In this document: one piece after another, positions 1-64,000 of the stretch
Layout: each line of letters opens with the position of its first letter
Position numbering within the stretch: the first letter of the stretch is position 1
From: a bacterium
GTDB lineage: Bacteria; Armatimonadota; JACIXR01
Assembly (NCBI GenBank): GCA_014360495.1
Contig: JACIXR010000002.1
Coordinates: 1 to 64,000 of the forward strand
Reading direction: 5' to 3'
Length of the DNA: 64,000 nucleotides
Notes under the pieces: model-generated
What the model was told of the DNA's origin: nothing
What the model saw: the letters and a program-made list of their open reading frames with translations, nothing else
The model's database searches: none
Made by a program: the position numbers and the translations under genes

Positions 1-27
1 CGGGAAGGCGTAGCCTTCCCGCCCCCC
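1..27. repeat. GC-rich palindrome P1 (left edge cut by window)
   Basis: CGGGAAGGC and GCCTTCCCG are perfect inverted arms around GTA, and the right side continues into a C run. The same arm design recurs at 11628-11654, 12238-12264 and 13223-13251, so this is probably a truncated copy whose left G run lies outside the window. Compared with those copies it has one extra A-T pair in the stem. Confidence 0.6.
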
Positions 28-53
28 TAAAAATCCTTTAAAATTTTTAAGCG

Positions 54-1406
54 ATGGAAAGCAAGCGAAAATCTAAGCGCTTAAAGCGACTCTTTGTCAT
101 TTTTGTTTTAGCTCTCCTCGCTGTTTCACTTCTTTTTTACAAAGAGATTAAAGAAAGAAGAAACAAACCGAATTGGAAAATCGTCAAAAGCATTAGAATC
201 CCCAATAAAATCTTCGGAGGTTCAACCATCTCCCAAACATTTTCCCTATTCCTCTCCCCTTCGGGCGACAAATTAGCCCTCCTCGTCTCCACAGACCCTC
301 AAAGTGAAAATGTCAAATTATATGTTATTGATCTCAACGATATGTCTAACAAACATTTTTCTTTTAATGACTTCTCCCCAATAGGCGATGCGGGGTTCTC
401 GCCAGATGGAGAAAAGATATTGTTAAGAGGGTATGACCAAAAGCTTCGCAAAGAAAAGAATAAATTGATAGAGGAGGGGAAAATCTCTCCCGAGAAAGGG
501 AGAGAACTCAGCTATAAGGCGCTCGTCAATTATGTCATAAATCTCACTGATGGCAGGGTCTATGAGTTCAGGAATTATTATTACTTAGGCATATCCCCCT
601 CTTGGAGCGAGGATTCCAAAAAGCTCCTTTTAGTGAAATCCACTCCCCAAAAAATGTCCCTCGTTCTGCTCGACTGGCAAAACAACGAGGAAAAGGAATT
701 GTTTGTATTAAATGATAAGATAAAGAACAGATTTCTAAATGGACTTTGGTTAGAAAAGAAAGGGATTGCCTTTTTAGCTATTTCAGATTCTGGTATACAC
801 GAAATCGATTTGAATAAGGGGCACTTGGTGAAAATTTCTCCCTTCCAATTCCCTCAACTCAAGCCGAACGAGGAAGCAAGCCTTCGGAGATGCGAATTTG
901 AACCGAAATCCCTATTAGTGGGAGAATTGATAGATTTTCTGAACAAGGAGAGGGAGAAACCAATAAATATACTTACGAAAAAGGACGATACCAAAAAGAA
1001 AGTTCTTGAGTTGTTCAGCTCCACCGCAGAATCCATAACTCGGAGATTCTTTCTTATATATAATCTCAAAAATGGATATATTTACTGCATAATCTCGCTC
1101 CCAGTCTTAAGAGAGCTATTCAGGGATTATATTTATGTGGCGAGATGGTCTCCCGATGGTAGGGAAGTCTTCCTTTTTTCGGGAGGCTTAAGTGAAGACT
1201 ATCGGCTTTATAGTTTCTACCAAAACAAATTTGAAGAATATCTCCTCCCTCGCCCGCCCTTCAAAAGAGGCGAGAGAATTGGAGGTGTCTCTTGGAATAA
1301 TGATGGCACATTGAGTTTCATCGTATACAAATTTAAACCTCGCCCAGTTAGTTCCTATTACGACTTCAAATTATATAAAATGGCGATTTCCATTAAGGCA
1401 AAATGA
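54..1406 (+). CDS. Membrane-anchored TolB/WD40-like beta-propeller protein
   Basis: The 450-residue product begins with a basic stretch and one hydrophobic segment (about residues 13-30), so most of it should lie outside the membrane. The rest carries repeated blade-like motifs, SPSGDKLALL, FSPDGEKILL, SWSEDSKKLLL, RWSPDGREVFLF and SWNNDGTLSF, which are typical of TolB/PD40 beta-propellers. These usually act as binding scaffolds; no catalytic residue is recognisable and the ligand is unknown. No Shine-Dalgarno precedes the ATG. A TAAAAT about 9 bases upstream would give a very short leader. It is convergent with nuoN, 12 bases between the stops. Fold confident, function unknown. Confidence 0.8.
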   Translation: MESKRKSKRLKRLFVIFVLALLAVSLLFYKEIKERRNKPNWKIVKSIRIPNKIFGGSTISQTFSLFLSPSGDKLALLVSTDPQSENVKLYVIDLNDMSNKHFSFNDFSPIGDAGFSPDGEKILLRGYDQKLRKEKNKLIEEGKISPEKGRELSYKALVNYVINLTDGRVYEFRNYYYLGISPSWSEDSKKLLLVKSTPQKMSLVLLDWQNNEEKELFVLNDKIKNRFLNGLWLEKKGIAFLAISDSGIHEIDLNKGHLVKISPFQFPQLKPNEEASLRRCEFEPKSLLVGELIDFLNKEREKPINILTKKDDTKKKVLELFSSTAESITRRFFLIYNLKNGYIYCIISLPVLRELFRDYIYVARWSPDGREVFLFSGGLSEDYRLYSFYQNKFEEYLLPRPPFKRGERIGGVSWNNDGTLSFIVYKFKPRPVSSYYDFKLYKMAISIKAK

Positions 1407-1418
1407 ACCCGCTGTTTT

Positions 1419-2837
1419 CTAAAAGGAAGACAAACTTGCTTGAACAAGGTTAATGAAAGGCTGAGGATAGAACATCAAAAGAAGGGTGAAGGAAAGGCAG
1501 ATTCCCAAGGCCAATTTAAGCGTAAACGGTTCCTCAAGCCTTTCCCCCTCTTTCTCCACGATGAACATCTCCCTCACTATTTTCAAATAGTAAAAAGCGG
1601 AAACCACGCTATTCAATAACAGGATTACCGCAAGCCATCCCATTCCTCCCTTTATCGCCGTGGCGAAGATGAAGAACTTGCCGACAAACCCTCCCGTCCC
1701 TGGTATCCCTATCAAGGATAGAAGGAAGATGACCATAGCTAAAGCGGAGAATGGCGAGCGCCTTGAGAGACCCCTGAAATCCTCCAAATCCTCCTTGCCT
1801 TCCTTCAAATAAACAGCAATAGCTACAGCGAAGGCACCTATATTGGCAAACATATAGGGAAGGAAATAGAAGAAAAGGGAGAACTTCCCCCAATAGCTCG
1901 TTGAGAGAGCCAAAGCTATAAGGAGATAGCCAGCATGGGCTATGGTTGAATAACCCAAAAGCCTCTTCACATTTTTCTGCTGAATAGCGATGAGATTGCC
2001 GAGCGTCATAGTTAAGACCGATAGCCAAGCTATGAGTAATACCCATTCCTTCCCTCCAAAACACTGGTTGAGAAAACGATAGAACGCCAAAAAGGCAGAG
2101 AGCTTAGGGAAAACCGATAGGAGGGCGGAGATGGGAGTGGGCGCTCCCTCAAAGACATCTGGCACCCACATATGGAAGGGGACAATAGCCAATTTGAAGC
2201 CGAAGCCAGCGAGGACGAGAACGAAGGCAAACTTGGCAATTTGGCTTTCCTTCAAACTCAAAGATATCGCGGAGAAACTCGTCCCACCACTTATCCCATA
2301 AATAATGCTCAAACCATAAAGCATCGTCGCCGACAAAACGACGCCGAAAAGGAAATATTTCAGGGCAGCTTCCCCTGACTTTGGGTTATCCCGAAGATAG
2401 CCAGCAAGTATATAGCTTGAAATGCTAAGAAATTCAATGGAAATGTAAAGAAAGATGAGGTCGTAGGCAGAGGCGAGAAGACATAAAGCGAGAGTTGATA
2501 AGAGCAGTAACAGATAATATTCCCCCTCGTATTTTCTACCCTTCATATATCTCGCTGAGATGAGGGCTATAAGCATCATCCCGACAATACAAACTCCCTT
2601 TACAAAAAGGGCGAGGGAGTCAAAGGCAAAACCACCAGCGAATATAACGCCTGCGAAAACGGGAAGGACGACCACAGAGGCAATTACCCCCTCCAGCGCA
2701 ACGAGGAGAGCGCCTATCGCTATAGCGAACATATACTCTCTTTCCTTGCCAAGGAGCTCCATTATCAGGCAGAAAACAGCGCCTAAAAAGAGCGTTATCT
2801 CGGGAAGGAGGGGAAGAAGTTTCTCCATAGCGGTCAC
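1419..2837 (-). CDS. nuoN: NADH-quinone oxidoreductase subunit N
   Basis: This is an antiporter-like proton-pumping subunit of complex I in the cytoplasmic membrane (472 residues, normal length, about 14 hydrophobic segments). The proton-conducting antiporter signature is visible around VLAGFGFKLAIVPFHMWVPD, and a further conserved segment is YSTIAHAGY. It is the last gene of nuoHIJKLMN. The GTG start overlaps the stop of nuoM; an in-frame ATG three codons later (2828) is the alternative. Neither has a strong ribosome site, so translational coupling is likely. Confidence 0.95.
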   Translation of the reverse strand: MTAMEKLLPLLPEITLFLGAVFCLIMELLGKEREYMFAIAIGALLVALEGVIASVVVLPVFAGVIFAGGFAFDSLALFVKGVCIVGMMLIALISARYMKGRKYEGEYYLLLLLSTLALCLLASAYDLIFLYISIEFLSISSYILAGYLRDNPKSGEAALKYFLFGVVLSATMLYGLSIIYGISGGTSFSAISLSLKESQIAKFAFVLVLAGFGFKLAIVPFHMWVPDVFEGAPTPISALLSVFPKLSAFLAFYRFLNQCFGGKEWVLLIAWLSVLTMTLGNLIAIQQKNVKRLLGYSTIAHAGYLLIALALSTSYWGKFSLFFYFLPYMFANIGAFAVAIAVYLKEGKEDLEDFRGLSRRSPFSALAMVIFLLSLIGIPGTGGFVGKFFIFATAIKGGMGWLAVILLLNSVVSAFYYLKIVREMFIVEKEGERLEEPFTLKLALGICLSFTLLLMFYPQPFINLVQASLSSF

Positions 2838-4324
2838 ATAATTCCCAAAGTAACTTTTATCGCCTTTTGGATGAATTCAATCAAAGGGAATGGATAGACT
2901 CCCATAAGGAATGTGCCGAGGGCGAGAGGGGCAAGGGAAAGGATGTCTATCTTCCCTATATCCTCTACTTTCTCGTAATCTGGATTGAGAGGTCCCTGAA
3001 GCACCCTCCTGATGGTCCAGAGGAAGAAGGCTGCAGTTATAATCACACCCAAGAGTGCAAAGGCGACGAACTCCTTAGCGGAGGAGAAGGAGCCAAGGAA
3101 GATTGTGAACTCCGCGGCGAAGCCGGCAAGCCCGGGAAGCCCCAGCGAGGCGAGACAGAAAAAGCTAAGGAATCCACCATAGCGAGGGAGAATCGCTCCC
3201 AATCCACCATATTTATTCAAGTCCCGGTTATGCGTCCTCACATAAATCATTCCCACAAGGAGGAAGAGAGAACCGGTTATCAATCCGTGAGCAACCATCT
3301 CCAGAACCCCACCAGTTAGGGCGAGGCTTGCCTCCTTCGTCCAGTTTCCCGCAGTGAAGCTGGCGGCGGTGAAAGCCAGGAGAACGTATCCCATATGATT
3401 GACGCTGGAGTAGGCAACAAGCCTCTTGAAATCGCTCTGCGCCATCGCCACAAGCGCTCCGTAAACTATGCTCATAAGGGCGAGTAGCCCAACCCAGGGG
3501 GCATAGCGAAAACAAGCTTCGGGAAGAATGGGAAGCAGAATCCTGTAAAAGCCATAACCTCCCATCTTCAAGAGGATTCCTGCAAGGATGACGGAGCCAG
3601 CTGTCGGCGCCTCAACATGGGCGTCGGGAAGCCAGGTATGGAAGGGGAAAGAGGGGAGCTTGATGGCGAAGGCAAGGAAAAAGCCGAGAAAGGCTAACCC
3701 CTCAAGAAGTGGCTTGCCTGAGAGCGGCTTTTGCTGAGTGAGTTGAAGGATATCAAATGTATGGGGGGAGGATGTGAAATACAAGAGAAGAATTGCTAAG
3801 AGCATAGCGAGAGAGCCGAAGAGGGTGTAGAGGAAGAACTTGATAGCTACATATTCCTTCTTCGGTCCTCCCCACACACCTATGATGAAATACATAGGCA
3901 CCAAGCTTATCTCCCAGAAAAGATAAAAGAGGAAGAAGTCAAGGGCGAGGAATACGCCGAGCATCCCGAACTCCAAGAGAAGAAAAAGGAAATAATACTC
4001 CTTCAATCTTCTCTCTATATCTATCGTGGAGTAAAGAATTGAGACGAAGGTCAAAAGGGTTGTGAGGATGACGAGGGGCATGCTTATCCCGTCAACTCCG
4101 ATGTGGTAGCGAACATTTATGCTCGGTATCCATCTATAAATTTCCTCCAGCTGAATAATCCCTTCCTGATAATCAAGCGTCCAGAGAAGGGCAATGGAGT
4201 AGAAAAGCGCGATACCAGAGAAGAACAAAGCGGACCTCTCTATCAGCTTCCTTTCTTCACTGGGAAGGAATAAGACGAAGATGCTTCCAACAAGCGGTAT
4301 CAAAAGAAGAGTGCTCAGCAACAT
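2834..4324 (-). CDS. nuoM: NADH-quinone oxidoreductase subunit M
   Basis: A 496-residue polytopic antiporter-like subunit of complex I. Family landmarks are the FAIKLPSFPFHTWLPDAHVE segment with conserved Lys/His, the early GVDGISMPLV loop and YSSVNHMGYVLL. It would form one of the proton channels of the membrane arm between NuoL and NuoN. It starts 14 bases after the nuoL stop and runs into nuoN with overlapping codons. Nothing looks truncated. Confidence 0.96.
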   Translation of the reverse strand: MLLSTLLLIPLVGSIFVLFLPSEERKLIERSALFFSGIALFYSIALLWTLDYQEGIIQLEEIYRWIPSINVRYHIGVDGISMPLVILTTLLTFVSILYSTIDIERRLKEYYFLFLLLEFGMLGVFLALDFFLFYLFWEISLVPMYFIIGVWGGPKKEYVAIKFFLYTLFGSLAMLLAILLLYFTSSPHTFDILQLTQQKPLSGKPLLEGLAFLGFFLAFAIKLPSFPFHTWLPDAHVEAPTAGSVILAGILLKMGGYGFYRILLPILPEACFRYAPWVGLLALMSIVYGALVAMAQSDFKRLVAYSSVNHMGYVLLAFTAASFTAGNWTKEASLALTGGVLEMVAHGLITGSLFLLVGMIYVRTHNRDLNKYGGLGAILPRYGGFLSFFCLASLGLPGLAGFAAEFTIFLGSFSSAKEFVAFALLGVIITAAFFLWTIRRVLQGPLNPDYEKVEDIGKIDILSLAPLALGTFLMGVYPFPLIEFIQKAIKVTLGIM

Positions 4325-4338
4325 TCTTCCTCACTTCC

Positions 4339-6216
4339 TCAAATTAGAAGGAATATTATTAGCCCCAAGAGGGCGACGAGGAGGTAGAACTGGACAAGTC
4401 CACTTTGTAGATAGCGAATGATGAAGCTGAACGCGCCCGTTATCCAGGCGGTGGCATTCACAAATCCATCAACCACATATTTGTCAAACCAACCCTGAAA
4501 ATAGGAAGCAATCAATGTAACCCTTCCAACCGAGTTCACCAAGCCATCAACTCCTTTCAAATCAAAAGTAGCGAAAAGCCTTGAGATGTAAAACGCAGGC
4601 TTCACCAACACCATCATATAGAAATCATCTATGTAAAGACGCCTAACGAGGGCTGTGTGGAACGGTCGCAAAAGTTCCATAACTTTCTCCCTATCCCAAG
4701 AAATAGCATAGATTAAATAGGCGGATAGAAAGCCTCCGAGAGGGAAAAGGAGGGAGAGATAGGGAAGAGGGATTCCCTCTTCCTCGCCACCTCCCAATAT
4801 ATGAACTAAAGGACCGCCTGCCAAACCGAAGAACAGGGTAATCAGGGAGAGAATGATAATAGGAACAGCCATAACCTTTTCCTCATCTATCTTCTCTTCC
4901 CCGTTAGCAGGATTGAGGAAAGCAACGATGAATACCCTCCCCATATACAACGCGGTTAGAAATGCTCCAAAGAGGGATAGGGCGAAGAAAGGAAATTCCT
5001 TGAATGCGGAGGAAATCACCATTTCCTTGCTGAAATAACCAGCAAGGGGAGGAATTCCAGCAAGGGAAAGCGTTCCAACAAGGAATGTTATAGAGGCAAT
5101 CGGCATCCTTCTCCAAAGACCTCCCATCTCCCATATATCGTTTGTTCCAAGGTGATGTATCACGCACCCAGCGGACATGAAGAGGAGCGCCTTGAAGAAA
5201 CCATGGGATAGAAGATGGAACATCCCCGCCTGCATATTCCCCATCCCTAAAGCAAGCATCATATACCCCAATTGGCTCATCGTTGAGTAAGCCAAAACCC
5301 TCTTTATATCGTTCTGCACTAAAGCTAAAAAGCTCGCCATAAGGGCGGTTATCGTTCCGATAATTGCCACGACCAGCAAGGCGGTAGAGGAATAGGAGAA
5401 CAAGGGGAAGAGGCGAGCCACCATATATGCTCCCGCTGCTACCATCGTCGCTGCGTGGATGAGGGCGGAAACAGGTGTTGGACCCTCCATCGCATCAGGT
5501 AGCCAGATGTGAAGGGGGAATTGAGCCGATTTCCCCACCGCTCCGCAGAACAAAAGAAGGCTCGCTACCAAGGCGAAATGCTCCCCCATCTGGGGAATTG
5601 CCCTCTCCAAGTCCGTGTAAGCAGTGGAATGGATGTTGAGGAAGATGTAAAGTATGCCGAGGAAAAAGCCTATATCTCCCAATCTCGTTGTCAAAAACGC
5701 TTTCATTGCCGCCCTATAGGCGGGAGGTCGCTCATACCAAAATCCGATGAGAAGATAGGAACAGAGCCCAACCAATTCCCAGCCTATGTAGAGAAGAAGG
5801 AGGGAATTGGATATAACCAAAGTTAGCATTGCTGAAGTGAAGAGGGAAAGGTAGGCGAAATAAAGGCTATAGCGTTTATCTCCCGCCATATATCCGATTG
5901 AATAAATATGAATTAAGAGAGAAACGAGTGCGACCATACAGCTCATAGAAAGGGAAAGAGCATCAAGGCGATAGCCAACATTTACCTCCCAGCCATTGGC
6001 TTTCAGCCAAGATGCGCTTAGCTCGAAGGAATAGCTTGGGAAAACGTGATAGAGAGTTAGGAAAAGGTAAAATGAGAGGATTGTGGAGAGGGAAAGGAAA
6101 CCAATTGGGATATAGGCGCCTCTTCCGGGTGAGCGCCCTCCCCAGAATATTGTTATCGCGGAAGCTAAGAAAGGCAAAAAGGGAATAAGGGGTGCGAGAT
6201 ATTCTATCCTTACCAT
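4339..6216 (-). CDS. nuoL: NADH-quinone oxidoreductase subunit L
   Basis: This 625-residue protein is the distal proton-pumping subunit of complex I. It has the proton-translocation core, seen in FCGAVGKSAQFPLHIWLPDAME, HAATMVAAGAYMV and YSTMSQLGYM. It ends with the long amphipathic (lateral) helix region and a last membrane segment (YLLVALLGLIIFLLI), so full length is retained. The ATG overlaps the nuoK stop (ATGGTAA). Its position between nuoK and nuoM is the standard order. Confidence 0.97.
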   Translation of the reverse strand: MVRIEYLAPLIPFLPFLASAITIFWGGRSPGRGAYIPIGFLSLSTILSFYLFLTLYHVFPSYSFELSASWLKANGWEVNVGYRLDALSLSMSCMVALVSLLIHIYSIGYMAGDKRYSLYFAYLSLFTSAMLTLVISNSLLLLYIGWELVGLCSYLLIGFWYERPPAYRAAMKAFLTTRLGDIGFFLGILYIFLNIHSTAYTDLERAIPQMGEHFALVASLLLFCGAVGKSAQFPLHIWLPDAMEGPTPVSALIHAATMVAAGAYMVARLFPLFSYSSTALLVVAIIGTITALMASFLALVQNDIKRVLAYSTMSQLGYMMLALGMGNMQAGMFHLLSHGFFKALLFMSAGCVIHHLGTNDIWEMGGLWRRMPIASITFLVGTLSLAGIPPLAGYFSKEMVISSAFKEFPFFALSLFGAFLTALYMGRVFIVAFLNPANGEEKIDEEKVMAVPIIILSLITLFFGLAGGPLVHILGGGEEEGIPLPYLSLLFPLGGFLSAYLIYAISWDREKVMELLRPFHTALVRRLYIDDFYMMVLVKPAFYISRLFATFDLKGVDGLVNSVGRVTLIASYFQGWFDKYVVDGFVNATAWITGAFSFIIRYLQSGLVQFYLLVALLGLIIFLLI

Positions 6217-6512
6217 TTCATCAGGTTGAACTTATCAACATTTATGTCCTCCATCTGCTTGTAAACGAGGATAACTATCGCCAAGCCTACAACCACCGCG
6301 GCAGCTGCCAAGGCTATTACGAAGAGGGCGAATACCTGCCCTATGGGAAGATGATGGAGGCGGGAAAAGGCGACAAGGTTCAAATTCGCTCCATTGAGCA
6401 TAAGCTCAACACACATCAAAATACCGATGGCATTCCTCCTGCTTAGGGCTCCGTAGAGCCCGATGGAAAATATCAAGGCAGAAACTATGAGAATCGCCCT
6501 AGTGTCTATCAA
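6210..6512 (-). CDS. nuoK: NADH-quinone oxidoreductase subunit K
   Basis: A 100-residue, three-helix membrane subunit of complex I with the family segment RRNAIGILMCVELMLNGANL, which contains the conserved membrane glutamate. The start is TTG overlapping the nuoJ stop (GTTGA), with GAGGGA a few bases upstream as ribosome site. NuoK and NuoJ together line a proton path in the central membrane arm. Length and order are normal. Confidence 0.96.
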   Translation of the reverse strand: MIDTRAILIVSALIFSIGLYGALSRRNAIGILMCVELMLNGANLNLVAFSRLHHLPIGQVFALFVIALAAAAVVVGLAIVILVYKQMEDINVDKFNLMKW

Positions 6513-7006
6513 CTTTTATCCCTCGCCAATACAAGAGCTCCAACAGCGGATAAGAACAGAACAACCGCTAAAATCATCAAGGGAAAGGAATAATTCTGGA
6601 AAACCTCCCTCGCAATCGTCGCTGTGGTATCGTCAAGTGGCTTAACCGCTCCCCAATCTATCCAGAGCGTGATGATGAGGATGGCGAAAAAGAGAAGGAC
6701 GAATATCAGGGCAGAAAGGCTCTGCTTATTGAACTGCCTCTCCCCTTTACCCATCATTCTGCCGGTGAGCATAATAGCAAACAGTATCAAAACTACGATT
6801 CCACCCACATAGACGAGAACCTGTATCACCGCCAAGAATGGGGCATCAATGAGCATAAAAATACCCGCTACCCCCAAGAGGGAAAGAGCGAGGGAGAAGG
6901 CGCAGTGGACGAGATTTGGGAGGAGGACAACACCCAGAGCTCCGCCCACGGCCAAAAAGGCGGATAGGAAGAAGCCGAAATAAATCGCAAAGCTTTCAAC
7001 CGTCAT
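6509..7006 (-). CDS. nuoJ: NADH-quinone oxidoreductase subunit J
   Basis: A 165-residue membrane protein with about five hydrophobic helices. The conserved VLVYVGGIVVLILFAIMLTG segment around residues 60-80 is diagnostic of NuoJ/ND6. It starts directly after the nuoI stop (no gap) and overlaps the start of nuoK. It is a membrane-arm component with no cofactor. Confidence 0.96.
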   Translation of the reverse strand: MTVESFAIYFGFFLSAFLAVGGALGVVLLPNLVHCAFSLALSLLGVAGIFMLIDAPFLAVIQVLVYVGGIVVLILFAIMLTGRMMGKGERQFNKQSLSALIFVLLFFAILIITLWIDWGAVKPLDDTTATIAREVFQNYSFPLMILAVVLFLSAVGALVLARDKS

Positions 7007-7411
7007 CTACGAGCGCCTCCTCACAAGCGCCTCTCTGGTATAACCGGACAACTCGTATTCTTGCGTCATCCTAATTGCTTCTGTTGGGCAATACTCGGCG
7101 CATAGCCCGCAAACCATACAGCGACCTAAATTTAGCGTGAAGGAACGAGGCTTCCTCACCTCTTTCTCCCCTTCCTTCACTCTCCAAGCCTCTATCTCTA
7201 TCACCTTGCTGGGACAAACTCTCTGACAAATCCCACAAGCTATGCATTTATTTATATCAACATCAACGGAAGCCCTGAACCTGGGCGGATGCTCTATCCT
7301 TTCCTCGGGATATTGAACCGTAACTTTCCTTCTCCAAAAGTAAAGAAAAGTTATACTAAGGGATTTCAAAACGCTCCAAAGAGTGAGAATCATTCCCCAT
7401 ATCACTCTCAT
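7007..7411 (-). CDS. nuoI: NADH-quinone oxidoreductase subunit I (2x[4Fe-4S])
   Basis: This ferredoxin-like subunit carries two four-cysteine clusters: CIACGICQRVCP (Cys56, 59, 62, 66) and CMVCGLCAEYCP (Cys98, 101, 104, 108). They pass electrons between the NADH and quinone sides of complex I. I start it at ATG 7411, which forms the ATGA overlap with the nuoH stop and gives 134 residues. The open frame extends 21 codons further up (7474), but that stretch would overlap nuoH and looks unlike NuoI. The N terminus (WSVLKSLSITFLYFWRRKVTVQYP) is the usual membrane-surface helix. Confidence 0.96.
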   Translation of the reverse strand: MRVIWGMILTLWSVLKSLSITFLYFWRRKVTVQYPEERIEHPPRFRASVDVDINKCIACGICQRVCPSKVIEIEAWRVKEGEKEVRKPRSFTLNLGRCMVCGLCAEYCPTEAIRMTQEYELSGYTREALVRRRS

Positions 7412-8457
7412 ACCAGCATCAACCCACCCGTGAGCAATAAGTTGAAAACTGCGACGGGGAGGAGCGCCTTCCAACCGAGGGAGAGGACTTGGTCAATCCT
7501 CACCCTTACGATGCTTGCCCTAAGCCACATCAAAAATAGAACCATTATCCCGACTTTGAGGATGAACCAGAAAGGAGAGAGGATATACCAATCTGGGATA
7601 AAGGCGAGAGGAGGCTTCCAACCGCCGAAGAAAAGAGTGACGGCTATAGCCGAGAGAGCAAAGGCGTTTGAGAACTCCGAGAGGTAGAAGAGGGCGAAAC
7701 GCATCCCGGAATATTCAACGCTATATCCAGCTACCAGCTCGGATTCCCCCTCAGGCAAATCGAAAGGGAGATGTCCGAGCTCAGCGAGGGCGCAAATGAA
7801 GAAAACCAAGAAGCCAAGGGGCTGATAAAAGACGAACCAGCGAGGTATTACCCCCCAAAATCCTCCCGATTGCGCCTCCACAATTCCACCCATCTTGAAT
7901 GTTCCAGCGAGCATAACAACACCCAGAAGGGAGAAGACCATCGGCACCTCATAGGCTATTAACTGGGCGGCTGAACGCATCCCTCCCAATATTGAATACT
8001 TATTATTGCTCGCCCAGCCAGCGAGGATTATAGCGATGCAAGTTATCCCACCCACCGCCAAAGCGAAAACTAACCCAATATTGAAATCCTTCGCCACCAT
8101 TCCCTTACCAAAGGGGATGACTAGATAGATTAAGAAGGCGGGAAGGAAAATCAAGATAGGAGCAACGCTGAACATCACTTTATCAGCAGCCCCTGGGGTC
8201 ACATCCTCTTTTATGAGCAATTTTGTTGCGTCCGCAACGGGTTGGAGAAGTCCCTCCGGACCCACCCTATTTGGACCGAGCCTGCTCTGCATATAAGCGA
8301 TAAACCTTCGCAAAAGCCAGAGCAAAACCATAACCACGAGCATTATGAGAGCCAGAATCGCCACGCTGACTATTATCGCTCGTAGGGGCTCAGCCCATAG
8401 GGTAGGTATTCCTATGCTCCTGAAGAGACTTTTCAAAAGGGGACCGAGTCCTGGCAT
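7408..8457 (-). CDS. nuoH: NADH-quinone oxidoreductase subunit H
   Basis: This is the quinone-site membrane subunit of complex I, with about eight helices. Conserved segments are MQSRLGPNRVGPEGLLQP, TKLLIKED, LAELGHLPFDLPEGESELVAGY and VEYSGMRF. The open frame begins at TTG 8496, but that TTG is the first triplet of a promoter -35 (TTGACG at 8496-8491). I therefore place the start at ATG 8457, about 4 bases after the predicted transcription start, which implies a leaderless message. It is the first gene of the unit; the next upstream gene is unrelated. Confidence 0.95.
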   Translation of the reverse strand: MPGLGPLLKSLFRSIGIPTLWAEPLRAIIVSVAILALIMLVVMVLLWLLRRFIAYMQSRLGPNRVGPEGLLQPVADATKLLIKEDVTPGAADKVMFSVAPILIFLPAFLIYLVIPFGKGMVAKDFNIGLVFALAVGGITCIAIILAGWASNNKYSILGGMRSAAQLIAYEVPMVFSLLGVVMLAGTFKMGGIVEAQSGGFWGVIPRWFVFYQPLGFLVFFICALAELGHLPFDLPEGESELVAGYSVEYSGMRFALFYLSEFSNAFALSAIAVTLFFGGWKPPLAFIPDWYILSPFWFILKVGIMVLFLMWLRASIVRVRIDQVLSLGWKALLPVAVFNLLLTGGLMLV

Positions 8458-8467
8458 TTCTTTACTT

Positions 8468-8496
8468 ATAATATGATGGCACCACCCAAGCGTCAA
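8468..8496 (-). promoter_or_regulatory. Sigma-70-like promoter of nuoHIJKLMN
   Basis: Reading the minus strand: TTGACG (8496-8491), 17 bp, TATTAT (8473-8468). Transcription should begin near 8461, only about 4 bases before the nuoH ATG at 8457. No Shine-Dalgarno fits in between, so the transcript is predicted to be leaderless. Confidence 0.7.
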
Positions 8497-8531
8497 GGAA
8501 AATGGAGGTATAAATTCAAAATCTTTTTAAA

Positions 8532-8568
8532 ATTTCGGGAGCCGAGGCTTCGCCTAGGCTCCCGAAAT
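8532..8568. terminator. 16-bp imperfect palindrome P2 between Gfo/Idh gene and nuoH
   Basis: ATTTCGGGAGCC (8532-8543) pairs with GGCTCCCGAAAT (8557-8568). Inside these arms AGGC and GCCT close a TTC loop after one G/A mismatch. It lies 31 bases behind the stop of the minus-strand Gfo/Idh gene and upstream of the nuoH promoter. Bidirectional termination or insulation is the likely job, though no long T run follows. Confidence 0.55.
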
Positions 8569-8598
8569 AAGATAGGTTATTTAACGCTCTGATTTTTG

Positions 8599-9633
8599 CT
8601 AAACCTCCACCTCTTTGTGAATCTCGGCTGACTTGTAGATAGCATCAAGTATCTTCTGTATCGCTATCGCCTGTTCTATATTAGGAATCGGCTCCTTATC
8701 CTCCAAGATGCATTCTATGAAATGGTCTATCTCTCCGGCGAAAGCATCTGTTGGAGGAAGATGAGGTATGATATCCACTGGCTGTCCTGCGATGTCGGTG
8801 AAGAGGCGGAGAGGTCCCCATTCAGCTCCCGCTTTCGTTCCCTGCAAGGAAGCGCCCAAGCGGTCGCTCTCTATATTGGAAGCCCAGCTCACCTGCAGAA
8901 GGATTGTCGCCCCATTCTCCAGCCTTATCAAAGCATTAGCGAGGTCCTCAACATCAAATTTCCCTCCCGCCTCCCGTATGCCCCAGCCACCCGCTCCCTC
9001 GCCATAGGGACCGAACTTCGCATATGTCTCCGCGATCACGCTAACAGCTTTCGGATACCCCATTATATAAAGCACCAGGTCAAGAATGTGCACTCCTATG
9101 TCTATAACCGGTCCCCCACCAGCCTTTTCCTTCTGAGTGAACCACCCTCCCATCCCAGGGATTCCCTTCCTCCTCTGCCACAAACAGATCGCCGAATAAA
9201 TCTCACCAAAAAAGCCTTCCTCAGAAAGCCTCTTTAAATATCGTCCTTCTGCGCTGAACCTCTGCACCAAAGCGGTCATATATTTCTTCCCCGTCCGCTC
9301 AACCGCCTCTTTCATCTTCACCACTTCTTCCACATTCCTCGCCGGCGGCTTTTCACAGAGAACATGCTTGCCCGCCTCCAGAGCTTCAACTGTCATCGGC
9401 ATATGGAGATAGTTAGGCGTGCAGACGGAAACAGCGTCTATCTCCTCCATCTCCAACATCTTCTTGTAGTCGGTAAACACATACTTTACCCCATACTTCT
9501 CCGCCAATTTCTTAGTCTCCTCTTCCCTCACATCGCAGAGGGCGAGAACCTCTGCCTTCGGATTCTTCTTATAGGCATCCAGATGCGCTCTTCCGATTCC
9601 TATCCCGATTATACCAACTCTCACCTTCTCCAT
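8599..9633 (-). CDS. Gfo/Idh/MocA family NAD(P)-dependent oxidoreductase
   Basis: A 344-residue cytoplasmic dehydrogenase. The N-terminal Rossmann fold shows GIIGIGIGRAHLDAY, followed by the family motif LCEKPPARN (about residues 92-100) that contains the EKP dinucleotide/substrate signature. The C-terminal alpha/beta domain carries GGGPVIDIGVHILDLVLYIMG with the conserved Asp and His. Substrates in this family are sugars, inositols or sugar-derived polyols; the exact one cannot be told. GAGGTGAGGG precedes the ATG. It lies 18 bases behind a sugar isomerase-like gene in the same operon, suggesting carbohydrate oxidation. Confidence 0.9.
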   Translation of the reverse strand: MEKVRVGIIGIGIGRAHLDAYKKNPKAEVLALCDVREEETKKLAEKYGVKYVFTDYKKMLEMEEIDAVSVCTPNYLHMPMTVEALEAGKHVLCEKPPARNVEEVVKMKEAVERTGKKYMTALVQRFSAEGRYLKRLSEEGFFGEIYSAICLWQRRKGIPGMGGWFTQKEKAGGGPVIDIGVHILDLVLYIMGYPKAVSVIAETYAKFGPYGEGAGGWGIREAGGKFDVEDLANALIRLENGATILLQVSWASNIESDRLGASLQGTKAGAEWGPLRLFTDIAGQPVDIIPHLPPTDAFAGEIDHFIECILEDKEPIPNIEQAIAIQKILDAIYKSAEIHKEVEV

Positions 9634-9651
9634 TTTCCCTCACCTCAAGAA

Positions 9652-10503
9652 CTAAATAATGAATTGGGAAAGATGTTTGAGCCCGAGAAGGAGCCCCTCC
9701 TTGAATCTTGGACCATGGAAGACAGGGTCCTCATGCTCTATGTCCAAGTTGTTGCTGTAGCCGACATCCAAAAGAGCAGATATAACCGCCTGCCAGTCAA
9801 CCTCTCCCCAGCCGGGTATGCGATAGCGCCACCATCCCGAGCCATAAATCGTCGCCTTTCCAAGCTTGTGGTAGAAAATCTCCGTGTCCTTGGCGTGGAT
9901 GTGGAATATACGGTCGCCGAAGTCCCTTATCGCTTGAATATAATCCGCTTGTAGCCAAAGCAGATGTGATGGGTCATACTCTAAGCCCAGATAGGGCGAA
10001 TCCACAGCCTCAAACATCATTTCCCACGCCTCCGGAGTGAAGGCTATGTTTATACCCCTGAAGGGGTGCCCTCCCATCATTGGGCAGTTCTCAATTGCAA
10101 TTTTCACATTCCTCCGTTCCGCCTTCTCCATATAGGGAGCAAAGACTTCCTTGAAGATGGGGATGTTCTCCTCTATTGATAGCTCGGGAACCCTACCAGC
10201 GAAGGTGCAGATGACCCGCACATCCATTTCTGCAGCCACATCTATGAGCTTCATAAAATAGTCATTTATCCGCTTCCTCACCTTCTCATCTGGGTCAAGG
10301 TGATTGGCGTAAAAGCCAAGGGCGGAAATCTCTATCTTGTTCCTTTCGCAAAACCTCCTAACATCGTCTATATCCCTGCTCGTCAACTTCTCGGCGTCCA
10401 GAGATGAGCCTGGTCCCGCAGAGAGCTCCAAACTGCCGAAGCCTACCTCACTCGCCCAGCGAACTATCTCCTCACTGTAATCAGTCAAAAATCCAATCTT
10501 CAT
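9652..10503 (-). CDS. Sugar phosphate isomerase/epimerase-like TIM barrel (AP endonuclease family 2)
   Basis: The 283-residue product matches the xylose isomerase-like TIM-barrel family. Visible metal-site segments are AIENCPMMGG (Glu), GLEYDPSHLLW (Asp, His), IFHIHAKDTEI (His, Asp) and a final DIEHEDP (Glu). Members isomerise or epimerise sugars and inositol derivatives. A good ribosome site (AAAGGAGG) precedes the ATG. Together with the Gfo/Idh gene downstream it forms a pair common in inositol- or unusual-sugar catabolism. Confidence 0.88.
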   Translation of the reverse strand: MKIGFLTDYSEEIVRWASEVGFGSLELSAGPGSSLDAEKLTSRDIDDVRRFCERNKIEISALGFYANHLDPDEKVRKRINDYFMKLIDVAAEMDVRVICTFAGRVPELSIEENIPIFKEVFAPYMEKAERRNVKIAIENCPMMGGHPFRGINIAFTPEAWEMMFEAVDSPYLGLEYDPSHLLWLQADYIQAIRDFGDRIFHIHAKDTEIFYHKLGKATIYGSGWWRYRIPGWGEVDWQAVISALLDVGYSNNLDIEHEDPVFHGPRFKEGLLLGLKHLSQFII

Positions 10504-10569
10504 TTTCTCAAACCTCCTTTCTATTTTTAATATATTTTAAACCTCTATCGTTTTTAGTCTATATGGATT

Positions 10570-11616
10570 CTATGCGAATTCCCTCTCAACAACATCCAAT
10601 AATCTCTCCCCCTCTTCTTTTGAGCCACACCAAGTCCGCACACATAATCCCCTCCAATCCAATTCCCTGAATAAAATCCCCACATCCTGGGGAGGAACAT
10701 CCAAAACAAGTCCTTTTCCTGCCTCCTGAATCCTCTTCAAGAGAGGAAGCCATTCCGGCATAGGGGGAGCTCCCGCCCCGGGAACCCACTGAATGGCGTT
10801 GAGCCTTGGCAGTTCCAATAAAGCATCAAGATGCCGTATCGCTCCCGGTCCATCAAGATGGTAGACGGAGAAATCAAGGAAATTGGTCTGCTTTTCTATA
10901 TGGGGAAGCAAAAATTCTCTGAACATCCTCTCGCTAATCATACATGAGAAATCCTCTTGAAGGGGATAGGATTTACCCGGCGCCCACACATTCAACCATC
11001 CACAGGTCCCATCTTGATAATTTCTGATTATCTCATATTGTTCCTCGTAAAGCTTGAACCACAAATCAGCAATCCATTCAAGCGCTCTGCTCACTATCTC
11101 GGGATGTTCAAGGAGATATACACACAATTTATCGGGACCGCAAAGATGTGAAAGTATGTCGCTGATTCCACCTAAATCGGTGAAGGAGACGATGTATTCA
11201 CCCTGCGAGCGCTGGCAGGCATAAGAGATTATCGCTAAAGTTTTCTGCCACCATTCGTTATTCGGGTCGAATTGGAGATTGAGGAGCTCTTCAACATTTT
11301 CAATTATCGGTTCCTGCCAAGTCGTGTCGTTTTGCAAGACGAGTGGACAGCCAAGGTAGGCGCTTGCGATGGATGGTCCGAGATTAACGAAGATATAGGG
11401 GAAAGCATCGCCGAGAAAATAGGTGGAGTTGAAATATTCTTCCCAGCGTCCAACAACATATTCGGGGTCAGTCCAGTATTGTAGGAGGTCTTTGGGTGGA
11501 GGATAAATGAATTGCTTTTTAGGGGCGACTATTTGGAGGAGATAACCTTCTCTTAGCCACCAGGCTCGGTGGCGTTCTTTGATTCTTTGCCAGTCGTCAA
11601 CGAATCTTGAAGGCAT
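10570..11616 (-). CDS. Uroporphyrinogen decarboxylase (URO-D)-like protein
   Basis: A 348-residue protein resembling the URO-D/methyltransferase superfamily rather than true HemE. Family-like parts are DLGGISDILSHLCGP, the WLNVWAPGKSYPLQEDFSCMISERMFREFLLPH stretch, YHLDGPGAIRHLD and a barrel end rich in LDVPP. The HemE substrate loop is not visible. Such proteins are common in Armatimonadota and Lentisphaerae sugar clusters and may act on corrinoid methyl transfer; that is inference. It has no convincing Shine-Dalgarno, and palindrome P3 ends about 12 bases before its start. Confidence 0.8.
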   Translation of the reverse strand: MPSRFVDDWQRIKERHRAWWLREGYLLQIVAPKKQFIYPPPKDLLQYWTDPEYVVGRWEEYFNSTYFLGDAFPYIFVNLGPSIASAYLGCPLVLQNDTTWQEPIIENVEELLNLQFDPNNEWWQKTLAIISYACQRSQGEYIVSFTDLGGISDILSHLCGPDKLCVYLLEHPEIVSRALEWIADLWFKLYEEQYEIIRNYQDGTCGWLNVWAPGKSYPLQEDFSCMISERMFREFLLPHIEKQTNFLDFSVYHLDGPGAIRHLDALLELPRLNAIQWVPGAGAPPMPEWLPLLKRIQEAGKGLVLDVPPQDVGILFRELDWRGLCVRTWCGSKEEGERLLDVVEREFA

Positions 11617-11627
11617 ACCGCGGATAG

Positions 11628-11654
11628 GGGGCGGGACGCAATGCGTCCCGCCCC
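11628..11654. terminator. GC-rich palindrome P3
   Basis: GGGGCGGGACGCA (11628-11640) pairs with TGCGTCCCGCCCC (11642-11654). It sits 8 bases behind the stop of the small zinc-ribbon gene and 12 bases before the URO-D-like start. The arm matches P4 and P5 except for a swapped base pair (C-G instead of G-C), which keeps pairing. It could terminate or attenuate transcription between the two genes. Confidence 0.6.
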
Positions 11655-11661
11655 ACTCCCC

Positions 11662-11787
11662 TTATTTCTTCTCTTCTTCTTTCAACTCACCGCCGCAAAC
11701 GGGACACTTCTGCCCTTCCTGCAAAGGGGAACGAGAATAAACTCGCTCCTTGCATTTCTGACAGCGGTAAAGATAGACCTTCTGCAT
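11662..11787 (-). CDS. Small zinc-ribbon protein (41 residues)
   Basis: ATG at 11787 follows a perfect AGGAGG ribosome site. The 41-residue product reads MQKVYLYRCQKCKERV, then ends QKCPVCGGELKEEEKK. Two CxxC pairs (Cys9/12 and Cys28/31) would bind one zinc as a rubredoxin-like or zinc-ribbon knuckle. This resembles small zinc-ribbon proteins of the FmdB type. It is likely the first gene of the operon leading to the URO-D-like, isomerase and Gfo/Idh genes. No specific function can be assigned; it could deliver metal or bind nucleic acid. Confidence 0.75.
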   Translation of the reverse strand: MQKVYLYRCQKCKERVYSRSPLQEGQKCPVCGGELKEEEKK

Positions 11788-12016
11788 CTTCTATCCTCCT
11801 TCCAAAATGAAATCAAAAGCAATCTATATTTTATCAATTTTTTGAAGTTTGTCCATAAAAACAAGGGAAAACGAAGTTATGGGGAAGAGATTGCGAAAAG
11901 CACCCCTTCTGTCATTGCTGGCATGGGTAAAGGTTTTTGAAAAATAAATAAAAGATGATGAATCAGATTGAAAAAGGAGGACCTGACAATTTCATTCCTT
12001 AGCCATGATTAAATAC

Positions 12017-12057
12017 GAGATTGCCACAGTTTTTCCTTACGGGAAGCCTCACGATGA
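12017..12057 (-). repeat. Dispersed repeat copy (ATTGCGAGG family)
   Basis: GAGATTGCCAC, then CCTTACGGGAAGCCTC, then CGATGA. Read on the minus strand this matches the clean copy at 26378-26418 with a few changes. Confidence 0.6.
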
Positions 12058-12082
12058 CACTCAGAGAAGTCCTTCATAAAAT

Positions 12083-12121
12083 CGGGATTGCTACACCTGC
12101 CTTCGGAGGGCTACGATGGCA
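12083..12121 (-). repeat. Dispersed repeat copy, diverged
   Basis: GGGATTGCTACACCTGCCTTC, then GGAGGGCTACGATGGCA. Same outer ends as the copy just upstream, with a different central hairpin. Confidence 0.45.
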
Positions 12122-12237
12122 AAAGAGGAAATTCCCACCTTTATCATCCTGACTTCCTAAAGGTAAACCTCACAAAGGACAAAATAATAAATTTTCAAGA
12201 GAAAGGAAAAAACTGAATTTTTCATAATTGTCTTTTA

Positions 12238-12264
12238 GGGGCGGGAGGCACTGCCTCCCGCCCC
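12238..12264. terminator. GC-rich palindrome P4
   Basis: GGGGCGGGAGGCA (12238-12250) pairs with TGCCTCCCGCCCC (12252-12264). It starts 12 bases behind the stop of the minus-strand prepilin-like gene, where a terminator is expected. On the plus strand CTTTTC follows. Part of a family with P1, P3 and P5. Confidence 0.6.
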
Positions 12265-12275
12265 CTTTTCTTTCC

Positions 12276-12989
12276 TTACGGCAGCTCGTATCCGTCGCTA
12301 CAGGTCAAATCGTAGGGCGTGCAGGGCGTAGTTATATCGCCTGGATTCCGCGCAACCTGTGCCCACATGTTTATCGGCGATGTCGTTTGCTGGGGCTTCA
12401 TCCATTTTACATGCCCATCGGCGAATATATAGTTCTTTCCACCGCTATGAATAGCTGTATCTTTTCGGAAAACCCAGTTGCACCAAGTTCCCGTATCAGG
12501 TGCGCACTGAAGTCCTCCTTCCTGCACCAATATAAGGTCGGCTGGAGCAGGGAAGTCAGCCATCTTCCAAACATGATGGTTCGGGCTCGGGCAGAACTGG
12601 GAACCGTTGTATTGGTAGTCAATATATCTGGGCGCATCTGGGATGCCATTGCGCGATTCCTCGCTGCAGCACCAATCGGGGAAAGAAGGGCAATCATATA
12701 TCTGCCAGTTCTTCACATAGGGTTGTGTCAGCGTTCTCCAGCTGCTATAGGTGGGTGCGGGGTCCCAGCAGGGTCTACCAGCGCCGAACCTCACGGGCGG
12801 ATACGCCTCATCCCAGTCCTGAACATACATCATTAGCGCCATCGCAAGCTGCTTCATATTGCTCGTGCATGCGGCCTTACGAGCTTGGTCCCTTGCCCTT
12901 GAGAAGACAGGGAACAAGATGGCTGCCAAGATGGCGATAATGGCTATCACCACCAGCAGCTCTATCAATGTGAAACCTCGTCTCCGCAT
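12276..12989 (-). CDS. Prepilin-like protein with DUF1559 domain
   Basis: A 237-residue secreted or pseudopilin-type protein. It starts [20 protein letters not shown], a classic type IV prepilin leader with the cleavage site after Gly5 and Glu at mature position 5. [20 protein letters not shown] follows, then [11 protein letters not shown]. The C terminus has [16 protein letters not shown], the DUF1559 end motif. AAAGGAGGTGA lies just before the ATG. These proteins are expanded in Armatimonadota and Planctomycetota and are thought to be processed and assembled at the surface; the role is unknown. Palindrome P4 follows the stop. Confidence 0.9.
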
Positions 12990-13222
12990 TCCTTTTCACC
13001 TCCTTTCTCTTTTATTTTTATCGGATGCTTTGAAGAAGCCTCTGTTTAATAATTGAAGACGAGAAAAATAAGAGAGTCAATAGGATAATCTTTTGGGGAT
13101 GTAAATTGCTGGAAAAATCTAAACTTAATCATAAAAATTTTGTATTATTTTTGTTTTTAAAAGATTGGGTTAATATCTTTGAGGAGGAAAGTTTTTTATT
13201 TTACGCGTCTCATTCTTTATTG

Positions 13223-13251
13223 GGGGGCGGGAGGCTCCGCCTCCCGCCCCC
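13223..13251. terminator. GC-rich palindrome P5
   Basis: GGGGGCGGGAGGC (13223-13235) pairs with GCCTCCCGCCCCC (13239-13251) around TCC. It begins 8 bases behind the stop of the prepilin-like gene on the minus strand. The T run on the plus strand is short (CTTT). Confidence 0.6.
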
Positions 13252-13258
13252 TTTAAAA

Positions 13259-14011
13259 TCACCAAGGACCGCAGAACCACATGCCCTCAACGAGCGGGTC
13301 GGATGTGAACGCACATGCTTTGCCATATACCGACTGCCAATGATACCACTTAGCATGCCCGTCTACCATTAGAAGATTGGAGCCCATGGAGTGTCGCGTT
13401 GCCCGCTCCTGCCAAGCGGTGTTTGTCTTCCAATCCGCAGGGGCATTACAACTTGCACGACATTCATTGGCGAACATCACTCTGCCCACATTTGAGGCGA
13501 ACATAGGCGTGGCGGAATCCGCAGCCAGGAGATATTTAGCTGGACGCTGTATTTGAGCCAGAGACCTCTCAAGCAACCCATCCAAGTTGAAGCCAATATT
13601 CCATCTAAAGCCCTCCCAACCTTGGGGGAAAGGTGCACAGCAGACTTGTCCACAGGGATAGATTGGAGGTTGAGTATATATCGTTCCGCTCGGGCAGAGA
13701 TAGACATTTCTGTTCTTCACATAGGGGTCGAAAACCACAGGCCATTTCAGATAGGGATTAGCTGAAACACCGCACCATTCACCGGGATTTCCACCGTAGA
13801 GGCATTGATGGTCAAGTGGGGGAAACTTCTCGTCCCAATCCTGAAGATACATCAAAGCTCCCGTCCCTATCTGTTTCAGGTTGGAAAGACAAGTCGTCTG
13901 TCGCGCTTTCTCCCTTGCACGGCTGAAAACGGGGAAGAGAATCGCCGCAAGAATGGCGATGATAGCTATGACGACCAATAGCTCAATTAGCGTGAATCCT
14001 TTCCTTTTCAT
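13259..14011 (-). CDS. Prepilin-like protein with DUF1559 domain
   Basis: This second prepilin-like protein (250 residues from ATG 14011) starts [19 protein letters not shown], continues [20 protein letters not shown] and [11 protein letters not shown], and ends with [17 protein letters not shown]. The open frame extends 12 codons upstream, but AAAGGAGGTGA lies right before 14011, so that ATG is the start. A consensus promoter at 14202-14229 gives a leader of about 185 bases, part of which is conserved with the third prepilin gene at 31141. Palindrome P5 follows the stop. Likely exported and cleaved by a prepilin peptidase, which is not in this window. Confidence 0.9.
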
Positions 14012-14059
14012 CCTTTTCACCTCCTTTCTTTTTAGATTTTTGCCCAATATATCAGGAGA

Positions 14060-14127
14060 GGGGAAAGCCTGGGGCCCAAACCTTTTCCTCCCGTTTCAAA
14101 GAACTCTCAAATAACCATCGCCTCCTT
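14060..14127 (-). promoter_or_regulatory. Conserved structured leader of prepilin-like gene (copy 1)
   Basis: On the minus strand the leader contains AAGGAGGCGATGGTTATT then TGAGAG (14127-14104), matching the leader at 31004-31027 in 23 of 24 positions. It encodes Met-Val-Ile-stop behind a strong ribosome site. A GGGAGGAAAAG segment downstream can pair with CTTTCCCCTCTCC. The pattern suggests a translated attenuator or riboswitch-like element; I match it to no known class. Confidence 0.5.
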
Positions 14128-14201
14128 CCTACAAACTGCTTCTCTACTCAACTCTGAAAAAATAAATGCCATTTCAGACATTCTATCTTTCATTTACTTC
14201 C

Positions 14202-14229
14202 ATTATAAACTATGCCATTACTGTGTCAA
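14202..14229 (-). promoter_or_regulatory. Consensus sigma-70 promoter of prepilin-like gene
   Basis: On the minus strand: TTGACA (14229-14224), 16 bp, TATAAT (14207-14202). Both hexamers are perfect. Transcription should start near 14195, about 185 bases before the ATG at 14011. Confidence 0.75.
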
Positions 14230-14236
14230 CAATTTT

Positions 14237-16552
14237 TTAATCGCGAAATTGAGATATGACAACTTCAAATGGCTTGAAGTGACGGACTAACTCACCGCCA
14301 GGGAGATGTATCTTCCCCTCCACTTCCTCCCCCAATGGATTTATCGCTATCAACTTCTCTTTCCCTTTATACTTCAAAATCACAACATCCAATGTTGAGG
14401 GGGAAACGAATTGAGACGATACCCTCTCCACCTCTCCCAATACATATTCCATCCCTATTTCTTTAAGCTCCTTCAAAAGGATTGGGAAATATTCCATTAA
14501 TTGGGGATTGAATTTGAAACCGCTCTCCCAGATGCCCTTCTCCGTTTGATAAGCATCCGCCCAGGCGTAAAAGAGGATTCCTTTAGCCCCGTGATTTAAG
14601 GCGAGATAACTCATACAACGCAGCTCCTCAGGAGCAGGATAGCGATTCTGGGAGTTAGCGGGCGGCTGGCGATGCGCCTGTATTACCGCCCAAACCGGCT
14701 TTCCCCTGCTCGCTTTAACCGCACTCTCAACCGCTTCCCCTACCCAAGCAAGGCTCTTTGGTATTCCCGCTCCTATCGGATAGGGGTCAGTTCCCGTTAC
14801 ATCCCCTATCCCAGCATAGTTGACAACCGCTCCTGGAACCTCGTTGACGAAAGTTATATGCTCGGGGTCAACCTCCTTCACCAATTGGCAAAAGTCCCTT
14901 ACTTTCTCAACTCCTATCCCACAGCCCAAGGGTTCGTCAATGACATAATGAGCTATCGTTGCCGGATGAAGTCGTAACTGGGATACCATTGCCTTCGCTT
15001 CCCCAAAATTCCTCCTACCACCCCTTATGTACTCGCTCAACTCCGTTATAACCCAAAGCCCTTCTTTATAGGCTGAATTATGCCAGGAAAGCTGTTCAGG
15101 TGTAAGCTCTTCCTGTTCGGGCGCATAGATGGGAGATGTTATACAATTAAAACCCATTTCCTTCGCCCTCTTGAAATCCTCCGCACCGATATGATAGGTG
15201 CCAAGAGGGAAGAAGGGCTTTCCATTTATGAGCAATTCTCCCCTTTTGCCTATCTTCGTTATCGCATTTATCTTGCTCACATCTTCTACCTTGAATCCAA
15301 GCATCGCTTCCCCTTTCTCGCTTTCCGTCTCAACGCTCGCCTTCAAGCTATACATCCCGGGCGTGAAGGTCCTAAGGGGAATCTCAAGCAAATCCCTCCC
15401 CTTCCCTACGAACTTCTTGCTCCAAATAATCTTTTGCTGTTTATTTTGAATGAGCAATTCAATTTTTGCCTCCTCTTTTTCCTTTGGCGCAGTGAGGATT
15501 ACCACCTTCAATTTGTCTTGGCGAGCTAACACAACTCTATTCAAAGAAACTTCAATGAGAGGAAGGATTCTAAAGCTATGGAGAACCTCCTCTGGGGTCT
15601 TCATCTCGCTCGTCCTATATCTCGCAACCACAGTGAACTCACCCCTTCTGCTACAAGGCAGGATAAACGAGATGGATTTCGCCTCTCCGCGTTTGAGGGC
15701 TAATCGGGAAATCTCCGATTGAGCGATTATCTCTTTATTTTTATCCTCTATAATCGCTTGCACCTCAATCTTTAGCTCGCCATCCCTTAAATTTTTAATT
15801 GTAAGCATTCCCTTGAATTCCCCGGGAATCATGCTTTTAGGAGCCTCTTCCCAATGAACATCAACCCCGCATTTTAACATCAAAGCGTTTGTATATAGAT
15901 TTTCCAACATCTGAGGGGAGAAAGCGAAGCCGGTGGTGACTATCAAAATCCCGCCTTCAATTGAGGTGTAGAGCCCGAGAGCCGTTCCTCCCTTCGTCTT
16001 CGCCCAAACCTGATATCTCTTCCCCCATTGAGGAAAATGCGCCCAATAGTTGAATGCTCCTATGTGATGGGGATTAGAGAGAAAAGAAGATGGCGAGGAA
16101 AGGTCAAGAGCGGACAAATCACCGATATCCCTTCTCGCATCGCCATATGTGATGAAAAGCTCAGGGTCAAGCGAGGATAGCCAATCGCACATAGGCTGAT
16201 ATGCCATGTCCGTGAGAATTATTATCCCACCATTCCTGAGAAACTCTCGCAATTGAGCCATAAAGCGCTTCATATCTTGAGGGTCTCCGTAGTTCCAGAG
16301 GGAGGTCGTGAGAATGAGGTCATATTCATTTGCTTTTGAGAAAAACTTATCAAGCTCGGTATTTCTGAATTTATCGTATTGCCAACCGAGCTCCTTCAAA
16401 GCTCCATCATATTCGTTCCAACTGCGGTAATCGTTGTTCACACCAGAACTTGAAATGAGCGCTACCCTCTTGGGCTTCGCTGCTCCCAAGATTAGCAGAG
16501 GAAAAGCCAAAAGAAAAACACATAACAAATAACCTTTAAAGAAAAGCTTCAT
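14237..16552 (-). CDS. Large exported protein: ThuA/GATase-like domain, Ig-like domains and glycosidase-like TIM barrel
   Basis: The 771-residue product starts with a signal peptide (LLCVFLLAFPLLILGAA). Residues about 28-230 look like a Rossmann/GATase fold (RVALISSSG, LILTTSLWNYG, LRNGGIIILTDMA). About 240-420 are beta-sandwich-like. From about 435 a clan GH-A-like barrel begins with LINGKPFFPLGTYHIG; VIDEPLG near residue 539 could hold the acid/base Glu, and LALNHGAKGILFYAWAD comes near the end. A cell-surface or secreted glycoside hydrolase is plausible, but no CAZy family is certain. It begins 15 bases behind the peptidase-like gene and is probably co-transcribed with it. Confidence 0.75.
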   Translation of the reverse strand: MKLFFKGYLLCVFLLAFPLLILGAAKPKRVALISSSGVNNDYRSWNEYDGALKELGWQYDKFRNTELDKFFSKANEYDLILTTSLWNYGDPQDMKRFMAQLREFLRNGGIIILTDMAYQPMCDWLSSLDPELFITYGDARRDIGDLSALDLSSPSSFLSNPHHIGAFNYWAHFPQWGKRYQVWAKTKGGTALGLYTSIEGGILIVTTGFAFSPQMLENLYTNALMLKCGVDVHWEEAPKSMIPGEFKGMLTIKNLRDGELKIEVQAIIEDKNKEIIAQSEISRLALKRGEAKSISFILPCSRRGEFTVVARYRTSEMKTPEEVLHSFRILPLIEVSLNRVVLARQDKLKVVILTAPKEKEEAKIELLIQNKQQKIIWSKKFVGKGRDLLEIPLRTFTPGMYSLKASVETESEKGEAMLGFKVEDVSKINAITKIGKRGELLINGKPFFPLGTYHIGAEDFKRAKEMGFNCITSPIYAPEQEELTPEQLSWHNSAYKEGLWVITELSEYIRGGRRNFGEAKAMVSQLRLHPATIAHYVIDEPLGCGIGVEKVRDFCQLVKEVDPEHITFVNEVPGAVVNYAGIGDVTGTDPYPIGAGIPKSLAWVGEAVESAVKASRGKPVWAVIQAHRQPPANSQNRYPAPEELRCMSYLALNHGAKGILFYAWADAYQTEKGIWESGFKFNPQLMEYFPILLKELKEIGMEYVLGEVERVSSQFVSPSTLDVVILKYKGKEKLIAINPLGEEVEGKIHLPGGELVRHFKPFEVVISQFRD

Positions 16553-16567
16553 ATCAACTATTTTAAA

Positions 16568-17968
16568 TTAAAACCTGTACGCTATAAAGCTGATGCTTTT
16601 GCTCTCCCCTTTCTTCATATTCCCCTTTATCTCCATAAGGATGAAATCATCAGTTATCACTGGTTTGGTGTTCTCATCTGCTTTTATATCTCCCACACCT
16701 TTAATTCTAAAGGGAAGGAAAGTGGCAACGGCATCCGCCCTCGTGGGGTCAAAAGATAAATCCCTGAGAGCAGTTGCGGTGAAGGTGAATTTGTAAGCTC
16801 CCATCCCTATTGAACGGAAATTCAATTTGAGGAAAATCGCGGGGATATTGCACATCTTGTTCATCCTTACCTCCAAGGCAGGGTCGCCGTAGAGGACGCA
16901 AACATCTCTATCGTAGATATGACCCTTAAGATGTCTCTCGTTATTCACCACCTCCGGCACCTTTTCTATGAGATGCATAAGGAGGGTCTGGTTTGTGAAG
17001 AAGGTTGACTCAGCGAATGTAAGATAATCGCCCGCAGATGTTTGGAACCACATAACATTCCAACCACCAAAGCCATACCAAGTCGGCACTGTATAGCCAT
17101 ACATCTGGTAAACGCCAGCGGAATGCAGATAGGCGGTTGCCATGCAATCCTTTCCATCTATGTGGGCTATTAGGCAATTTCCCGCTGGGAGATAGACTTT
17201 GGGGTTAATGGAATTGATGTAATATCTATTCCCTTTGGTATCCAACCCGAAAAGCCGACCATTCTCGTGGCGGAACTGCCCGCTCTTGAATGTATAGCCT
17301 ATTTGCCAATCGTGTTCCGTTGCGTGTCCGCTCGTGACGAAGAAATCGTAGATATTGCTGTTGAGCTCATCCACGATTTCCTTGGTCGCATCCGGCGAGA
17401 CCTCGCACTGCTTTATGCTCCCATCCACGCTCTTTACATACCCTACTCCCTGCTTTCCCTCATCAAATCCCTTCCCCTGGCAAAAATGCTCCAAATACAT
17501 CGCCCCACAACCAGAGAGCGCTCTCCTCAATCTTATGGGACCGGGAAACTTCGCTATCCTCAAGGCATCCTCCACATCGTAGCCGGTTATTATCCCCCAA
17601 ATGGCATCTCCGTAAGGGTCATCGTCAAGTTGGCGAAGCATTTGGTTGACTATCGGCACGAAATCCTTGTGAGATGCTAACTCCTCCGGTGGCATAACGA
17701 AACATACATAGCGAGGCGCGAATTTTGCAAGCTCATCCTTGAGAGCTTTCACATCCTCTTTAAACTTGAACAGCCTCACTTTGAATCTTCCCTTATATTT
17801 CGCCTCCAAAGCCTCCGCTACGGCTTTCCAATCCTTATCTGCGTAAGTTTTTTCGCTTATGCAGATTGCATAACCAAGTTTCCCGGCTGGGGTAATCGCT
17901 GAGAAACTAATTGCTGAAGCTATTCCAAATAAGAGGGAGATGAATGCAAATTTATAAATCCTCATCAT
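16568..17968 (-). CDS. Exported protein resembling clan CD (C25 gingipain-like) cysteine peptidase
   Basis: The 466-residue product has an N-terminal signal peptide. A central VTSGHATEHDW (His215, His219) is followed about 50 residues later by PAGNCLIAHIDGKDC (Cys265, Cys275). This His...Cys spacing after beta strands resembles the catalytic dyad of gingipain-like C25 peptidases. VCVLYGDPALEVR near the C-terminal part is also typical of C25-like proteins. The active Cys is not certain. GAGAGGG precedes two adjacent ATGs. It heads a two-gene unit with the glycosidase-like gene; surface polymer processing is possible. Confidence 0.6.
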   Translation of the reverse strand: MMRIYKFAFISLLFGIASAISFSAITPAGKLGYAICISEKTYADKDWKAVAEALEAKYKGRFKVRLFKFKEDVKALKDELAKFAPRYVCFVMPPEELASHKDFVPIVNQMLRQLDDDPYGDAIWGIITGYDVEDALRIAKFPGPIRLRRALSGCGAMYLEHFCQGKGFDEGKQGVGYVKSVDGSIKQCEVSPDATKEIVDELNSNIYDFFVTSGHATEHDWQIGYTFKSGQFRHENGRLFGLDTKGNRYYINSINPKVYLPAGNCLIAHIDGKDCMATAYLHSAGVYQMYGYTVPTWYGFGGWNVMWFQTSAGDYLTFAESTFFTNQTLLMHLIEKVPEVVNNERHLKGHIYDRDVCVLYGDPALEVRMNKMCNIPAIFLKLNFRSIGMGAYKFTFTATALRDLSFDPTRADAVATFLPFRIKGVGDIKADENTKPVITDDFILMEIKGNMKKGESKSISFIAYRF

Positions 17969-18051
17969 AACCCTCTCAACTCCTCTCTGGCGTTATTCTT
18001 TTGTTTCTTCTAAAATTATATCAATTAAAAGAAAAAGGAGGGAGATAAAAT

Positions 18052-19167
18052 ATGAAATTTGCAGGCAAATTATGGAAGAAAGAAGACATTTTGCGAAGAG
18101 TGGGAGATGTAAGCCAGATAGGCGGAGTGAGGTTTTTTGAGCTTGGCGATGGAAAAGAAAGGGGAGTGAGAGCACTTGATTTTCGTTGTGGGAACGGTTT
18201 CAACTTCTTGGTTCTTGCGGATAGGGGAATGGATATCTCTCATGCGGAGTATCAGGGTAAGGCGCTTGGCTGGATATCAGCGACGGGACAGGTCGCTCCC
18301 TATTACTTTGAACCAGAGGGGATGGGTTGGCTTCGCTCCTTCTTTGGCGGGCTCCTCACCACCTGTGGATTGACCTACGCGGGAGCGGCTGGCGAAGACC
18401 CTCAAGCTGAATGCTTCGTCTCCTGTGCACCCTGCAAGGAATTGGGGAAATGCTATCTCGGGCTTCACGGAAGGATATCAAATACGCCCGCTGAGAAAGT
18501 TGTCTATGGAGGGGAATGGGAAGGGGATGAGTATGTGATTTTCGCTGAAGGAACGATGAGGGAAAGCGTTGTCTTCGGAGAGTGTCTGGAGATGCGACGG
18601 AGAATCTGGACATATATCGGGGAAAGACGTTTGTTTATCCGAGACAGGATAAAAAATATCGGCTTCGTTCCCTCACCTTTAATGCTACTCTATCACATAA
18701 ACATCGGCTTCCCCATAGTAGATGAAGGCTCCTACCTTTTAGGAGCGATAAGGAACGCCGTCCCAAGGGATGAGGAGGCGGAGAAGGGAATTGCTGATTT
18801 CAATCGCTTTGTTGCACCCATTCCCGGCTTCAAGGAGCAGGTTTTCTATCTGGACTTGAAAGAGGACGCGGAGAAAAAGATAACAGTGGGGATAGCTAAC
18901 AAGGGATTGATGGAGGGAATGGCTTTCTATGTGAAATACAACAAAGAGAGCCTTCCATTCTTCACGGAATGGAAGATGATGGGAGAGGGAGTGTATGTGG
19001 TGGGACTGGAACCGGGGAACTGCCATGTTCAGGGAAGAGCGAAGGAAAGGGAGATGGGAACACTTGAAATCCTTGAACCCGGAGAGGAGAAAGTGGTGGA
19101 ACTAGAAATGGGCGTGCTTCTCAAAGGGGAGGTAGAGGCTTTAGAGCAGAAGCTAGGAAACTTATAG
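18052..19167 (+). CDS. DUF4432 family, aldose 1-epimerase-like protein
   Basis: A 371-residue cytoplasmic protein with no signal peptide. RALDFRCGNGFNFLVLADRGMDISHAEYQGKALGW, the RSFFGGLLTTCGL segment and LHGRISNTPAEKV are typical of DUF4432, a branch of the galactose mutarotase fold. Members sit in sugar-catabolism clusters and may mutarotate or isomerise sugars; the substrate is unknown. GGAGGGAG gives a good ribosome site. A clear intrinsic terminator follows at 19198-19223. It is divergent from the peptidase-like gene. Confidence 0.82.
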   Translation: MKFAGKLWKKEDILRRVGDVSQIGGVRFFELGDGKERGVRALDFRCGNGFNFLVLADRGMDISHAEYQGKALGWISATGQVAPYYFEPEGMGWLRSFFGGLLTTCGLTYAGAAGEDPQAECFVSCAPCKELGKCYLGLHGRISNTPAEKVVYGGEWEGDEYVIFAEGTMRESVVFGECLEMRRRIWTYIGERRLFIRDRIKNIGFVPSPLMLLYHINIGFPIVDEGSYLLGAIRNAVPRDEEAEKGIADFNRFVAPIPGFKEQVFYLDLKEDAEKKITVGIANKGLMEGMAFYVKYNKESLPFFTEWKMMGEGVYVVGLEPGNCHVQGRAKEREMGTLEILEPGEEKVVELEMGVLLKGEVEALEQKLGNL

Positions 19168-19187
19168 CATAGTCTCTAAGATAAAGG

Positions 19188-19425
19188 ATTTTAAAGGAAA
19201 ACGGGATAGGTGTTCCCGTTTTTATTAAATGTCGGCTGATTTTTCTCTTCCTCAGCCCACGCTATCCCTCTTGGGTCAAGGTCCTTTGAGGTAATGATAA
19301 AGTCTTATTTTGTCCATCAAAAAGAAGCCCAGCTCCCTCGTTATTCGGGGGATTTCCTCGTTGGTTACCCCCTCAAAACAATTTATATTCCATCCTGAGA
19401 AGCAAATCCCAATGATAACAAGATT
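19188..19425 (-). pseudogene. Possible frameshifted coding remnant behind rseP
   Basis: Directly behind the rseP stop, in the same frame, an open stretch reads GWNINCFEGVTNEE, then IPRITRELGFFLMDKIRLYH, and stops at 19276. The +1 frame continues as KDLDPRGIAWAEEEKN. The joined text has protein-like composition and a plausible helix, but I do not recognise a family and there is no start. Chance open frame remains possible. It overlaps the terminator of the convergent gene. Confidence 0.25.
19198..19223 (+). terminator. Intrinsic terminator behind the DUF4432 gene
   Basis: AACGGGA (19200-19206) pairs with TCCCGTT (19214-19220) around a 7-base loop, followed by a T run ending at 19223. It lies about 30 bases behind the stop. 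Confidence 0.75.
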
Positions 19426-20499
19426 TTATTGGAAAAGCCTGCGGATATCAAATAGGGTAAGAATCGCCATAAGTCCGAGGAGTAGGGCTATTCCTATTGA
19501 ATTGACCAGGACTATCTTCTTGTAATCTATATTCCTCTTGAAAATGCCTGCGTAAATGGAGTTGATGAGCATAATAAAGAGAAGACCTCCATCCAAGCCA
19601 GGAATGGGGAAGAGATTGAAGACTGCGAGATTGACGCTTATCATCGCTATCCTATCCATAAGAACAGAGAAGCCCAAACGAGCCCCCTCCCCGGTAATCT
19701 TTGCCACAGCAACCGGTCCTCCCACCTCCACCGGCACCTTCTTCGTTATCGCTAAATAGGGATAACTAACGACAAGACGAGTGAGATAATATGTATCCTT
19801 TAATCCCGCCCACACAGCTTCACCAAAGGGCATCTTCTTGGTTATGCTCGTGAAAACTATCCCTATCCTTCCCACCTCCACCTGCTCTATCCTTCCTTTC
19901 ACCCTCCTATACGATTTCTCCGCCTGAGGAACAACATGAAATGAAAGAATCTTTCCATCCCTCTCCACCTTAACGAGAACAACTTGATTCGCTCGCTTTT
20001 CAATCTCCTGCCTCAGCTTCTCCGGCTTATCGGATTGAACATTCCCAACCGCTATCAGTTTATCTCCCGCCATTATCCCCGCCCTCTCAGCAGGGCTACC
20101 GGGAAGAACCCGCTCTATCTTGTTCGTGATTCCAACGGTTTTACCCACGAACATCCCCAAGCAGCCGAATATGACGATAGCTAAAACGAAGTTCATCAGA
20201 GACCCAGCAAAGAGGACGAGGATGCGCTGATGGAATGGTCTTTGCATAAAACCCTTGCCTTCCTTCCAAGCTTCCGCGTCCATTTCCATCTCCGCAATGT
20301 TCACATACCCTCCGAATAAGATGGGGCGAATGGAGTATTTGGTCCCACCCATCATAAAAGATATAGCGGGTTTGCCAAAGCCTATGGAGAATTCCTTTAC
20401 CTCCATTCCAAAGGCTTTGGCGAATATCAAGTGCCCAAACTCGTGGACAAGCACCAATATGCTTATAGCGAAGACGAAAGATATTAATGTCAAGAGCAA
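19426..20499 (-). CDS. rseP: Site-2 intramembrane zinc metalloprotease RseP/MmpA
   Basis: This 357-residue intramembrane protease has the zinc motif HEFGH at residues 19-23 in the first membrane helix and the second metal motif NLFPIPGLDGG near residue 295. A single PDZ domain lies between them (about residues 115-200: GSPAERAGIMAGDKLIAVG). It cuts single-pass membrane substrates such as anti-sigma factors. It starts directly after the dxr stop, completing the common uppS-dxr-rseP order. Normal length for single-PDZ forms. Confidence 0.95.
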   Translation of the reverse strand: MLLTLISFVFAISILVLVHEFGHLIFAKAFGMEVKEFSIGFGKPAISFMMGGTKYSIRPILFGGYVNIAEMEMDAEAWKEGKGFMQRPFHQRILVLFAGSLMNFVLAIVIFGCLGMFVGKTVGITNKIERVLPGSPAERAGIMAGDKLIAVGNVQSDKPEKLRQEIEKRANQVVLVKVERDGKILSFHVVPQAEKSYRRVKGRIEQVEVGRIGIVFTSITKKMPFGEAVWAGLKDTYYLTRLVVSYPYLAITKKVPVEVGGPVAVAKITGEGARLGFSVLMDRIAMISVNLAVFNLFPIPGLDGGLLFIMLINSIYAGIFKRNIDYKKIVLVNSIGIALLLGLMAILTLFDIRRLFQ

Positions 20500-21624
20500 T
20501 TACATCGTCTCCTTTAAGACCTCTTCCTTCGCCCACTCATAGGCTTGAAGGATATCCTCTAAAGTTGGTTCCTCCTTGCCCTCGTGCTTGGTGAGAGCCC
20601 TCTCAACGAGCGAAGGAATCTCAACAAATTTTATTTTCTTCCTCAAAAACAAATCCACAGCCGCCTCATCGGCTCCGCAGAGGACAGCGGGATAGGTTCC
20701 TCCCTTCTCTCCCGCTTCCCTGCATAATTTTACCGCAGGGAAGCGCCTTTCGTCAAGTTGCAGGAAGGTCAGGGAAAGATTAGAAAAGTCAAGGGGAGGA
20801 ATGAGTGAAGGGAAACGCTGGGGATAAAGGAGGGCGTATTGGATTGGCAATCTCATATCAGGGAATGATAAATGGGCTTTAATTGAACCATCCTCAAACT
20901 CAACAAGAGAATGTATGATGCTCTGGGGATGAACGATTACATCTATCCTTGACAAGGGTAAATTGAAAAGCCATTTAGCCTCTATTATTTCCAATCCTTT
21001 GTTGAAGAGGGTCGCGGAGTCTATCGTTATCTTTTTCCCCATATGCCAAGTTGGGTGTTTTAGAGCTTCCTCCGGCGTTATCTCGGGAAACCTTTCCAGA
21101 GGGGTATTCAGGAAAGGACCGCCTGAGGCGGTAAGGATTATCCTTTTAATGGAGTTTTCCTCCCCCCTGAGAAGCTGATAGACTGCCGAATGCTCGCTAT
21201 CAACGGGGATGAGCTCTCCCACCTCTCTCATCACCAGCTCGCCACCACAGACGAGCACCTCCTTTGCAGCGAGAGCCACCCTCTTACCAGTCCTCAAAGC
21301 GATAATCGTTGGCTCAATCGCTATGGGAGAGGGGATGGCAACGAGCAATATATCAACTTCCGGATGCCCAGCTATATAGGAGAGCCCTTCATTTCCCGTC
21401 AGAATTTCCTTTTCCGGAAATTCCTTCCTCAGAAGGGGAAGGTATTCTGGGTAGCTCATATGGATAATTTGGGGGTTAAAGCGAAGGGCTTGCTCGCGAA
21501 GAGAGGCGTAGTTCTTTCCCGCCGAGATGGCGAAGAGGGATAGTTTATCACTATGCCTTTCAATAACTTGGAGAGCCTGCTGACCAATTGAGCCAGTGCT
21601 ACCTAATATTGCTACTCTCTTCAT
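20500..21624 (-). CDS. dxr: 1-deoxy-D-xylulose 5-phosphate reductoisomerase
   Basis: The second enzyme of the MEP isoprenoid pathway makes 2-C-methyl-erythritol 4-phosphate with NADPH. Motifs are GSTGSIGQQAL (nucleotide site), VPVDSEHSAVYQLL (metal), LTASGGPF and GKKITIDSATLFNKGLEIIEA. The frame is open from GTG 21636; I choose ATG 21624 with GGTGG 8 bases upstream, though AAGGAAG could serve the GTG. It overlaps the end of uppS and precedes rseP. It supplies precursors used by its neighbour UppS. Confidence 0.95.
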   Translation of the reverse strand: MKRVAILGSTGSIGQQALQVIERHSDKLSLFAISAGKNYASLREQALRFNPQIIHMSYPEYLPLLRKEFPEKEILTGNEGLSYIAGHPEVDILLVAIPSPIAIEPTIIALRTGKRVALAAKEVLVCGGELVMREVGELIPVDSEHSAVYQLLRGEENSIKRIILTASGGPFLNTPLERFPEITPEEALKHPTWHMGKKITIDSATLFNKGLEIIEAKWLFNLPLSRIDVIVHPQSIIHSLVEFEDGSIKAHLSFPDMRLPIQYALLYPQRFPSLIPPLDFSNLSLTFLQLDERRFPAVKLCREAGEKGGTYPAVLCGADEAAVDLFLRKKIKFVEIPSLVERALTKHEGKEEPTLEDILQAYEWAKEEVLKETM

Positions 21625-22321
21625 CAGCCAATCCACCGAACTTCCTTTTCCTTCTCTTATAATCCTCTATCGCTTTGATTAGGTCCTCCTTTGTGAAATC
21701 AGGCCACAATGTATCGGTTATGTAAAACTCGGTATAAGCGATTTGCCAGAGGAGGAAATTTGAAATCCTCTGCTCCCCAGCTGTTCTAATCAAGAGGTCG
21801 GGGTCGGGAATATCCCTTGTATAAAGGTAGGAGGAAAATGATGCCTCATCAATATCCTCAATCTCACCACTTTTAACTTTCTCAATAATCCTCTTACAAG
21901 CTTGGACAATCTCCGCCCTCCCTCCATAATTTATCGCCAATATAAGATGAAGGTCCTTATTTTGTGCTGTTTCCTCCTCCGACCGCTTTATCTCTGCCTG
22001 CAGGTCCAAGGGAAGTTCATCCCTCTTACCTATAACTATCACCCTTACCCCCTTCTCTTTCAACTCGGGGGTCTGGGACCGGAGCTGTTCCCGGAGGAGC
22101 ATCATTAATCCCTCTACCTCCTCCTTCGGTCTGCGCCAATTCTCTGTTGAGAATGTATAGAGGGTAAGATAAGGGATGCCGAGGTCCCTGCAGGCTTCAA
22201 CTATTCGTCGCACCGCTCCCACACCGGCTAAATGTCCCTCCAGGCGAGGAAGCCCGCGCCTCTGCGCCCAGCGCCCGTTTCCATCCATAATTATTGCTAT
22301 ATGGCGAGGATTTTTGTCCAT
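21599..22321 (-). CDS. uppS: Isoprenyl transferase (undecaprenyl diphosphate synthase)
   Basis: A 240-residue cis-prenyltransferase making the C55 lipid carrier for wall and O-antigen synthesis. Diagnostic segments are HIAIIMDGNGRWAQRRGLPR with the catalytic Asp, YLTLYTFSTENWRRP, LILAINYGGRAEI and DLLIRTAGEQRISNFLLWQ. GAAGGTGA precedes the ATG. It is first of uppS-dxr-rseP; the Gfo/Idh gene 64 bases upstream may or may not share a transcript. Confidence 0.96.
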   Translation of the reverse strand: MDKNPRHIAIIMDGNGRWAQRRGLPRLEGHLAGVGAVRRIVEACRDLGIPYLTLYTFSTENWRRPKEEVEGLMMLLREQLRSQTPELKEKGVRVIVIGKRDELPLDLQAEIKRSEEETAQNKDLHLILAINYGGRAEIVQACKRIIEKVKSGEIEDIDEASFSSYLYTRDIPDPDLLIRTAGEQRISNFLLWQIAYTEFYITDTLWPDFTKEDLIKAIEDYKRRKRKFGGLADEESSNIR

Positions 22322-22385
22322 ATTTTCACCTTCATATATTTTAAATGTTTTGAACCCTTTAGGAAAATCAACTTCGCTCTAAATC

Positions 22386-23342
22386 TCACATTTGATAAAT
22401 ATAAAGCGAATTTATGAACTCCATCGTTTTTAGGGCGTCCAAGAGGTTCGTCACAGGCTGTTTCTTTTCCCTCAGACATTCTATGAAATGCTTATTCTCA
22501 AAATAAAAGCCAGCGAATTTAATGAACTCATCGCTTCCCGCCGCTTCCTCCGTCCTCAAAATCTCAGGAGTTTCCGAGTTATCTTTATAAAATATCGCCT
22601 CCTTCTCCGGGTCGACAAAGGCTACTATCCCCTTGCCATGCATCTCCACGGAGTAAATCCTCTTCCCGCTCGTCCAGTTAGCCGACAATATCCCTGTCGC
22701 TCCGGAATCAAACTCAACCAAGGCGAGAAACATATTCTCGTAATTAGAGAAGTTGTTCTTTATTATGCTCCTCACTTTCTTTGGTTCCCCTCCCATCCAC
22801 CTCAATATATCAACAGAATGGATTGCATCGCTCGTCAAGATATCCACCGCTCCTTCATAATAAGGAGGTTGACCGAGGTAATTCTTGAAAAAGTTAGCCT
22901 GGCAGTGAACCATCCCTCCCCTTTCTTCTATCCTCCTTTTCGCCTCCACCATCACTGGGGCAAATCTCCTTTGAAAGCCAACCATAGTCAGAACTCCCAT
23001 TTTCTCCGCCATTTGGGCGAGGCTCCTCGTCTGATAAAGAGTTATCCCCGGCGGCTTCTCAACGAAGATGTTCAATTGTTGGGATAGGCAGAAGATGGCA
23101 ATATCAAATAGATGGTGAGGTGGAACTATTATATATACCGCATCTGGGGCTGTCTCCTCAATCATCCTCCTATAATCTGTGTATACCTTCTCTATTTCGT
23201 ATTTCTCCGCAGTGTTTTTTGCCCTCTCATAGACCAAGTCACACACAGCGCAAATTTTGACATCTTCAATTTGGCTTAAGGAGGGAAAATGAACCCTGGT
23301 AGAATGGGCTCCTGCTCCTATAACCGCTATCTTTAAGCTCAT
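22386..23342 (-). CDS. Gfo/Idh/MocA family oxidoreductase
   Basis: The second oxidoreductase of this family, 318 residues from ATG 23342. KIAVIGAGAHSTRVHFPSLS is the Rossmann loop, NIFVEKPPGIT the EKP motif, and DILTSDAIHSVDILRWMGG carries the conserved Asp/His. It is clearly different from the copy at 8599. The open frame runs six codons further up to a TTG, but that stretch (GGGAGGAGG) is the ribosome site itself. Substrate unknown; adjacency to isoprenoid genes gives no clue. Confidence 0.88.
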   Translation of the reverse strand: MSLKIAVIGAGAHSTRVHFPSLSQIEDVKICAVCDLVYERAKNTAEKYEIEKVYTDYRRMIEETAPDAVYIIVPPHHLFDIAIFCLSQQLNIFVEKPPGITLYQTRSLAQMAEKMGVLTMVGFQRRFAPVMVEAKRRIEERGGMVHCQANFFKNYLGQPPYYEGAVDILTSDAIHSVDILRWMGGEPKKVRSIIKNNFSNYENMFLALVEFDSGATGILSANWTSGKRIYSVEMHGKGIVAFVDPEKEAIFYKDNSETPEILRTEEAAGSDEFIKFAGFYFENKHFIECLREKKQPVTNLLDALKTMEFINSLYIYQM

Positions 23343-23648
23343 TCTAATGCCTCCTCCCAAAAGTGAATTTGACGATAGAATTATAAAACGAAATGGAGTT
23401 TTGTTTAATAACTTGGGAAGAGTATATATGTTCTTGGCGAGGAGCGAAGCGACTCCCTTGTAAAAGAAATTTAAAAAGAACTTTTAAGTTTTTTAAAGAC
23501 TTTCTACGCGCTAACGCTAAAATATTCAGTCTTGCAGTGAGAATCTATTTATTGTTATTGCTAGGCTTCCCAAAGGGAAGCTGTGGCACTCTTTTGGGAC
23601 GCCTCGTCGCTTTGCTCCTCTCAGTGACAGTCGGGGACATAGAAAAAA

Positions 23649-23691
23649 GATATTGTCACGCCTTCCGCTTCGCAGAAGGCTGGCAATGACA
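23649..23691 (-). repeat. Dispersed repeat copy with central hairpin
   Basis: ATTGTCACGCCTTC, CGCTTCG, then GAAGGCTGGCAATGACA. GCCTTC and GAAGGC pair around the centre. Ends match the ATTGC...GGCAAT pattern of the family. Confidence 0.6.
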
Positions 23692-23737
23692 GTGGGGGTT
23701 CTTACCCCACTACGGAAGGAATTGTCGCTAAAACCTA

Positions 23738-23790
23738 TACCCATAGATGCAAGCTCAGGGAAGGCGGGCGTGGTAATGAGAGACTCCAAA
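23738..23790 (+). repeat. Direct repeat flank, left of GH2 gene
   Basis: ACCCATAGAT at 23739-23748, GGCGGGCGTGG, and TAATGAGAGACTCCAAAT. The first and last blocks recur in the same order and direction at 26327-26336 and 26422-26439, on the other side of the GH2 gene. Confidence 0.45.
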
Positions 23791-23916
23791 TATCCTCTTC
23801 TATCAATGATTTGAAAATTCCACCCTCTTATTATACTCTTTTCTTTATCTAAATTATTTAAAAATTTCTATTCCCTAAAACAATATAAATCATATAATTT
23901 TTTATGAGCAATCTCT

Positions 23917-26223
23917 ATGCATTACAGAAAAATTTTCTCTTTGATAATCTCTATTTTGATTTTATCACTTATGGAAGGAGCGTTGCCTATGGACAAGACA
24001 TCCCAATGGCATCCTGCCGAGCTAACTCTCTCCACCCCCTGGACAGAAGAGGTGAACCCAAACGCACCCCATCCGGAATATCCTCGCCCCCAGCTCGTTC
24101 GCAAGGGATGGATTAACCTCAATGGTCTTTGGGACTACGCTATAAGGGAGAGAAGCGATGCTACACCCAGCGAATTTGATGGGAAAATACTCGTCCCCTT
24201 CCCTGTGGAATCCGCCCTCTCTGGAGTGAAGAAGACGATAGAATCAAATCAATATCTTTGGTATAGAAGAACTTTCAAGACCCCTTCTCTTCCTCAAGGG
24301 AAAAAATTGCTGCTACATTTCGGCGCTGTTGATTGGGAATCTAAAGTTTATCTCAACGGAAAAGAGATAGGAACTCATAGAGGCGGATATGACTCCTTCA
24401 CCTATGATATAACGGATTATGTTAAGAGGGATGGGGAAAACGAATTAATAGTAAGGGTTTGGGACCCCACAGAGGATGGTCGCCAGGCGAAAGGAAAGCA
24501 ATTAAGGCGAGCGGTCAGGGAGCCAGGAGGGATAATGTATACCCCTACATCGGGAATCTGGCAGACTGTTTGGCTGGAAATCGTTCCCGAAACCTATATT
24601 GAGAACCTAAGGATAATCCCAGATGTTGATAAAAAGTCAGTGCATATAACTGTGTTTACAGCGGGAAATACAGCCGATGCTATCGTTCAGATTTTTGTGC
24701 AAGAAGGAAGAAAGGTTGTGGGAAAGGAAAATGGGAAAGCTGGGCAAGAAATAACAATCCCTCTTCCCAATCCCAAGCTTTGGAGTCCGGATAATCCCTT
24801 CCTCTACTCCCTCAAGATAGAGCTTCTCTCTGGGGGAAAGAAGATAGACGAAGTGGAGAGTTATTTCGGGATGAGAAAAGTAGAGATAGGGAAGGACGAA
24901 AAGGGTATCACTCGCATCCTAATAAATGGAAAATTCATCTTCCAGAGAGGACCTCTGGACCAAGGTTTTTGGCCGGATGGAATCTACACCGCTCCCACTG
25001 ATGAGGCTCTCCGTTTTGATGTTGTGATGATGAAAAAGCTTGGCTTCAACTGCGTGAGGAAACATGTGAAGAGAGAGCCCGACCGCTGGTATTATTGGTG
25101 CGATAAGCTCGGGCTTTTGGTTTGGCAGGATATGCCAGCTGGCGGTGTTGGCGTGGAGGCAAATGGTGAAAAGGATGGAAGACCAATTTCCCTTGAGGAG
25201 GCGCAACAGTTTGAAGGGGAATTGAGGGCAATGGTTAAGCAACTCTTCAATCACCCTTCCATTATTATGTGGATTGTCTTCAACGAAGGATGGGGGCAGT
25301 ATGATACCGCCCGCTTAGTGGAAATGGTGAGGGAAATTGATAACACAAGATTAATCAGTGGTGCGAGCGGATGGTTCGTGTATTCCGGAATCGGAGATAT
25401 TATAGATATTCACAGCTATCCCGGACCTGCCTGTCCTGAATTTGAGGAGAAAAGGGCTGCTGTTTTGGGGGAATTTGGTGGCTTGGGCTTCGTAGTTGAA
25501 GGGCATACTTGGATTAAAACCGGTTGGGGATATCGTTCCTTTTCCTCCCAGAAGGCTCTAACCAAGGCTTATCTTAAAGTATGGCAAGGAGCATGGGAGC
25601 TGTGCGAGAAAAAAGGTCTATCAGGGGCGATTTACACCCAGCTGACCGATGTAGAAACGGAGCTTAACGGAATCCTCACCTATGACAGGCGCGTTCTCAA
25701 AATGCCTCTCGCCGAGATTTCTGAAGCGGTAGGCAAAGGGAAATTCCGCCTCCCTCGCTATAAAGTTCTTCTTCCCTCTGCTAAAGATGAAAAGGTCCTC
25801 TGGCGCTACACTCTGAACGACCCTCCAGAGGATTGGATGAAGCCGGAGTTTGATGATTCCTCCTGGGAAGAGGGAGTGGGAGGATTTGGAGCCCCAGGGA
25901 CTCCCGGTTCAATCGTCGGAACAGAATGGCGGACCTCGGACATATGGCTACGAAGGAAGTTTCATCTCCCAAAGCTTTCGGAGAAGGAATTGGAAAATTT
26001 GATTTTGATTATTCATCACGATGAAGATGCGGAAGTTTATATCAACGGGGTTTTGGCAGTTAAATTGCCGGGCTTCACAACCGATTACGAAGAAGAGGAG
26101 ATTCCCAAGGAAGCTCTAAAAGCATTGAATTTAGGAGGAGAAAATGTCTTGGCGATACATTGCCATCAAACGGTTGGAGGTCAATACATAGACGCGGGGC
26201 TTTCTCTTGAAATAAAAGATTGA
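23917..26223 (+). CDS. Glycoside hydrolase family 2 protein (beta-galactosidase/glucuronidase-like)
   Basis: A 768-residue retaining glycosidase with a hydrophobic N-terminal signal segment (IFSLIISILILSLMEGA), so probably exported. Domains are the GH2 jelly roll (GLWDYAIRERSD, WYRRTFKTP, GAVDWESKVYLNGKEIG), an Ig-like domain, and a TIM barrel with acid/base Glu457 in IVFNEGWGQYD and nucleophile Glu519 in VLGEFGG. A C-terminal beta-sandwich (HHDEDAEVYINGVLAV) resembles a carbohydrate-binding module. Substrate cannot be told. TATAAT at 23893 implies a leader of about 12 bases with no Shine-Dalgarno. Related repeats flank the gene on both sides. Confidence 0.92.
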   Translation: MHYRKIFSLIISILILSLMEGALPMDKTSQWHPAELTLSTPWTEEVNPNAPHPEYPRPQLVRKGWINLNGLWDYAIRERSDATPSEFDGKILVPFPVESALSGVKKTIESNQYLWYRRTFKTPSLPQGKKLLLHFGAVDWESKVYLNGKEIGTHRGGYDSFTYDITDYVKRDGENELIVRVWDPTEDGRQAKGKQLRRAVREPGGIMYTPTSGIWQTVWLEIVPETYIENLRIIPDVDKKSVHITVFTAGNTADAIVQIFVQEGRKVVGKENGKAGQEITIPLPNPKLWSPDNPFLYSLKIELLSGGKKIDEVESYFGMRKVEIGKDEKGITRILINGKFIFQRGPLDQGFWPDGIYTAPTDEALRFDVVMMKKLGFNCVRKHVKREPDRWYYWCDKLGLLVWQDMPAGGVGVEANGEKDGRPISLEEAQQFEGELRAMVKQLFNHPSIIMWIVFNEGWGQYDTARLVEMVREIDNTRLISGASGWFVYSGIGDIIDIHSYPGPACPEFEEKRAAVLGEFGGLGFVVEGHTWIKTGWGYRSFSSQKALTKAYLKVWQGAWELCEKKGLSGAIYTQLTDVETELNGILTYDRRVLKMPLAEISEAVGKGKFRLPRYKVLLPSAKDEKVLWRYTLNDPPEDWMKPEFDDSSWEEGVGGFGAPGTPGSIVGTEWRTSDIWLRRKFHLPKLSEKELENLILIIHHDEDAEVYINGVLAVKLPGFTTDYEEEEIPKEALKALNLGGENVLAIHCHQTVGGQYIDAGLSLEIKD

Positions 26224-26244
26224 GCGAGAAGTGGATTAAAGCTT

Positions 26245-26272
26245 CTGCAAATTTCACACCAAATATTTGCAG
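26245..26272. repeat. Inverted repeat CTGCAAAT/ATTTGCAG
   Basis: CTGCAAAT (26245-26252) and ATTTGCAG (26265-26272) are exact inverted arms with a 12-base gap, 22 bases behind the GH2 stop. It could be an operator or weak hairpin; no T run follows. The TGCAAAT core also appears next to the TTGCAA promoters elsewhere. Confidence 0.45.
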
Positions 26273-26377
26273 TTAAAAGGATTGCCTCACTTATGCTTCC
26301 CAAGTTGAGCAAATCCAGTCGTCATCACCCATAGATACGAATCACTAAAGGATGGGTTAACAATGCTCCCTCCTCTC

Positions 26378-26418
26378 TCATTGCGAGGCTTCCCTTACGG
26401 GAAGCCGTGGCAATCTCT
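26378..26418 (+). repeat. Dispersed repeat, cleanest copy
   Basis: TCATTGCGAGGCTTCCC, TTAC, GGGAAGCCGTGGCAATCTCT. GGCTTCCC and GGGAAGCC form a perfect stem. This type of ATTGCGAGG...GTGGCAATC repeat is common in many bacterial genomes. Other copies lie at 12017, 23557, 23649 and 36592. Confidence 0.7.
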
Positions 26419-26476
26419 ATGGTTATGAGACCTCCAAATTTTTGACAGCTCTATTTGATGGAATATTTATTTTTAC

Positions 26477-26508
26477 TTGACGCTGGGGGTGAGAGGGATA
26501 ATTATAAT
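26477..26508 (+). promoter_or_regulatory. Possible promoter of the glcD-like gene
   Basis: TTGACG (26477-26482) and TATAAT (26503-26508), 20 bp apart, longer than ideal. The -10 ends 6 bases before ATG 26515, so a leaderless start there fits. Confidence 0.4.
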
Positions 26509-26514
26509 ATAGAG

Positions 26515-27894
26515 ATGCTTGCCCCCAGAATCTTGAATAAGTTAGAGGAAATTTTAGGAAAAGAGAGACTTCTCAAGGAGTGGGAGGAACGGTTGGCATA
26601 TTCCTATGATTCCCAAGTTGAGGAATCCATCCCTGCCGCCATTGCCTTCCCCCAAAACGAAGAGGAAATCTCCCAGATTATGAAGCTTGCCTATGAGGAG
26701 GAATTCTTCGTCGTCCCTCGCGGCGCAGGAACAGGATTGAGCGGCGGTTCCGTTCCCCTTAACGATGCCCTCGTCTTGAGTTTTGAGAAGATGGACAGGA
26801 TAATCCAAATAGACGAGCAAAACCTCTATGCAATTGCCCAGCCCGGCGTCATAACTTTAAATTTTCAAAACGAGGTAGAGAAAAGAGGGCTACTCTATCC
26901 TCCCGACCCCGCGAGTGCCAAAGCTTCAACCCTTGGCGGAAATATAGCGGAAAACGCGGGTGGCTTGAGAGGTTTTAAATATGGGGTTACTAAAGATTAT
27001 GTTCTATCCATGAAGGCGGTATCGCCCCAGGGTGAATTTCTAAATTTGGGAGCGAAAACGATAAAATCCGTCTCCGGCTATGACCTCGTAAGTTTGTTTT
27101 GTGGCTCTGAGGGAACGCTGGGCATAATCTATGAGGCTACCCTTAAACTCCTCCCTCTCCCCGAGTCCTGGTCCGCTATGCTTATCATCTTTCCAACACT
27201 TGATGAGGCGGCTAGCGCCGTCTCCTTAATAATCGCCGAGGGCATCATCCCTTCTTCCTTGGAAATTATGGACAATTTCACAATTAATGCGATTGAGGAC
27301 TACAAACATCTCGGCTTGCCAAGGGATGCTGGAGCGATAGTCCTCTTGGAGGTTGACGGCTACAGGGAGAGCGTTGAGAGGGAAATGGGTAAGGTTGAGG
27401 CACTTTTAGGCAAAATGAAGGTCAGCGATGTGAAGAGGGCAAGGGAACAGAAAGAAAGGGATGCGATTTGGGAAGGAAGGCGTTCCGCTCTCGCAGCCTT
27501 GGCGAGGATAAGCCCAACAACATTACTTGAAGATGTAACCGTCCCCCGCTCTCAACTCTCCGCAATGGTCAAGGAAATTGAGAGGATAGCTAAAAAATAC
27601 AATCTCAAAATAGGAACATTCGGACACGCCGGGGATGGAAATCTCCATCCTACCTTCCTCACAGATTGGAGGGACTTAGAGGAAAGGGAGAGGGTGAAAA
27701 TGGCGATAGATGAGTTATTCAGCTCCGCTGTTGAATTGGGGGGAACCCTTTCAGGCGAGCACGGGATCGGCTTAGCGAAGGCTCCTTTCCTCCCCAAGGA
27801 GTTCAACAAAGCAACTATAGAAGCTATGAAGGCAATCAAGAAAGCCCTGGACCCAAAGGGGCTTTTAAATCCAGGAAAGATTTTTCCAGATTGA
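26515..27894 (+). CDS. FAD-linked oxidase, GlcD/D-lactate dehydrogenase family
   Basis: A flavoprotein of the VAO/GlcD family (459 residues from ATG 26515). The FAD-binding PCMH domain shows FVVPRGAGTGLSGGSVPL, YPPDPASAKASTLGGNIAEN and SGYDLVSLFCGSEGTLGII. The C-terminal FAD-oxidase domain ends with IGTFGHAGDGNLHPTFL, SGEHGIGLAKAPFL and ALDPKGLLNPGKIF. Substrates are 2-hydroxy acids such as glycolate or lactate. The frame is open from 26455, but a -10 lies inside that extension, so I use 26515. Two-gene unit with the Fe-S DUF362 gene, which could accept its electrons (inference). Confidence 0.9.
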   Translation: MLAPRILNKLEEILGKERLLKEWEERLAYSYDSQVEESIPAAIAFPQNEEEISQIMKLAYEEEFFVVPRGAGTGLSGGSVPLNDALVLSFEKMDRIIQIDEQNLYAIAQPGVITLNFQNEVEKRGLLYPPDPASAKASTLGGNIAENAGGLRGFKYGVTKDYVLSMKAVSPQGEFLNLGAKTIKSVSGYDLVSLFCGSEGTLGIIYEATLKLLPLPESWSAMLIIFPTLDEAASAVSLIIAEGIIPSSLEIMDNFTINAIEDYKHLGLPRDAGAIVLLEVDGYRESVEREMGKVEALLGKMKVSDVKRAREQKERDAIWEGRRSALAALARISPTTLLEDVTVPRSQLSAMVKEIERIAKKYNLKIGTFGHAGDGNLHPTFLTDWRDLEERERVKMAIDELFSSAVELGGTLSGEHGIGLAKAPFLPKEFNKATIEAMKAIKKALDPKGLLNPGKIFPD

Positions 27895-27914
27895 TTTGAA
27901 AGGAGGTAAAGATA

Positions 27915-29138
27915 ATGTCTGCAAATGTTTATTTTGCCGATGTGAGAAAGCAGTATAACCAGCACGGCTTTCCCACTATGAGCAATCCCCAAAGGATTCA
28001 AAAGCTGTTTGAGGCAGCTGACCTTGGCTCCTGCATAAGCGAAGGGGATATGGTGGCAATCAAGATTCCCTTCGGCGGTCTCACCCGCCAATATGGCATC
28101 CATCCAATCATCGTCAGCACGGTTGTGGAAGAGGTAAAGAAGCGAGGGGGAATCCCCTTTATAACGGAGACTTATGCCTGGCATTTCTCAATGTCCTGGG
28201 GAGCTGGGGCTCCAAGCGGACTTATGAATATAGCAAAGAAGGGTTATAGTCAGCTCCTCGGAGCTCCTTTGATATTCGCCGATGGCATAAAGGGAGTGCA
28301 TAGGGAAGTCGTTCCAGTTGACGGACTGATTCTCAAAGAAGTGGATGTAGCGGGCGAGATTTATCAGGCAGACGCTATGATAGTCATCAGCCATCTTACG
28401 GGACATCCTATGAGCGGATATGCTGCCACCCTAAAGAACATAGGAATGGGGTGCTCGGCGAGGCGCGGGAAAGCATTGATTCACGCTGGAGCGGAGACGA
28501 AAGTTGCTTGGGATAAGGAAAAATGCATCTTCTGCCTTCGCTGTGTTAGGGTTTGCGCCAGCAAGGCAATTTCCTATGAGGAAAACGAGATAAGGATAAA
28601 TAGGGAAAAGTGCATAGGTTGTGGCGATTGCACATTTTTCTGCCCTACCAACGCCTTGAGGATGGAGGTAATCCATCCTCATCCAGAGGAATTAGCTATG
28701 CTTTATCATGGAAAGCTCTGCTCTCCGGCGACAGAGCTTCAACAAATAAAGCTCGCCGATGCGGTAAAGGGAATACTTTCCACATTCAAGGAAGGGAAAG
28801 TGGGCTTCATAAACGATGTGACAAATGTTACATACGAGTGCGATTGCTCTCCTACCGCTACAGTTCCCATAATCTGCGATGTGGGCTTTCTCGCCTCCAA
28901 GGACCCAGTTGCGATTGATAAAGCAGCGATTGACCTCGCGATTCAATCCCCGGGCTATCCCGTAGGCTTAGCCAGCCTCCTTGAAGACCTCTCTCCCGGA
29001 GTTGATAAGGCTGGAGCGCTTTATAAGAAGCTCCTCCCCAACGATGTTTATAGGGAGGATTTCTGGCGGATTCATCTTGAAGCAGCAGCTAAAATCGGCG
29101 TAGGTGAATTGGAATACAATCTAATACAGGTGGTATAA
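27915..29138 (+). CDS. DUF362 domain protein with 2x[4Fe-4S] ferredoxin domain
   Basis: The 407-residue product begins with a DUF362 part (YFADVRKQYN, VAIKIPFGG, FITETYAWH, VISHLTGHPMSGYAATLKN). In the middle, CIFCLRCVRVCASKAISYEE and CIGCGDCTFFCPTNAL are two complete 4Fe-4S motifs. The C-terminal part resumes DUF362 (CDVGFLASKDPVAIDKAAID). AAAGGAGG precedes the ATG. The substrate of DUF362 proteins is unknown; an electron carrier for the FAD oxidase 20 bases upstream is a reasonable guess. Confidence 0.88.
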   Translation: MSANVYFADVRKQYNQHGFPTMSNPQRIQKLFEAADLGSCISEGDMVAIKIPFGGLTRQYGIHPIIVSTVVEEVKKRGGIPFITETYAWHFSMSWGAGAPSGLMNIAKKGYSQLLGAPLIFADGIKGVHREVVPVDGLILKEVDVAGEIYQADAMIVISHLTGHPMSGYAATLKNIGMGCSARRGKALIHAGAETKVAWDKEKCIFCLRCVRVCASKAISYEENEIRINREKCIGCGDCTFFCPTNALRMEVIHPHPEELAMLYHGKLCSPATELQQIKLADAVKGILSTFKEGKVGFINDVTNVTYECDCSPTATVPIICDVGFLASKDPVAIDKAAIDLAIQSPGYPVGLASLLEDLSPGVDKAGALYKKLLPNDVYREDFWRIHLEAAAKIGVGELEYNLIQVV

Positions 29139-29143
29139 ATTAT

Positions 29144-29172
29144 TTGCAAATTTTTGCGAAATGTTATATAAT
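29144..29172 (+). promoter_or_regulatory. TTGCAA-type promoter
   Basis: TTGCAA (29144-29149), 17 bp, TATAAT (29167-29172). Start expected near 29179, followed by GGAGGGG and ATG 29202. It lies 5 bases behind the DUF362 stop, so the next gene is a new unit. Confidence 0.7.
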
Positions 29173-29201
29173 TTTAAAAACCGAATCTGGAGGGGTTTAA
29201 T

Positions 29202-30221
29202 ATGCCGAAAAATAGAATTATCTGCTTTGTGATTTCGGTCTTTTTAGCTCTGGGAATTGCTCTTCCCCAGGAGCTGCTAATTTTCAATGGGCAACCACTT
29301 AGCGAGCTCAAGATACAGGCTGGCGGTTGGGGCAGTGGGACTTTGGCTGAATCCAAGGACATAATATATCAAGGCACCTTTTCCCTAAAGCTCATATCCT
29401 ACAACTATTATGAGGGAGGAAGACTTGATTTCTCCACTCCCTTGGACCTTAGCTCGTATCTCAAAAATCCCTTCGCCTTCCTGCGCTTCCGTATCTTCCC
29501 AACCACATCGCCTGCAGCTACCCCATTCCCAGGCGCTGGTGGCTTTATGCCCGGTGGAGGAGCGTTTGGACCAGGAGGAATGTTCGTTGCCCCTCCTGGC
29601 GGTCTCGGAGGAATGCCCGGCGGTGCACCGGGAATGCCCGGCGGTGCACCGGGGATGCCCGGCGGCGCACCAGGAATGCCCGGCGGTATGCAGTTCCCAG
29701 GTGGAACATATCCTTCGGTATATCAACTGAAGAGCTTCCGCATAGTCCTAATCTGCGAGGATGGTCTTTTGGTATCGGAGGATTTCCCCTTTGAAATGCA
29801 GATAGTTATGGGAGAGAGATTCTATTCCGTTGCCATCCCTTTCAACACCTTTAAGGGAAACGGCAACGGAAGAGTCAAAAGGATGCTCATCTTCACAAAC
29901 TCTCCTCAAACAATATACATTGGGCAGATCAGCGTAATCGTTGACGACACCCCTATCACGGTCGTCGTCCCCTCAAAAAGCATTGCGGCGAGGGTCAATA
30001 CTTATGTTCAGTTCTCCGCTTTTGCCAGAGCGGGAGTTTCCAGCCTTCGCTATACTTGGGATTTTGATGACTCCAATGGAATTCAAGAAGAAGCAATAGG
30101 CAGAACCGTCCTCCACAGCTTCACCAAAACAGGCACTTTTAATGTCACCGTAACAGTGAGCGACCTTGCGGGCGTTAAAAAGCCCGTTCAAGAAAAAATC
30201 AAAGTGGAGGTACTGAGATAA
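29202..30221 (+). CDS. Exported PKD-domain protein with Gly-Met-Pro-Gly-Gly-Ala-Pro repeats
   Basis: A 339-residue protein with a signal peptide (IICFVISVFLALGIALP). Residues about 25-100 and 165-250 look like one beta-sandwich interrupted by a low-complexity loop. That loop (about 105-165) is rich in Gly, Pro and Met and holds four heptads of GMPGGAP type. The C terminus is a PKD domain (YVQFSAFARAG, YTWDFDDSNG, VLHSFTKTGTFNVTVTVSD). A secreted or surface carbohydrate- or protein-binding role is likely. Own promoter upstream; yebC follows after 14 bases. Confidence 0.8.
   Translation: MPKNRIICFVISVFLALGIALPQELLIFNGQPLSELKIQAGGWGSGTLAESKDIIYQGTFSLKLISYNYYEGGRLDFSTPLDLSSYLKNPFAFLRFRIFPTTSPAATPFPGAGGFMPGGGAFGPGGMFVAPPGGLGGMPGGAPGMPGGAPGMPGGAPGMPGGMQFPGGTYPSVYQLKSFRIVLICEDGLLVSEDFPFEMQIVMGERFYSVAIPFNTFKGNGNGRVKRMLIFTNSPQTIYIGQISVIVDDTPITVVVPSKSIAARVNTYVQFSAFARAGVSSLRYTWDFDDSNGIQEEAIGRTVLHSFTKTGTFNVTVTVSDLAGVKKPVQEKIKVEVLR
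29610..29687 (+). repeat. 21-bp tandem repeat, about 3.7 copies
   Basis: Unit GGAATGCCCGGCGGTGCACC plus G at 29610, 29631, 29652 and 29673 (partial), encoding Gly-Met-Pro-Gly-Gly-Ala-Pro. Copies 1 and 2 are identical, so the array is probably young and length-variable. Confidence 0.85.
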
Positions 30222-30235
30222 AAGAGGTGTGAACT

Positions 30236-30988
30236 ATGTCTGGACACTCTAAGTGGCACAATATAAGAATCAAGAAAATGAAGATGGACCAATTGCGGGG
30301 GAGGCTATTCTCCAAACTCTCCCGCGAGATTATGGTGGCGGCAAGGCTGGGTGGAATTGACCCTGAGGCGAACCCTCGCCTCCGCCTCGCCATATCCAAG
30401 GCGAAGGAAGCAGGAATGCCCAGCGAAAACATAGAGCGCCTTTTAAAGAGGGCATCTGGAACCACAGATGAGATGCGCTATGAGGAAGTGACTTACGAAG
30501 GCTATGGACCAGCGGGCGTTGCCTTGATGATTGAGGTCCTCACCGATAATAGGAATAGAGCAGCTCAGGAGATAAGGGCAATCCTTTCCCGAAATGGAGG
30601 GACCCTTGCCGAGGCAGGAAGCTGCTCTTGGCTTTTTGAAAGGAAAGGCGTTTTGCTCATACCAAAGGGAGAGGTGGATGAGGATACGGTGCTAAGCATC
30701 GCCATTGAAGCAGGAGCTGAGGATGTGAAAACAGACGACCCAGATAATTATGAAATCGTAACCGCTCCGGAAGACTTGGAGGAGGTAAAAGAAGCCTTTG
30801 AGAAAGAGGGAATAAAGATTGCCTCCGCAGACCTCACGATGCTCCCCAAGACAACGGTGAGAGTAGAAGGCAAGGAAGCAATGGCTGTGCTTCGCTTAAT
30901 GGAGCTATTGGAAGAGCAAGAGGATGTACAAAGGGTCTACGCAAACTTTGACATTCCCGACGAAATAATGTCCACAGCAAGTCAATGA
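30236..30988 (+). CDS. yebC: YebC/PmpR family protein
   Basis: A 250-residue cytoplasmic protein with the full family signature: MSGHSKWHNIRIKK at the N terminus, ARLGGIDPEANPRLRLAI, NIERLLKRASG, YEGYGPAGVALMIEVLTDNRNR and an end of RVYANFDIPDEIM. YebC-type proteins were described as regulators and more recently as translation factors relieving stalls at proline runs. That would suit a genome with Pro/Gly-rich secreted proteins, such as the gene just upstream (inference). GAGGTGTGA lies before the ATG. Confidence 0.95.
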   Translation: MSGHSKWHNIRIKKMKMDQLRGRLFSKLSREIMVAARLGGIDPEANPRLRLAISKAKEAGMPSENIERLLKRASGTTDEMRYEEVTYEGYGPAGVALMIEVLTDNRNRAAQEIRAILSRNGGTLAEAGSCSWLFERKGVLLIPKGEVDEDTVLSIAIEAGAEDVKTDDPDNYEIVTAPEDLEEVKEAFEKEGIKIASADLTMLPKTTVRVEGKEAMAVLRLMELLEEQEDVQRVYANFDIPDEIMSTASQ

Positions 30989-31003
30989 ACCATATGGAAG
31001 CCT

Positions 31004-31071
31004 AAGGAGGTGATGGTTATTTGAGAGCTCGCTAAAAGGAGGAAGAGCCTTTCGCTCCCTGTATCTTCCTC
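31004..31071 (+). promoter_or_regulatory. Conserved structured leader of prepilin-like gene (copy 2)
   Basis: AAGGAGGTGATGGTTATT then TGAGAG (31004-31027) is nearly identical to the leader of the prepilin gene at 14011. AAGGAGGTGAT would pair fully with a typical 16S rRNA tail and is followed by ATG-GTT-ATT-TGA. Downstream GAGGAAGA (31039-31046) pairs with TCTTCCTC (31064-31071). An alternative stem, GAGC (31045-31048) with GCTC (31054-31057), excludes it. Suggests a switchable leader. Confidence 0.5.
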
Positions 31072-31140
31072 GCCTTGAAGAAAGGAAACAAAGTTAGGGA
31101 GCTAAATCTAAAAACAAGGGAGGTGCAAATTTTTAATTAT

Positions 31141-31830
31141 ATGGAGAGACGAGGCTTTACATTGATAGAACTGCTTGTTGTGATTGCGATTATCGCCATT
31201 CTGGCGGCCATTCTCTTCCCTGTTTTCAGCCAGGCAAGGGAAAAGGCGAGACAAGCTAATTGTCTATCCAATCTCAAGAATATAGGGCAAGCAGCGCTGA
31301 TGTATCTACAAGACTGGGATGAGTACGCTCTCCATCAGTGCCAACCAAATAATGGGATGGGTTCCTGGGCAGCCACACTTCAGCCGTATATAAAGAATTG
31401 GGGAATCTATTGGTGCCCTACCCTAGGCATTCCTGACACCACAGGCTGGCCTGATTGTGTGAAGGCAATAGTTCCACACTACGGGCTCAACGGTTGGGGC
31501 ACAGCGGAATATTTTACGGGTAGCTCCTGGCCCTGGCGAAGGTATGGTGCGCAAAACCGCCCCTCTGAGCGCTGCTGGTTCATTGATACAATCTATTGGG
31601 ATAAGCCCACGGGAAGAGCTTATGCCTGGGGTTATTTCACCTTCTGGAACCAATATTCCGCAGCCATGGACCCTACCTGGGACCTCACAGATTCCCGCCA
31701 TCAAGATGGTTTCAATGTCCTCTTCTTGGATGGACATGTTAAATATGTAAAGAGGGACCAGGTATGTCAGGAAGGAAACTACTGGTATAAACTGGAATTC
31801 TGGGGCAATGTCTGGAGCCCTACCGATTAA
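31141..31830 (+). CDS. Prepilin-like protein with DUF1559 domain
   Basis: The third prepilin-like protein (229 residues from ATG 31141): [19 protein letters not shown], then [31 protein letters not shown], and [18 protein letters not shown] at the end. The frame is open to 31075, but a short charged leader before GFTLIEL fits the family best. GGGAGGTG lies 15 bases upstream, a rather long spacing. The upstream leader is shared with the gene at 14011. A small membrane protein follows closely. Type II secretion or pilin machinery is not in the window. Confidence 0.88.
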
Positions 31831-31848
31831 GGAAAGGAGGCTAACAAG

Positions 31849-32061
31849 TTGAAGAAAGAGGTATCCCCTGCCGTTGTTATAATCATAATAATCGTCGTTC
31901 TCGCTATTATCATATTCGCCTTCTATAAGGCCACCGCAAAACGAGTTAAAACCCCACCACCCGGAGTTATGCCGATGCCTAAAGCTGCCCCCGGTGCGAT
32001 TCTCCCACTTCCTCTTTTCGGTTCGCAAAACTTAACGCCTCCTATCGTTTTCACAAGCTAA
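31849..32061 (+). CDS. Small single-pass membrane protein, proline-rich tail
   Basis: The 70-residue product starts at TTG 31849, 8 bases behind AAAGGAGG. It reads KKEVSPAVVIIIIIVVLAI then an Ile/Phe-rich helix (residues 8-25), a basic stretch, and a Pro-rich tail (PPPGVMPMPKAAPGAILPLP). The good ribosome site and 18-base distance from the prepilin gene argue that it is real and co-expressed. No family is recognised; an accessory of the pilin-like protein is possible. Confidence 0.65.
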   Translation: MKKEVSPAVVIIIIIVVLAIIIFAFYKATAKRVKTPPPGVMPMPKAAPGAILPLPLFGSQNLTPPIVFTS

Positions 32062-32092
32062 CCAGCATTCGCCGCCCTAATACTATCTTAGC

Positions 32093-32129
32093 AAAACCTT
32101 CCCCCATTCGGGGAAGGCTGTGGTTTTTT
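32093..32129 (+). terminator. Intrinsic terminator behind the prepilin unit
   Basis: CTTCCCC and GGGGAAG form the stem around CATTC, outer AAAACC can pair with GGTTTT, and the 3' side runs into six T residues (32124-32129). It ends the yebC-prepilin-small protein region. Confidence 0.65.
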
Positions 32130-32221
32130 GGGGTTAATCTCTGCTTTAAACAATGAATCCTCGTCTCTAAGAATCATTCATCCACTTTTGTACCAGGTCA
32201 TCTTTTGTTAAAATAATATTT

Positions 32222-33925
32222 ATGAAGTGCACCTCTATTGCCTGGCTACTAATTCTCTCTCTATCCTCTTCTCTATTTGCCAAAGAAGAAGGGTTCTTCG
32301 CTATTGCTACCGGTGCCGAGACGCTTGGATATTATCATAAGCTCTTCCCCTTGCTAAAGGAGGCAGGCATAACTTGGGTTCGCATCTTCCCCGAATGGGC
32401 ACAAATCCAGCCAAAAGAGGGTGAATGGGATTTCTCTTTAGCGGATTCAATCTTAAAATCGGCTAAGGAAAACAACCTCCAAATCCTGGGCATTTTCCTC
32501 TACCTCGCCCCCTGGGTTTCCGCGAAACCTCCCTCAACTCGCGCCTTTCCAATTAAAGACATCAAATATTGGAGAGATTATGTGAGGGAAGTTGTGAAAA
32601 GATATAAGGGACAGATAAAATACTGGGAAGTTTACAACGAGTTCGCCTCATTTAGCGAAAACGGCACGCTAAAAGATTACGCGGAGTTAGTGAAAAACGC
32701 TTATGATGTCGCTAAAGAAATAGACCCTGAATGCAAAGTCGGTATGAATTGGAATGAATTTGATTTAACATCTCTTGAGAAGGTCATTGAGTTAGGAGCG
32801 GGAGGGCATTTTGATTTCGTTTGCGTCCATCCCTACGCCCTGCTTGATAGGGTGATGAAGGGTAGAGAGGAAGCCTTTATCTCAATGATGGACAACTTCC
32901 GCAAATTATTGAGAAAAACGGGGCAAAGGGAGGATATTCCCCTTTGGGTAAGTGAAATAGGACAGCCAGCGAAAAATGAACCAGCCCATGAATCAAGGCA
33001 AGCAGAAGCGCTAATAAAGGCATATACCCTGTGCCTGGTTCAGGGAATAGAAAGGGTATTCTGGTTTGAGGGAAGGGGTCCTTCCTATGGTGAAGGCGGG
33101 AGCTTCGGGATAATAGGGGAAGATTGGGAGAAACGCCCATCATTCTACGCCCTTCAAACTTTAACTCGCCTCCTTGGTCCCAATCCAAAATATCTCGGCT
33201 GGTTCCCCCTCTCTCCTCTAAGCCGTTCCTTCGTCTTTAAAGGAGAGAAGGAGGCAGTTATGATAAGCTGGGCAATGGAGGAGGGAATTGAGATTTCCTT
33301 GCCAAAAGGGGTTCGTGTTCTTGATTTAACCGGTAAGCCCGTCTCCTTCAATGGCAAGCTCTCCCTTCCCAAAAGCCCTATCTTCATTTTGAATTTACCA
33401 AGCGATTGGGTCAATAGGGCAAGGCAAAATAAAGGAAAACCTTTCCCCTGGAATAGGGATTTCAGTAAGGCGAAGGAGATTTATTGGAAAATGGAAGAGA
33501 ATGGGAAAGATAATGAGAACGGTTTATACCTCATAGATTGGCAAGATAAAGAGAATATTGTCCAAATAGAGGGAAGCTATGCCCGGCGAACTGATAGAGG
33601 GAAGAAGATTTATTATTTGGAATTCGATGTAGATGATAGCTTCGCTTCAATTGGAGACAAGGAATTGGAGATAACCGTCGTTGCCTGCAGACTGGATGCC
33701 GCTCAACCTGAGGGAACGGGTTGTAATTTGATTTATGAATCAAAGGAGGGCTACCGCCATATCAATGATTGGTGGACGATTCCCTCCGAGCCAGGCTGGC
33801 ACCAATACACATTTCATATAAACGATGCGAACTTCGCAAATTGCTGGGGTTGGAACTTCTGCATAAGTGTAGTCGCCTCCCCCGGAGATATCTGCGTTAA
33901 GGAAGTCATCGTTCGGAAGCGATAG
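32222..33925 (+). CDS. Exported clan GH-A glycoside hydrolase (GH39-like)
   Basis: A 567-residue protein with signal peptide (IAWLLILSLSSSLFA). The TIM barrel starts with GITWVRIFPEWAQIQPKEGEWDF; acid/base Glu140 lies in YWEVYNEFASF and nucleophile Glu245 in PLWVSEIGQP. The barrel resembles GH39 xylosidases/iduronidases. The C terminus (about 390-567) is a beta-sandwich ending INDANFANCWGWNFCISVV. It lacks a Shine-Dalgarno: TTGTAC and AATAAT elements end 4 bases before the ATG, suggesting a leaderless start. It heads a four-gene operon that fits pentose release and use. Confidence 0.85.
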   Translation: MKCTSIAWLLILSLSSSLFAKEEGFFAIATGAETLGYYHKLFPLLKEAGITWVRIFPEWAQIQPKEGEWDFSLADSILKSAKENNLQILGIFLYLAPWVSAKPPSTRAFPIKDIKYWRDYVREVVKRYKGQIKYWEVYNEFASFSENGTLKDYAELVKNAYDVAKEIDPECKVGMNWNEFDLTSLEKVIELGAGGHFDFVCVHPYALLDRVMKGREEAFISMMDNFRKLLRKTGQREDIPLWVSEIGQPAKNEPAHESRQAEALIKAYTLCLVQGIERVFWFEGRGPSYGEGGSFGIIGEDWEKRPSFYALQTLTRLLGPNPKYLGWFPLSPLSRSFVFKGEKEAVMISWAMEEGIEISLPKGVRVLDLTGKPVSFNGKLSLPKSPIFILNLPSDWVNRARQNKGKPFPWNRDFSKAKEIYWKMEENGKDNENGLYLIDWQDKENIVQIEGSYARRTDRGKKIYYLEFDVDDSFASIGDKELEITVVACRLDAAQPEGTGCNLIYESKEGYRHINDWWTIPSEPGWHQYTFHINDANFANCWGWNFCISVVASPGDICVKEVIVRKR

Positions 33926-33941
33926 AAAAGGAGGTTTGGAA

Positions 33942-34412
33942 ATGAAAGCAGATTGGACTGAGGAAAAGGAATTAAAAGAAGAAAAGGGGAAGATTCTAAG
34001 GGAAGCGGAGGGAATCATCTCCAAATGGGGATTGAAGATGCCGAAAACGGTTTGCCTTGTCTTGGATTTCGGATTGGCAGATTTCTACAATCAAGGATTA
34101 GTTGAGTTCTGGGTTGCGAACGAAGAGAAGGAAGGATACTGCGGAAAGTTCCTCTTCCTATTTGAAAATCAAACATGCCCTACCCATTTCCATAAATTCA
34201 AACACGAAACCTTCTTCATTGTGAAAGGGAAGGTGAAGATGAAAGCTAATGGGGAAGAATTCATAATGGCGGAGGGAGATGTGTTCCCTATGAAGCAGGG
34301 CACTCTTCATTCCTTTCAAGCCATTGAGGGTCCTGCTCTCATTCTTGAGGTTTCAAAGCCCTGCGTTCCCAAGGACAGCATCTTTGAGGATGAAAGGATA
34401 GGTGAACTGTGA
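33942..34412 (+). CDS. Cupin protein, D-lyxose ketol-isomerase-like
   Basis: A 156-residue cupin. The metal site is CPTHFHKFKHETFFIVKGK (two His, Glu) and the later GTLHSFQ (His). N-terminal and core features (CLVLDFGLADFYNQGLVEFWVAN, YCGKFLFLFENQ) resemble the D-lyxose isomerase family, which interconverts lyxose and xylulose. ATG 33942 follows AAAAGGAGG; a TTG two codons upstream is not needed. It is flanked by a glycosidase and an FGGY kinase, so a lyxose/xylulose route is coherent, but substrate is inferred. Confidence 0.7.
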   Translation: MKADWTEEKELKEEKGKILREAEGIISKWGLKMPKTVCLVLDFGLADFYNQGLVEFWVANEEKEGYCGKFLFLFENQTCPTHFHKFKHETFFIVKGKVKMKANGEEFIMAEGDVFPMKQGTLHSFQAIEGPALILEVSKPCVPKDSIFEDERIGEL

Positions 34413-35192
34413 ATGGAATCAATCTATTTCGCCGATAAGAGTTGGCCGGAATTGGCGGAAGCAATTGAAAAGAACACCCTCCTAATCTTGCCTATCGGGA
34501 CAATTGAGGAGCATGGGCGACATCTTCCAGTTTCCACGGATAGCGTGATTGTGAGCAAGATAGCAGAGGGAGCAGCGGAAAGATTGAAGGAGAAGATACC
34601 CATCCTCGTCCTCCCAACATTGTGGACAGGCTACTCCGCTAAGGAGATGACTCGCTGGCCAGGAACGATTAGGGTAAATCCCCTCGTCTTAATTCAGCTT
34701 ATCCACGACATCCTTGCCTCTCTCATAGAAATGGGCTTCAAGAAAGTAATAATCTTGGATGGGCATGGTCATCATAGGGGTATAATAGAGGTAGCTTTGC
34801 GACAAATTGGAGACGAATATGGCGTCTATCCCGCAAGCATTAGCCCGGCGGGTCTCAGCGCTTCCCTTTACAGCAAAATAAGGAAATCAAAAATCGGCGG
34901 AAGCATTCACGGAGGGGAATGGGAAACATCCTTGATGCTTTACTTCAAACAACCAGTGAATAAAGACGAATTCACAAACGAGGATGTAATGCGTTACCAT
35001 TCCGAATTCGTCCCAGGCGATAACTTCGTTTCGGGCAAGGGAGTTTTTTGGTCAACTTGGGGGATACAGAAGAGCAAAACAGGCATATACGGCGACCCAA
35101 CTTGCGCAAGCGAGGAAACGGGAAAATTAATTTATGAGGAGATAGTAGAAAAGCTCTGCAAATTCATAGAGGAATTTTATGCGAGGGATTAG
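34413..35192 (+). CDS. Creatininase family protein
   Basis: A 259-residue metal-dependent amidohydrolase-like protein. Metal residues are in LPIGTIEEHGRHLPVSTDSV (Glu, His, Asp), IILDGHGHHRG and SIHGGEWETSLML (Glu). True creatininase is unlikely here: relatives hydrolyse varied cyclic amides, including riboflavin-pathway formamides, and they often appear in sugar clusters of this type of bacterium with no known role. It starts directly after the previous stop and overlaps the kinase start by 14 bases. Confidence 0.85.
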   Translation: MESIYFADKSWPELAEAIEKNTLLILPIGTIEEHGRHLPVSTDSVIVSKIAEGAAERLKEKIPILVLPTLWTGYSAKEMTRWPGTIRVNPLVLIQLIHDILASLIEMGFKKVIILDGHGHHRGIIEVALRQIGDEYGVYPASISPAGLSASLYSKIRKSKIGGSIHGGEWETSLMLYFKQPVNKDEFTNEDVMRYHSEFVPGDNFVSGKGVFWSTWGIQKSKTGIYGDPTCASEETGKLIYEEIVEKLCKFIEEFYARD

Positions 35193-36582
35193 TTTCCTCG
35201 GCATAGATGTGGGAACAAGCAGTTGCAAGGGAATATTGGTAGATGAAAAAGGAAGGATAATAGCCCAGTCCCAAGCTTATTACTCCCTCATTTTCAACGA
35301 ATTCGGAATAGAGCAATCCCCATCTGAGCTATGGGAAGGTGTTAAGAAAACGATCGGTAAGATAATAAAAGGGGCGGATGTTGAGATAAGAAGCGTGGGT
35401 ATAACCTCTCAGGGTATAACCTTTATACCCGTCGACAAAAAAGGGAATCCTCTGGCAAACGCCATTTCTTGGCTTGATACGAGGGCGGCGGAGGAATTGG
35501 AAGAGATTTTAAGCTTCTTCAGCGAAAAAGAGATTTTCTCCCTAACCGGCAAAAGGGTGGAAGCTTATTATGTCCTCCCTAAGCTCCTCTGGTTGAGGAG
35601 GCATAACAGAGAGATTTACGAAAAAGCGGATAAGTTTCTTTTGGTGGCAGACTTCGTCATCAAGAAACTCACAGGTGAAACCTCAACAGACCACACGCTT
35701 GCGGGAGGAACGCTTCTCTACGATGTAGCGAGAAATAACTGGGCTTCAGGGATTATGGAAAAATTTTCCATCTCTCCCTCAAAACTTCCCCCTTTGGTCT
35801 GGGCAGGAAATACAGTGGGTATTGTTCAAAACGAAGAAACGGGTGTGAAGAAAGGGACACCAGTTGTTATTGCGGGGCAGGACCAAAAATGCGCCGCTTT
35901 TTCTTCTGGTTTAAGGGATGGGATTGCCACCCTCTCCCTCGGCACAGCCTCCGCTATCACGACTCTCGCCTACTACCCTCTTCTTGACGACGATATGAGG
36001 ATTCCTCTTTTCCCATATTTCTCTCCTGGGTTATGGGTCTTGGAGGGAGTTGTCTCCACTGCCGGCGCTTCATATGATTGGGGAAGAAAAGCTATAGGAG
36101 GGAAAATTAAAAGGCTTCCCCCAATTGAGAGAATTCATCAAGCTCCCTTCTTCCTCCCCCATCTTTCCGGTGCTTCCTCGCCTATATGGAGGAAGGAAGC
36201 AAGAGGGAGCTTCCGAAATCTATCTCTATCAACAACAGCTGAGGAGATGCTTTTCTCTATTTTAGAGGGTGTATGTTTTGAGATAAGGAGAAATGTTGAG
36301 GTTATGGAGGAGCTAAGGGGGGAACTGAATGCTTTCATAGCTTTTGGAGGAGGAGCAAAGGAGGAAATCTGGAGGAAAATCCTTACAAATGTTTTGGGGA
36401 AAGAAGTTTATTTCCCGGATATTAGAGAGACAACCGCTTATGGAGCGGCTCTTCTGGCGGGGAGGGCTTCTGGCTTCTTTGAAGAGTTGCCTAAGCAAAG
36501 AGGGAAATACCTTGAGCCAGACGAAGAGTTGAAGAAAATACTTGAAGAACGCTATTCCCACTATAAAACCCTTGAGCTTTAA
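35179..36582 (+). CDS. FGGY family carbohydrate kinase (xylulokinase-like)
   Basis: A 467-residue sugar kinase. It has the N-terminal phosphate loop FLGIDVGTSSCKGILVDEKG, WLDTRAAEE, the ADP site GIATLSLGTASAI and the C-terminal FIAFGGGAKEEIWRKILTNVLG and TTAYGAALLAG. FGGY members phosphorylate xylulose, ribulose, gluconate or glycerol. The neighbouring lyxose-isomerase-like cupin argues for xylulose, feeding xylulose 5-phosphate into the pentose phosphate pathway. It overlaps the creatininase gene, so it is co-translated. Confidence 0.9.
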   Translation: MRGISFLGIDVGTSSCKGILVDEKGRIIAQSQAYYSLIFNEFGIEQSPSELWEGVKKTIGKIIKGADVEIRSVGITSQGITFIPVDKKGNPLANAISWLDTRAAEELEEILSFFSEKEIFSLTGKRVEAYYVLPKLLWLRRHNREIYEKADKFLLVADFVIKKLTGETSTDHTLAGGTLLYDVARNNWASGIMEKFSISPSKLPPLVWAGNTVGIVQNEETGVKKGTPVVIAGQDQKCAAFSSGLRDGIATLSLGTASAITTLAYYPLLDDDMRIPLFPYFSPGLWVLEGVVSTAGASYDWGRKAIGGKIKRLPPIERIHQAPFFLPHLSGASSPIWRKEARGSFRNLSLSTTAEEMLFSILEGVCFEIRRNVEVMEELRGELNAFIAFGGGAKEEIWRKILTNVLGKEVYFPDIRETTAYGAALLAGRASGFFEELPKQRGKYLEPDEELKKILEERYSHYKTLEL

Positions 36583-36591
36583 AATTTCTTT

Positions 36592-36640
36592 GTCATTCTG
36601 ACCCTGCCTAAGGCGGGCGTGGCAATCCCCTCGCCCATAA
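36592..36640 (+). repeat. Dispersed repeat copy, ATTCTGA...GTGGCAATC type
   Basis: GTCATTCTGACCCTGCC, TAA, GGCGGGCGTGGCAATCCCC. Shares the right end GGCGTGGCAATC with the family and the GGCGGGCGTGG block with 23738-23790. Confidence 0.55.
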
Positions 36641-36707
36641 CCAAAAAATTCTTTCTCTATTCAGATAGACGCCGAAAAAGCAATAGAAAATTAATTCCAC
36701 ATCTTAT

Positions 36708-36736
36708 TTGCCCTTCCGAAGCACAAAATGTAAAAT
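36708..36736 (+). promoter_or_regulatory. Probable glmS promoter
   Basis: TTGCCC (36708-36713), 17 bp, TAAAAT (36731-36736). Start expected near 36743, with AAAGGAG following at about 36757. Confidence 0.5.
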
Positions 36737-36776
36737 TTTAAAGGAAGAAAAATAGAAAGGAGTGAATATTTGTCAG

Positions 36777-38591
36777 ATGAGTTGCGGAATAGTCGCTTAT
36801 GTTGGTCCAAGAAAAGCTCTTCCCGTTCTCTTTGACACTTTGAAGAGGCTTGAATACCGGGGCTATGACTCAGCTGGCGTCGCCCTCCTTACAGAGGATG
36901 GGATTTTCCTTGCCAAGCAGAAGGGAAAGATTAAGGACCTGGAAGAAAGGCTAAAGAATGAGGAGATAAAAAGCGGTATAGGCATCGGGCATACCCGCTG
37001 GGCTACCCACGGACGCCCAAGCGATTTCAATGCCCACCCCCATCTTGACTGTAATGCGAATATAGCCGTTGTCCACAACGGGATTATAGAGAATTACAGC
37101 GAATTGAGGGAAGAACTGAAGAGCAGAGGGCATAACTTCCGTTCCGAGACAGATACCGAGGTAATTCCCCACCTCTTAGAGGAAAACTTCTCTGGAGACC
37201 CCCTAAAGGCTTTACAAAAAGCTGTTTCTCGTCTTCAAGGTTCTTACGCCGTTGCGGCTATCTTTAAAGGGATTGATAAGGTTTTCTTTGCTCGCAAGGA
37301 CAGCCCCTTGATAATCGGCTTAGGTGAAGGGGAAAACTTCCTCGCCTCCGATATCCCAGCGGTCTTGCCCTACACGAAGAAGGTCATCGTCTTGGAGGAT
37401 GGGGATACTGGGTTCATTTCCTCCACTGACTACTCCATCTTCCAAGGAGAAAGACAGATTGAGAGAAAGATAATGGAGGTGCCCTGGGACCAGCAGGCAG
37501 CGGAGAGGGGTGGATTTGAGCACTTTATGATTAAGGAAATCCTTGAGCAAGACCAATCCATAAGGGATACATTGAGGGAGAGATTGCGTGAGGATGGTGA
37601 TGTTGACCTATCCAAGGAGCTTGCACCCTTAGCCGATAAGCTTCCCAACCTTCGCAGGATTTTCATCGTTGCTTGCGGAACCGCCTATTATGCGGGAATG
37701 GCGGGAAAATATTTCATAGAAAGCCTCCTGGGTATCCCTGTGGAGATAGATATAGCCTCAGAGTTCAGGTATAGGGCTGTTCCCGTGATGGAGGGGGATT
37801 GGCTGATTTTGGTCAGTCAATCCGGCGAGACCGCTGATACCCTCGCCGCCTTGCGAGATATGAAGAAGAAAGGCGTTCCAACCGTAGGGATTGTCAACGC
37901 GGTGGGAAGCTCCATTGCAAGGGAATCGGATGTAACCCTTTATACGAGGGCGGGTCCCGAGATATGCGTTGCCTCAACCAAAGCTTACACAGCGCAGGTG
38001 ACCGTTTTCTACCTTTTGGGACTCTATCTCGCTAAGGTTTTGCGTGGCATGGACATTCGCCCCTTCGGGAAGGAACTCCTCACTCTTCCCCAAAAAGTTG
38101 CTGAAGTGCTTGCGAAAAGAGAGGAAGTAGAAATGGCGGCGGAAGACCTATACAAGGAAAGGGACTTCTTCTTTATCGGCAGAGGAATGGATTACGGAGT
38201 GGCTTTGGAAGGAGCTTTGAAGCTCAAGGAGATATCCTATTTGAGGGCAGAGGCATTCGCTGCGGGTGAGCTCAAACATGGACCTCTCGCTCTCATATAC
38301 GATGGCGTTCCGGTTGTAGCTGTTGTAACTCAGGAAGCCCTGCGGGATAAAACGATTTCCAATATTGAGGAGGTCTGGGCGAGAGGGGCGAGAGTGATTG
38401 GAGTGCTCAGGGAAGGCGACCCCCTCGCTGATGAGCTCTCAATCACCTTCACAATTCCCAATACTATAGACTATTTCACCTCCCCTCTTGCTGTGATTCC
38501 CCTCCAAATGCTCGCTTATTACATCTCACGCAAGCTGGGGAGGGAAATAGACCAACCAAGAAATCTCGCGAAGAGCGTCACCGTTGAGTGA
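36777..38591 (+). CDS. glmS: Glutamine-fructose-6-phosphate aminotransferase (isomerizing)
   Basis: This enzyme makes glucosamine 6-phosphate for cell-wall and UDP-GlcNAc synthesis. The glutaminase domain shows CGIVAYVG, LKRLEYRGYDSAGVAL, GHTRWATHGRP and VHNGIIENYSE. Two SIS domains follow (CGTAYYAG, SQSGETADTLAAL, AEAFAAGELKHGPLALI). The end is normal. Odd: the nucleophile Cys normally follows Met directly, but here it is residue 3 (Met-Ser-Cys) or residue 8 from GTG 36762. The ribosome site AAAGGAG fits neither ATG nor GTG ideally. No glmS ribozyme is seen. Confidence 0.95.
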   Translation: MSCGIVAYVGPRKALPVLFDTLKRLEYRGYDSAGVALLTEDGIFLAKQKGKIKDLEERLKNEEIKSGIGIGHTRWATHGRPSDFNAHPHLDCNANIAVVHNGIIENYSELREELKSRGHNFRSETDTEVIPHLLEENFSGDPLKALQKAVSRLQGSYAVAAIFKGIDKVFFARKDSPLIIGLGEGENFLASDIPAVLPYTKKVIVLEDGDTGFISSTDYSIFQGERQIERKIMEVPWDQQAAERGGFEHFMIKEILEQDQSIRDTLRERLREDGDVDLSKELAPLADKLPNLRRIFIVACGTAYYAGMAGKYFIESLLGIPVEIDIASEFRYRAVPVMEGDWLILVSQSGETADTLAALRDMKKKGVPTVGIVNAVGSSIARESDVTLYTRAGPEICVASTKAYTAQVTVFYLLGLYLAKVLRGMDIRPFGKELLTLPQKVAEVLAKREEVEMAAEDLYKERDFFFIGRGMDYGVALEGALKLKEISYLRAEAFAAGELKHGPLALIYDGVPVVAVVTQEALRDKTISNIEEVWARGARVIGVLREGDPLADELSITFTIPNTIDYFTSPLAVIPLQMLAYYISRKLGREIDQPRNLAKSVTVE

Positions 38592-40818
38592 AGAGGGAAC
38601 TAAGAAGGGCAATAGCTCCCCTCTTATCCATTGGCTGATTGTTGTTGCCACATTTTGGAGATAGCACACAAGCGGGACATCCCTCCTCGCAGGGACATTC
38701 TTTTATCAGCTTTAGGGTGAAATCCAAAAGCTCTTCCGCCCTTTCATAACCCCTCTTGGCTATCCCCACGCCTCCCGGATAGGCATCGTAGATGAAGACG
38801 GAGGGATGAGCGGTATCGGGATGAAAGGGAGTGGAAACTCCACCTATATCCATCCTATCGCACATAGCGAAGAGGGGAAGCACACCAATGCTCGCATGCT
38901 CTAAAGCATGAAGAGAACCAGCCAAATCGTAATTTCTCTTTATCTGCTCCTCAATCTGGGAAGGAATGAGGATGAACATTGCCTGCGTTTGAAATCTCAC
39001 AGTTGGCAAATCCAAGGGCACAATCCTTATAACCTCATCCGTATAAAGCCTCTTCATTCTATAACCCGTCACAGTTTCCGCTACCTCCACATTGGCAAAT
39101 CCCTTCGTAACCAAGGGATTTTGCTTGAGGGGAGATACATCCAATACATCAAGAACGCTTATCTCCGTCATGGAAATTGCCTCGGTGTAGTAATCAGCTT
39201 GCGTAGGGACGACATAGGCTTTTCTCCCCTTTAGGTCGAATTCATAAACTAAATAGCTTTCCCCTTGATAGAGATAAATCGCTCCTTCGTGTATGGTCTT
39301 AAAAGCCCTTATTCCATCCTCGGTTCCTATCACCTTCCCACCCTTGGATAAATCCAAAATACAAAATTCCTGTTCCCTTATTGACCTAATGTCAACTTTT
39401 TCCGGAGGATATCCTCCCGCGCTCCAAACCCATTTCCTCCCCAATCTCCTGATTTTGCCTTCCTTCATGAGTTCCTCAATCAATGCGGGAGCGTTCTCCC
39501 CGAATAGCTCCAGCGATTCCTCATCCAAAGGGAGCTCAAAACAAGCACAGGAGAGATGGTCTTTGAGAATATAGGGATTTTGAGGGTCGCAAATTGCCTC
39601 CTCGGGAGGGGTTTTGAAAAGGTACTCCGGATGTCTTATGAGAAACTGGTCCAAGGCGTCCTCACCAGCGATGAGGATGACCAACCCTTCTTTCCTCCTT
39701 CCCGCCCTTCCCGCCATTTGAAAGGTAGAGGCTATGCTTCCCGGATAACCAACAAGTAGGCAAGCATCGAGCAACCCTATATCAATACCAAGCTCCAATG
39801 CCCTCGTAGCCACCACAGCTTGAAGCTCCCCTTCAAATAACATCCTCTCTATTTTCCTTCTTTCCTCAGGAGTATATCCCGCTCTATAAGGCATAATCGC
39901 CACATCGCTTGCCTTCTTAACATAACTGGCAATCAGCTCAGCCGTCTTCCTCGCTTTAGTAAAGGCAATCGTGCGAAGACCGTTCTCTAAGAGCCAGATT
40001 ATCCCCTCCGCCGCCTCTATGTTTGGGCTCCTCCTTTCACCCGCACCTATCAAAGGGGGATTCCATAGAACGAATTTCTTCGCTGGTGAGGGAGAACCAT
40101 CCTCCGTTATGGCAACCACTTCTAACCCCGAAAGGGTTTTGCAATGCTTATCGGGATTGGAGATTGTAGCGGAGCAGAAGACGAAAACGGGATGGGAGCC
40201 ATAGTATTCCGCCACTCTCCGGAGACGCCTGAGGATGTTAGCGGTGTGCGAGCCGAAAACTCCCCGATAAGCGTGAACCTCATCAACAACTACCAACTTG
40301 AGATTCTTGAAGAATTTCTCCCAATCGGAATGTTTTGGAAGGATGCTTATATGGAGCATATCAGGATTTGAAAGGATTATCCTCATCTTCTCCCTTATTA
40401 ATGCCCTTTGGGATATCGGAGTATCCCCATCGTAGGTAGCGCACAGATTGGAGAGCCCTAATTCCCTCAATTTCTTAAGCTGGTCCTGAGCAAGGGCTTT
40501 CGTGGGAAAAAGGTAGAGGAAAGTGCTATTCGGTTCCTCTAATAGATAAGTTAGAGTTGGGATTATATAGCAAAGGCTCTTCCCACTTGCCGTTCCCGTC
40601 GCTATCACTACATTCTTTCCCTGATAGATCGCTTCTATCGCCTTGATTTGATGGGAAAAGAGTTTTTTGATTCCCCATATTTCCAATTTCCTTTTTATTT
40701 CCTCTTTTACGAAAGAGGGAATCTCACCGTATTCTCCCTCTCTTCCCTCAATATGCTCAATGTGGACAATCCTCCTTCCAAAGCGTGAGGCTAGGGAATC
40801 AATGATTTGCTTCAGCAA
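38578..40818 (-). CDS. DEAD/DEAH-box helicase with C-terminal DUF1998 domain (MrfA/YprA-like)
   Basis: A superfamily 2 helicase of about 746 residues. Motifs in order are ATGTASGKSLCYIIP (Walker A), DEVHAYRGVFGSH (Walker B), FCSATISNP (III), ATRALELGIDIG (V) and FQMAGRAGRR (VI). The C-terminal DUF1998 has four cysteines in CPCEEGCPACVLSPKCG, expected to bind zinc as in Bacillus MrfA, which acts in repair of mitomycin-type crosslinks. I start at TTG 40818, 8 bases behind GGAGGAG; the frame is open to 40842. It overlaps tatC at its start and glmS at its stop. Confidence 0.9.
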   Translation of the reverse strand: MLKQIIDSLASRFGRRIVHIEHIEGREGEYGEIPSFVKEEIKRKLEIWGIKKLFSHQIKAIEAIYQGKNVVIATGTASGKSLCYIIPTLTYLLEEPNSTFLYLFPTKALAQDQLKKLRELGLSNLCATYDGDTPISQRALIREKMRIILSNPDMLHISILPKHSDWEKFFKNLKLVVVDEVHAYRGVFGSHTANILRRLRRVAEYYGSHPVFVFCSATISNPDKHCKTLSGLEVVAITEDGSPSPAKKFVLWNPPLIGAGERRSPNIEAAEGIIWLLENGLRTIAFTKARKTAELIASYVKKASDVAIMPYRAGYTPEERRKIERMLFEGELQAVVATRALELGIDIGLLDACLLVGYPGSIASTFQMAGRAGRRKEGLVILIAGEDALDQFLIRHPEYLFKTPPEEAICDPQNPYILKDHLSCACFELPLDEESLELFGENAPALIEELMKEGKIRRLGRKWVWSAGGYPPEKVDIRSIREQEFCILDLSKGGKVIGTEDGIRAFKTIHEGAIYLYQGESYLVYEFDLKGRKAYVVPTQADYYTEAISMTEISVLDVLDVSPLKQNPLVTKGFANVEVAETVTGYRMKRLYTDEVIRIVPLDLPTVRFQTQAMFILIPSQIEEQIKRNYDLAGSLHALEHASIGVLPLFAMCDRMDIGGVSTPFHPDTAHPSVFIYDAYPGGVGIAKRGYERAEELLDFTLKLIKECPCEEGCPACVLSPKCGNNNQPMDKRGAIALLSSLFTQR

Positions 40819-41539
40819 CCTTGCTTCTCCTCCGCTCCACAATGAAAGTGAGGAAAACGCTTAAGGTATACAAAAAGACGATGGGAACAGAGACAATCAA
40901 AAGGGTTATAACATCAACGGAAGGAGTAATTATCGCTCCAACTACGAATATGCCAACTATTATCTCCCTCCATTTGCTTATGAGCATCCTTGTGTTTATT
41001 ATCCCTAAACCAGCCAGGAGCATAGAGATTAAGGGGAGTTGGAAGACAGCGCCAAACGCAATGAACATCTTCGCCAAAAGCATTAAATAGTTGTTTATGC
41101 TGAGGAAAGGTGTGACATCGGGAGGGCTCTGCTGGAGGAGGAACTTGAAGCCGGGAGGGATGATGAAGTAGGCGAAGACAACGCCGGCAAAGAAGAGAAT
41201 AACGGAAGGGAAAACTACCAGCTTAGCCCCTCTTTTTTCGCTCGGGCTAAAGGCAGGAGAGAAAAAGCTCCATAATTCAAATAAAATGGGAGGAGCAGCT
41301 ACAACCGCTCCCACTATCAAGGAAAACTCCATCTTTATCACGAACGGCTCCGTTACCCCAACTACAACGAAGCGCCCTTTCATCTCCTCAAGGAAGGGTT
41401 TAATGGGAAGGGTTAAGAGATTAAAGATATAAGGGTAAAAATACCATATAACGCTCGCACCTATCCCCACATAGATTATGCAGCGAATGAGACGCACCCT
41501 TAACTCGTCTAAGTGTTCCCAAAAGTCCATTTCTTTCAT
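40799..41539 (-). CDS. tatC: Sec-independent protein translocase TatC
   Basis: The 246-residue, six-helix receptor of twin-arginine export. MDFWEHLDELRVRLIRC is the family N terminus; VTEPFVIKMEFSLIVGAVVAAPPILFELWSFFSPAFSPSEKR is the conserved periplasmic/first loop with key Glu residues. tatA/B are not nearby and must be elsewhere. It lies 9 bases behind the Fe-alcohol dehydrogenase gene and overlaps the helicase start. Confidence 0.95.
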   Translation of the reverse strand: MKEMDFWEHLDELRVRLIRCIIYVGIGASVIWYFYPYIFNLLTLPIKPFLEEMKGRFVVVGVTEPFVIKMEFSLIVGAVVAAPPILFELWSFFSPAFSPSEKRGAKLVVFPSVILFFAGVVFAYFIIPPGFKFLLQQSPPDVTPFLSINNYLMLLAKMFIAFGAVFQLPLISMLLAGLGIINTRMLISKWREIIVGIFVVGAIITPSVDVITLLIVSVPIVFLYTLSVFLTFIVERRRSKVAEANH

Positions 41540-41548
41540 ATCAGTCTC

Positions 41549-42664
41549 TCACAAAAGAGATTGAACTATTGAGAGAAGGTCCTCCTGAGAGGCTTTTCTC
41601 GGATTATATTTCAGAGAGCGGGAATATGCACATCCCTTGACGATTACCTCTACTTCTTCCCCTTTTACCCCCACATCCCTCAAATTATTGGGAATCCCTA
41701 TTGAAGCTAAAAGAGAACTTATCTCTTCCACAAAGGATTTAGGGGAAATGCCAAGATTTCGGGATAAAATCTCCATTTTTTCCTCTATACACGGGAGGTT
41801 AAATCGCAAAACGCTTGGAAGAAATATTCCGCAGGCTACACCGTGCGGAATTCCCTTCAGGGCACCTAAGGAATGGGCAAGGGCATGGACAGCTCCTAAA
41901 TGGGCAAGTGAAAGGGCTATCCCTCCCATTAGACTTCCGAGAAGCATTCCTTCCCGGCTTCCATAATCCCCTTCCTCAACGGCCCTCTTCAGATTCTTCA
42001 AAATTAGGTTAATTCCCTGCATAGCTATCGCATCAGATAAGGGATGGGCGGAGCTGGAAAAGAAAGACTCAACGCAATGGGAGAGGGCATCGGCTCCCGC
42101 TGAGGCTGTGAGGGAAGGTGGACAGGTTAAAGTGAGACTAGGGTCTAAAATCGCGTAGCGGGGGAGGAGATTGGGATGATGGATAGAGCTTTTTATCCTT
42201 TTACCGTCCTTCTCCCCAATCAAAACGCTGACCTGAGTCACTTCACTTCCCGTCCCTGCTGTTGTGGGAATGGCGACGATGGGTAGGGGAGGTTGGGTTA
42301 TCTCCGCTTCAGAAAAGAGGAAACGGGAAGTTGGATATCTTTCATTAATTAAACCAGCGGTTGCTTTCGCTGCATCTAAGGCACTTCCGCCCCCGAGCCC
42401 GATTATAAAATCACTTCCCTTTGCCAATTCCCTCGCTCTGTCAACATCCTCAACGGATGGTTCGGGTTTAACAGAAAATATAGTTGCCTCTATACCTCTT
42501 TGCGATAAAGATACAAGTAAGCTCTCCAGCGCACCGCTTTTTTTAGCGGATGCTCTCCCTGTTACGATGAATCCTTTCTTACCAAGTTGTTCACAAAATA
42601 TAGAAGCTTCCGCAAGCTTTCCTCTTCCGAAAACAATCTGCGGAAGCCTAACGCTAAAATTCAT
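41549..42664 (-). CDS. Iron-containing alcohol dehydrogenase
   Basis: A 371-residue group III dehydrogenase. The NAD site is FIIGLGGGSALDAAKATAG. Iron ligands are in the usual places: GADALSHCVESFFS (Asp, His), HLGAVHALAHSLG and GIPHGVACGIFLP (His residues). It would interconvert an alcohol or diol and its aldehyde. The ATG overlaps the stop of the Met-rich protein gene (ATGA), so the two are translationally linked despite no obvious shared role. Confidence 0.92.
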   Translation of the reverse strand: MNFSVRLPQIVFGRGKLAEASIFCEQLGKKGFIVTGRASAKKSGALESLLVSLSQRGIEATIFSVKPEPSVEDVDRARELAKGSDFIIGLGGGSALDAAKATAGLINERYPTSRFLFSEAEITQPPLPIVAIPTTAGTGSEVTQVSVLIGEKDGKRIKSSIHHPNLLPRYAILDPSLTLTCPPSLTASAGADALSHCVESFFSSSAHPLSDAIAMQGINLILKNLKRAVEEGDYGSREGMLLGSLMGGIALSLAHLGAVHALAHSLGALKGIPHGVACGIFLPSVLRFNLPCIEEKMEILSRNLGISPKSFVEEISSLLASIGIPNNLRDVGVKGEEVEVIVKGCAYSRSLKYNPRKASQEDLLSIVQSLL

Positions 42665-44424
42665 TTAATCATTTCAGATGTGATTTTGAGCGTGTAGGAA
42701 GTAGTAGCTGAGACGCCAACCTGCGGAGCCATCATGGGACCAACAGCTCTTCCCGTTGGGGAAGCAGGTGAGCCACCTGCAAAAAACGGCATACCCATTC
42801 CAGCGGACCCCATCCCTCCAGGACCCATTCCGCCAGGTCCCATAAATCCCGGCATCATTCCCGGCGTCATTCCGCCAGGTCCCATAAATCCAGGCGCCGT
42901 CCCACCAGACCCCATTCCCCCAGGTTGCGTTGAGCCGGGCATCATTCCAGGGGGCATTCCTCCGGGACCCATTCCGCCAGGTCCCATCGCTCCCGGCATC
43001 ATGCCTGGTGGCATCCCACCAGGTCCCGTCGAGCCGGGCATCATACCAGGCGTCATCCCGCCAGGTCTCATTGAGCCAGCTCCCATTCCGCCAGGTCCCA
43101 TAAATCCCGGCATCATTCCCGGCGTCATTCCGCCAGGTCCCGCAAAGCCAGACATCATGCCAGGCATAACTCCTTGCTGGGTTTCACCTCGCCCTAACCT
43201 CGGAGTTACCTTTACCTCCTCCTCAACCTTTACAATCTTCCCCTCCGCTATAGCGAAGTATGTGGTCCTCTCGCCCGTCACATTGACGGATGTTCCACCT
43301 ACTCTACCCTGCATGGCGCCCATCATTCCAAAAGGCATTGCGCCCTGAGGACCTGCCTGCTGACCCGAAGACTGCAGAGCGGATGTTTGTTGGGCACCTG
43401 CGCTTCTCGTCATTCCTTGCATCATTCCGGGCATCATCATACCCGGCATTGCACCTGGACCCATTCCTGGCATCGCTCCAGGTCCCATCCCCGACATTCC
43501 GAATGGCATACCTCCCGTCTGGGTTCCTGTGGAGATTTCCCCTCGCCACTCGTAGGTGGATTTTATCTTAAAACAGGCATAATTTTTGACATAAACCACA
43601 TCTTCAATCTTATGTTTTGCTATGGTGATGCGAGGTTCCCCGCTCTCTATATCGGCAACGAATATTATTGAGGACTCCCATTCCTCACCTATCTTCACTT
43701 CTTTATCAGGGAAGGATATCCTCAACTGCCCCCAACCAAACGGATTGGTTGTCGTTGTAGGACCCGCCAAGCGCGCCGCGCGAGATGTCCTTGTCAAAGC
43801 GGAGAGAATGTCCGCCTCCTCACCGTTTGGATAAATATTTAGGAAGAAATACTTGCCCGCATTAGGATAATTGGTCGTCAACCCTCCTTGATAAACCAGC
43901 TTACCGCTTTCCACTCTGTTCGTGAGAAGAATGATGGGGGGTGAATCCTTCGGCTTAAGTATTTCATCACAGATTTCCCTCCACTGAAGCTCCAAGTCTA
44001 CTCCCTCTCGGGACGCCTTGGTAACCCAGCTATGTTCTTCCCCTTCCTTATACTTGTAGGAAAGCTTCACCCCCTCACCCATAGGGAAATCCACTTTGTT
44101 CTTAACGGTTATCTTTACTTGGGCTTCCCCTATCATCTCCTGCCCATCATAAACCCTTACTGTGATTGTATGTTCGCCATCTTTAACAGTGGTATTATTA
44201 AGTCCATAGGGAGCATTCGTATTCCATACAAAAGTGCCCGGTAGATTTACGGCGGCGAAAAACTCTCCGTCAATATAAACGTTAGCATATCCCCTCTCAG
44301 CTTCAATGCTAATTGGCACCTCACCATGCACCGTTTCACCCTCCTTAGGCGAGGTTATTTTCACACCTTGGGCGTATGCCATTAAAACAATAAGCACCAA
44401 AACAATCAATGCAAGCTTTTTCAT
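42661..44424 (-). CDS. Exported Met/Gly/Pro-repeat protein with Ig-like N-terminal domain
   Basis: A 587-residue protein with signal peptide (LALIVLVLIVLMAYAQG). Residues about 20-110 form a bacterial Ig-like domain (VKITSPKEGETVHGEVPISI, DGEHTITVRVYDG). Residues 115-300 and 380-410 look like one beta-rich domain split by a Met-rich insert (GMGPGAMPGMMMPGMMQ). From about 415 to 560 the chain is a long GPGGMTPGMMPGFM-type repeat. Met-rich runs suggest metal (copper) binding or an extended surface linker; neither is shown. AAAGGAGGG precedes the ATG, partly inside a small hairpin. First gene of the unit reading to the helicase. Confidence 0.8.
   Translation of the reverse strand: MKKLALIVLVLIVLMAYAQGVKITSPKEGETVHGEVPISIEAERGYANVYIDGEFFAAVNLPGTFVWNTNAPYGLNNTTVKDGEHTITVRVYDGQEMIGEAQVKITVKNKVDFPMGEGVKLSYKYKEGEEHSWVTKASREGVDLELQWREICDEILKPKDSPPIILLTNRVESGKLVYQGGLTTNYPNAGKYFFLNIYPNGEEADILSALTRTSRAARLAGPTTTTNPFGWGQLRISFPDKEVKIGEEWESSIIFVADIESGEPRITIAKHKIEDVVYVKNYACFKIKSTYEWRGEISTGTQTGGMPFGMSGMGPGAMPGMGPGAMPGMMMPGMMQGMTRSAGAQQTSALQSSGQQAGPQGAMPFGMMGAMQGRVGGTSVNVTGERTTYFAIAEGKIVKVEEEVKVTPRLGRGETQQGVMPGMMSGFAGPGGMTPGMMPGFMGPGGMGAGSMRPGGMTPGMMPGSTGPGGMPPGMMPGAMGPGGMGPGGMPPGMMPGSTQPGGMGSGGTAPGFMGPGGMTPGMMPGFMGPGGMGPGGMGSAGMGMPFFAGGSPASPTGRAVGPMMAPQVGVSATTSYTLKITSEMIK
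42824..43141. repeat. Two identical 60-bp copies inside the Met-rich gene
   Basis: 42824-42883 and 43082-43141 are identical over 60 bases and lie 258 bases (86 codons) apart, so deletion or duplication between them would stay in frame. Imperfect units fill the space between. Confidence 0.85.
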
Positions 44425-44460
44425 TTTGGAACCCTCCTTTTGAAAGGATAACCGATAATA

Positions 44461-44488
44461 ATTTTAATGGGGTATATCAATCTGTCAA
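44461..44488 (-). promoter_or_regulatory. Promoter of the Met-rich protein operon
   Basis: On the minus strand: TTGACA (44488-44483), 16 bp, TAAAAT (44466-44461). Start near 44454, about 30 bases before the ATG at 44424. Confidence 0.65.
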
Positions 44489-44538
44489 TAGCAAATATTA
44501 ATGGGGTGATTTGGGTTGGAAGGGTTTCAAATAAAAAA

Positions 44539-44615
<77 letters not shown>

Positions 44616-44629
44616 GTCCTCATTATAAT

Positions 44630-44657
44630 ATAATAACCCAAATTGTCCATTCGTCAA
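44630..44657 (-). promoter_or_regulatory. Promoter of tRNA-fMet
   Basis: On the minus strand: TTGACG (44657-44652), 16 bp, TATTAT (44635-44630). Start near 44623, about 8 bases before the mature 5' end. Confidence 0.6.
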
Positions 44658-44711
44658 GAAAACCTTGCTAACTTTTTATTATCTCATTGCGTCAAATAAA
44701 TACCAAGGAAA

Positions 44712-44740
44712 TTGACAAGATTTTACCATCAATCTACAAT
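44712..44740 (+). promoter_or_regulatory. Promoter of the ABC export operon
   Basis: TTGACA (44712-44717), 17 bp, TACAAT (44735-44740). Start near 44747. The open reading frame nominally begins at the TTG of the -35, which shows that the true start must be further down (ATG 44775). Confidence 0.75.
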
Positions 44741-44774
44741 GGAATCGGTGGAGAGAATGAAGGGAGGTAAATTA

Positions 44775-46412
44775 ATGGCGAGCGTTGTTAGAGCGATGAG
44801 GAAAAGCATCTATGTTTTTTCCTTGCTTTTCCTCTTACCCTTAGCTTTCGGAGATGGTATGGCTATATCCCTCACACATTTTCATCGCTGGAGCTTGGTT
44901 GATGAAACCTCCCAGGTCGCCTTCATAAATCACGGAAAAGGAATAGAGAAGCTGATTATAACCATAACTACGAAAGGAAACGAGAAAGACATATACTGGC
45001 TCTTCCCCATACCATCGGAACCAGAGAAGGTCAACTTACAAATCCTTAACGGTCTTCCCGATTTCGGTGGAAAAGAAGTCAGGGGGCAAGCATTGGAAAA
45101 GCTTGAAAGCTCAACCGCTTATCTTTACCTCAACCAAATCTACACACTCCCTATTTTCCTTTTTTTATTTCCCGATTTATACGCTGTGTCTAAAAAGAGC
45201 AAAATTCCTATTTTAGGAGATTCTTCCTTGGGAAAGGGTCCAGGCGTAAATGTTTATCAACACATTGAGAAGGGAGGAGCAGTAGCGGAAAAAGTGACCG
45301 CCAAAGATGCCAATTCCCTCTACGATTATCTAAAAAGAAAGGGCTTACATATCACAAGAGGAGCAATCCCCGTTTTGGATTATTACATCGGAAAGGATTA
45401 TACCTTCATTATAACTTGGCTTAAAAGCTCATTTTATAAAGAGAAGGAAAGGGCAAGAGCTATTTATGTTAAATTCCCCTCCTCAAAAATCTTTTATCCC
45501 CTCTACCCCACAAGCGTCTATGGAAGAAAGGAAATTCCCGTTTCAATATTCATAACGAGATTCAATTCAGTTCAACTTTCCCCCGAGATAAAGGATTACG
45601 CCACAATTGAATATCTAACAGGCGAATATTATGAACCAGGGCTATTAAGCGAAAGCGAGCTCCAACCGATAAGGGAATTCCTGGGAGAGTGGAACAGACC
45701 GGATGAGTGCACAAAGATTTCCATAAATGCGCCCGCTTCCGCCTTCACCTCCGACCTCTGGATAAATCCCCATCCGGCTCCATTCCATATTCGCTACGCC
45801 AAATTCATCGCGAAACAACCTTATTTCACCACCCTCTTAATCCTGATAATCGCCTCCTGCCTTGCTAGTTGTATTATGGGGCTAATCCTTTTTCCCTTCT
45901 TGCGCAATAAACCCTTCCCTCTTCTCGCCCTCGGCTTCGCTAATGTCTTCACCCTTGTAGCTGTGATAATATTAGTAGCTTCCCTACAGACAAAGGAAGA
46001 AATTAAAGAAGATGTAAAAGAAACAATCAAAATTCTGCATAAGAAAAATTATGCGGCTAAAAGATTTCTTAGCGTTTTGTTGTTCGCTTTAGCCTCCATT
46101 TTTGGGGCGGTCTTTTTGGTCTTGCTTTCAACGGTTTTGAGCGAAATTTCCCATTCCCACCCCGACTTGTCCAATACCATCTTCTTTGGTTTGCTGTTTA
46201 TCGGCTCTATATGGGGAGGCATTGCATTGAGCAGGGTGTATGAGGAAGACAGGAAACTCTTCAACGAGTTGAAAGAAGCCGGCTATTCCACTTGGTTCTT
46301 CTGCCCAATAGATAGAGCCAAGCTCGCTTTCGTCTTCCTCTTCTCCATCAGTTATCTCATCCTCGTATGGTTCCTCAAAACCCTCATTTCGCTTCCCCTT
46401 AGATTTGGCTAA
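44775..46412 (+). CDS. DUF2330-like membrane protein
   Basis: The 545-residue product has a signal peptide (SIYVFSLLFLLPLAFGDG), a large extracytoplasmic domain beginning MAISLTHFHRWSLVDETSQVAF, and about four C-terminal membrane helices (residues about 355-540). The N-terminal domain (FINHGKGIEKLIITITTKG, YWLFPIPSEPEKV) resembles DUF2330. GGGAGG lies 7 bases before ATG 44775. It is the first gene of a four-gene unit with a membrane protein and an ABC transporter. Function unknown. Confidence 0.75.
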   Translation: MASVVRAMRKSIYVFSLLFLLPLAFGDGMAISLTHFHRWSLVDETSQVAFINHGKGIEKLIITITTKGNEKDIYWLFPIPSEPEKVNLQILNGLPDFGGKEVRGQALEKLESSTAYLYLNQIYTLPIFLFLFPDLYAVSKKSKIPILGDSSLGKGPGVNVYQHIEKGGAVAEKVTAKDANSLYDYLKRKGLHITRGAIPVLDYYIGKDYTFIITWLKSSFYKEKERARAIYVKFPSSKIFYPLYPTSVYGRKEIPVSIFITRFNSVQLSPEIKDYATIEYLTGEYYEPGLLSESELQPIREFLGEWNRPDECTKISINAPASAFTSDLWINPHPAPFHIRYAKFIAKQPYFTTLLILIIASCLASCIMGLILFPFLRNKPFPLLALGFANVFTLVAVIILVASLQTKEEIKEDVKETIKILHKKNYAAKRFLSVLLFALASIFGAVFLVLLSTVLSEISHSHPDLSNTIFFGLLFIGSIWGGIALSRVYEEDRKLFNELKEAGYSTWFFCPIDRAKLAFVFLFSISYLILVWFLKTLISLPLRFG

Positions 46413-46425
46413 AGGAGGAATGGAA

Positions 46426-48672
46426 ATGAGGAGACTTTATTTAATTTTTCCCTTTCTCGCCCTCTACCCCTTTGCTTGGGGGAAAGTGGCTGTTTCAATG
46501 GATTTGCAAGTCGGCTTTAAGGGCGTTGTCTGTTCTCGGTCTCCTTACGCCTTGATTTGGATAAAGTTAACCAACAGTAGTCCATCCACCTTCAGAGGAT
46601 TTGTCGGATTCAAGGAAGGCATTCTGCAGAAAGTTGAGTTAGCGAGCGGCGCGACAAAAACATTTTGTTACGTGGCTGGGGAAAGGCTTAGCAGAAGGGC
46701 AAAGATTTCCCTTTTCTCGGAAAAAGGAAAAATCCTCCTCTCTCGTCCTCTTCCTATCGGAGTAATTCAAGAGGAGCCGCTTCAACTTATTTTGCCGGCA
46801 AGAGAAATTCCTTCTCTTCCCTCTCTCATCGGCATAGATTTAAAGGATGTACCCGACGATTGGAGAGCCCTTTCCGGGGTAGAGCTACTCCTCGCAGAAG
46901 GAAGTATCCTTGATAAGCTTACTGCAGAGCAAAAGAGAAATCTAATGAAGTGGTTGGCGTTGGGAGGGAGGATAATTATAGTGGGAGACGAAAGTTTGAC
47001 TAAAGAGGTAGGTGAATTCACCCAATCCCTTTTACCGGTTAGGAATATAAGGACGGTTCATCTTCCTTCCCTCCCTATGATTCAAGTTCCCATTGGAACT
47101 CCGTCATTAACTATTTACCCCGGAACCCCCATCGGCTATGTTAAATGGGAGGAAAGCGGATATCCTCTCCTCGTTGAGCGTCCCTTCAGTTGGGGAGTTG
47201 TCTCCTACCTCGCTTTTAAACCCTGGGAAAAGCCCTTTGATAATTGGCAAGGACTTCTTTATCTTTTCCCTCCTCCATCCTCAAGACGAGCTACCTTCCT
47301 CACGAATTGGGAACCTTTCCCGTTCTCTGAGTTAAAAGAATGGGCTCTCTCTCCCACCTCTGTAAATAAAATAAAAAGCTTCAATTTCCGCACCTTTCTC
47401 CTTTTCTGCCTAATTTTCGTATATGTCCTCATCCCTTCCATATACTTCGGATTGCGTATAAAGAGAAAAACGAGTTACTATTGGATAACTATGCTTACCA
47501 CTATTTTCATCATCTGTCTTGCTATATTTTTGGTTGGCTGCTTCAAGAAGGAAAGAAGGACTTTGGTTAAGCAGCTTACACTTATCCAATACTATCCCGG
47601 AACAAAGCTATTCAACCAATCCTCTGTCTTCGGCATTTATTCCCCTTCCTCTAAAAATTTCTCCCTTAAATTTAGGGAGAAGGACATCATCGTCCAGGAA
47701 ATGGATACCTGTGGTCAGCAGTGGGCAGATTTTTATTTGGAAGATGGTTTGAAGATAGCGAAAAACATGCTTGTTCCTCGCTGGGGAATGAGGACTTGCG
47801 AATATGTTCAATGGAGAGAGGGAAATAGCCAGATTGAAGCTTCGCTCTACTTGGAGGGAGACGAAATAAAAGGATGGATAGAGAACCGCTCCGACAAACC
47901 AATAAGGGATGTTTATCTGATTTTCTCTCAAAGAGCTCAACGGTTGGGGGATTTGAAAAGCGGGGAAAGAAGGGATATATCCTTTAACATCAACGGCTTC
48001 TCCTCCCTTGAAGGAATGAAGCGCGGGAGCCTTTATTATTATCTTGAGGAATTATTGAGGCTAACCCCTTCTGGAATGCCTCTTTATCAAACTGGAAGGG
48101 AGAAGCTGACAAGCTGCGTCCTCCTCTGGGAGGGAGAGGAAACAACCTCCCTTGTCGAGATAGAGCCCAATCCTCGCCTTCAAGATAGAAGCACGGTTTA
48201 TGCTCAACACATCCTTTTGCCCGTTAAGAAATTGCCCTCAAAGGTTCCTTTCCTCTGCATACCTTTCCTTCCCCTACCACCAACCGCGGAGGCAGCAGAG
48301 GTTATCTCTCATCTTCAGCGTCTATCCTTATGGGAAGGGTTTCCGTTCCAATTCTTCTCAACCTTCCATCTCAACTTCTTATCAACTATAAACGGAGTGA
48401 AGTTCAGCAAGATTGTTATGGATATAGAGCTTGATAGTGAGGGACGCACGGATATATCGCTTTTACTGAGAAAGGCTAAAAAGACATATGAAGTGCAAAA
48501 AATTAAGAAGCAGAAAATCCCCGGTCATTTGAGGATAGAACTGGATAAGCCAGATGATTATCTGATGTGGGGAAGCTATATATTCGCGACATTGGAGCAG
48601 GAGTTCTCTTTCATCTTTCAGAAAGTCAACATCTCCAATATCACGGTTTACGGGATACCGAAAGGAGGGTGA
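46426..48672 (+). CDS. Large exported membrane protein with GATase-like region, ABC-module partner
   Basis: The 748-residue product has a signal peptide (LYLIFPFLALYPFAWG) and an Ig-like N terminus. A Rossmann/GATase-like part follows around residues 125-200 (GIDLKDVPDDWRALSGVELLLA, MKWLALGGRIIIVGDE). Two membrane helices lie near residues 325-375, then a long beta-rich C-terminal domain. This architecture resembles BatA- or GldG-type partners of ABC exporters, but no family is certain. Start ATG 46426 lies 7 bases behind AAAGGAGG. It precedes the ATPase gene by 4 bases. Confidence 0.65.
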   Translation: MRRLYLIFPFLALYPFAWGKVAVSMDLQVGFKGVVCSRSPYALIWIKLTNSSPSTFRGFVGFKEGILQKVELASGATKTFCYVAGERLSRRAKISLFSEKGKILLSRPLPIGVIQEEPLQLILPAREIPSLPSLIGIDLKDVPDDWRALSGVELLLAEGSILDKLTAEQKRNLMKWLALGGRIIIVGDESLTKEVGEFTQSLLPVRNIRTVHLPSLPMIQVPIGTPSLTIYPGTPIGYVKWEESGYPLLVERPFSWGVVSYLAFKPWEKPFDNWQGLLYLFPPPSSRRATFLTNWEPFPFSELKEWALSPTSVNKIKSFNFRTFLLFCLIFVYVLIPSIYFGLRIKRKTSYYWITMLTTIFIICLAIFLVGCFKKERRTLVKQLTLIQYYPGTKLFNQSSVFGIYSPSSKNFSLKFREKDIIVQEMDTCGQQWADFYLEDGLKIAKNMLVPRWGMRTCEYVQWREGNSQIEASLYLEGDEIKGWIENRSDKPIRDVYLIFSQRAQRLGDLKSGERRDISFNINGFSSLEGMKRGSLYYYLEELLRLTPSGMPLYQTGREKLTSCVLLWEGEETTSLVEIEPNPRLQDRSTVYAQHILLPVKKLPSKVPFLCIPFLPLPPTAEAAEVISHLQRLSLWEGFPFQFFSTFHLNFLSTINGVKFSKIVMDIELDSEGRTDISLLLRKAKKTYEVQKIKKQKIPGHLRIELDKPDDYLMWGSYIFATLEQEFSFIFQKVNISNITVYGIPKGG

Positions 48673-48676
48673 GGAC

Positions 48677-49606
48677 ATGCTCTCTGTAAAGGGATTGACG
48701 AAGGATTACGGAAAGCTTAGGGCAATAGACAACCTTGAGTTTGAGGTTGAGGAGGGAATCGTTTATGGGTTCGTTGGACCAAATGGGGCGGGGAAAACCA
48801 CCACTATTGATATAATAGCCACAGTTCTTAAACCCACATCTGGAGATGCTTTCGTTAACGGTTATAGCGTTGTGAGGGATAAGGAAAAGGTGAAATGGCT
48901 GATTGGTTATATGCCCGACTTTTACGGCGTGTATCACGATATGAGCGTTTGGGAGTATCTTGATTTCTTCTGCTCAGCCTACGGATTGGAGGGCGAGAAA
49001 AAGAAGAAGAGGATAGATGAACTTCTTGAGATGTTTGAGCTCACGCATAAAAAGGACGACGAAGTGGAATCGCTCTCCCGGGGGATGAGGCAGAAGCTCT
49101 GCTTAGCGAGGGCGATTGTCCACGACCCACCACTCCTGCTTTTGGACGAGCCTGCCTCGGGGATGGACCCAAGGGCGAGAACGGAAGTCCTCCAACTTCT
49201 CAAAGAGCTTGCCCGCGAGGGAAAAACAATATTCATTTCCTCTCATATCCTCCCTGAGATTGGAAGCATATGCGATAAGGTTGGGATAATAGAGAAGGGA
49301 AAACTTCTAATCTCCGAGAGAATGGATAAGCTGGAGGAAAAAGTAAAGGGATTTAGAACGATAAGAATTGAGGTTATAGAAGGAAAGGAGATAGGTGAAA
49401 GAATAGTGAAAAACAATCCTCAAATCATAGGGATAAGGGAGTGGGAAAAGGGTTGGGAGGTGGATTTTCAGGGGAGCGAATCCGCCTTGGCCGAGCTCTT
49501 GGGGGAATTGGTTAGGGAAGGAGTGAAAGTCGTTTCCTTCGCTCCAAGCAGGGAGATAACCTTAACGGATATATTTATGAGGATTACAAAAGGAGAGACC
49601 CAGTGA
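48677..49606 (+). CDS. ABC transporter ATP-binding protein
   Basis: A 309-residue ATPase of the multidrug/NatA/GldA type. Motifs: VGPNGAGKTTTIDIIATVLKP (Walker A), SLSRGMRQKLCLARAIVHDP (signature), PLLLLDEPASGMDP (Walker B), ISSHILPEIGSICD (H loop). The C-terminal extension is that of export-type subunits that pair with an ABC-2 permease. It overlaps the permease start by a few bases. Cargo unknown. Confidence 0.94.
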   Translation: MLSVKGLTKDYGKLRAIDNLEFEVEEGIVYGFVGPNGAGKTTTIDIIATVLKPTSGDAFVNGYSVVRDKEKVKWLIGYMPDFYGVYHDMSVWEYLDFFCSAYGLEGEKKKKRIDELLEMFELTHKKDDEVESLSRGMRQKLCLARAIVHDPPLLLLDEPASGMDPRARTEVLQLLKELAREGKTIFISSHILPEIGSICDKVGIIEKGKLLISERMDKLEEKVKGFRTIRIEVIEGKEIGERIVKNNPQIIGIREWEKGWEVDFQGSESALAELLGELVREGVKVVSFAPSREITLTDIFMRITKGETQ

Positions 49607-50445
49607 TGAGGTTTAACAATCCAGTTTTAACAAGAGAGATGCGTGCACGCGCTAAAGGGAAGAGGAGCTTTTTAGTTCATATTCTCTTCCTCACCTTCTT
49701 TCTCTTTGTTTTCCTTCCCATCTATTATTTCGTTCTCAAATCGGAAACCCCCTGGTCGGAAAATAGCACTGCCTTCGCGGGGCTCCTATTCAGCTTGTTG
49801 GGCTTTGTTTCCATTGTCTCTCCCGCCTTCTCCAGCGGCTCTATTACTGGAGAGAGGGAGCAGAAAACCCTTGCCTTTCTCTTGGTTTCACCCCTCAAAC
49901 CATCTTCGGTCATTTTCGGCAAGGTACTCTCCTCCTTTCTTTTCTCTGCTCTTCTCCTCGCAACCACGCTTCCCCTTTTCTTCCTCGCCTTCACAGTAGG
50001 CGGAATAGAAGGCAAACAATTCCTCCTCTCATTTATCATCATCCTCATTTCCTCCCTTTTCTTCAGCGCCCTGGCTCTATTTTTCTCCTCCGTCTCAAGG
50101 AGAACCGCCAGCGCCATTGCAATCACTTACGGAATCATCTTATTTCTTCTAATAGGAACATTATTCATTGAAGATTATCTCGCCTCTCGCCATACCCCGG
50201 GAGGAAACCTTCCCTACCTCTCGGGAATACTCTATCTCAATCCCGCAGCGGGGTTGCTCTCAACAATGACCGAACAACAAAGTTTCTTTACCTTAGGCTC
50301 CCCCGGGAAACCTCTCAATGAATTCGTCCCCTATAAATCCGTCCCCCTGCCCTTCTGGGTTGTGAATGTAATTTTGCTTCTCTTGCTCGCCTATCTCTTG
50401 ATGCTCTTCGCAAAGAGAAGATATGCAAGGATGGAAAGAACATAG
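49606..50445 (+). CDS. ABC-2 type permease
   Basis: A 279-residue membrane protein with about six helices and the ABC-2 layout. NNPVLTREMRARAKGKRSFL is the cytoplasmic N terminus, ITGEREQKTLAFLLVSPLKPSSVIFGKV is the conserved coupling region, and FFSSVSRRTASAIAITYGIIL follows. It pairs with the ATPase just upstream; the start ATG 49606 overlaps its stop (TGATG), with GTG 49603 as alternative. Probably an exporter or a membrane-remodelling module. Confidence 0.9.
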   Translation: MRFNNPVLTREMRARAKGKRSFLVHILFLTFFLFVFLPIYYFVLKSETPWSENSTAFAGLLFSLLGFVSIVSPAFSSGSITGEREQKTLAFLLVSPLKPSSVIFGKVLSSFLFSALLLATTLPLFFLAFTVGGIEGKQFLLSFIIILISSLFFSALALFFSSVSRRTASAIAITYGIILFLLIGTLFIEDYLASRHTPGGNLPYLSGILYLNPAAGLLSTMTEQQSFFTLGSPGKPLNEFVPYKSVPLPFWVVNVILLLLLAYLLMLFAKRRYARMERT

Positions 50446-50482
50446 GAGAAAATTTTGCTCTCTCCCTATTTTGCCTTTTTTA
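50446..50482 (+). terminator. Possible weak terminator of the ABC export operon
   Basis: ATAGGAGA and TCTCCCTAT pair imperfectly across AAATTTTGC, followed by TTTTG and CCTTTTTT. One bulge weakens the stem. Confidence 0.35.
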
Positions 50483-50570
50483 TATACCATGTTAAAAAAT
50501 TGAAAAATCTGTAAATTTTCCTAATGAGTTTGGGGCAATAGAGAACAGTTCCTATGTGGCTATATTAATT

Positions 50571-50599
50571 TTGCAAATAAACCTAAGAGGTTTTATAAT
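50571..50599 (+). promoter_or_regulatory. TTGCAA-type promoter of the O-antigen ligase-like gene
   Basis: TTGCAA (50571-50576), 17 bp, TATAAT (50594-50599). Start near 50606, 4 bases before TTG 50610. It lies inside the longest open frame, so the upstream GTG (50556) cannot be used on this transcript. Confidence 0.7.
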
Positions 50600-50609
50600 T
50601 TCCTTAAAA

Positions 50610-52508
50610 TTGAGGATAACAGGCGTTTTTATCCTTATTATTCTTGCCCTTTTCATTCCCGCGATAAGCGGTGCAGGGATTTTTATCCCTAAATCCATAG
50701 CCTTTTACCTCCCTCAAATACTCATCTTCCTTGCCCTCTTCGTCCTTTTACTAAAAAGCGAAATATCCTCTTCCTTCCTTCTCTATCCCCTCGTCGCTTT
50801 CGCTTTCTTTTCCCTCCTTTCCATCTTTTGGTCATCAGACAAATACCTCTCAGCAAATGAATCTCTTCGCATAATCGCCTCCTTATCCGTTTTCCCCCTT
50901 GCTCTTAGCTTGAGCCGAGAGGATACAAAGAAAGTTCTTATTGCCCTTACCCTATCCTCGGGCTTCGTCTCCCTGTATGGAATCTCTGAATACCTTCGTG
51001 CCCGCTTCATTATGGGAGACCCGACCTGGCGCATCTTCTCAACTTTCATCAATCCAAACATATTGGCTGGCTTCCTGGCCACGACAATCTTTCCCATTCT
51101 TGCCCTATTTCTTTTGCTTGAAAAAGGCAACCTAATCATCGGCTTTCTCCTCTTCGCCCAGCTAATCGCCCTCTTCCTTACCGGCTCGAGAGGAGGCTTC
51201 ATAGCCTTCGCTGGCGCCTTAGTTTTCTTTTTCATCGTTATAATCAGGCTGAAAACCTTTCCCCTCTTCTTGAAAAAAGCCGTGCCTCTCCTTCTTTTGG
51301 TCTTTCTGCTCGCTTACTTCGGAGAGTTCATCAAACCCCTTGGTCGGAGGGTCGCAGGCGGCGGAGGAGTAGAGGAAGCCCAATCGGGTGCTTTCCGCAC
51401 CCTCCTCTGGAAATCGGCTAAGGAGATGATAAAGACAAAGCCGATTGGCTGGGGTGCGGGAACATTTGAGCTCATATATCCTCGCTATGCAATAGGTGGC
51501 TTCAGCAGGATGGCTCATAACTCCTATCTTCAATTCGCAAGCGAAATCGGCATTCAAGGATTGCTTGCCCTCCTTTGCTTTCTATTCCTCTTGGCATATC
51601 ATATCCACAAACGCCATCCCGACCTCCCCAAGGAAGAGGCACTCCTCTTGGGCGCTCTTTTAAGCGGAATTTTCGCCTCCTCCCTCCATTCCTTAGTTGA
51701 TTACGATTGGCAGATTATGGCGAATTTCTTCACCCTCTTCCTTCTTTCCGGGCTCGCTTGCTCCCTAATAGAATTGAGAGGGAAAAAGCTGGGAAGGGGG
51801 CTCGCCGTTTTCCCCTTGCTATTTCTCATTTTCGCCCTTGATTTATCCATTTCAAATCACTACCTTGAAACCGCTAAGCGTTCAACGAAAGTTGACCCCT
51901 GGAGGGCAGAGGAGTGCTTGAAATTATCGTTGCGTTTTGCCCCCTTCAATGGAGAGGCAAGATGGTATTTGGGATTGATGAGGGTCAAAAAGGGGGATAA
52001 AGAGGGAATTAAACTCATGAAAGAATCCCTGCGTCTATATCCCTATCCTCCCAATTTCTATCAATTGGGAAAGGTATTCCTTTCTCTCGGAAATAAAAAG
52101 GAAGCGGAGAGATGGTTCAGGAAGACTGTAGAGGTTGACCCTCACTCCCTTCCCGCCTATCTTGCTCTAGGGCAACTTCTTTTAGAAGAGGGGAAAATTA
52201 ACGAAGCGAGAGAGATTTTCTTAAAGATTTTGGAGATAGAGAATAGCCAATATGAGGCGACGAAGCCGATAGCATTCTTCAAGGAACCCGCTTATCCTAT
52301 CGCCAAATTAGAATTGGGAAAGATGACTTTACGAAAGAATCCCAGGGAAGCCAAGAGGATTATTGAGGAAGCTGTAAAACAATTTGAGGAATATCTCTCC
52401 AACTACAGGCAATGGAAAGAGGTAATGGAGAGATTCACTTATGTTGAGGAAAAGGAAATAGAGAAATACCTCTTGGAAAGCAAAAGTTTGCTGAAAATGC
52501 TTCAATAG
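50610..52508 (+). CDS. O-antigen ligase/polymerase-like membrane protein with C-terminal TPR domain
   Basis: The N-terminal two thirds hold about 12 membrane helices with the Wzy_C signature region (LFLTGSRGGFIAFAGALVFFF, GWGAGTFELIYPRYAIGGFS, AHNSYLQFASEIGIQGLLAL). The last 200 residues are TPR repeats (FYQLGKVFLSLGNKKEAERWF, AYLALGQLLLEEGKINEAREIF). Such fusions ligate or polymerise glycans on lipid carriers, or glycosylate pilins. The TTG 50610 start gives about 632 residues and a leaderless message. A pilin-modifying role would suit the prepilin-rich genome, but that is inference. Confidence 0.85.
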   Translation: MRITGVFILIILALFIPAISGAGIFIPKSIAFYLPQILIFLALFVLLLKSEISSSFLLYPLVAFAFFSLLSIFWSSDKYLSANESLRIIASLSVFPLALSLSREDTKKVLIALTLSSGFVSLYGISEYLRARFIMGDPTWRIFSTFINPNILAGFLATTIFPILALFLLLEKGNLIIGFLLFAQLIALFLTGSRGGFIAFAGALVFFFIVIIRLKTFPLFLKKAVPLLLLVFLLAYFGEFIKPLGRRVAGGGGVEEAQSGAFRTLLWKSAKEMIKTKPIGWGAGTFELIYPRYAIGGFSRMAHNSYLQFASEIGIQGLLALLCFLFLLAYHIHKRHPDLPKEEALLLGALLSGIFASSLHSLVDYDWQIMANFFTLFLLSGLACSLIELRGKKLGRGLAVFPLLFLIFALDLSISNHYLETAKRSTKVDPWRAEECLKLSLRFAPFNGEARWYLGLMRVKKGDKEGIKLMKESLRLYPYPPNFYQLGKVFLSLGNKKEAERWFRKTVEVDPHSLPAYLALGQLLLEEGKINEAREIFLKILEIENSQYEATKPIAFFKEPAYPIAKLELGKMTLRKNPREAKRIIEEAVKQFEEYLSNYRQWKEVMERFTYVEEKEIEKYLLESKSLLKMLQ

Positions 52509-53386
52509 GATGCGAGGATTCGTTGGGCCTCTCTTATGTCCTCTCCAATCTGTTCCACTAATTCTTTCAAAGAGGGAAATTTCCGTTCTTCCCTTATCCT
52601 CTCTATAAAGAAGACCTCTAACTCCTCACCAGCCAACTCCCTTTCCATCCCGAATATGTGAACTTCCACCGAGAGCTTACCGCCTTCAGATACGGTTGGA
52701 CTGTCGCCTATATAGCAGATGGCGTCGTGAATTTCTCCCCTTACCTTTCCCTTTACCGCATATATTCCCTTCGCTGGCAATAATTTTTCCCTTGCAACCT
52801 CCAAGTTCGCCGTTGGATAGCCTATTTTCCTCCCTAATCCCTTTCCCTTTACAACCATCCCTCGTAGCGAGTAAAACCTCCCAAGCATCTCCTTTGCCCT
52901 TTTTACTTCCCCCATTTTCAACAAATTTCTTATTCTTTCGCTTTTAACCTCCTCTCCGTTTATCTTGAAGGGAGGGCAAATGAAGACCTCAACATCATAT
53001 AATTCTCCCAGATTTAGAAGCTCCTCCACATCTCCTTCTCGTCCTCGTCCAAAACGAAAGTCCTCCCCTACAATTATCTTCTTCGCCGATAGCATTTCTA
53101 TGAGGATTTCCCGGAAAAAGTGCTCAGCCGTCATCTCCCTCAATTTCGAATCGAAAGGCAATGTTATTATTTCTTCCACCCCCGCGTATTTCAAAAATTC
53201 TTCTTTTTCCTTGGGAGTGGTTAAAAGGAAATCCTCCCTTTTCTCGCCGAGAAAAATAAGGGGATGAGGATGGAAAGTCAGGACAGTGACCGCTCCGCAT
53301 GCGATTTCCTTCGCCTTCTCTAACAAGAACAGATGACCGAGATGAACGCCGTCAAAGGTCCCCGGAACAATCGTTCTACCACTCAT
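52502..53386 (-). CDS. ribF: Bifunctional riboflavin kinase/FAD synthetase
   Basis: Makes FMN and FAD from riboflavin. The N-terminal adenylyltransferase part shows VPGTFDGVHLGHLFLL (HxGH motif), LTFHPHP and IIVGEDFRFGRGREG. The C-terminal flavokinase part shows GKGLGRKIGYPTANLE and KGIYAVKGKV. I use ATG 53386; it overlaps the truB stop by 11 bases. Last gene of the nusA operon here. Its stop overlaps the stop of the convergent O-antigen ligase-like gene by 7 bases. Confidence 0.95.
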   Translation of the reverse strand: MSGRTIVPGTFDGVHLGHLFLLEKAKEIACGAVTVLTFHPHPLIFLGEKREDFLLTTPKEKEEFLKYAGVEEIITLPFDSKLREMTAEHFFREILIEMLSAKKIIVGEDFRFGRGREGDVEELLNLGELYDVEVFICPPFKINGEEVKSERIRNLLKMGEVKRAKEMLGRFYSLRGMVVKGKGLGRKIGYPTANLEVAREKLLPAKGIYAVKGKVRGEIHDAICYIGDSPTVSEGGKLSVEVHIFGMERELAGEELEVFFIERIREERKFPSLKELVEQIGEDIREAQRILASY

Positions 53387-54275
53387 ATGCAAATACCTTC
53401 TCAGGCTTCAAATAAAATTGTCCTTCCTTCACCTCTACCTTCGCAATGCTTATCAGCTGTCTATCTGGGCTCACGACTCTGATGTATTTACCAAGCGGGA
53501 AGAGATTGCGCTTGATTGGAAGATAGGCACCTGTGGAAATCCTAAACGCCTGCTTATGGTCAACCATATAAAGGGGAAAATGAGGAAGCGCATCAACTAA
53601 GGGCATGATTTTTCCCTTTATTACAGAGCTATTCTCCCTTTTAAGCTCGCTCGCGGGAAGCGCCTCCTCTGCGCTGAAAGGTCCCACCCTCGTTCTTATT
53701 AGTTTGGAAAGATATGCCCCAGTCCCTATCTTTTCCCCTATATCCCTTGCAAGTGCTCTTATATATGTCCCTTTGGAGCAATTTATGCGAAAAATCCCCT
53801 TTCTTTCCGCTTTATTGAAATCCACGAGCTCCAAGCTATAGATTGTAACCCTTCTGGGTGGAGGCTCCACGGGTATTCCTTCCCTTGCATATTCGTAAAG
53901 CCTTTTCCCTTTGTAGCGTATTGCCGATGAGGGTGGAGGAACTTGCTCTATCTCGCCCACGAATTCATTGAGAACTTCCCTAACCTCTTCCTCAAAGACC
54001 TCCTTATCGCACTTAGAAGTTATCTCGCCCTCGGCGTCATAAGTCGAGGTCGTGATGCCGAAGGTTATCTCCGCGAGATATTCCTTGGGCAATTCAGATA
54101 AATAATCGCTGAGACGGGTTCCTTTCCCTATACAGAGAATGAGAACTCCTTCCGCCAAGGGGTCTAGGGTACCGGCATGCCCTATCTTCTTCATATTGAG
54201 CGCCCTTCTCGCCATATCAACGATATCATGGGAGGTCGGTCCGGGATGCTTGTAGATATTCAGCACTCCATCCAT
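53376..54275 (-). CDS. truB: tRNA pseudouridine(55) synthase
   Basis: A 299-residue enzyme that makes pseudouridine 55 in the tRNA T loop. The N terminus has LNIYKHPGPTSHDIVDMAR; the catalytic Asp is in GHAGTLDPLAEGVLIL. LAEITFGITTSTYDAEGE and CSKGTYIRALARDIGE are further family motifs. A C-terminal PUA-like part follows. It overlaps the nrnA stop and the ribF start. Order rbfA-nrnA-truB-ribF is classical. Confidence 0.96.
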   Translation of the reverse strand: MDGVLNIYKHPGPTSHDIVDMARRALNMKKIGHAGTLDPLAEGVLILCIGKGTRLSDYLSELPKEYLAEITFGITTSTYDAEGEITSKCDKEVFEEEVREVLNEFVGEIEQVPPPSSAIRYKGKRLYEYAREGIPVEPPPRRVTIYSLELVDFNKAERKGIFRINCSKGTYIRALARDIGEKIGTGAYLSKLIRTRVGPFSAEEALPASELKRENSSVIKGKIMPLVDALPHFPLYMVDHKQAFRISTGAYLPIKRNLFPLGKYIRVVSPDRQLISIAKVEVKEGQFYLKPEKVFAYEW

Positions 54276-55207
54276 TTCCTCAATTCCTCCAAGAGCTTCT
54301 TCTCGGCTTCCTCAAGGGGAAGAGAGATGTTGCATCCTGCCGCCTCTTTATGCCCACCACCACCGAAGATTTTCGCGAATTTGCCCGCATCCAAAAAACG
54401 AGACCGAATGCTTACCTTCACCCCATGGTTGGTCTCCCTCAATAGGAAAATTACCTCCCATCCCTTTAGAACACGCAGATAATCTATTATTCCCTCCAAA
54501 TCCTTTTCCTCCATTCCATATCTCTCCCTATCGGAGGCTTTGATATAAGAGAGGATTATCTTCCCATCCCAAAGCCTCCTTGCTCTCAATAGAACTTCTC
54601 CGAGAACCTTGATATACCCTTCTTCCCTTTCCTCGTATAATTTTCTGTATATATCTATAAGGCTACCACCGCTTTCCATAAGTTTTGCTACGATTCTCAG
54701 GGTCTTGGGTGTAGTGTTGGGCAAACGCAAACCACCTGTATCTGAGATAATTCCCACGAGAATCGCCTCTATTATCTGGGAATCAAAGGGTATTGAGAGC
54801 TTTTTTATAAATTCGTAGACCAACTCAGCAGTTGAGGATGCTTTTACATCAACTATTTTTAAGGCATTGTCGTGGGAGGGAGGGTGATGGTCTAATATCA
54901 AGAGGTTTTTGCTTTCGGGGGCTTGCAACTTTCCCAACCTTCTTGGGGATTCCGCATCAACTAAAATGAGGAGGTCAAAAGGGTAAGGGGGAAGAAAAGT
55001 TTTGATGCTTTGGGAATCAGTGAGGAATGCGAGATTTGATGGAACTCCATCTGGGCTTAGGAGAGAAACATCCTTTCCCAATTTCGTTAAGCTCCTGCCG
55101 AGAGCTACAAGGCTGGCAATGGCATCGCCATCGGGATTTTCGTGGCAAGCTATACAGATAGTATTCGCTTGATGAATTATCTCTATAGCTTTTTTAAGAT
55201 TTCTCAT
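54260..55207 (-). CDS. nrnA: DHH family phosphoesterase (NrnA-type bifunctional oligoribonuclease/pAp phosphatase)
   Basis: A 315-residue DHH/DHHA1 protein. CIACHENPDGDAIASLVALG holds the first metal motif, LLILDHHPPSHDN the DHH motif, IVGIISDTGG the third, and the C terminus has IFGGGGHKEAAGC (DHHA1, GGGH). It would degrade nanoRNA and dephosphorylate pAp; by analogy such proteins also clear linear pGpG. It overlaps rbfA by 14 bases. Confidence 0.93.
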   Translation of the reverse strand: MRNLKKAIEIIHQANTICIACHENPDGDAIASLVALGRSLTKLGKDVSLLSPDGVPSNLAFLTDSQSIKTFLPPYPFDLLILVDAESPRRLGKLQAPESKNLLILDHHPPSHDNALKIVDVKASSTAELVYEFIKKLSIPFDSQIIEAILVGIISDTGGLRLPNTTPKTLRIVAKLMESGGSLIDIYRKLYEEREEGYIKVLGEVLLRARRLWDGKIILSYIKASDRERYGMEEKDLEGIIDYLRVLKGWEVIFLLRETNHGVKVSIRSRFLDAGKFAKIFGGGGHKEAAGCNISLPLEEAEKKLLEELRKWMEC

Positions 55208-55550
55208 CCTCTTGGAGTTTGTTAAGAGCTTCTATCACCTGCGAACCTCTCTTCAACGATTCATCAAGATGGAAGCTGAGGGAAGGGAATGTGCGAAGAT
55301 TTTTTATTCTTTTCTTCAGTTCGTATCTGATAAAGCCGGCAGCATTTTCCAAGCCCTCTATGGTCTTTTTCGCAACCTCGCCTTCCTCAAGCACGCTGAC
55401 ATAGACCTTTGCATGCTCCAAATCGCTGGATATCTCCACATCCGTGACGGTTACAAACCCAAGCCTTGGGTCCTTAACCTTATCGTGAATCACATTACTC
55501 AACTCCTCAATAAATAGTTCCCTCAGCCGAAAAAGTCTGCGTGGTCTCAT
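55194..55550 (-). CDS. rbfA: Ribosome-binding factor A
   Basis: A 118-residue KH-fold protein that helps mature 16S rRNA in the 30S subunit. The family pattern is clear: RRLFRLRELFIEELSNVIHDKVKDPRLGFVTVTDVEISSDLEHAKVYVSVL, then PSLSFHLDESL. It lies 14 bases behind ylxP and overlaps nrnA. Confidence 0.95.
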   Translation of the reverse strand: MRPRRLFRLRELFIEELSNVIHDKVKDPRLGFVTVTDVEISSDLEHAKVYVSVLEEGEVAKKTIEGLENAAGFIRYELKKRIKNLRTFPSLSFHLDESLKRGSQVIEALNKLQEDEKS

Positions 55551-55564
55551 CTAACTTAAACCTC

Positions 55565-55843
55565 CTAAAGTAATTCTATTGAATAATTTATTATCTCTAC
55601 TCTCGGGTTTTCCCTTATATAATCAACGATTTTATTCAGTGTTCCATTGCATCTTCCTCTATTTGAGGACAAATGGGCTATGCTGATAATTGCCCTCCTC
55701 CACTTGGTGTTCCCCTCCTCAATAACAGAGATATTGAACCTTCTCCTAAGGTTATCAACCATACTTCGCATAACCCCCCTCTTATCCTTCAAATTGTTGG
55801 CATCTACTATGAACAATTCAATCCTCAATAGACCGATTGTCAT
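55565..55843 (-). CDS. ylxP: YlxP/DUF503 family protein
   Basis: A 92-residue protein with LRIELFIVDANNLKDKRGVMRSMVDNLRRRFNISV, the DUF503 signature, and a C-terminal half of alternating strand and helix. It regularly sits between infB and rbfA in bacteria and is thought to take part in ribosome assembly; the biochemical role is not known. 11 bases behind infB. Confidence 0.9.
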   Translation of the reverse strand: MTIGLLRIELFIVDANNLKDKRGVMRSMVDNLRRRFNISVIEEGNTKWRRAIISIAHLSSNRGRCNGTLNKIVDYIRENPRVEIINYSIELL

Positions 55844-55854
55844 TTCTTTCCTCT

Positions 55855-57726
55855 TTAAACGTTCTGGGCTACCCTCTGCTTAGTGAAACACTCTATTATA
55901 TCGCCTTCTTGGAAATCTTTAAAGTCCTCTAAAAGGACACCACATTCAAATCCCTCTGCCACCTCCCGCACATCGTTTTTGAACCTTCTCAAGGAACTCA
56001 ACTCTCCCTCGTGAATAACAGCCTCCCCTCGCCAAACCCTCACCATTTCCCCTCTCACCAGCTTTCCTTCCCTAACATAGCAACCCGCCGCTACCTTACC
56101 GTCTGGCAAGCGGAAAAGCGCTCTTACCTCCGCCTTCCCCAGCGATACCTCCATCTCCACTGGGGTCAAAAGACCGAGCAAAGCAGCTCTCACTTCATCT
56201 ATTAGCTCATAAATTATCTTGTAAACCCTAACATCCACCTTCTCGCGCTCGGCAGCTTTCCTTGCCTTCGCATCCGCCTTACAACCGAAACCAATGACTA
56301 TCGCATTCGCCACCGAGGCGAGAAGCACATCGCTTTCCGAGATGTTTCCGATGCCGCTATGAATGATGTTTATCTTCGCTTCCTCCTGCTTCAAAGATTC
56401 AAGGGCTTGCTTTACTGCTTCCAAAGCACCTTGGGAATTTGCCTTTATCACGAGGCGGAGCTCCTTCTCTTCCTCCCTTTGAAGGCTTTCATAAAGGGTA
56501 TCCAAGCTCACCCTTCGCACGGGGGCAACCGCAGCGGCTTCCTTCTCTTCCCTTCTCGCCTCGGCTATCTCTTTTGCCTCCCTTTCCGAATCCATTACCT
56601 CAAATTTATCTCCCGCTTCAGGTAGGTCGTTCAGCCCCATTATCTCAACCGGTGTAGAGGGTGGAGCCTCCTTCAATTGCTTTCCCCACTCATTGAACAT
56701 CGCCCTTACCCTCCCATAAGTGCTGCCAGCGACTATAGGGTCTCCTACCCTTAGGGTTCCGTCCTGCACAATAACGGTTGCAATCGGTCCCCTTGCCGGG
56801 TCAAGGCGGGATTCTATTACCGTTCCCTTTGCTTTTGCCCTCGGGTTCGCCCGAAGCTCTTTTATCTCAGCAAGAAGAAGAAGCATCTCCAAAAGCTCGT
56901 CAAGCCCCTCTCTCCTCAAAGCGGAGATTGGGACACATATCGTATCACCACCCCATTCCTCGGGAATCAACCCCACCTCCGCCAATTGCCTCTTCACCAA
57001 ATCAACATTCGCATCCGGTTTGTCTATCTTATTTATGGCAACGAGTATCGGGACATTGGCTGCCCTTGCGTGATTAATAGCCTCAATCGTTTGCGGCATA
57101 ACTCCGTCATCCGCTGCAACCACCAAAACCGCGATATCCGTTACCTGTGCCCCCCTCGCCCTCATAGCGGTGAAAGCCTCGTGTCCGGGCGTATCTATGA
57201 ATGTTATTTTCTTTCCGTCAACCTCTACCTGATAGGCACCGATCTTTTGAGTGATACCTCCCGCCTCCGAATCCGCCACCTTAGTCTCCCTTATAGCGTC
57301 AAGCAAGGTGGTTTTACCATGGTCAACATGCCCAAGGACGGTTACGACGGGCGGGCGAGGCTGTCCCACTTCCTTCTTCTCTTCAACCTCTTTCTCTTCC
57401 TCCAAAATGACTATGAAGCCCCTCTCCCTTGCCAACCTCCTGGCAAGGTCTAAGTCTATGACTTGATTCAGATTAAGGGGCACCCCCGCCTCAAGCAAAT
57501 CGGTCAGGAGAGATGTGGGGGCAATGGAGAGCTTATCCGCGAATTCCTTGACAGTAGTGTTGGGAGTAATAGGAAGAGCTCTTTCCTTTATGAACTCCTT
57601 TATAAGCTCTACTTCCTCTTCGCCCAAGGAATCAGGCGAGAGAGAAAGCTGCTCCACTGACCAGAGGATGCTATCCTCGTCAACCTTCATTTCCTTAGCT
57701 AATTTCTTTACTATATCACTTGCCAA
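55855..57726 (-). CDS. infB: Translation initiation factor IF-2
   Basis: A 623-residue GTPase that places fMet-tRNA on the 30S subunit. The N-terminal IF2N part (about 1-110) is short. The G domain has [33 protein letters not shown] and [11 protein letters not shown]; domains II-IV follow with [14 protein letters not shown] and GAVEAL-type repeats. The C-terminal fMet-binding domain ends [19 protein letters not shown]. It overlaps ylxR by 11 bases. ylxQ, often found between ylxR and infB, is missing. Confidence 0.97.
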
Positions 57727-57979
57727 TTGACATCACCTCAATCTCTTTAAGGAGCCGCTGAGAGATAGAAGGGGGTATTTCGCCCTTTATCTTCAAAGCT
57801 TTTGCCAGTCTATCCCCTTTAAGCGCCCTCTTAATGCACTCATCGTTATAGCATACATATGCACCTCTCCCTTCCCTTATACCTACCTCTATTCTTCCCT
57901 CCTTCGTCCTGCCAATCCTGATAAGGGCGCTCTTGGGGAATTTTTTACCACAGCCTATACAGGTTCTAATCGGCTCCAT
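57716..57979 (-). CDS. ylxR: YlxR family RNA-binding protein
   Basis: An 87-residue protein with RTCIGCGKKFPKSALIRI and GRGAYVCYNDECIKRALKG, the YlxR signature with paired cysteines. It is a small RNA-binding factor always near nusA and infB. It overlaps nusA by 14 bases and infB by 11. Confidence 0.93.
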   Translation of the reverse strand: MEPIRTCIGCGKKFPKSALIRIGRTKEGRIEVGIREGRGAYVCYNDECIKRALKGDRLAKALKIKGEIPPSISQRLLKEIEVMSIGK

Positions 57980-59051
57980 TTGTTTCCTCCCTCGCAGGAA
58001 TCTCCACCTTCTCTATCTCTTCCCTTTCCTCGCTTCTTATATCAATGTGCCAGCCAATTAACTTAACCGCTAATCTCACATTTTGTCCCTCTCTCCCGAT
58101 AGCTAAGGAAAGATGTTCCTCGGGAACGACTACGAGAGCCCTTTTTTCCTCCTCAAAAAGATATACCTCTTTCACCTTTGCTGGGCTTAGGGCATTCGCT
58201 ATATATTCCCTCATATCGGGGCTCCAGCGAACCAAATCTATCTTCTCGCCCCTCAACTCATTCACCACCGATTGAACTCTCGCCCCTCTCGGTCCAACAC
58301 AGGTTCCAATGGGGTCAACACGGGGGTTTTTGGAGTATATGGCTAACTTTGTGCGGGAGCCCGGCTCCCTTGCTATCCCCTTTATCTCCACGATTCCCGC
58401 CGCTATCTCGGGAACCTCTATTTCAAATAACCCTTTAACTAAATTGGGATGGGAACGAGAGACAACGAGCCTGAGCCCCCTTGAGGTCTCCTCTGTCCTG
58501 AGGACATACACCTTAAATCTATCGTTTGGATGATAGTGCTCACGGGGAACCTGTTCTCCGGGAGGGAGAATAGCCTCAGCTCTTCCCACCCTCATATGCA
58601 CGACCTTGCCGTCCCTTCGCAAGACGATGCCGGTTGTTACCTTCTCCAGATAACGAGCGCATTCCTCCCTTACAAGGCGATTCTCCACCTCCCTTATCCT
58701 TTGTAGAAGGACATTTTTCGCCGTCTGAGCCGCTATCCTGCCGAACTCCTTCGGCGTAACATTTATCTCTATGACCTCTCCTATCCTCGCATTTGGCTTT
58801 ATCTTCCTTGCTTCCTCAAGGGATATCTCAATGGACTTATCAGTTGCTTTCTCCACAACGATTTTATGAGTAAAGATTTTCACCCCAGCGGTGTTAAAAT
58901 CAATCTCCACACGGAGATTGCCCTCCTCTCCACAGTGCTTGTGGTAAGCACGGATGATTGCCTGCTTTATGATATCCACAAGCACCTCACGAGGGAGGTT
59001 TCTCTCCTTCTCCAATTCTCTGACTGCTCTAAGAAGTTCTTCTACCTGCAT
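57966..59051 (-). CDS. nusA: Transcription termination/antitermination protein NusA
   Basis: A 361-residue NusA of the short type (no C-terminal acidic repeats). The N-terminal RNA polymerase-binding domain is followed by the S1 domain (GIVLRRDGKVVHMRVGRAEAILP) and two KH domains (DPIGTCVGPRGARVQSVVNEL; EEHLSLAIGREGQNVRLAVKLIGW). AAAGGAAAG precedes the ATG. It is the first gene of its operon; rimP, the usual upstream neighbour, is absent. Promoter and a hairpin in the leader are at 59076-59141. Confidence 0.96.
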   Translation of the reverse strand: MQVEELLRAVRELEKERNLPREVLVDIIKQAIIRAYHKHCGEEGNLRVEIDFNTAGVKIFTHKIVVEKATDKSIEISLEEARKIKPNARIGEVIEINVTPKEFGRIAAQTAKNVLLQRIREVENRLVREECARYLEKVTTGIVLRRDGKVVHMRVGRAEAILPPGEQVPREHYHPNDRFKVYVLRTEETSRGLRLVVSRSHPNLVKGLFEIEVPEIAAGIVEIKGIAREPGSRTKLAIYSKNPRVDPIGTCVGPRGARVQSVVNELRGEKIDLVRWSPDMREYIANALSPAKVKEVYLFEEEKRALVVVPEEHLSLAIGREGQNVRLAVKLIGWHIDIRSEEREEIEKVEIPAREETNGAD

Positions 59052-59075
59052 AGCTTTTCTTTCCTTTTAAATAAG

Positions 59076-59099
59076 AAGAGTGGGGTATTTCCCACTCTT
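59076..59099 (-). promoter_or_regulatory. Hairpin in the nusA 5' leader
   Basis: AAGAGTGGG and CCCACTCTT pair perfectly (9 bp, 6-base loop). The predicted transcript starts near 59106, so the hairpin occupies positions about +8 to +31 of a 55-base leader, followed by CTTATTT and then the ribosome site. It may slow or attenuate RNA polymerase, or bind a regulator. Confidence 0.55.
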
Positions 59100-59112
59100 T
59101 CTCATAATGATA

Positions 59113-59141
59113 ATTATAACCCTTTTTAAATTTTATTGCAA
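59113..59141 (-). promoter_or_regulatory. nusA operon promoter (shares its -35)
   Basis: On the minus strand: TTGCAA (59141-59136), 17 bp, TATAAT (59118-59113). The -35 hexamer is the same six base pairs used by the divergent promoter at 59136-59164. Confidence 0.75.
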
Positions 59142-59164
59142 ATTTCTCGGTTTTATTGTATAAT
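59136..59164 (+). promoter_or_regulatory. Promoter of the zinc-ribbon membrane protein (shares its -35)
   Basis: TTGCAA (59136-59141), 17 bp, TATAAT (59159-59164). Start near 59171, followed by GGAGGGTGA and ATG 59185. TTGCAA is its own reverse complement, so the two divergent promoters are mirror images. Confidence 0.75.
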
Positions 59165-59184
59165 TGCCGTGGAGGGTGAAAATT

Positions 59185-59925
59185 ATGCCAAGAATGTACA
59201 AATGCCCTAACTGTGGCACTCTCAATGCTGAGGGTGTGCATCCTTTCCCACTCTGTTCAAAATGCGGAACAAACTTGATATGCTGCCGCTATTGCCGCTT
59301 TTTCAATCCCAGAACATTGGAGTGCATACATCCCCTTCAGATGGAGATACAGGCAATCACCGACCCTGACACTATTCCCGCAGGTTGCGACCTTTTCCGT
59401 TCCCGTCTGATAGTGGGGGAGGAGCGTTTGAGAAGAAGGGTAGCCCGCACACTTGGAGTGAGCGTTGCTTCCGCTGTTGTTCTTGTCTTACTTCTCTGGG
59501 GAATCTTCCTGCGCGCAGGCAGAGCAACAAGGGAATGGGAACTAAATATCGTTTTCCCTCAACAGATTATTCGTGGCTCCTATTTCCTGCTCAATATCCA
59601 GCTGAATAACACGGGGAAACAACCCTTAGAGAACCTCGCCATCAGATTCCCCTATGCTTTTTTGACCAACTTTCGTTTGCAAAGCACAGCGCCGATGGTG
59701 AACACGGATGTGCGAGGCGATTCCTTCTACTTTTGGCTCCCTTCACCTATTCCCGCTGGGCAAAGTTTCAACTTGCAGTTATACCTCCTACCGATGAGAG
59801 AAGGAACTTTTACCGCTCTTTGCGAGCTGTTAAGCGGAGCGCAGGCTATTGATAGCAGATTTTTGCGATTTCGTGTAGCTGCACCAAGCACGACGCCGGG
59901 AACTCAACCAGCTACTCCCAGGTAA
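59185..59925 (+). CDS. Zinc-ribbon single-pass membrane protein
   Basis: A 246-residue protein from ATG 59185 (ribosome site GGAGGGTGA). The N-terminal zinc ribbon has YKCPNCGTLNAEG and LCSKCGTN (Cys7, 10, 24, 27), then CCRYCRFF and Cys47. A basic stretch RLRRRVAR precedes one membrane helix (about 89-109). The extracytoplasmic C-terminal part is a beta-sandwich (NIQLNNTGKQPLENLAIRFP, PSPIPAGQSFNLQLYLLP) like a CARDB/DUF11-type fold. The cytoplasmic ribbon could sense or anchor; function unknown. It is divergent from nusA with a shared -35. Confidence 0.75.
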   Translation: MPRMYKCPNCGTLNAEGVHPFPLCSKCGTNLICCRYCRFFNPRTLECIHPLQMEIQAITDPDTIPAGCDLFRSRLIVGEERLRRRVARTLGVSVASAVVLVLLLWGIFLRAGRATREWELNIVFPQQIIRGSYFLLNIQLNNTGKQPLENLAIRFPYAFLTNFRLQSTAPMVNTDVRGDSFYFWLPSPIPAGQSFNLQLYLLPMREGTFTALCELLSGAQAIDSRFLRFRVAAPSTTPGTQPATPR

Positions 59926-59932
59926 AATTAAC

Positions 59933-60008
<76 letters not shown>

Positions 60009-60138
60009 ACCTCTTATAATAATTATAACGATTTTTAGTAGGATTTGTATAATTCCATAACATTTGGGACTCCAAGGGAATTGATTTCCGCAACTTTCCT
60101 ATCCCCACACTTTTTACTACAAAATCTAAATCAAAAGT

Positions 60139-60144
60139 TATAAT
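60139..60144 (+). promoter_or_regulatory. -10 element (TATAAT) of the following gene
   Basis: TATAAT ends 9 bases before ATG 60154, so the predicted leader is about 3 bases. The -35 (ACTACA region, 17 bp upstream) is weak. Confidence 0.45.
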
Positions 60145-60153
60145 CTTCTTTAT

Positions 60154-60630
60154 ATGAGAAAATTTAAATTCTTTCTCGTCGTTTTCTTCGTCCTTCTCTC
60201 CCTCATATGCTACCTATTTTTCAGACCTAAACCTCTATCAGATAGAGAAGCGATTATGCAAGTGTTCCAAAAAGGGGTAGTGGGAATAAGAACTAAAGAC
60301 GCATCTCTCCTTCTTTCCCTCATCTCTCCAAATTACCACGATGATTTCGGCATCACCTTTTGGGATATAAAGCGAAACATTAAAAGAGAACTCAACCGGG
60401 CTATCATTCTGGACTTGACGATAGAAGATATCCAGCTCGCTATTACTCCTCCCGATGCCTTGGGGAGATTGAAATGCACCCTCCTAATCCAAATGGAGGA
60501 TATGTTTCAACCCCTGGTCCTCCCCTTATCAGTTGATGTTTATTTGAAGAAGGAAAGGAAGAGATGGAAGATTATCAGAGTGGAAGGCTACAGCAGTGTA
60601 GTGGGACAAATTTACGGGGAAGAGTTTTAG
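60154..60630 (+). CDS. Small membrane-anchored protein, possible NTF2/SnoaL-like fold
   Basis: A 158-residue protein with one N-terminal membrane helix (FKFFLVVFFVLLSLICYLFF) and an extracytoplasmic domain. SDREAIMQVFQKGVVGIRTKDASLLLSLISPNY and later strands ending KKERKRWKIIRVEGYSSVVG have the pattern of an NTF2-like fold. No catalytic residue is evident. No Shine-Dalgarno; leaderless start is likely. Its stop abuts the stop of the convergent HtrA gene with no base between. Confidence 0.65.
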   Translation: MRKFKFFLVVFFVLLSLICYLFFRPKPLSDREAIMQVFQKGVVGIRTKDASLLLSLISPNYHDDFGITFWDIKRNIKRELNRAIILDLTIEDIQLAITPPDALGRLKCTLLIQMEDMFQPLVLPLSVDVYLKKERKRWKIIRVEGYSSVVGQIYGEEF

Positions 60631-61746
60631 CTAAAAAGAAGGCGGCTGCTCGCCCAACTTAGCTCTCAAAGTGATTTCCTGTCCACCTCGCCAAACCCTC
60701 AATACAAGCTCTTCCCCTACCTTCTTCTTAAGCATAGTTTCCACCACATCGTCAGCCTCCTTGACCTCTTTATCATCCATTCTCACGATTATATCTCCCG
60801 GCTTCAAACCAGCCTTCTCCGCTGGGCTTCCCTCTATTACGCTCTCAATAAACGCGCCCTTAAGCTGTTGAGGGAGGTTTAGCATAATCTTTGTGGACCT
60901 ATCAAGGCTTCTGTAGCGGATGCCCAGCCAAGCGTGTGCGACTCTCCCCTTCTCCTCCAGCTCCGGGATTAAGTTCTTGATGGCATCTACAGCGATGGCA
61001 AAGCCTATACCTACATTCCCTTCCTCCATTGGGGGAGTGAGAATGGCTGTGCATATTCCAACCAATTCACCAGCTAAATTAACGAGCGCTCCCCCGCTAT
61101 TGCCCTTGTTTATCGCCGCGTCTGTTTGGATGAGCGTGTGGGCTGCGAGAATCTTCCCCTCTACCCTAAATGGTCCCTTCCTTATCGCGCTCACTATCCC
61201 AACTGTTGCGGTATTGGAAAGCCCGAACGGATTACCGATAGCGATAACCCAATCCCCTACTTTCAAACTGCTTGAATTACCAAGCTGGAGATAGGGGAAA
61301 TTATCCCCCTTTATGCGAAGAAGGGCTATATCCGATTGAGGGTCGGAGCCAACGACTTTGGCAGTGAATTGTCTACCATCAACGAGAGTCACTTTTATTG
61401 AGCGAGCTCCACTTATTACATGATAATTCGTGAGGACGAGACCATCAGGTCGTATGATTACACCAGAACCTTTCCCAGCGGGAGGGATTATATCGGGTTC
61501 TTCCCCAAAGAAGAGACCAAAGAGTGAGGAAGACGGTTGATAAGTTGTGTCTATGTTTACGACAGCAGGGCCAGCTTTGCTCACCGCTGCAACGAACGGG
61601 CTTTCCCCTTTAATCCTTATTGGGATTGAACTCGGCGAGATGCTTACCGTTTGCTTCTCCAGCATCCTCGTGTAAAGATGGAAACAGAGAAGGAAACCAA
61701 GCAAAAACACGGCAAGATAAGATAGTGTAATGAGAAATTTCCTCAT
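60631..61746 (-). CDS. HtrA/DegP-type serine protease
   Basis: A 371-residue membrane-anchored protease (helix about 5-24). The trypsin-like catalytic triad is His109 (LTNYHVISG), Asp139 ([10 protein letters not shown]) and Ser217 ([11 protein letters not shown]). One PDZ domain lies at the C terminus ([23 protein letters not shown]). It degrades or refolds damaged proteins outside the cytoplasm. The single PDZ suits a DegS/HtrA layout. The start overlaps the ribH stop. Confidence 0.94.
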
Positions 61747-62210
61747 TTACTCATCTCCTTAAATAGATTTGCCATCTCAAGCGCTGAAAGCGCCGCTTGA
61801 AATCCTTTATTCCCTTGCTTTGCTCCGCTCCTCTCTATGGCTTGCTCGAGCGTATCTGCTGTCAAGATGCCGAAGACGACGGGAAGGGAATACTCTAAAG
61901 CCACCTGTGCCACTCCCTTTGTAACCTCAGCTGATAGAAAATCAAAATGAGGAGTATCTCCCCTGATAAGACAGCCAAGGCAGATAATTGCATCATATTT
62001 CCCCAAGCTCGCCAATTTTTTGGCTGTAACAGGTATCTCAAAGGAGCCCGGCGTCCAAAGGACATCTATATCATCCTCCTGAACATCGTGGCGGATGAGG
62101 CAATCCAAAGCTCCCTCAAGCAACTTTTTAGTTATAGCCTCATTGAAGCGGGAAACGACGATAGCAAATCTCAGTCCTTTCCCTATCAGTTTCCCTTGAT
62201 AAATCCTCAT
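61743..62210 (-). CDS. ribH: 6,7-dimethyl-8-ribityllumazine synthase
   Basis: Penultimate enzyme of riboflavin synthesis (155 residues from ATG 62210). Motifs: [64 protein letters not shown] with the catalytic His, and [27 protein letters not shown] fits ATG 62210; the frame is open 7 codons further up. No riboflavin genes flank it, and ribF lies 9 kb away; no FMN riboswitch is visible. Confidence 0.95.
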
Positions 62211-62242
62211 AAAATCACCTTCCTTCTTCAACTTTTAGATTC

Positions 62243-64000
62243 CTACTTTGAAGAAACAAGGGCAATCCTTCCCTTCCCCTTCTTCTTAGCCTCATAAAGA
62301 GCTTGGTCAGCTTTGCGGAGAAGGGCTCTAAGGGTGTTAGCATCTGAGGGAAACTCCCCTATACCGAAGCTCACACTTATCCCTAAACTTTCCTTTATCT
62401 TTTTTCTTATCCTTTCCGCCATTATGGCAGCTGCTTCCTTAGAGGTATGGGGAAGAACAATTGCGAACTCCTCTCCGCCCAGCCGTGCAGCATAATCACT
62501 TGCCCTAATCTCCTCCCTTAGCAATCTCCCCAGCTCAGCAAGCAACCTATCGCCCTCAAGATGACCATATGTGTCATTGAACTCCTTGAAATTATCTATA
62601 TCCATTATGGCAAGGGCTATTGGATAGCCATACCTCCTTGCCCCCTTAATATCCCGCCCAATCCTTTGATAGAACATCCTTCTATTGAGGAGCTTCGTTA
62701 ATTGGTCGTGGAAGGCATACCTTTCCAACTCAGCAATTGAATAAACTCTCGCAAGAATGTTTCCTATCTCATAGCCAATTGCTGATAGGATGCTTAGAGT
62801 GTCATCGTTTGGCGGAAGAAGAGAGAGGGTAAATAGAACAAGTATGTGGGTAAGATTTCCTCCCTCAAATATCGGAACACCTATAGCACTTGTCTGGTTG
62901 CTATCTAGTTCTCCTTCAATGAAAGCTACACGCCCAGACTTTCTAACCTCCTCATAAACCCTTCTCAGCAGGGAGAAATCAATTTCCCCCTCGCCGAAAT
63001 GGAAAACAGGAGTACATTCTTCGCTTGTGCACTTGGCTAAAACCAAATCGTTGATTGAGGGGATTATTTCCCGCAGGGAATTGATTAACGTTCTGCCCAC
63101 TTCCTCAATGTTTATCGCTGTTGAAAGATTAGAGATGAGGCGAGAGAGCACTTCCAGGTAATCTTTCCTCTTCTCAACCAACCTTCCTTTCTCAATCACC
63201 TCCAAAACAATCATCCCTTCCGCTACAAAATCCTTCATCTCTTGAAATTCTCTTTCCGTAAAAGGTTTGCTTCCCCATCTCCTAATGAAATGAAATACAC
63301 CTCTCTTTATGCTATTAATGGTAAGAGGAAAGCTCATCACGCTACCCACTTCAAACTTTTCCACGACATCCTTCAGAATGTTGGGGTAGGTTTTCGCGTC
63401 TTTTACAAGGATTGGCTCGCCCTTTTGAAAAACCTCAACTGATAACCCTCCTTCAGCAATGGGAATTTCCCTTTCCAATAGCCTTCTTTCCTCCTCCTCT
63501 CCCCTCAGTCCATAGGTTATAGACTGAAATACAAGCTTTTCACCTTCTTCGTCGTAAAGCAGATAAACAACTGCATCCGCTCCGCAAGCTTTCGCTAAAA
63601 TTTCCAACAACCGGGGAATGGTTTGCTGGTAGGGCATCCGCTGGATGGCAAGGGCGCGGAGAGCGCTGAGGGTTTTTTCTCTGTTCTCCATAAACTTCTG
63701 GCTATCGCAGAGAGCACCAGTTGAAAGAGCTATTGTGAATATTGTAGCAATATAGGTTAAGAAATAATGGAATTTCGGAGGGGGAGACATTAGAAGAGCT
63801 GCTGAGCCAACTAAAGATGCGTAAACGGAGAAAATCAACGCATCCTTTGTCCCGTGGTCAACTGCGATGAAGATAACTGGAAGGAAGAGGAAGGGATAAA
63901 TGGGGCTTGCGATGCCCCCACTGGAGCCGACAACCCAGCTTAACAAAACCATATCTAATACATAAAGGAATTTGTTCACCCTCGGGCTTGTCTTCGTTAT
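62243..64000 (-). CDS. Diguanylate cyclase (membrane region-GAF-GGDEF), 5' end beyond window
   Basis: At least 578 residues are visible. The frame is still open at the window edge, so the N terminus is cut (a GTG at 63979 is possible but has no ribosome site). Several membrane helices are followed by a GAF domain (about 100-250), a second GAF-like part (about 270-400) and a GGDEF domain. The active site is GGEEF in ARLGGEEFAIVLP, preceded five residues earlier by RASD, an intact RxxD inhibitory site. It should make c-di-GMP from two GTP in response to a ligand or light/redox cue sensed by the GAF parts. Confidence 0.9.
   Translation of the reverse strand: MTKTSPRVNKFLYVLDMVLLSWVVGSSGGIASPIYPFLFLPVIFIAVDHGTKDALIFSVYASLVGSAALLMSPPPKFHYFLTYIATIFTIALSTGALCDSQKFMENREKTLSALRALAIQRMPYQQTIPRLLEILAKACGADAVVYLLYDEEGEKLVFQSITYGLRGEEEERRLLEREIPIAEGGLSVEVFQKGEPILVKDAKTYPNILKDVVEKFEVGSVMSFPLTINSIKRGVFHFIRRWGSKPFTEREFQEMKDFVAEGMIVLEVIEKGRLVEKRKDYLEVLSRLISNLSTAINIEEVGRTLINSLREIIPSINDLVLAKCTSEECTPVFHFGEGEIDFSLLRRVYEEVRKSGRVAFIEGELDSNQTSAIGVPIFEGGNLTHILVLFTLSLLPPNDDTLSILSAIGYEIGNILARVYSIAELERYAFHDQLTKLLNRRMFYQRIGRDIKGARRYGYPIALAIMDIDNFKEFNDTYGHLEGDRLLAELGRLLREEIRASDYAARLGGEEFAIVLPHTSKEAAAIMAERIRKKIKESLGISVSFGIGEFPSDANTLRALLRKADQALYEAKKKGKGRIALVSSK

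Follow-up and report, generated by a model that had tools for sequence, protein, structure and literature searches.

The gap between nusA and a divergently transcribed zinc-ribbon gene in the genome of an uncultured Armatimonadota bacterium (GTDB lineage JACIXR01; assembly GCA_014360495.1) probably holds two back-to-back sigma-70-type promoters built on a single -35 hexamer, which would compete and set a transcript ratio and would not form a bistable switch. Sequence, geometry, conservation and recurrence are the observations from which we infer promoter activity, transcription starts, polymerase exclusion and the size of that exclusion.

A candidate shared -35 hexamer between nusA and a zinc-ribbon gene

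The locus lies near the end of the window, the whole 64,000-nucleotide stretch of contig JACIXR010000002.1 that we analysed. A gap of 133 bp separates the two genes and contains, in order, ATTATA, 17 bp, TTGCAA, 17 bp and TATAAT (Table 1). A first-pass annotation had described this arrangement as a palindromic TTGCAA with TATAAT 17 bp away on each side, in mirror image, and its coordinates, spacers and palindromy are exact to the base.

The two -10 sequences are separate hexamers 40 bp apart. Both sides have the form of a sigma-70-type promoter (TATAAT-like -10, TTG-type -35 at 16-18 bp); on the zinc-ribbon side the spacer is N17 throughout the three congeneric species compared, and on the nusA side it is N16 in the relatives. 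TTGCAA-N17-TATAAT matches the consensus at 10 of 12 positions on each side, and the shared TTGCAA matches TTGACA at 4 of 6 positions in either direction. The same six bases are the -35 hexamer of both predicted promoters, which places the pair among overlapping divergent promoters, in which polymerases would exclude one another. Scanning the gap revealed no rival promoter-like site of comparable score for nusA or the zinc-ribbon gene.

Across the whole window, chance would yield 0.01 occurrences of the 52-bp mirror pattern with at most three mismatches. We shuffled the 133-bp gap 100,000 times while preserving dinucleotides; none of the shuffles produced the exact arrangement, with spacers of 16-18 bp, and one produced a relaxed arrangement (TATNNT on both sides). 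Genome-wide, a relaxed pattern that admits any TTG hexamer is found at two places: this locus and C12:12016-12065, which has the same shape with TTGACT and is not between divergent genes.

Table 1. Positions of promoter elements, genes and the leader hairpin at the nusA/zinc-ribbon locus, and of members of a 23-site viral family
Feature	Position	Strand	Remarks
infB (IF-2)	55855..57726	-	Pfam IF-2 1.3e-37
ylxR	57716..57979	-	Pfam YlxR 5.6e-20
nusA, 361 aa, heads leftward operon	57966..59051	-	Pfam NusA_N 1.6e-38 and KH_5; TIGR01953
Terminator-like hairpin AAGAGTGGG-AAATAC-CCCACTCTT, then CTTATTTAAA	59076..59099	-	near 5' end of predicted nusA leader
nusA-side -10 hexamer TATAAT (ATTATA on + strand)	59113..59118	-	spacer 17 bp here
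nusA-side spacer, A/T-rich	59119..59135		10/17 columns invariant
Palindromic -35 hexamer TTGCAA, common to both predicted promoters	59136..59141		invariant in 3 species
Rightward spacer	59142..59158		5/17 columns invariant
Zinc-ribbon-side -10 hexamer TATAAT	59159..59164	+	spacer 17 bp in all three species
Zinc-ribbon, probably membrane, protein, 246 aa	59185..59922	+	ATG 59185; Shine-Dalgarno GGAGGG upstream
Viral family member, L186	8555-8606
Viral family member, L402	2933-2984
Viral family member, L174	3134-3185

Conservation within the genus

We compared the source species with two congeners; the next relatives share only the phylum. In both congeners nusA and the zinc-ribbon gene stay divergent across a gap of 132 bp, with NusA 76-78% identical and the zinc-ribbon orthologues 71-72% identical. 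TTGCAA and both -10 hexamers are identical in all three species, and both -10s hold a conserved placement relative to the two start codons in the two congeners. No invariant run of 5 bp or longer occurs in the gap apart from those at the three elements, which measure 8, 9 and 6 bp; the 9-bp run that encloses TTGCAA is TATTGCAAA. Every element column is invariant (18 of 18), versus 44 of 115 columns elsewhere in the gap (Fisher P=2e-7; three species), in an alignment that, as those 44 columns indicate, is not saturated at all sites. Because the elements are the only long invariant blocks, the gap is best read as having one -35 that serves both the nusA operon and the zinc-ribbon gene, and the earlier proposal of a -35 common to two divergent promoters gains support from the invariant blocks of the three sequences.

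In both relatives the spacer on the nusA side measures 16 bp, which is where the 1-bp difference in gap length falls. The first-pass annotation had pointed to relatives as a check on its mirror, asking for conservation of the hexamer and of both 17-bp spacers and taking lost symmetry between genes that remain divergent as evidence against it. TTGCAA and the zinc-ribbon-side 17 bp are kept and the nusA-side spacer is not, a loss that tells against the exact mirror and not against the shared hexamer. The relatives being 16/17, a conserved 17/17 symmetry is ruled out; the conserved feature is the shared -35, and the perfect mirror is limited to the source species among the three. The 16-bp nusA side of the relatives could alternatively be read as TTTGCA plus 17 bp, giving hexamers that overlap and are not identical. 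Conservation and the gap shuffles together rule out a chance origin in A/T-rich DNA.

TTGCAA among the promoters of the genome

Within 464 kb of sampled genome sequence, 44 TTG hexamers precede TATAAT at a distance of 16-18 bp, against an expectation of 22.6 derived from other spacings (P=4e-5). In this sample TTGACA is the most frequent -35 and TTGCAA is joint second; TTGCAA at 17 bp occurs four times, twice at the nusA/zinc-ribbon locus. Many of the TTG/TATAAT sites lie ahead of Shine-Dalgarno sequences and start codons. These sequence patterns fit a genome that uses ordinary sigma-70-type promoters, with TTGCAA among their likely -35s.

In the window, TTGCAA is also used as a one-directional -35 at 29144-29172, where TTGCAA-N17-TATAAT stands ahead of an ORF at 29202. 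On the other side of that hexamer, at 17 bp, there is a weak TATTAG, antisense to the preceding gene.

Proposed mechanism

TTGCAA is the sole self-complementary hexamer that starts with TTG, so a fully shared -35 must be TTGCAA. Because the hexamer is self-complementary, sigma region 4 could read it either way. In the proposed mechanism, sigma region 4 would bind TTGCAA in either orientation, and the orientation would fix which TATAAT, 16-17 bp off, opens. Each spacer would at the same time be upstream DNA of the opposite promoter: judging from position, the nusA-side spacer may provide the rightward promoter with its upstream (alpha-CTD) region, and the nusA-side promoter may have its own upstream region in the rightward spacer.

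Overlapping footprints leave room for one polymerase only. A single holoenzyme would occupy the site at any time, and initiation at the nusA operon and at the zinc-ribbon gene would compete for that reason. The transcript ratio would be set by the relative strength of the two promoters, with real interference just when one side fires often. That polymerase would bind only one way at a time, as the first reading had held, follows from the footprint overlap, a point also made for the pLS20 promoters Pc and Pr (PMC4207663).

Recurrence in the phylum and in viral contigs

The exact pattern is present in 5 of 291 phylum genomes, at three independent places. These are the three species of the genus at the nusA/zinc-ribbon locus and two further sites, L087 and L088, in unrelated places and each between divergent genes. 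By eye, the genes flanking L087 are nucleotidyltransferase-like and glycosyltransferase-like. A reversed-pattern control gave 0 throughout the 291-genome survey.

The offset form TTGNCAA allows a closer match to consensus whichever way it is read. We found it in four further phylum genomes; two of these sites are clearly divergent (L209 and L210), L211 is not divergent, and L212 was not counted as clearly divergent. At L210 (36-172), the divergent pair consists of a tRNA-Val(GAC) gene and an ORF, whose -35s overlap as TTGTCAA.

Among viral contigs, we identified 98 stretches with TTGCAA in the 17/17 geometry, versus 52 and 61 in controls that pool nine wrong-spacing combinations each, and versus 19 and 34 where other palindromes were used in nine combinations. 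A count of 45 non-redundant viral sites was set aside as too high, since 23 related sites of one family contribute to it. Clustering leaves 21 independent sites, versus 4.6 per spacing-control combination (P=2e-8), an enrichment of the shared-hexamer geometry of about 4-5-fold. Divergent junctions hold 8 of the 21 clustered sites and 9 of 120 control sites (P=7e-4), counts that rest on crude open-frame gene calls. Proteins encoded beside viral sites of the 17/17 geometry are mainly endonucleases and transposases, with few repressor-like matches.

Sites of the 23-member family have the order Shine-Dalgarno(-like) sequence, -10, 17 bp, TTGCAA, 17 bp, -10, Shine-Dalgarno(-like) sequence (members in Table 1). 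The adjoining genes include transposases and HNH or homing endonucleases. The family is apparently a compact bidirectional promoter cassette.

Flanking genes and the nusA leader

The leftward operon, an essential one for gene expression, has the order nusA-ylxR-infB-ylxP-rbfA, with ylxP assigned from position only. The usual head gene of a nusA operon is rimP. RimP_N (Pfam accession PF02576) had no match in 52 of the 61 phylum genomes searched (G000, G001, G002 and 49 others), in a search to which 10 of 14 control genomes respond. rimP thus appears absent or unrecognisable in most of the phylum. On the other side of the gap, Pfam and NCBIfam gave no match for the zinc-ribbon protein, in which N-terminal CxxC pairs and a single hydrophobic segment can be recognised by eye.

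Transcription is predicted to start at ~59105 for nusA and at ~59171 for the zinc-ribbon gene, ~66 bp apart and pointing outward. The zinc-ribbon leader would be ~14 nt, beginning beside its Shine-Dalgarno sequence, and the nusA leader ~54 nt. The terminator-like hairpin in the nusA leader has a 9-bp stem that lies a few bases past the predicted start and is followed by CUUAUUUAAA. Both congeners keep the hairpin, with one compensatory change, G-C to A-U, in G002. It may stabilise the 5' end or act as a weak attenuator that responds to NusA.

Related promoter systems and alternative readings

Both polymerase exclusion and divergent promoters that overlap have been described before. In a limited literature search we did not find the variant with a perfectly shared palindromic -35, which is weak evidence that it is undescribed. 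The first-pass annotation knew of no described example of this exact geometry, and this holds for the literature searched, but the arrangement is found again in other genomes and many viral contigs.

The bidirectional promoters of Warman, Grainger and co-workers resemble the nusA/zinc-ribbon arrangement in having a symmetric core element that is read in two orientations and in allowing one binding event at a time, as we predict here (PMC12825309, PMC10268837). They share a near-symmetric -10, whereas here the -35 is shared and the -10s are separate consensus hexamers, so the locus is not of the shared -10 type. Their divergent starts lie 7-25 bp apart around the one -10 (PMC10268837), most often 18 bp, in contrast to the ~66 bp predicted here.

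At ddrR/umuDAb of Acinetobacter, promoters also stand back to back with their -35s together in mid-gap (PMC7273328). Those -35s are adjacent, overlap the inverted repeat of a repressor and are co-repressed, whereas here there is one shared palindrome. The Acinetobacter case lends some weight to the idea that TTGCAA is the palindromic operator of a dimeric regulator between weak or absent -35s, with the two genes co-regulated and not competing. A conserved palindrome midway between two -10s occupies the classic place of an operator, and the invariant run is slightly longer than the hexamer. That run is nevertheless short for an operator and its flanks are asymmetric; TTGCAA stands at -35 distance (16-17 bp) from both -10s, a distance enriched in viral contigs, and elsewhere in the window it also stands as the -35 of a gene without a divergent partner. 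We regard an operator as unlikely; it is compatible with a shared -35, and the two are not mutually exclusive.

A genuine switch, in which transcription of the nusA operon would silence the zinc-ribbon gene and vice versa, seems to us quite improbable. The first-pass annotation had called the arrangement a built-in switch, for which we find no support: exclusion alone gives competition, and we found neither an adjacent regulator gene nor, among the conserved blocks of the gap, an operator-like repeat other than TTGCAA. The pLS20 promoters Pc and Pr, where polymerase exclusion can contribute to switching, likewise overlap, diverge and accept one polymerase at a time, as is predicted here (PMC4207663). 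There, each -10 coincides with the -35 of the other promoter (the authors' favoured reading), one promoter is weak and regulator-dependent, and the switch is made by the regulator Rco and DNA looping; we see none of these at the nusA/zinc-ribbon locus. Switching of that kind needs very unequal promoters and an oppositely acting regulator (PMC4207663), whereas here each -10 is a consensus hexamer, the -35 is common to both sides and the neighbouring genes include no regulator. At shared -10 promoters, competition is negligible at basal activity, too low to matter in 5 of 5 tested, and matters once one direction is strongly activated, when the other can be repressed (PMC12825309). The scarcity of repressor-like matches beside the viral sites, with their endonucleases and transposases, also argues against a switch.

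That just one promoter works, the other -10 being an A/T-rich coincidence and its gene read from elsewhere, would suit a gap of 70% A+T and a -35 with just 4/6 matches per side, and is very improbable given that all three species have both TATAATs unchanged and at constant distances from the start codons, that just 478 of 100,000 gap shuffles hold a divergent TATAAT pair of any kind, and that the gap has no other promoter-like site of comparable score.

Implications

We tentatively suggest that promoters with a perfectly shared palindromic -35 form a distinct, recurrent class of bidirectional promoter, cellular and widely phage, in which the direction of polymerase binding would set a transcript ratio and which here would link nusA-infB to the zinc-ribbon protein. 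A shared -35 raises the question of how polymerase picks between two equal -10s. The locus offers a symmetric natural test piece, in which a single base change should tip the balance, and, to judge from the viral survey, the design occurs often enough to be studied as a class.
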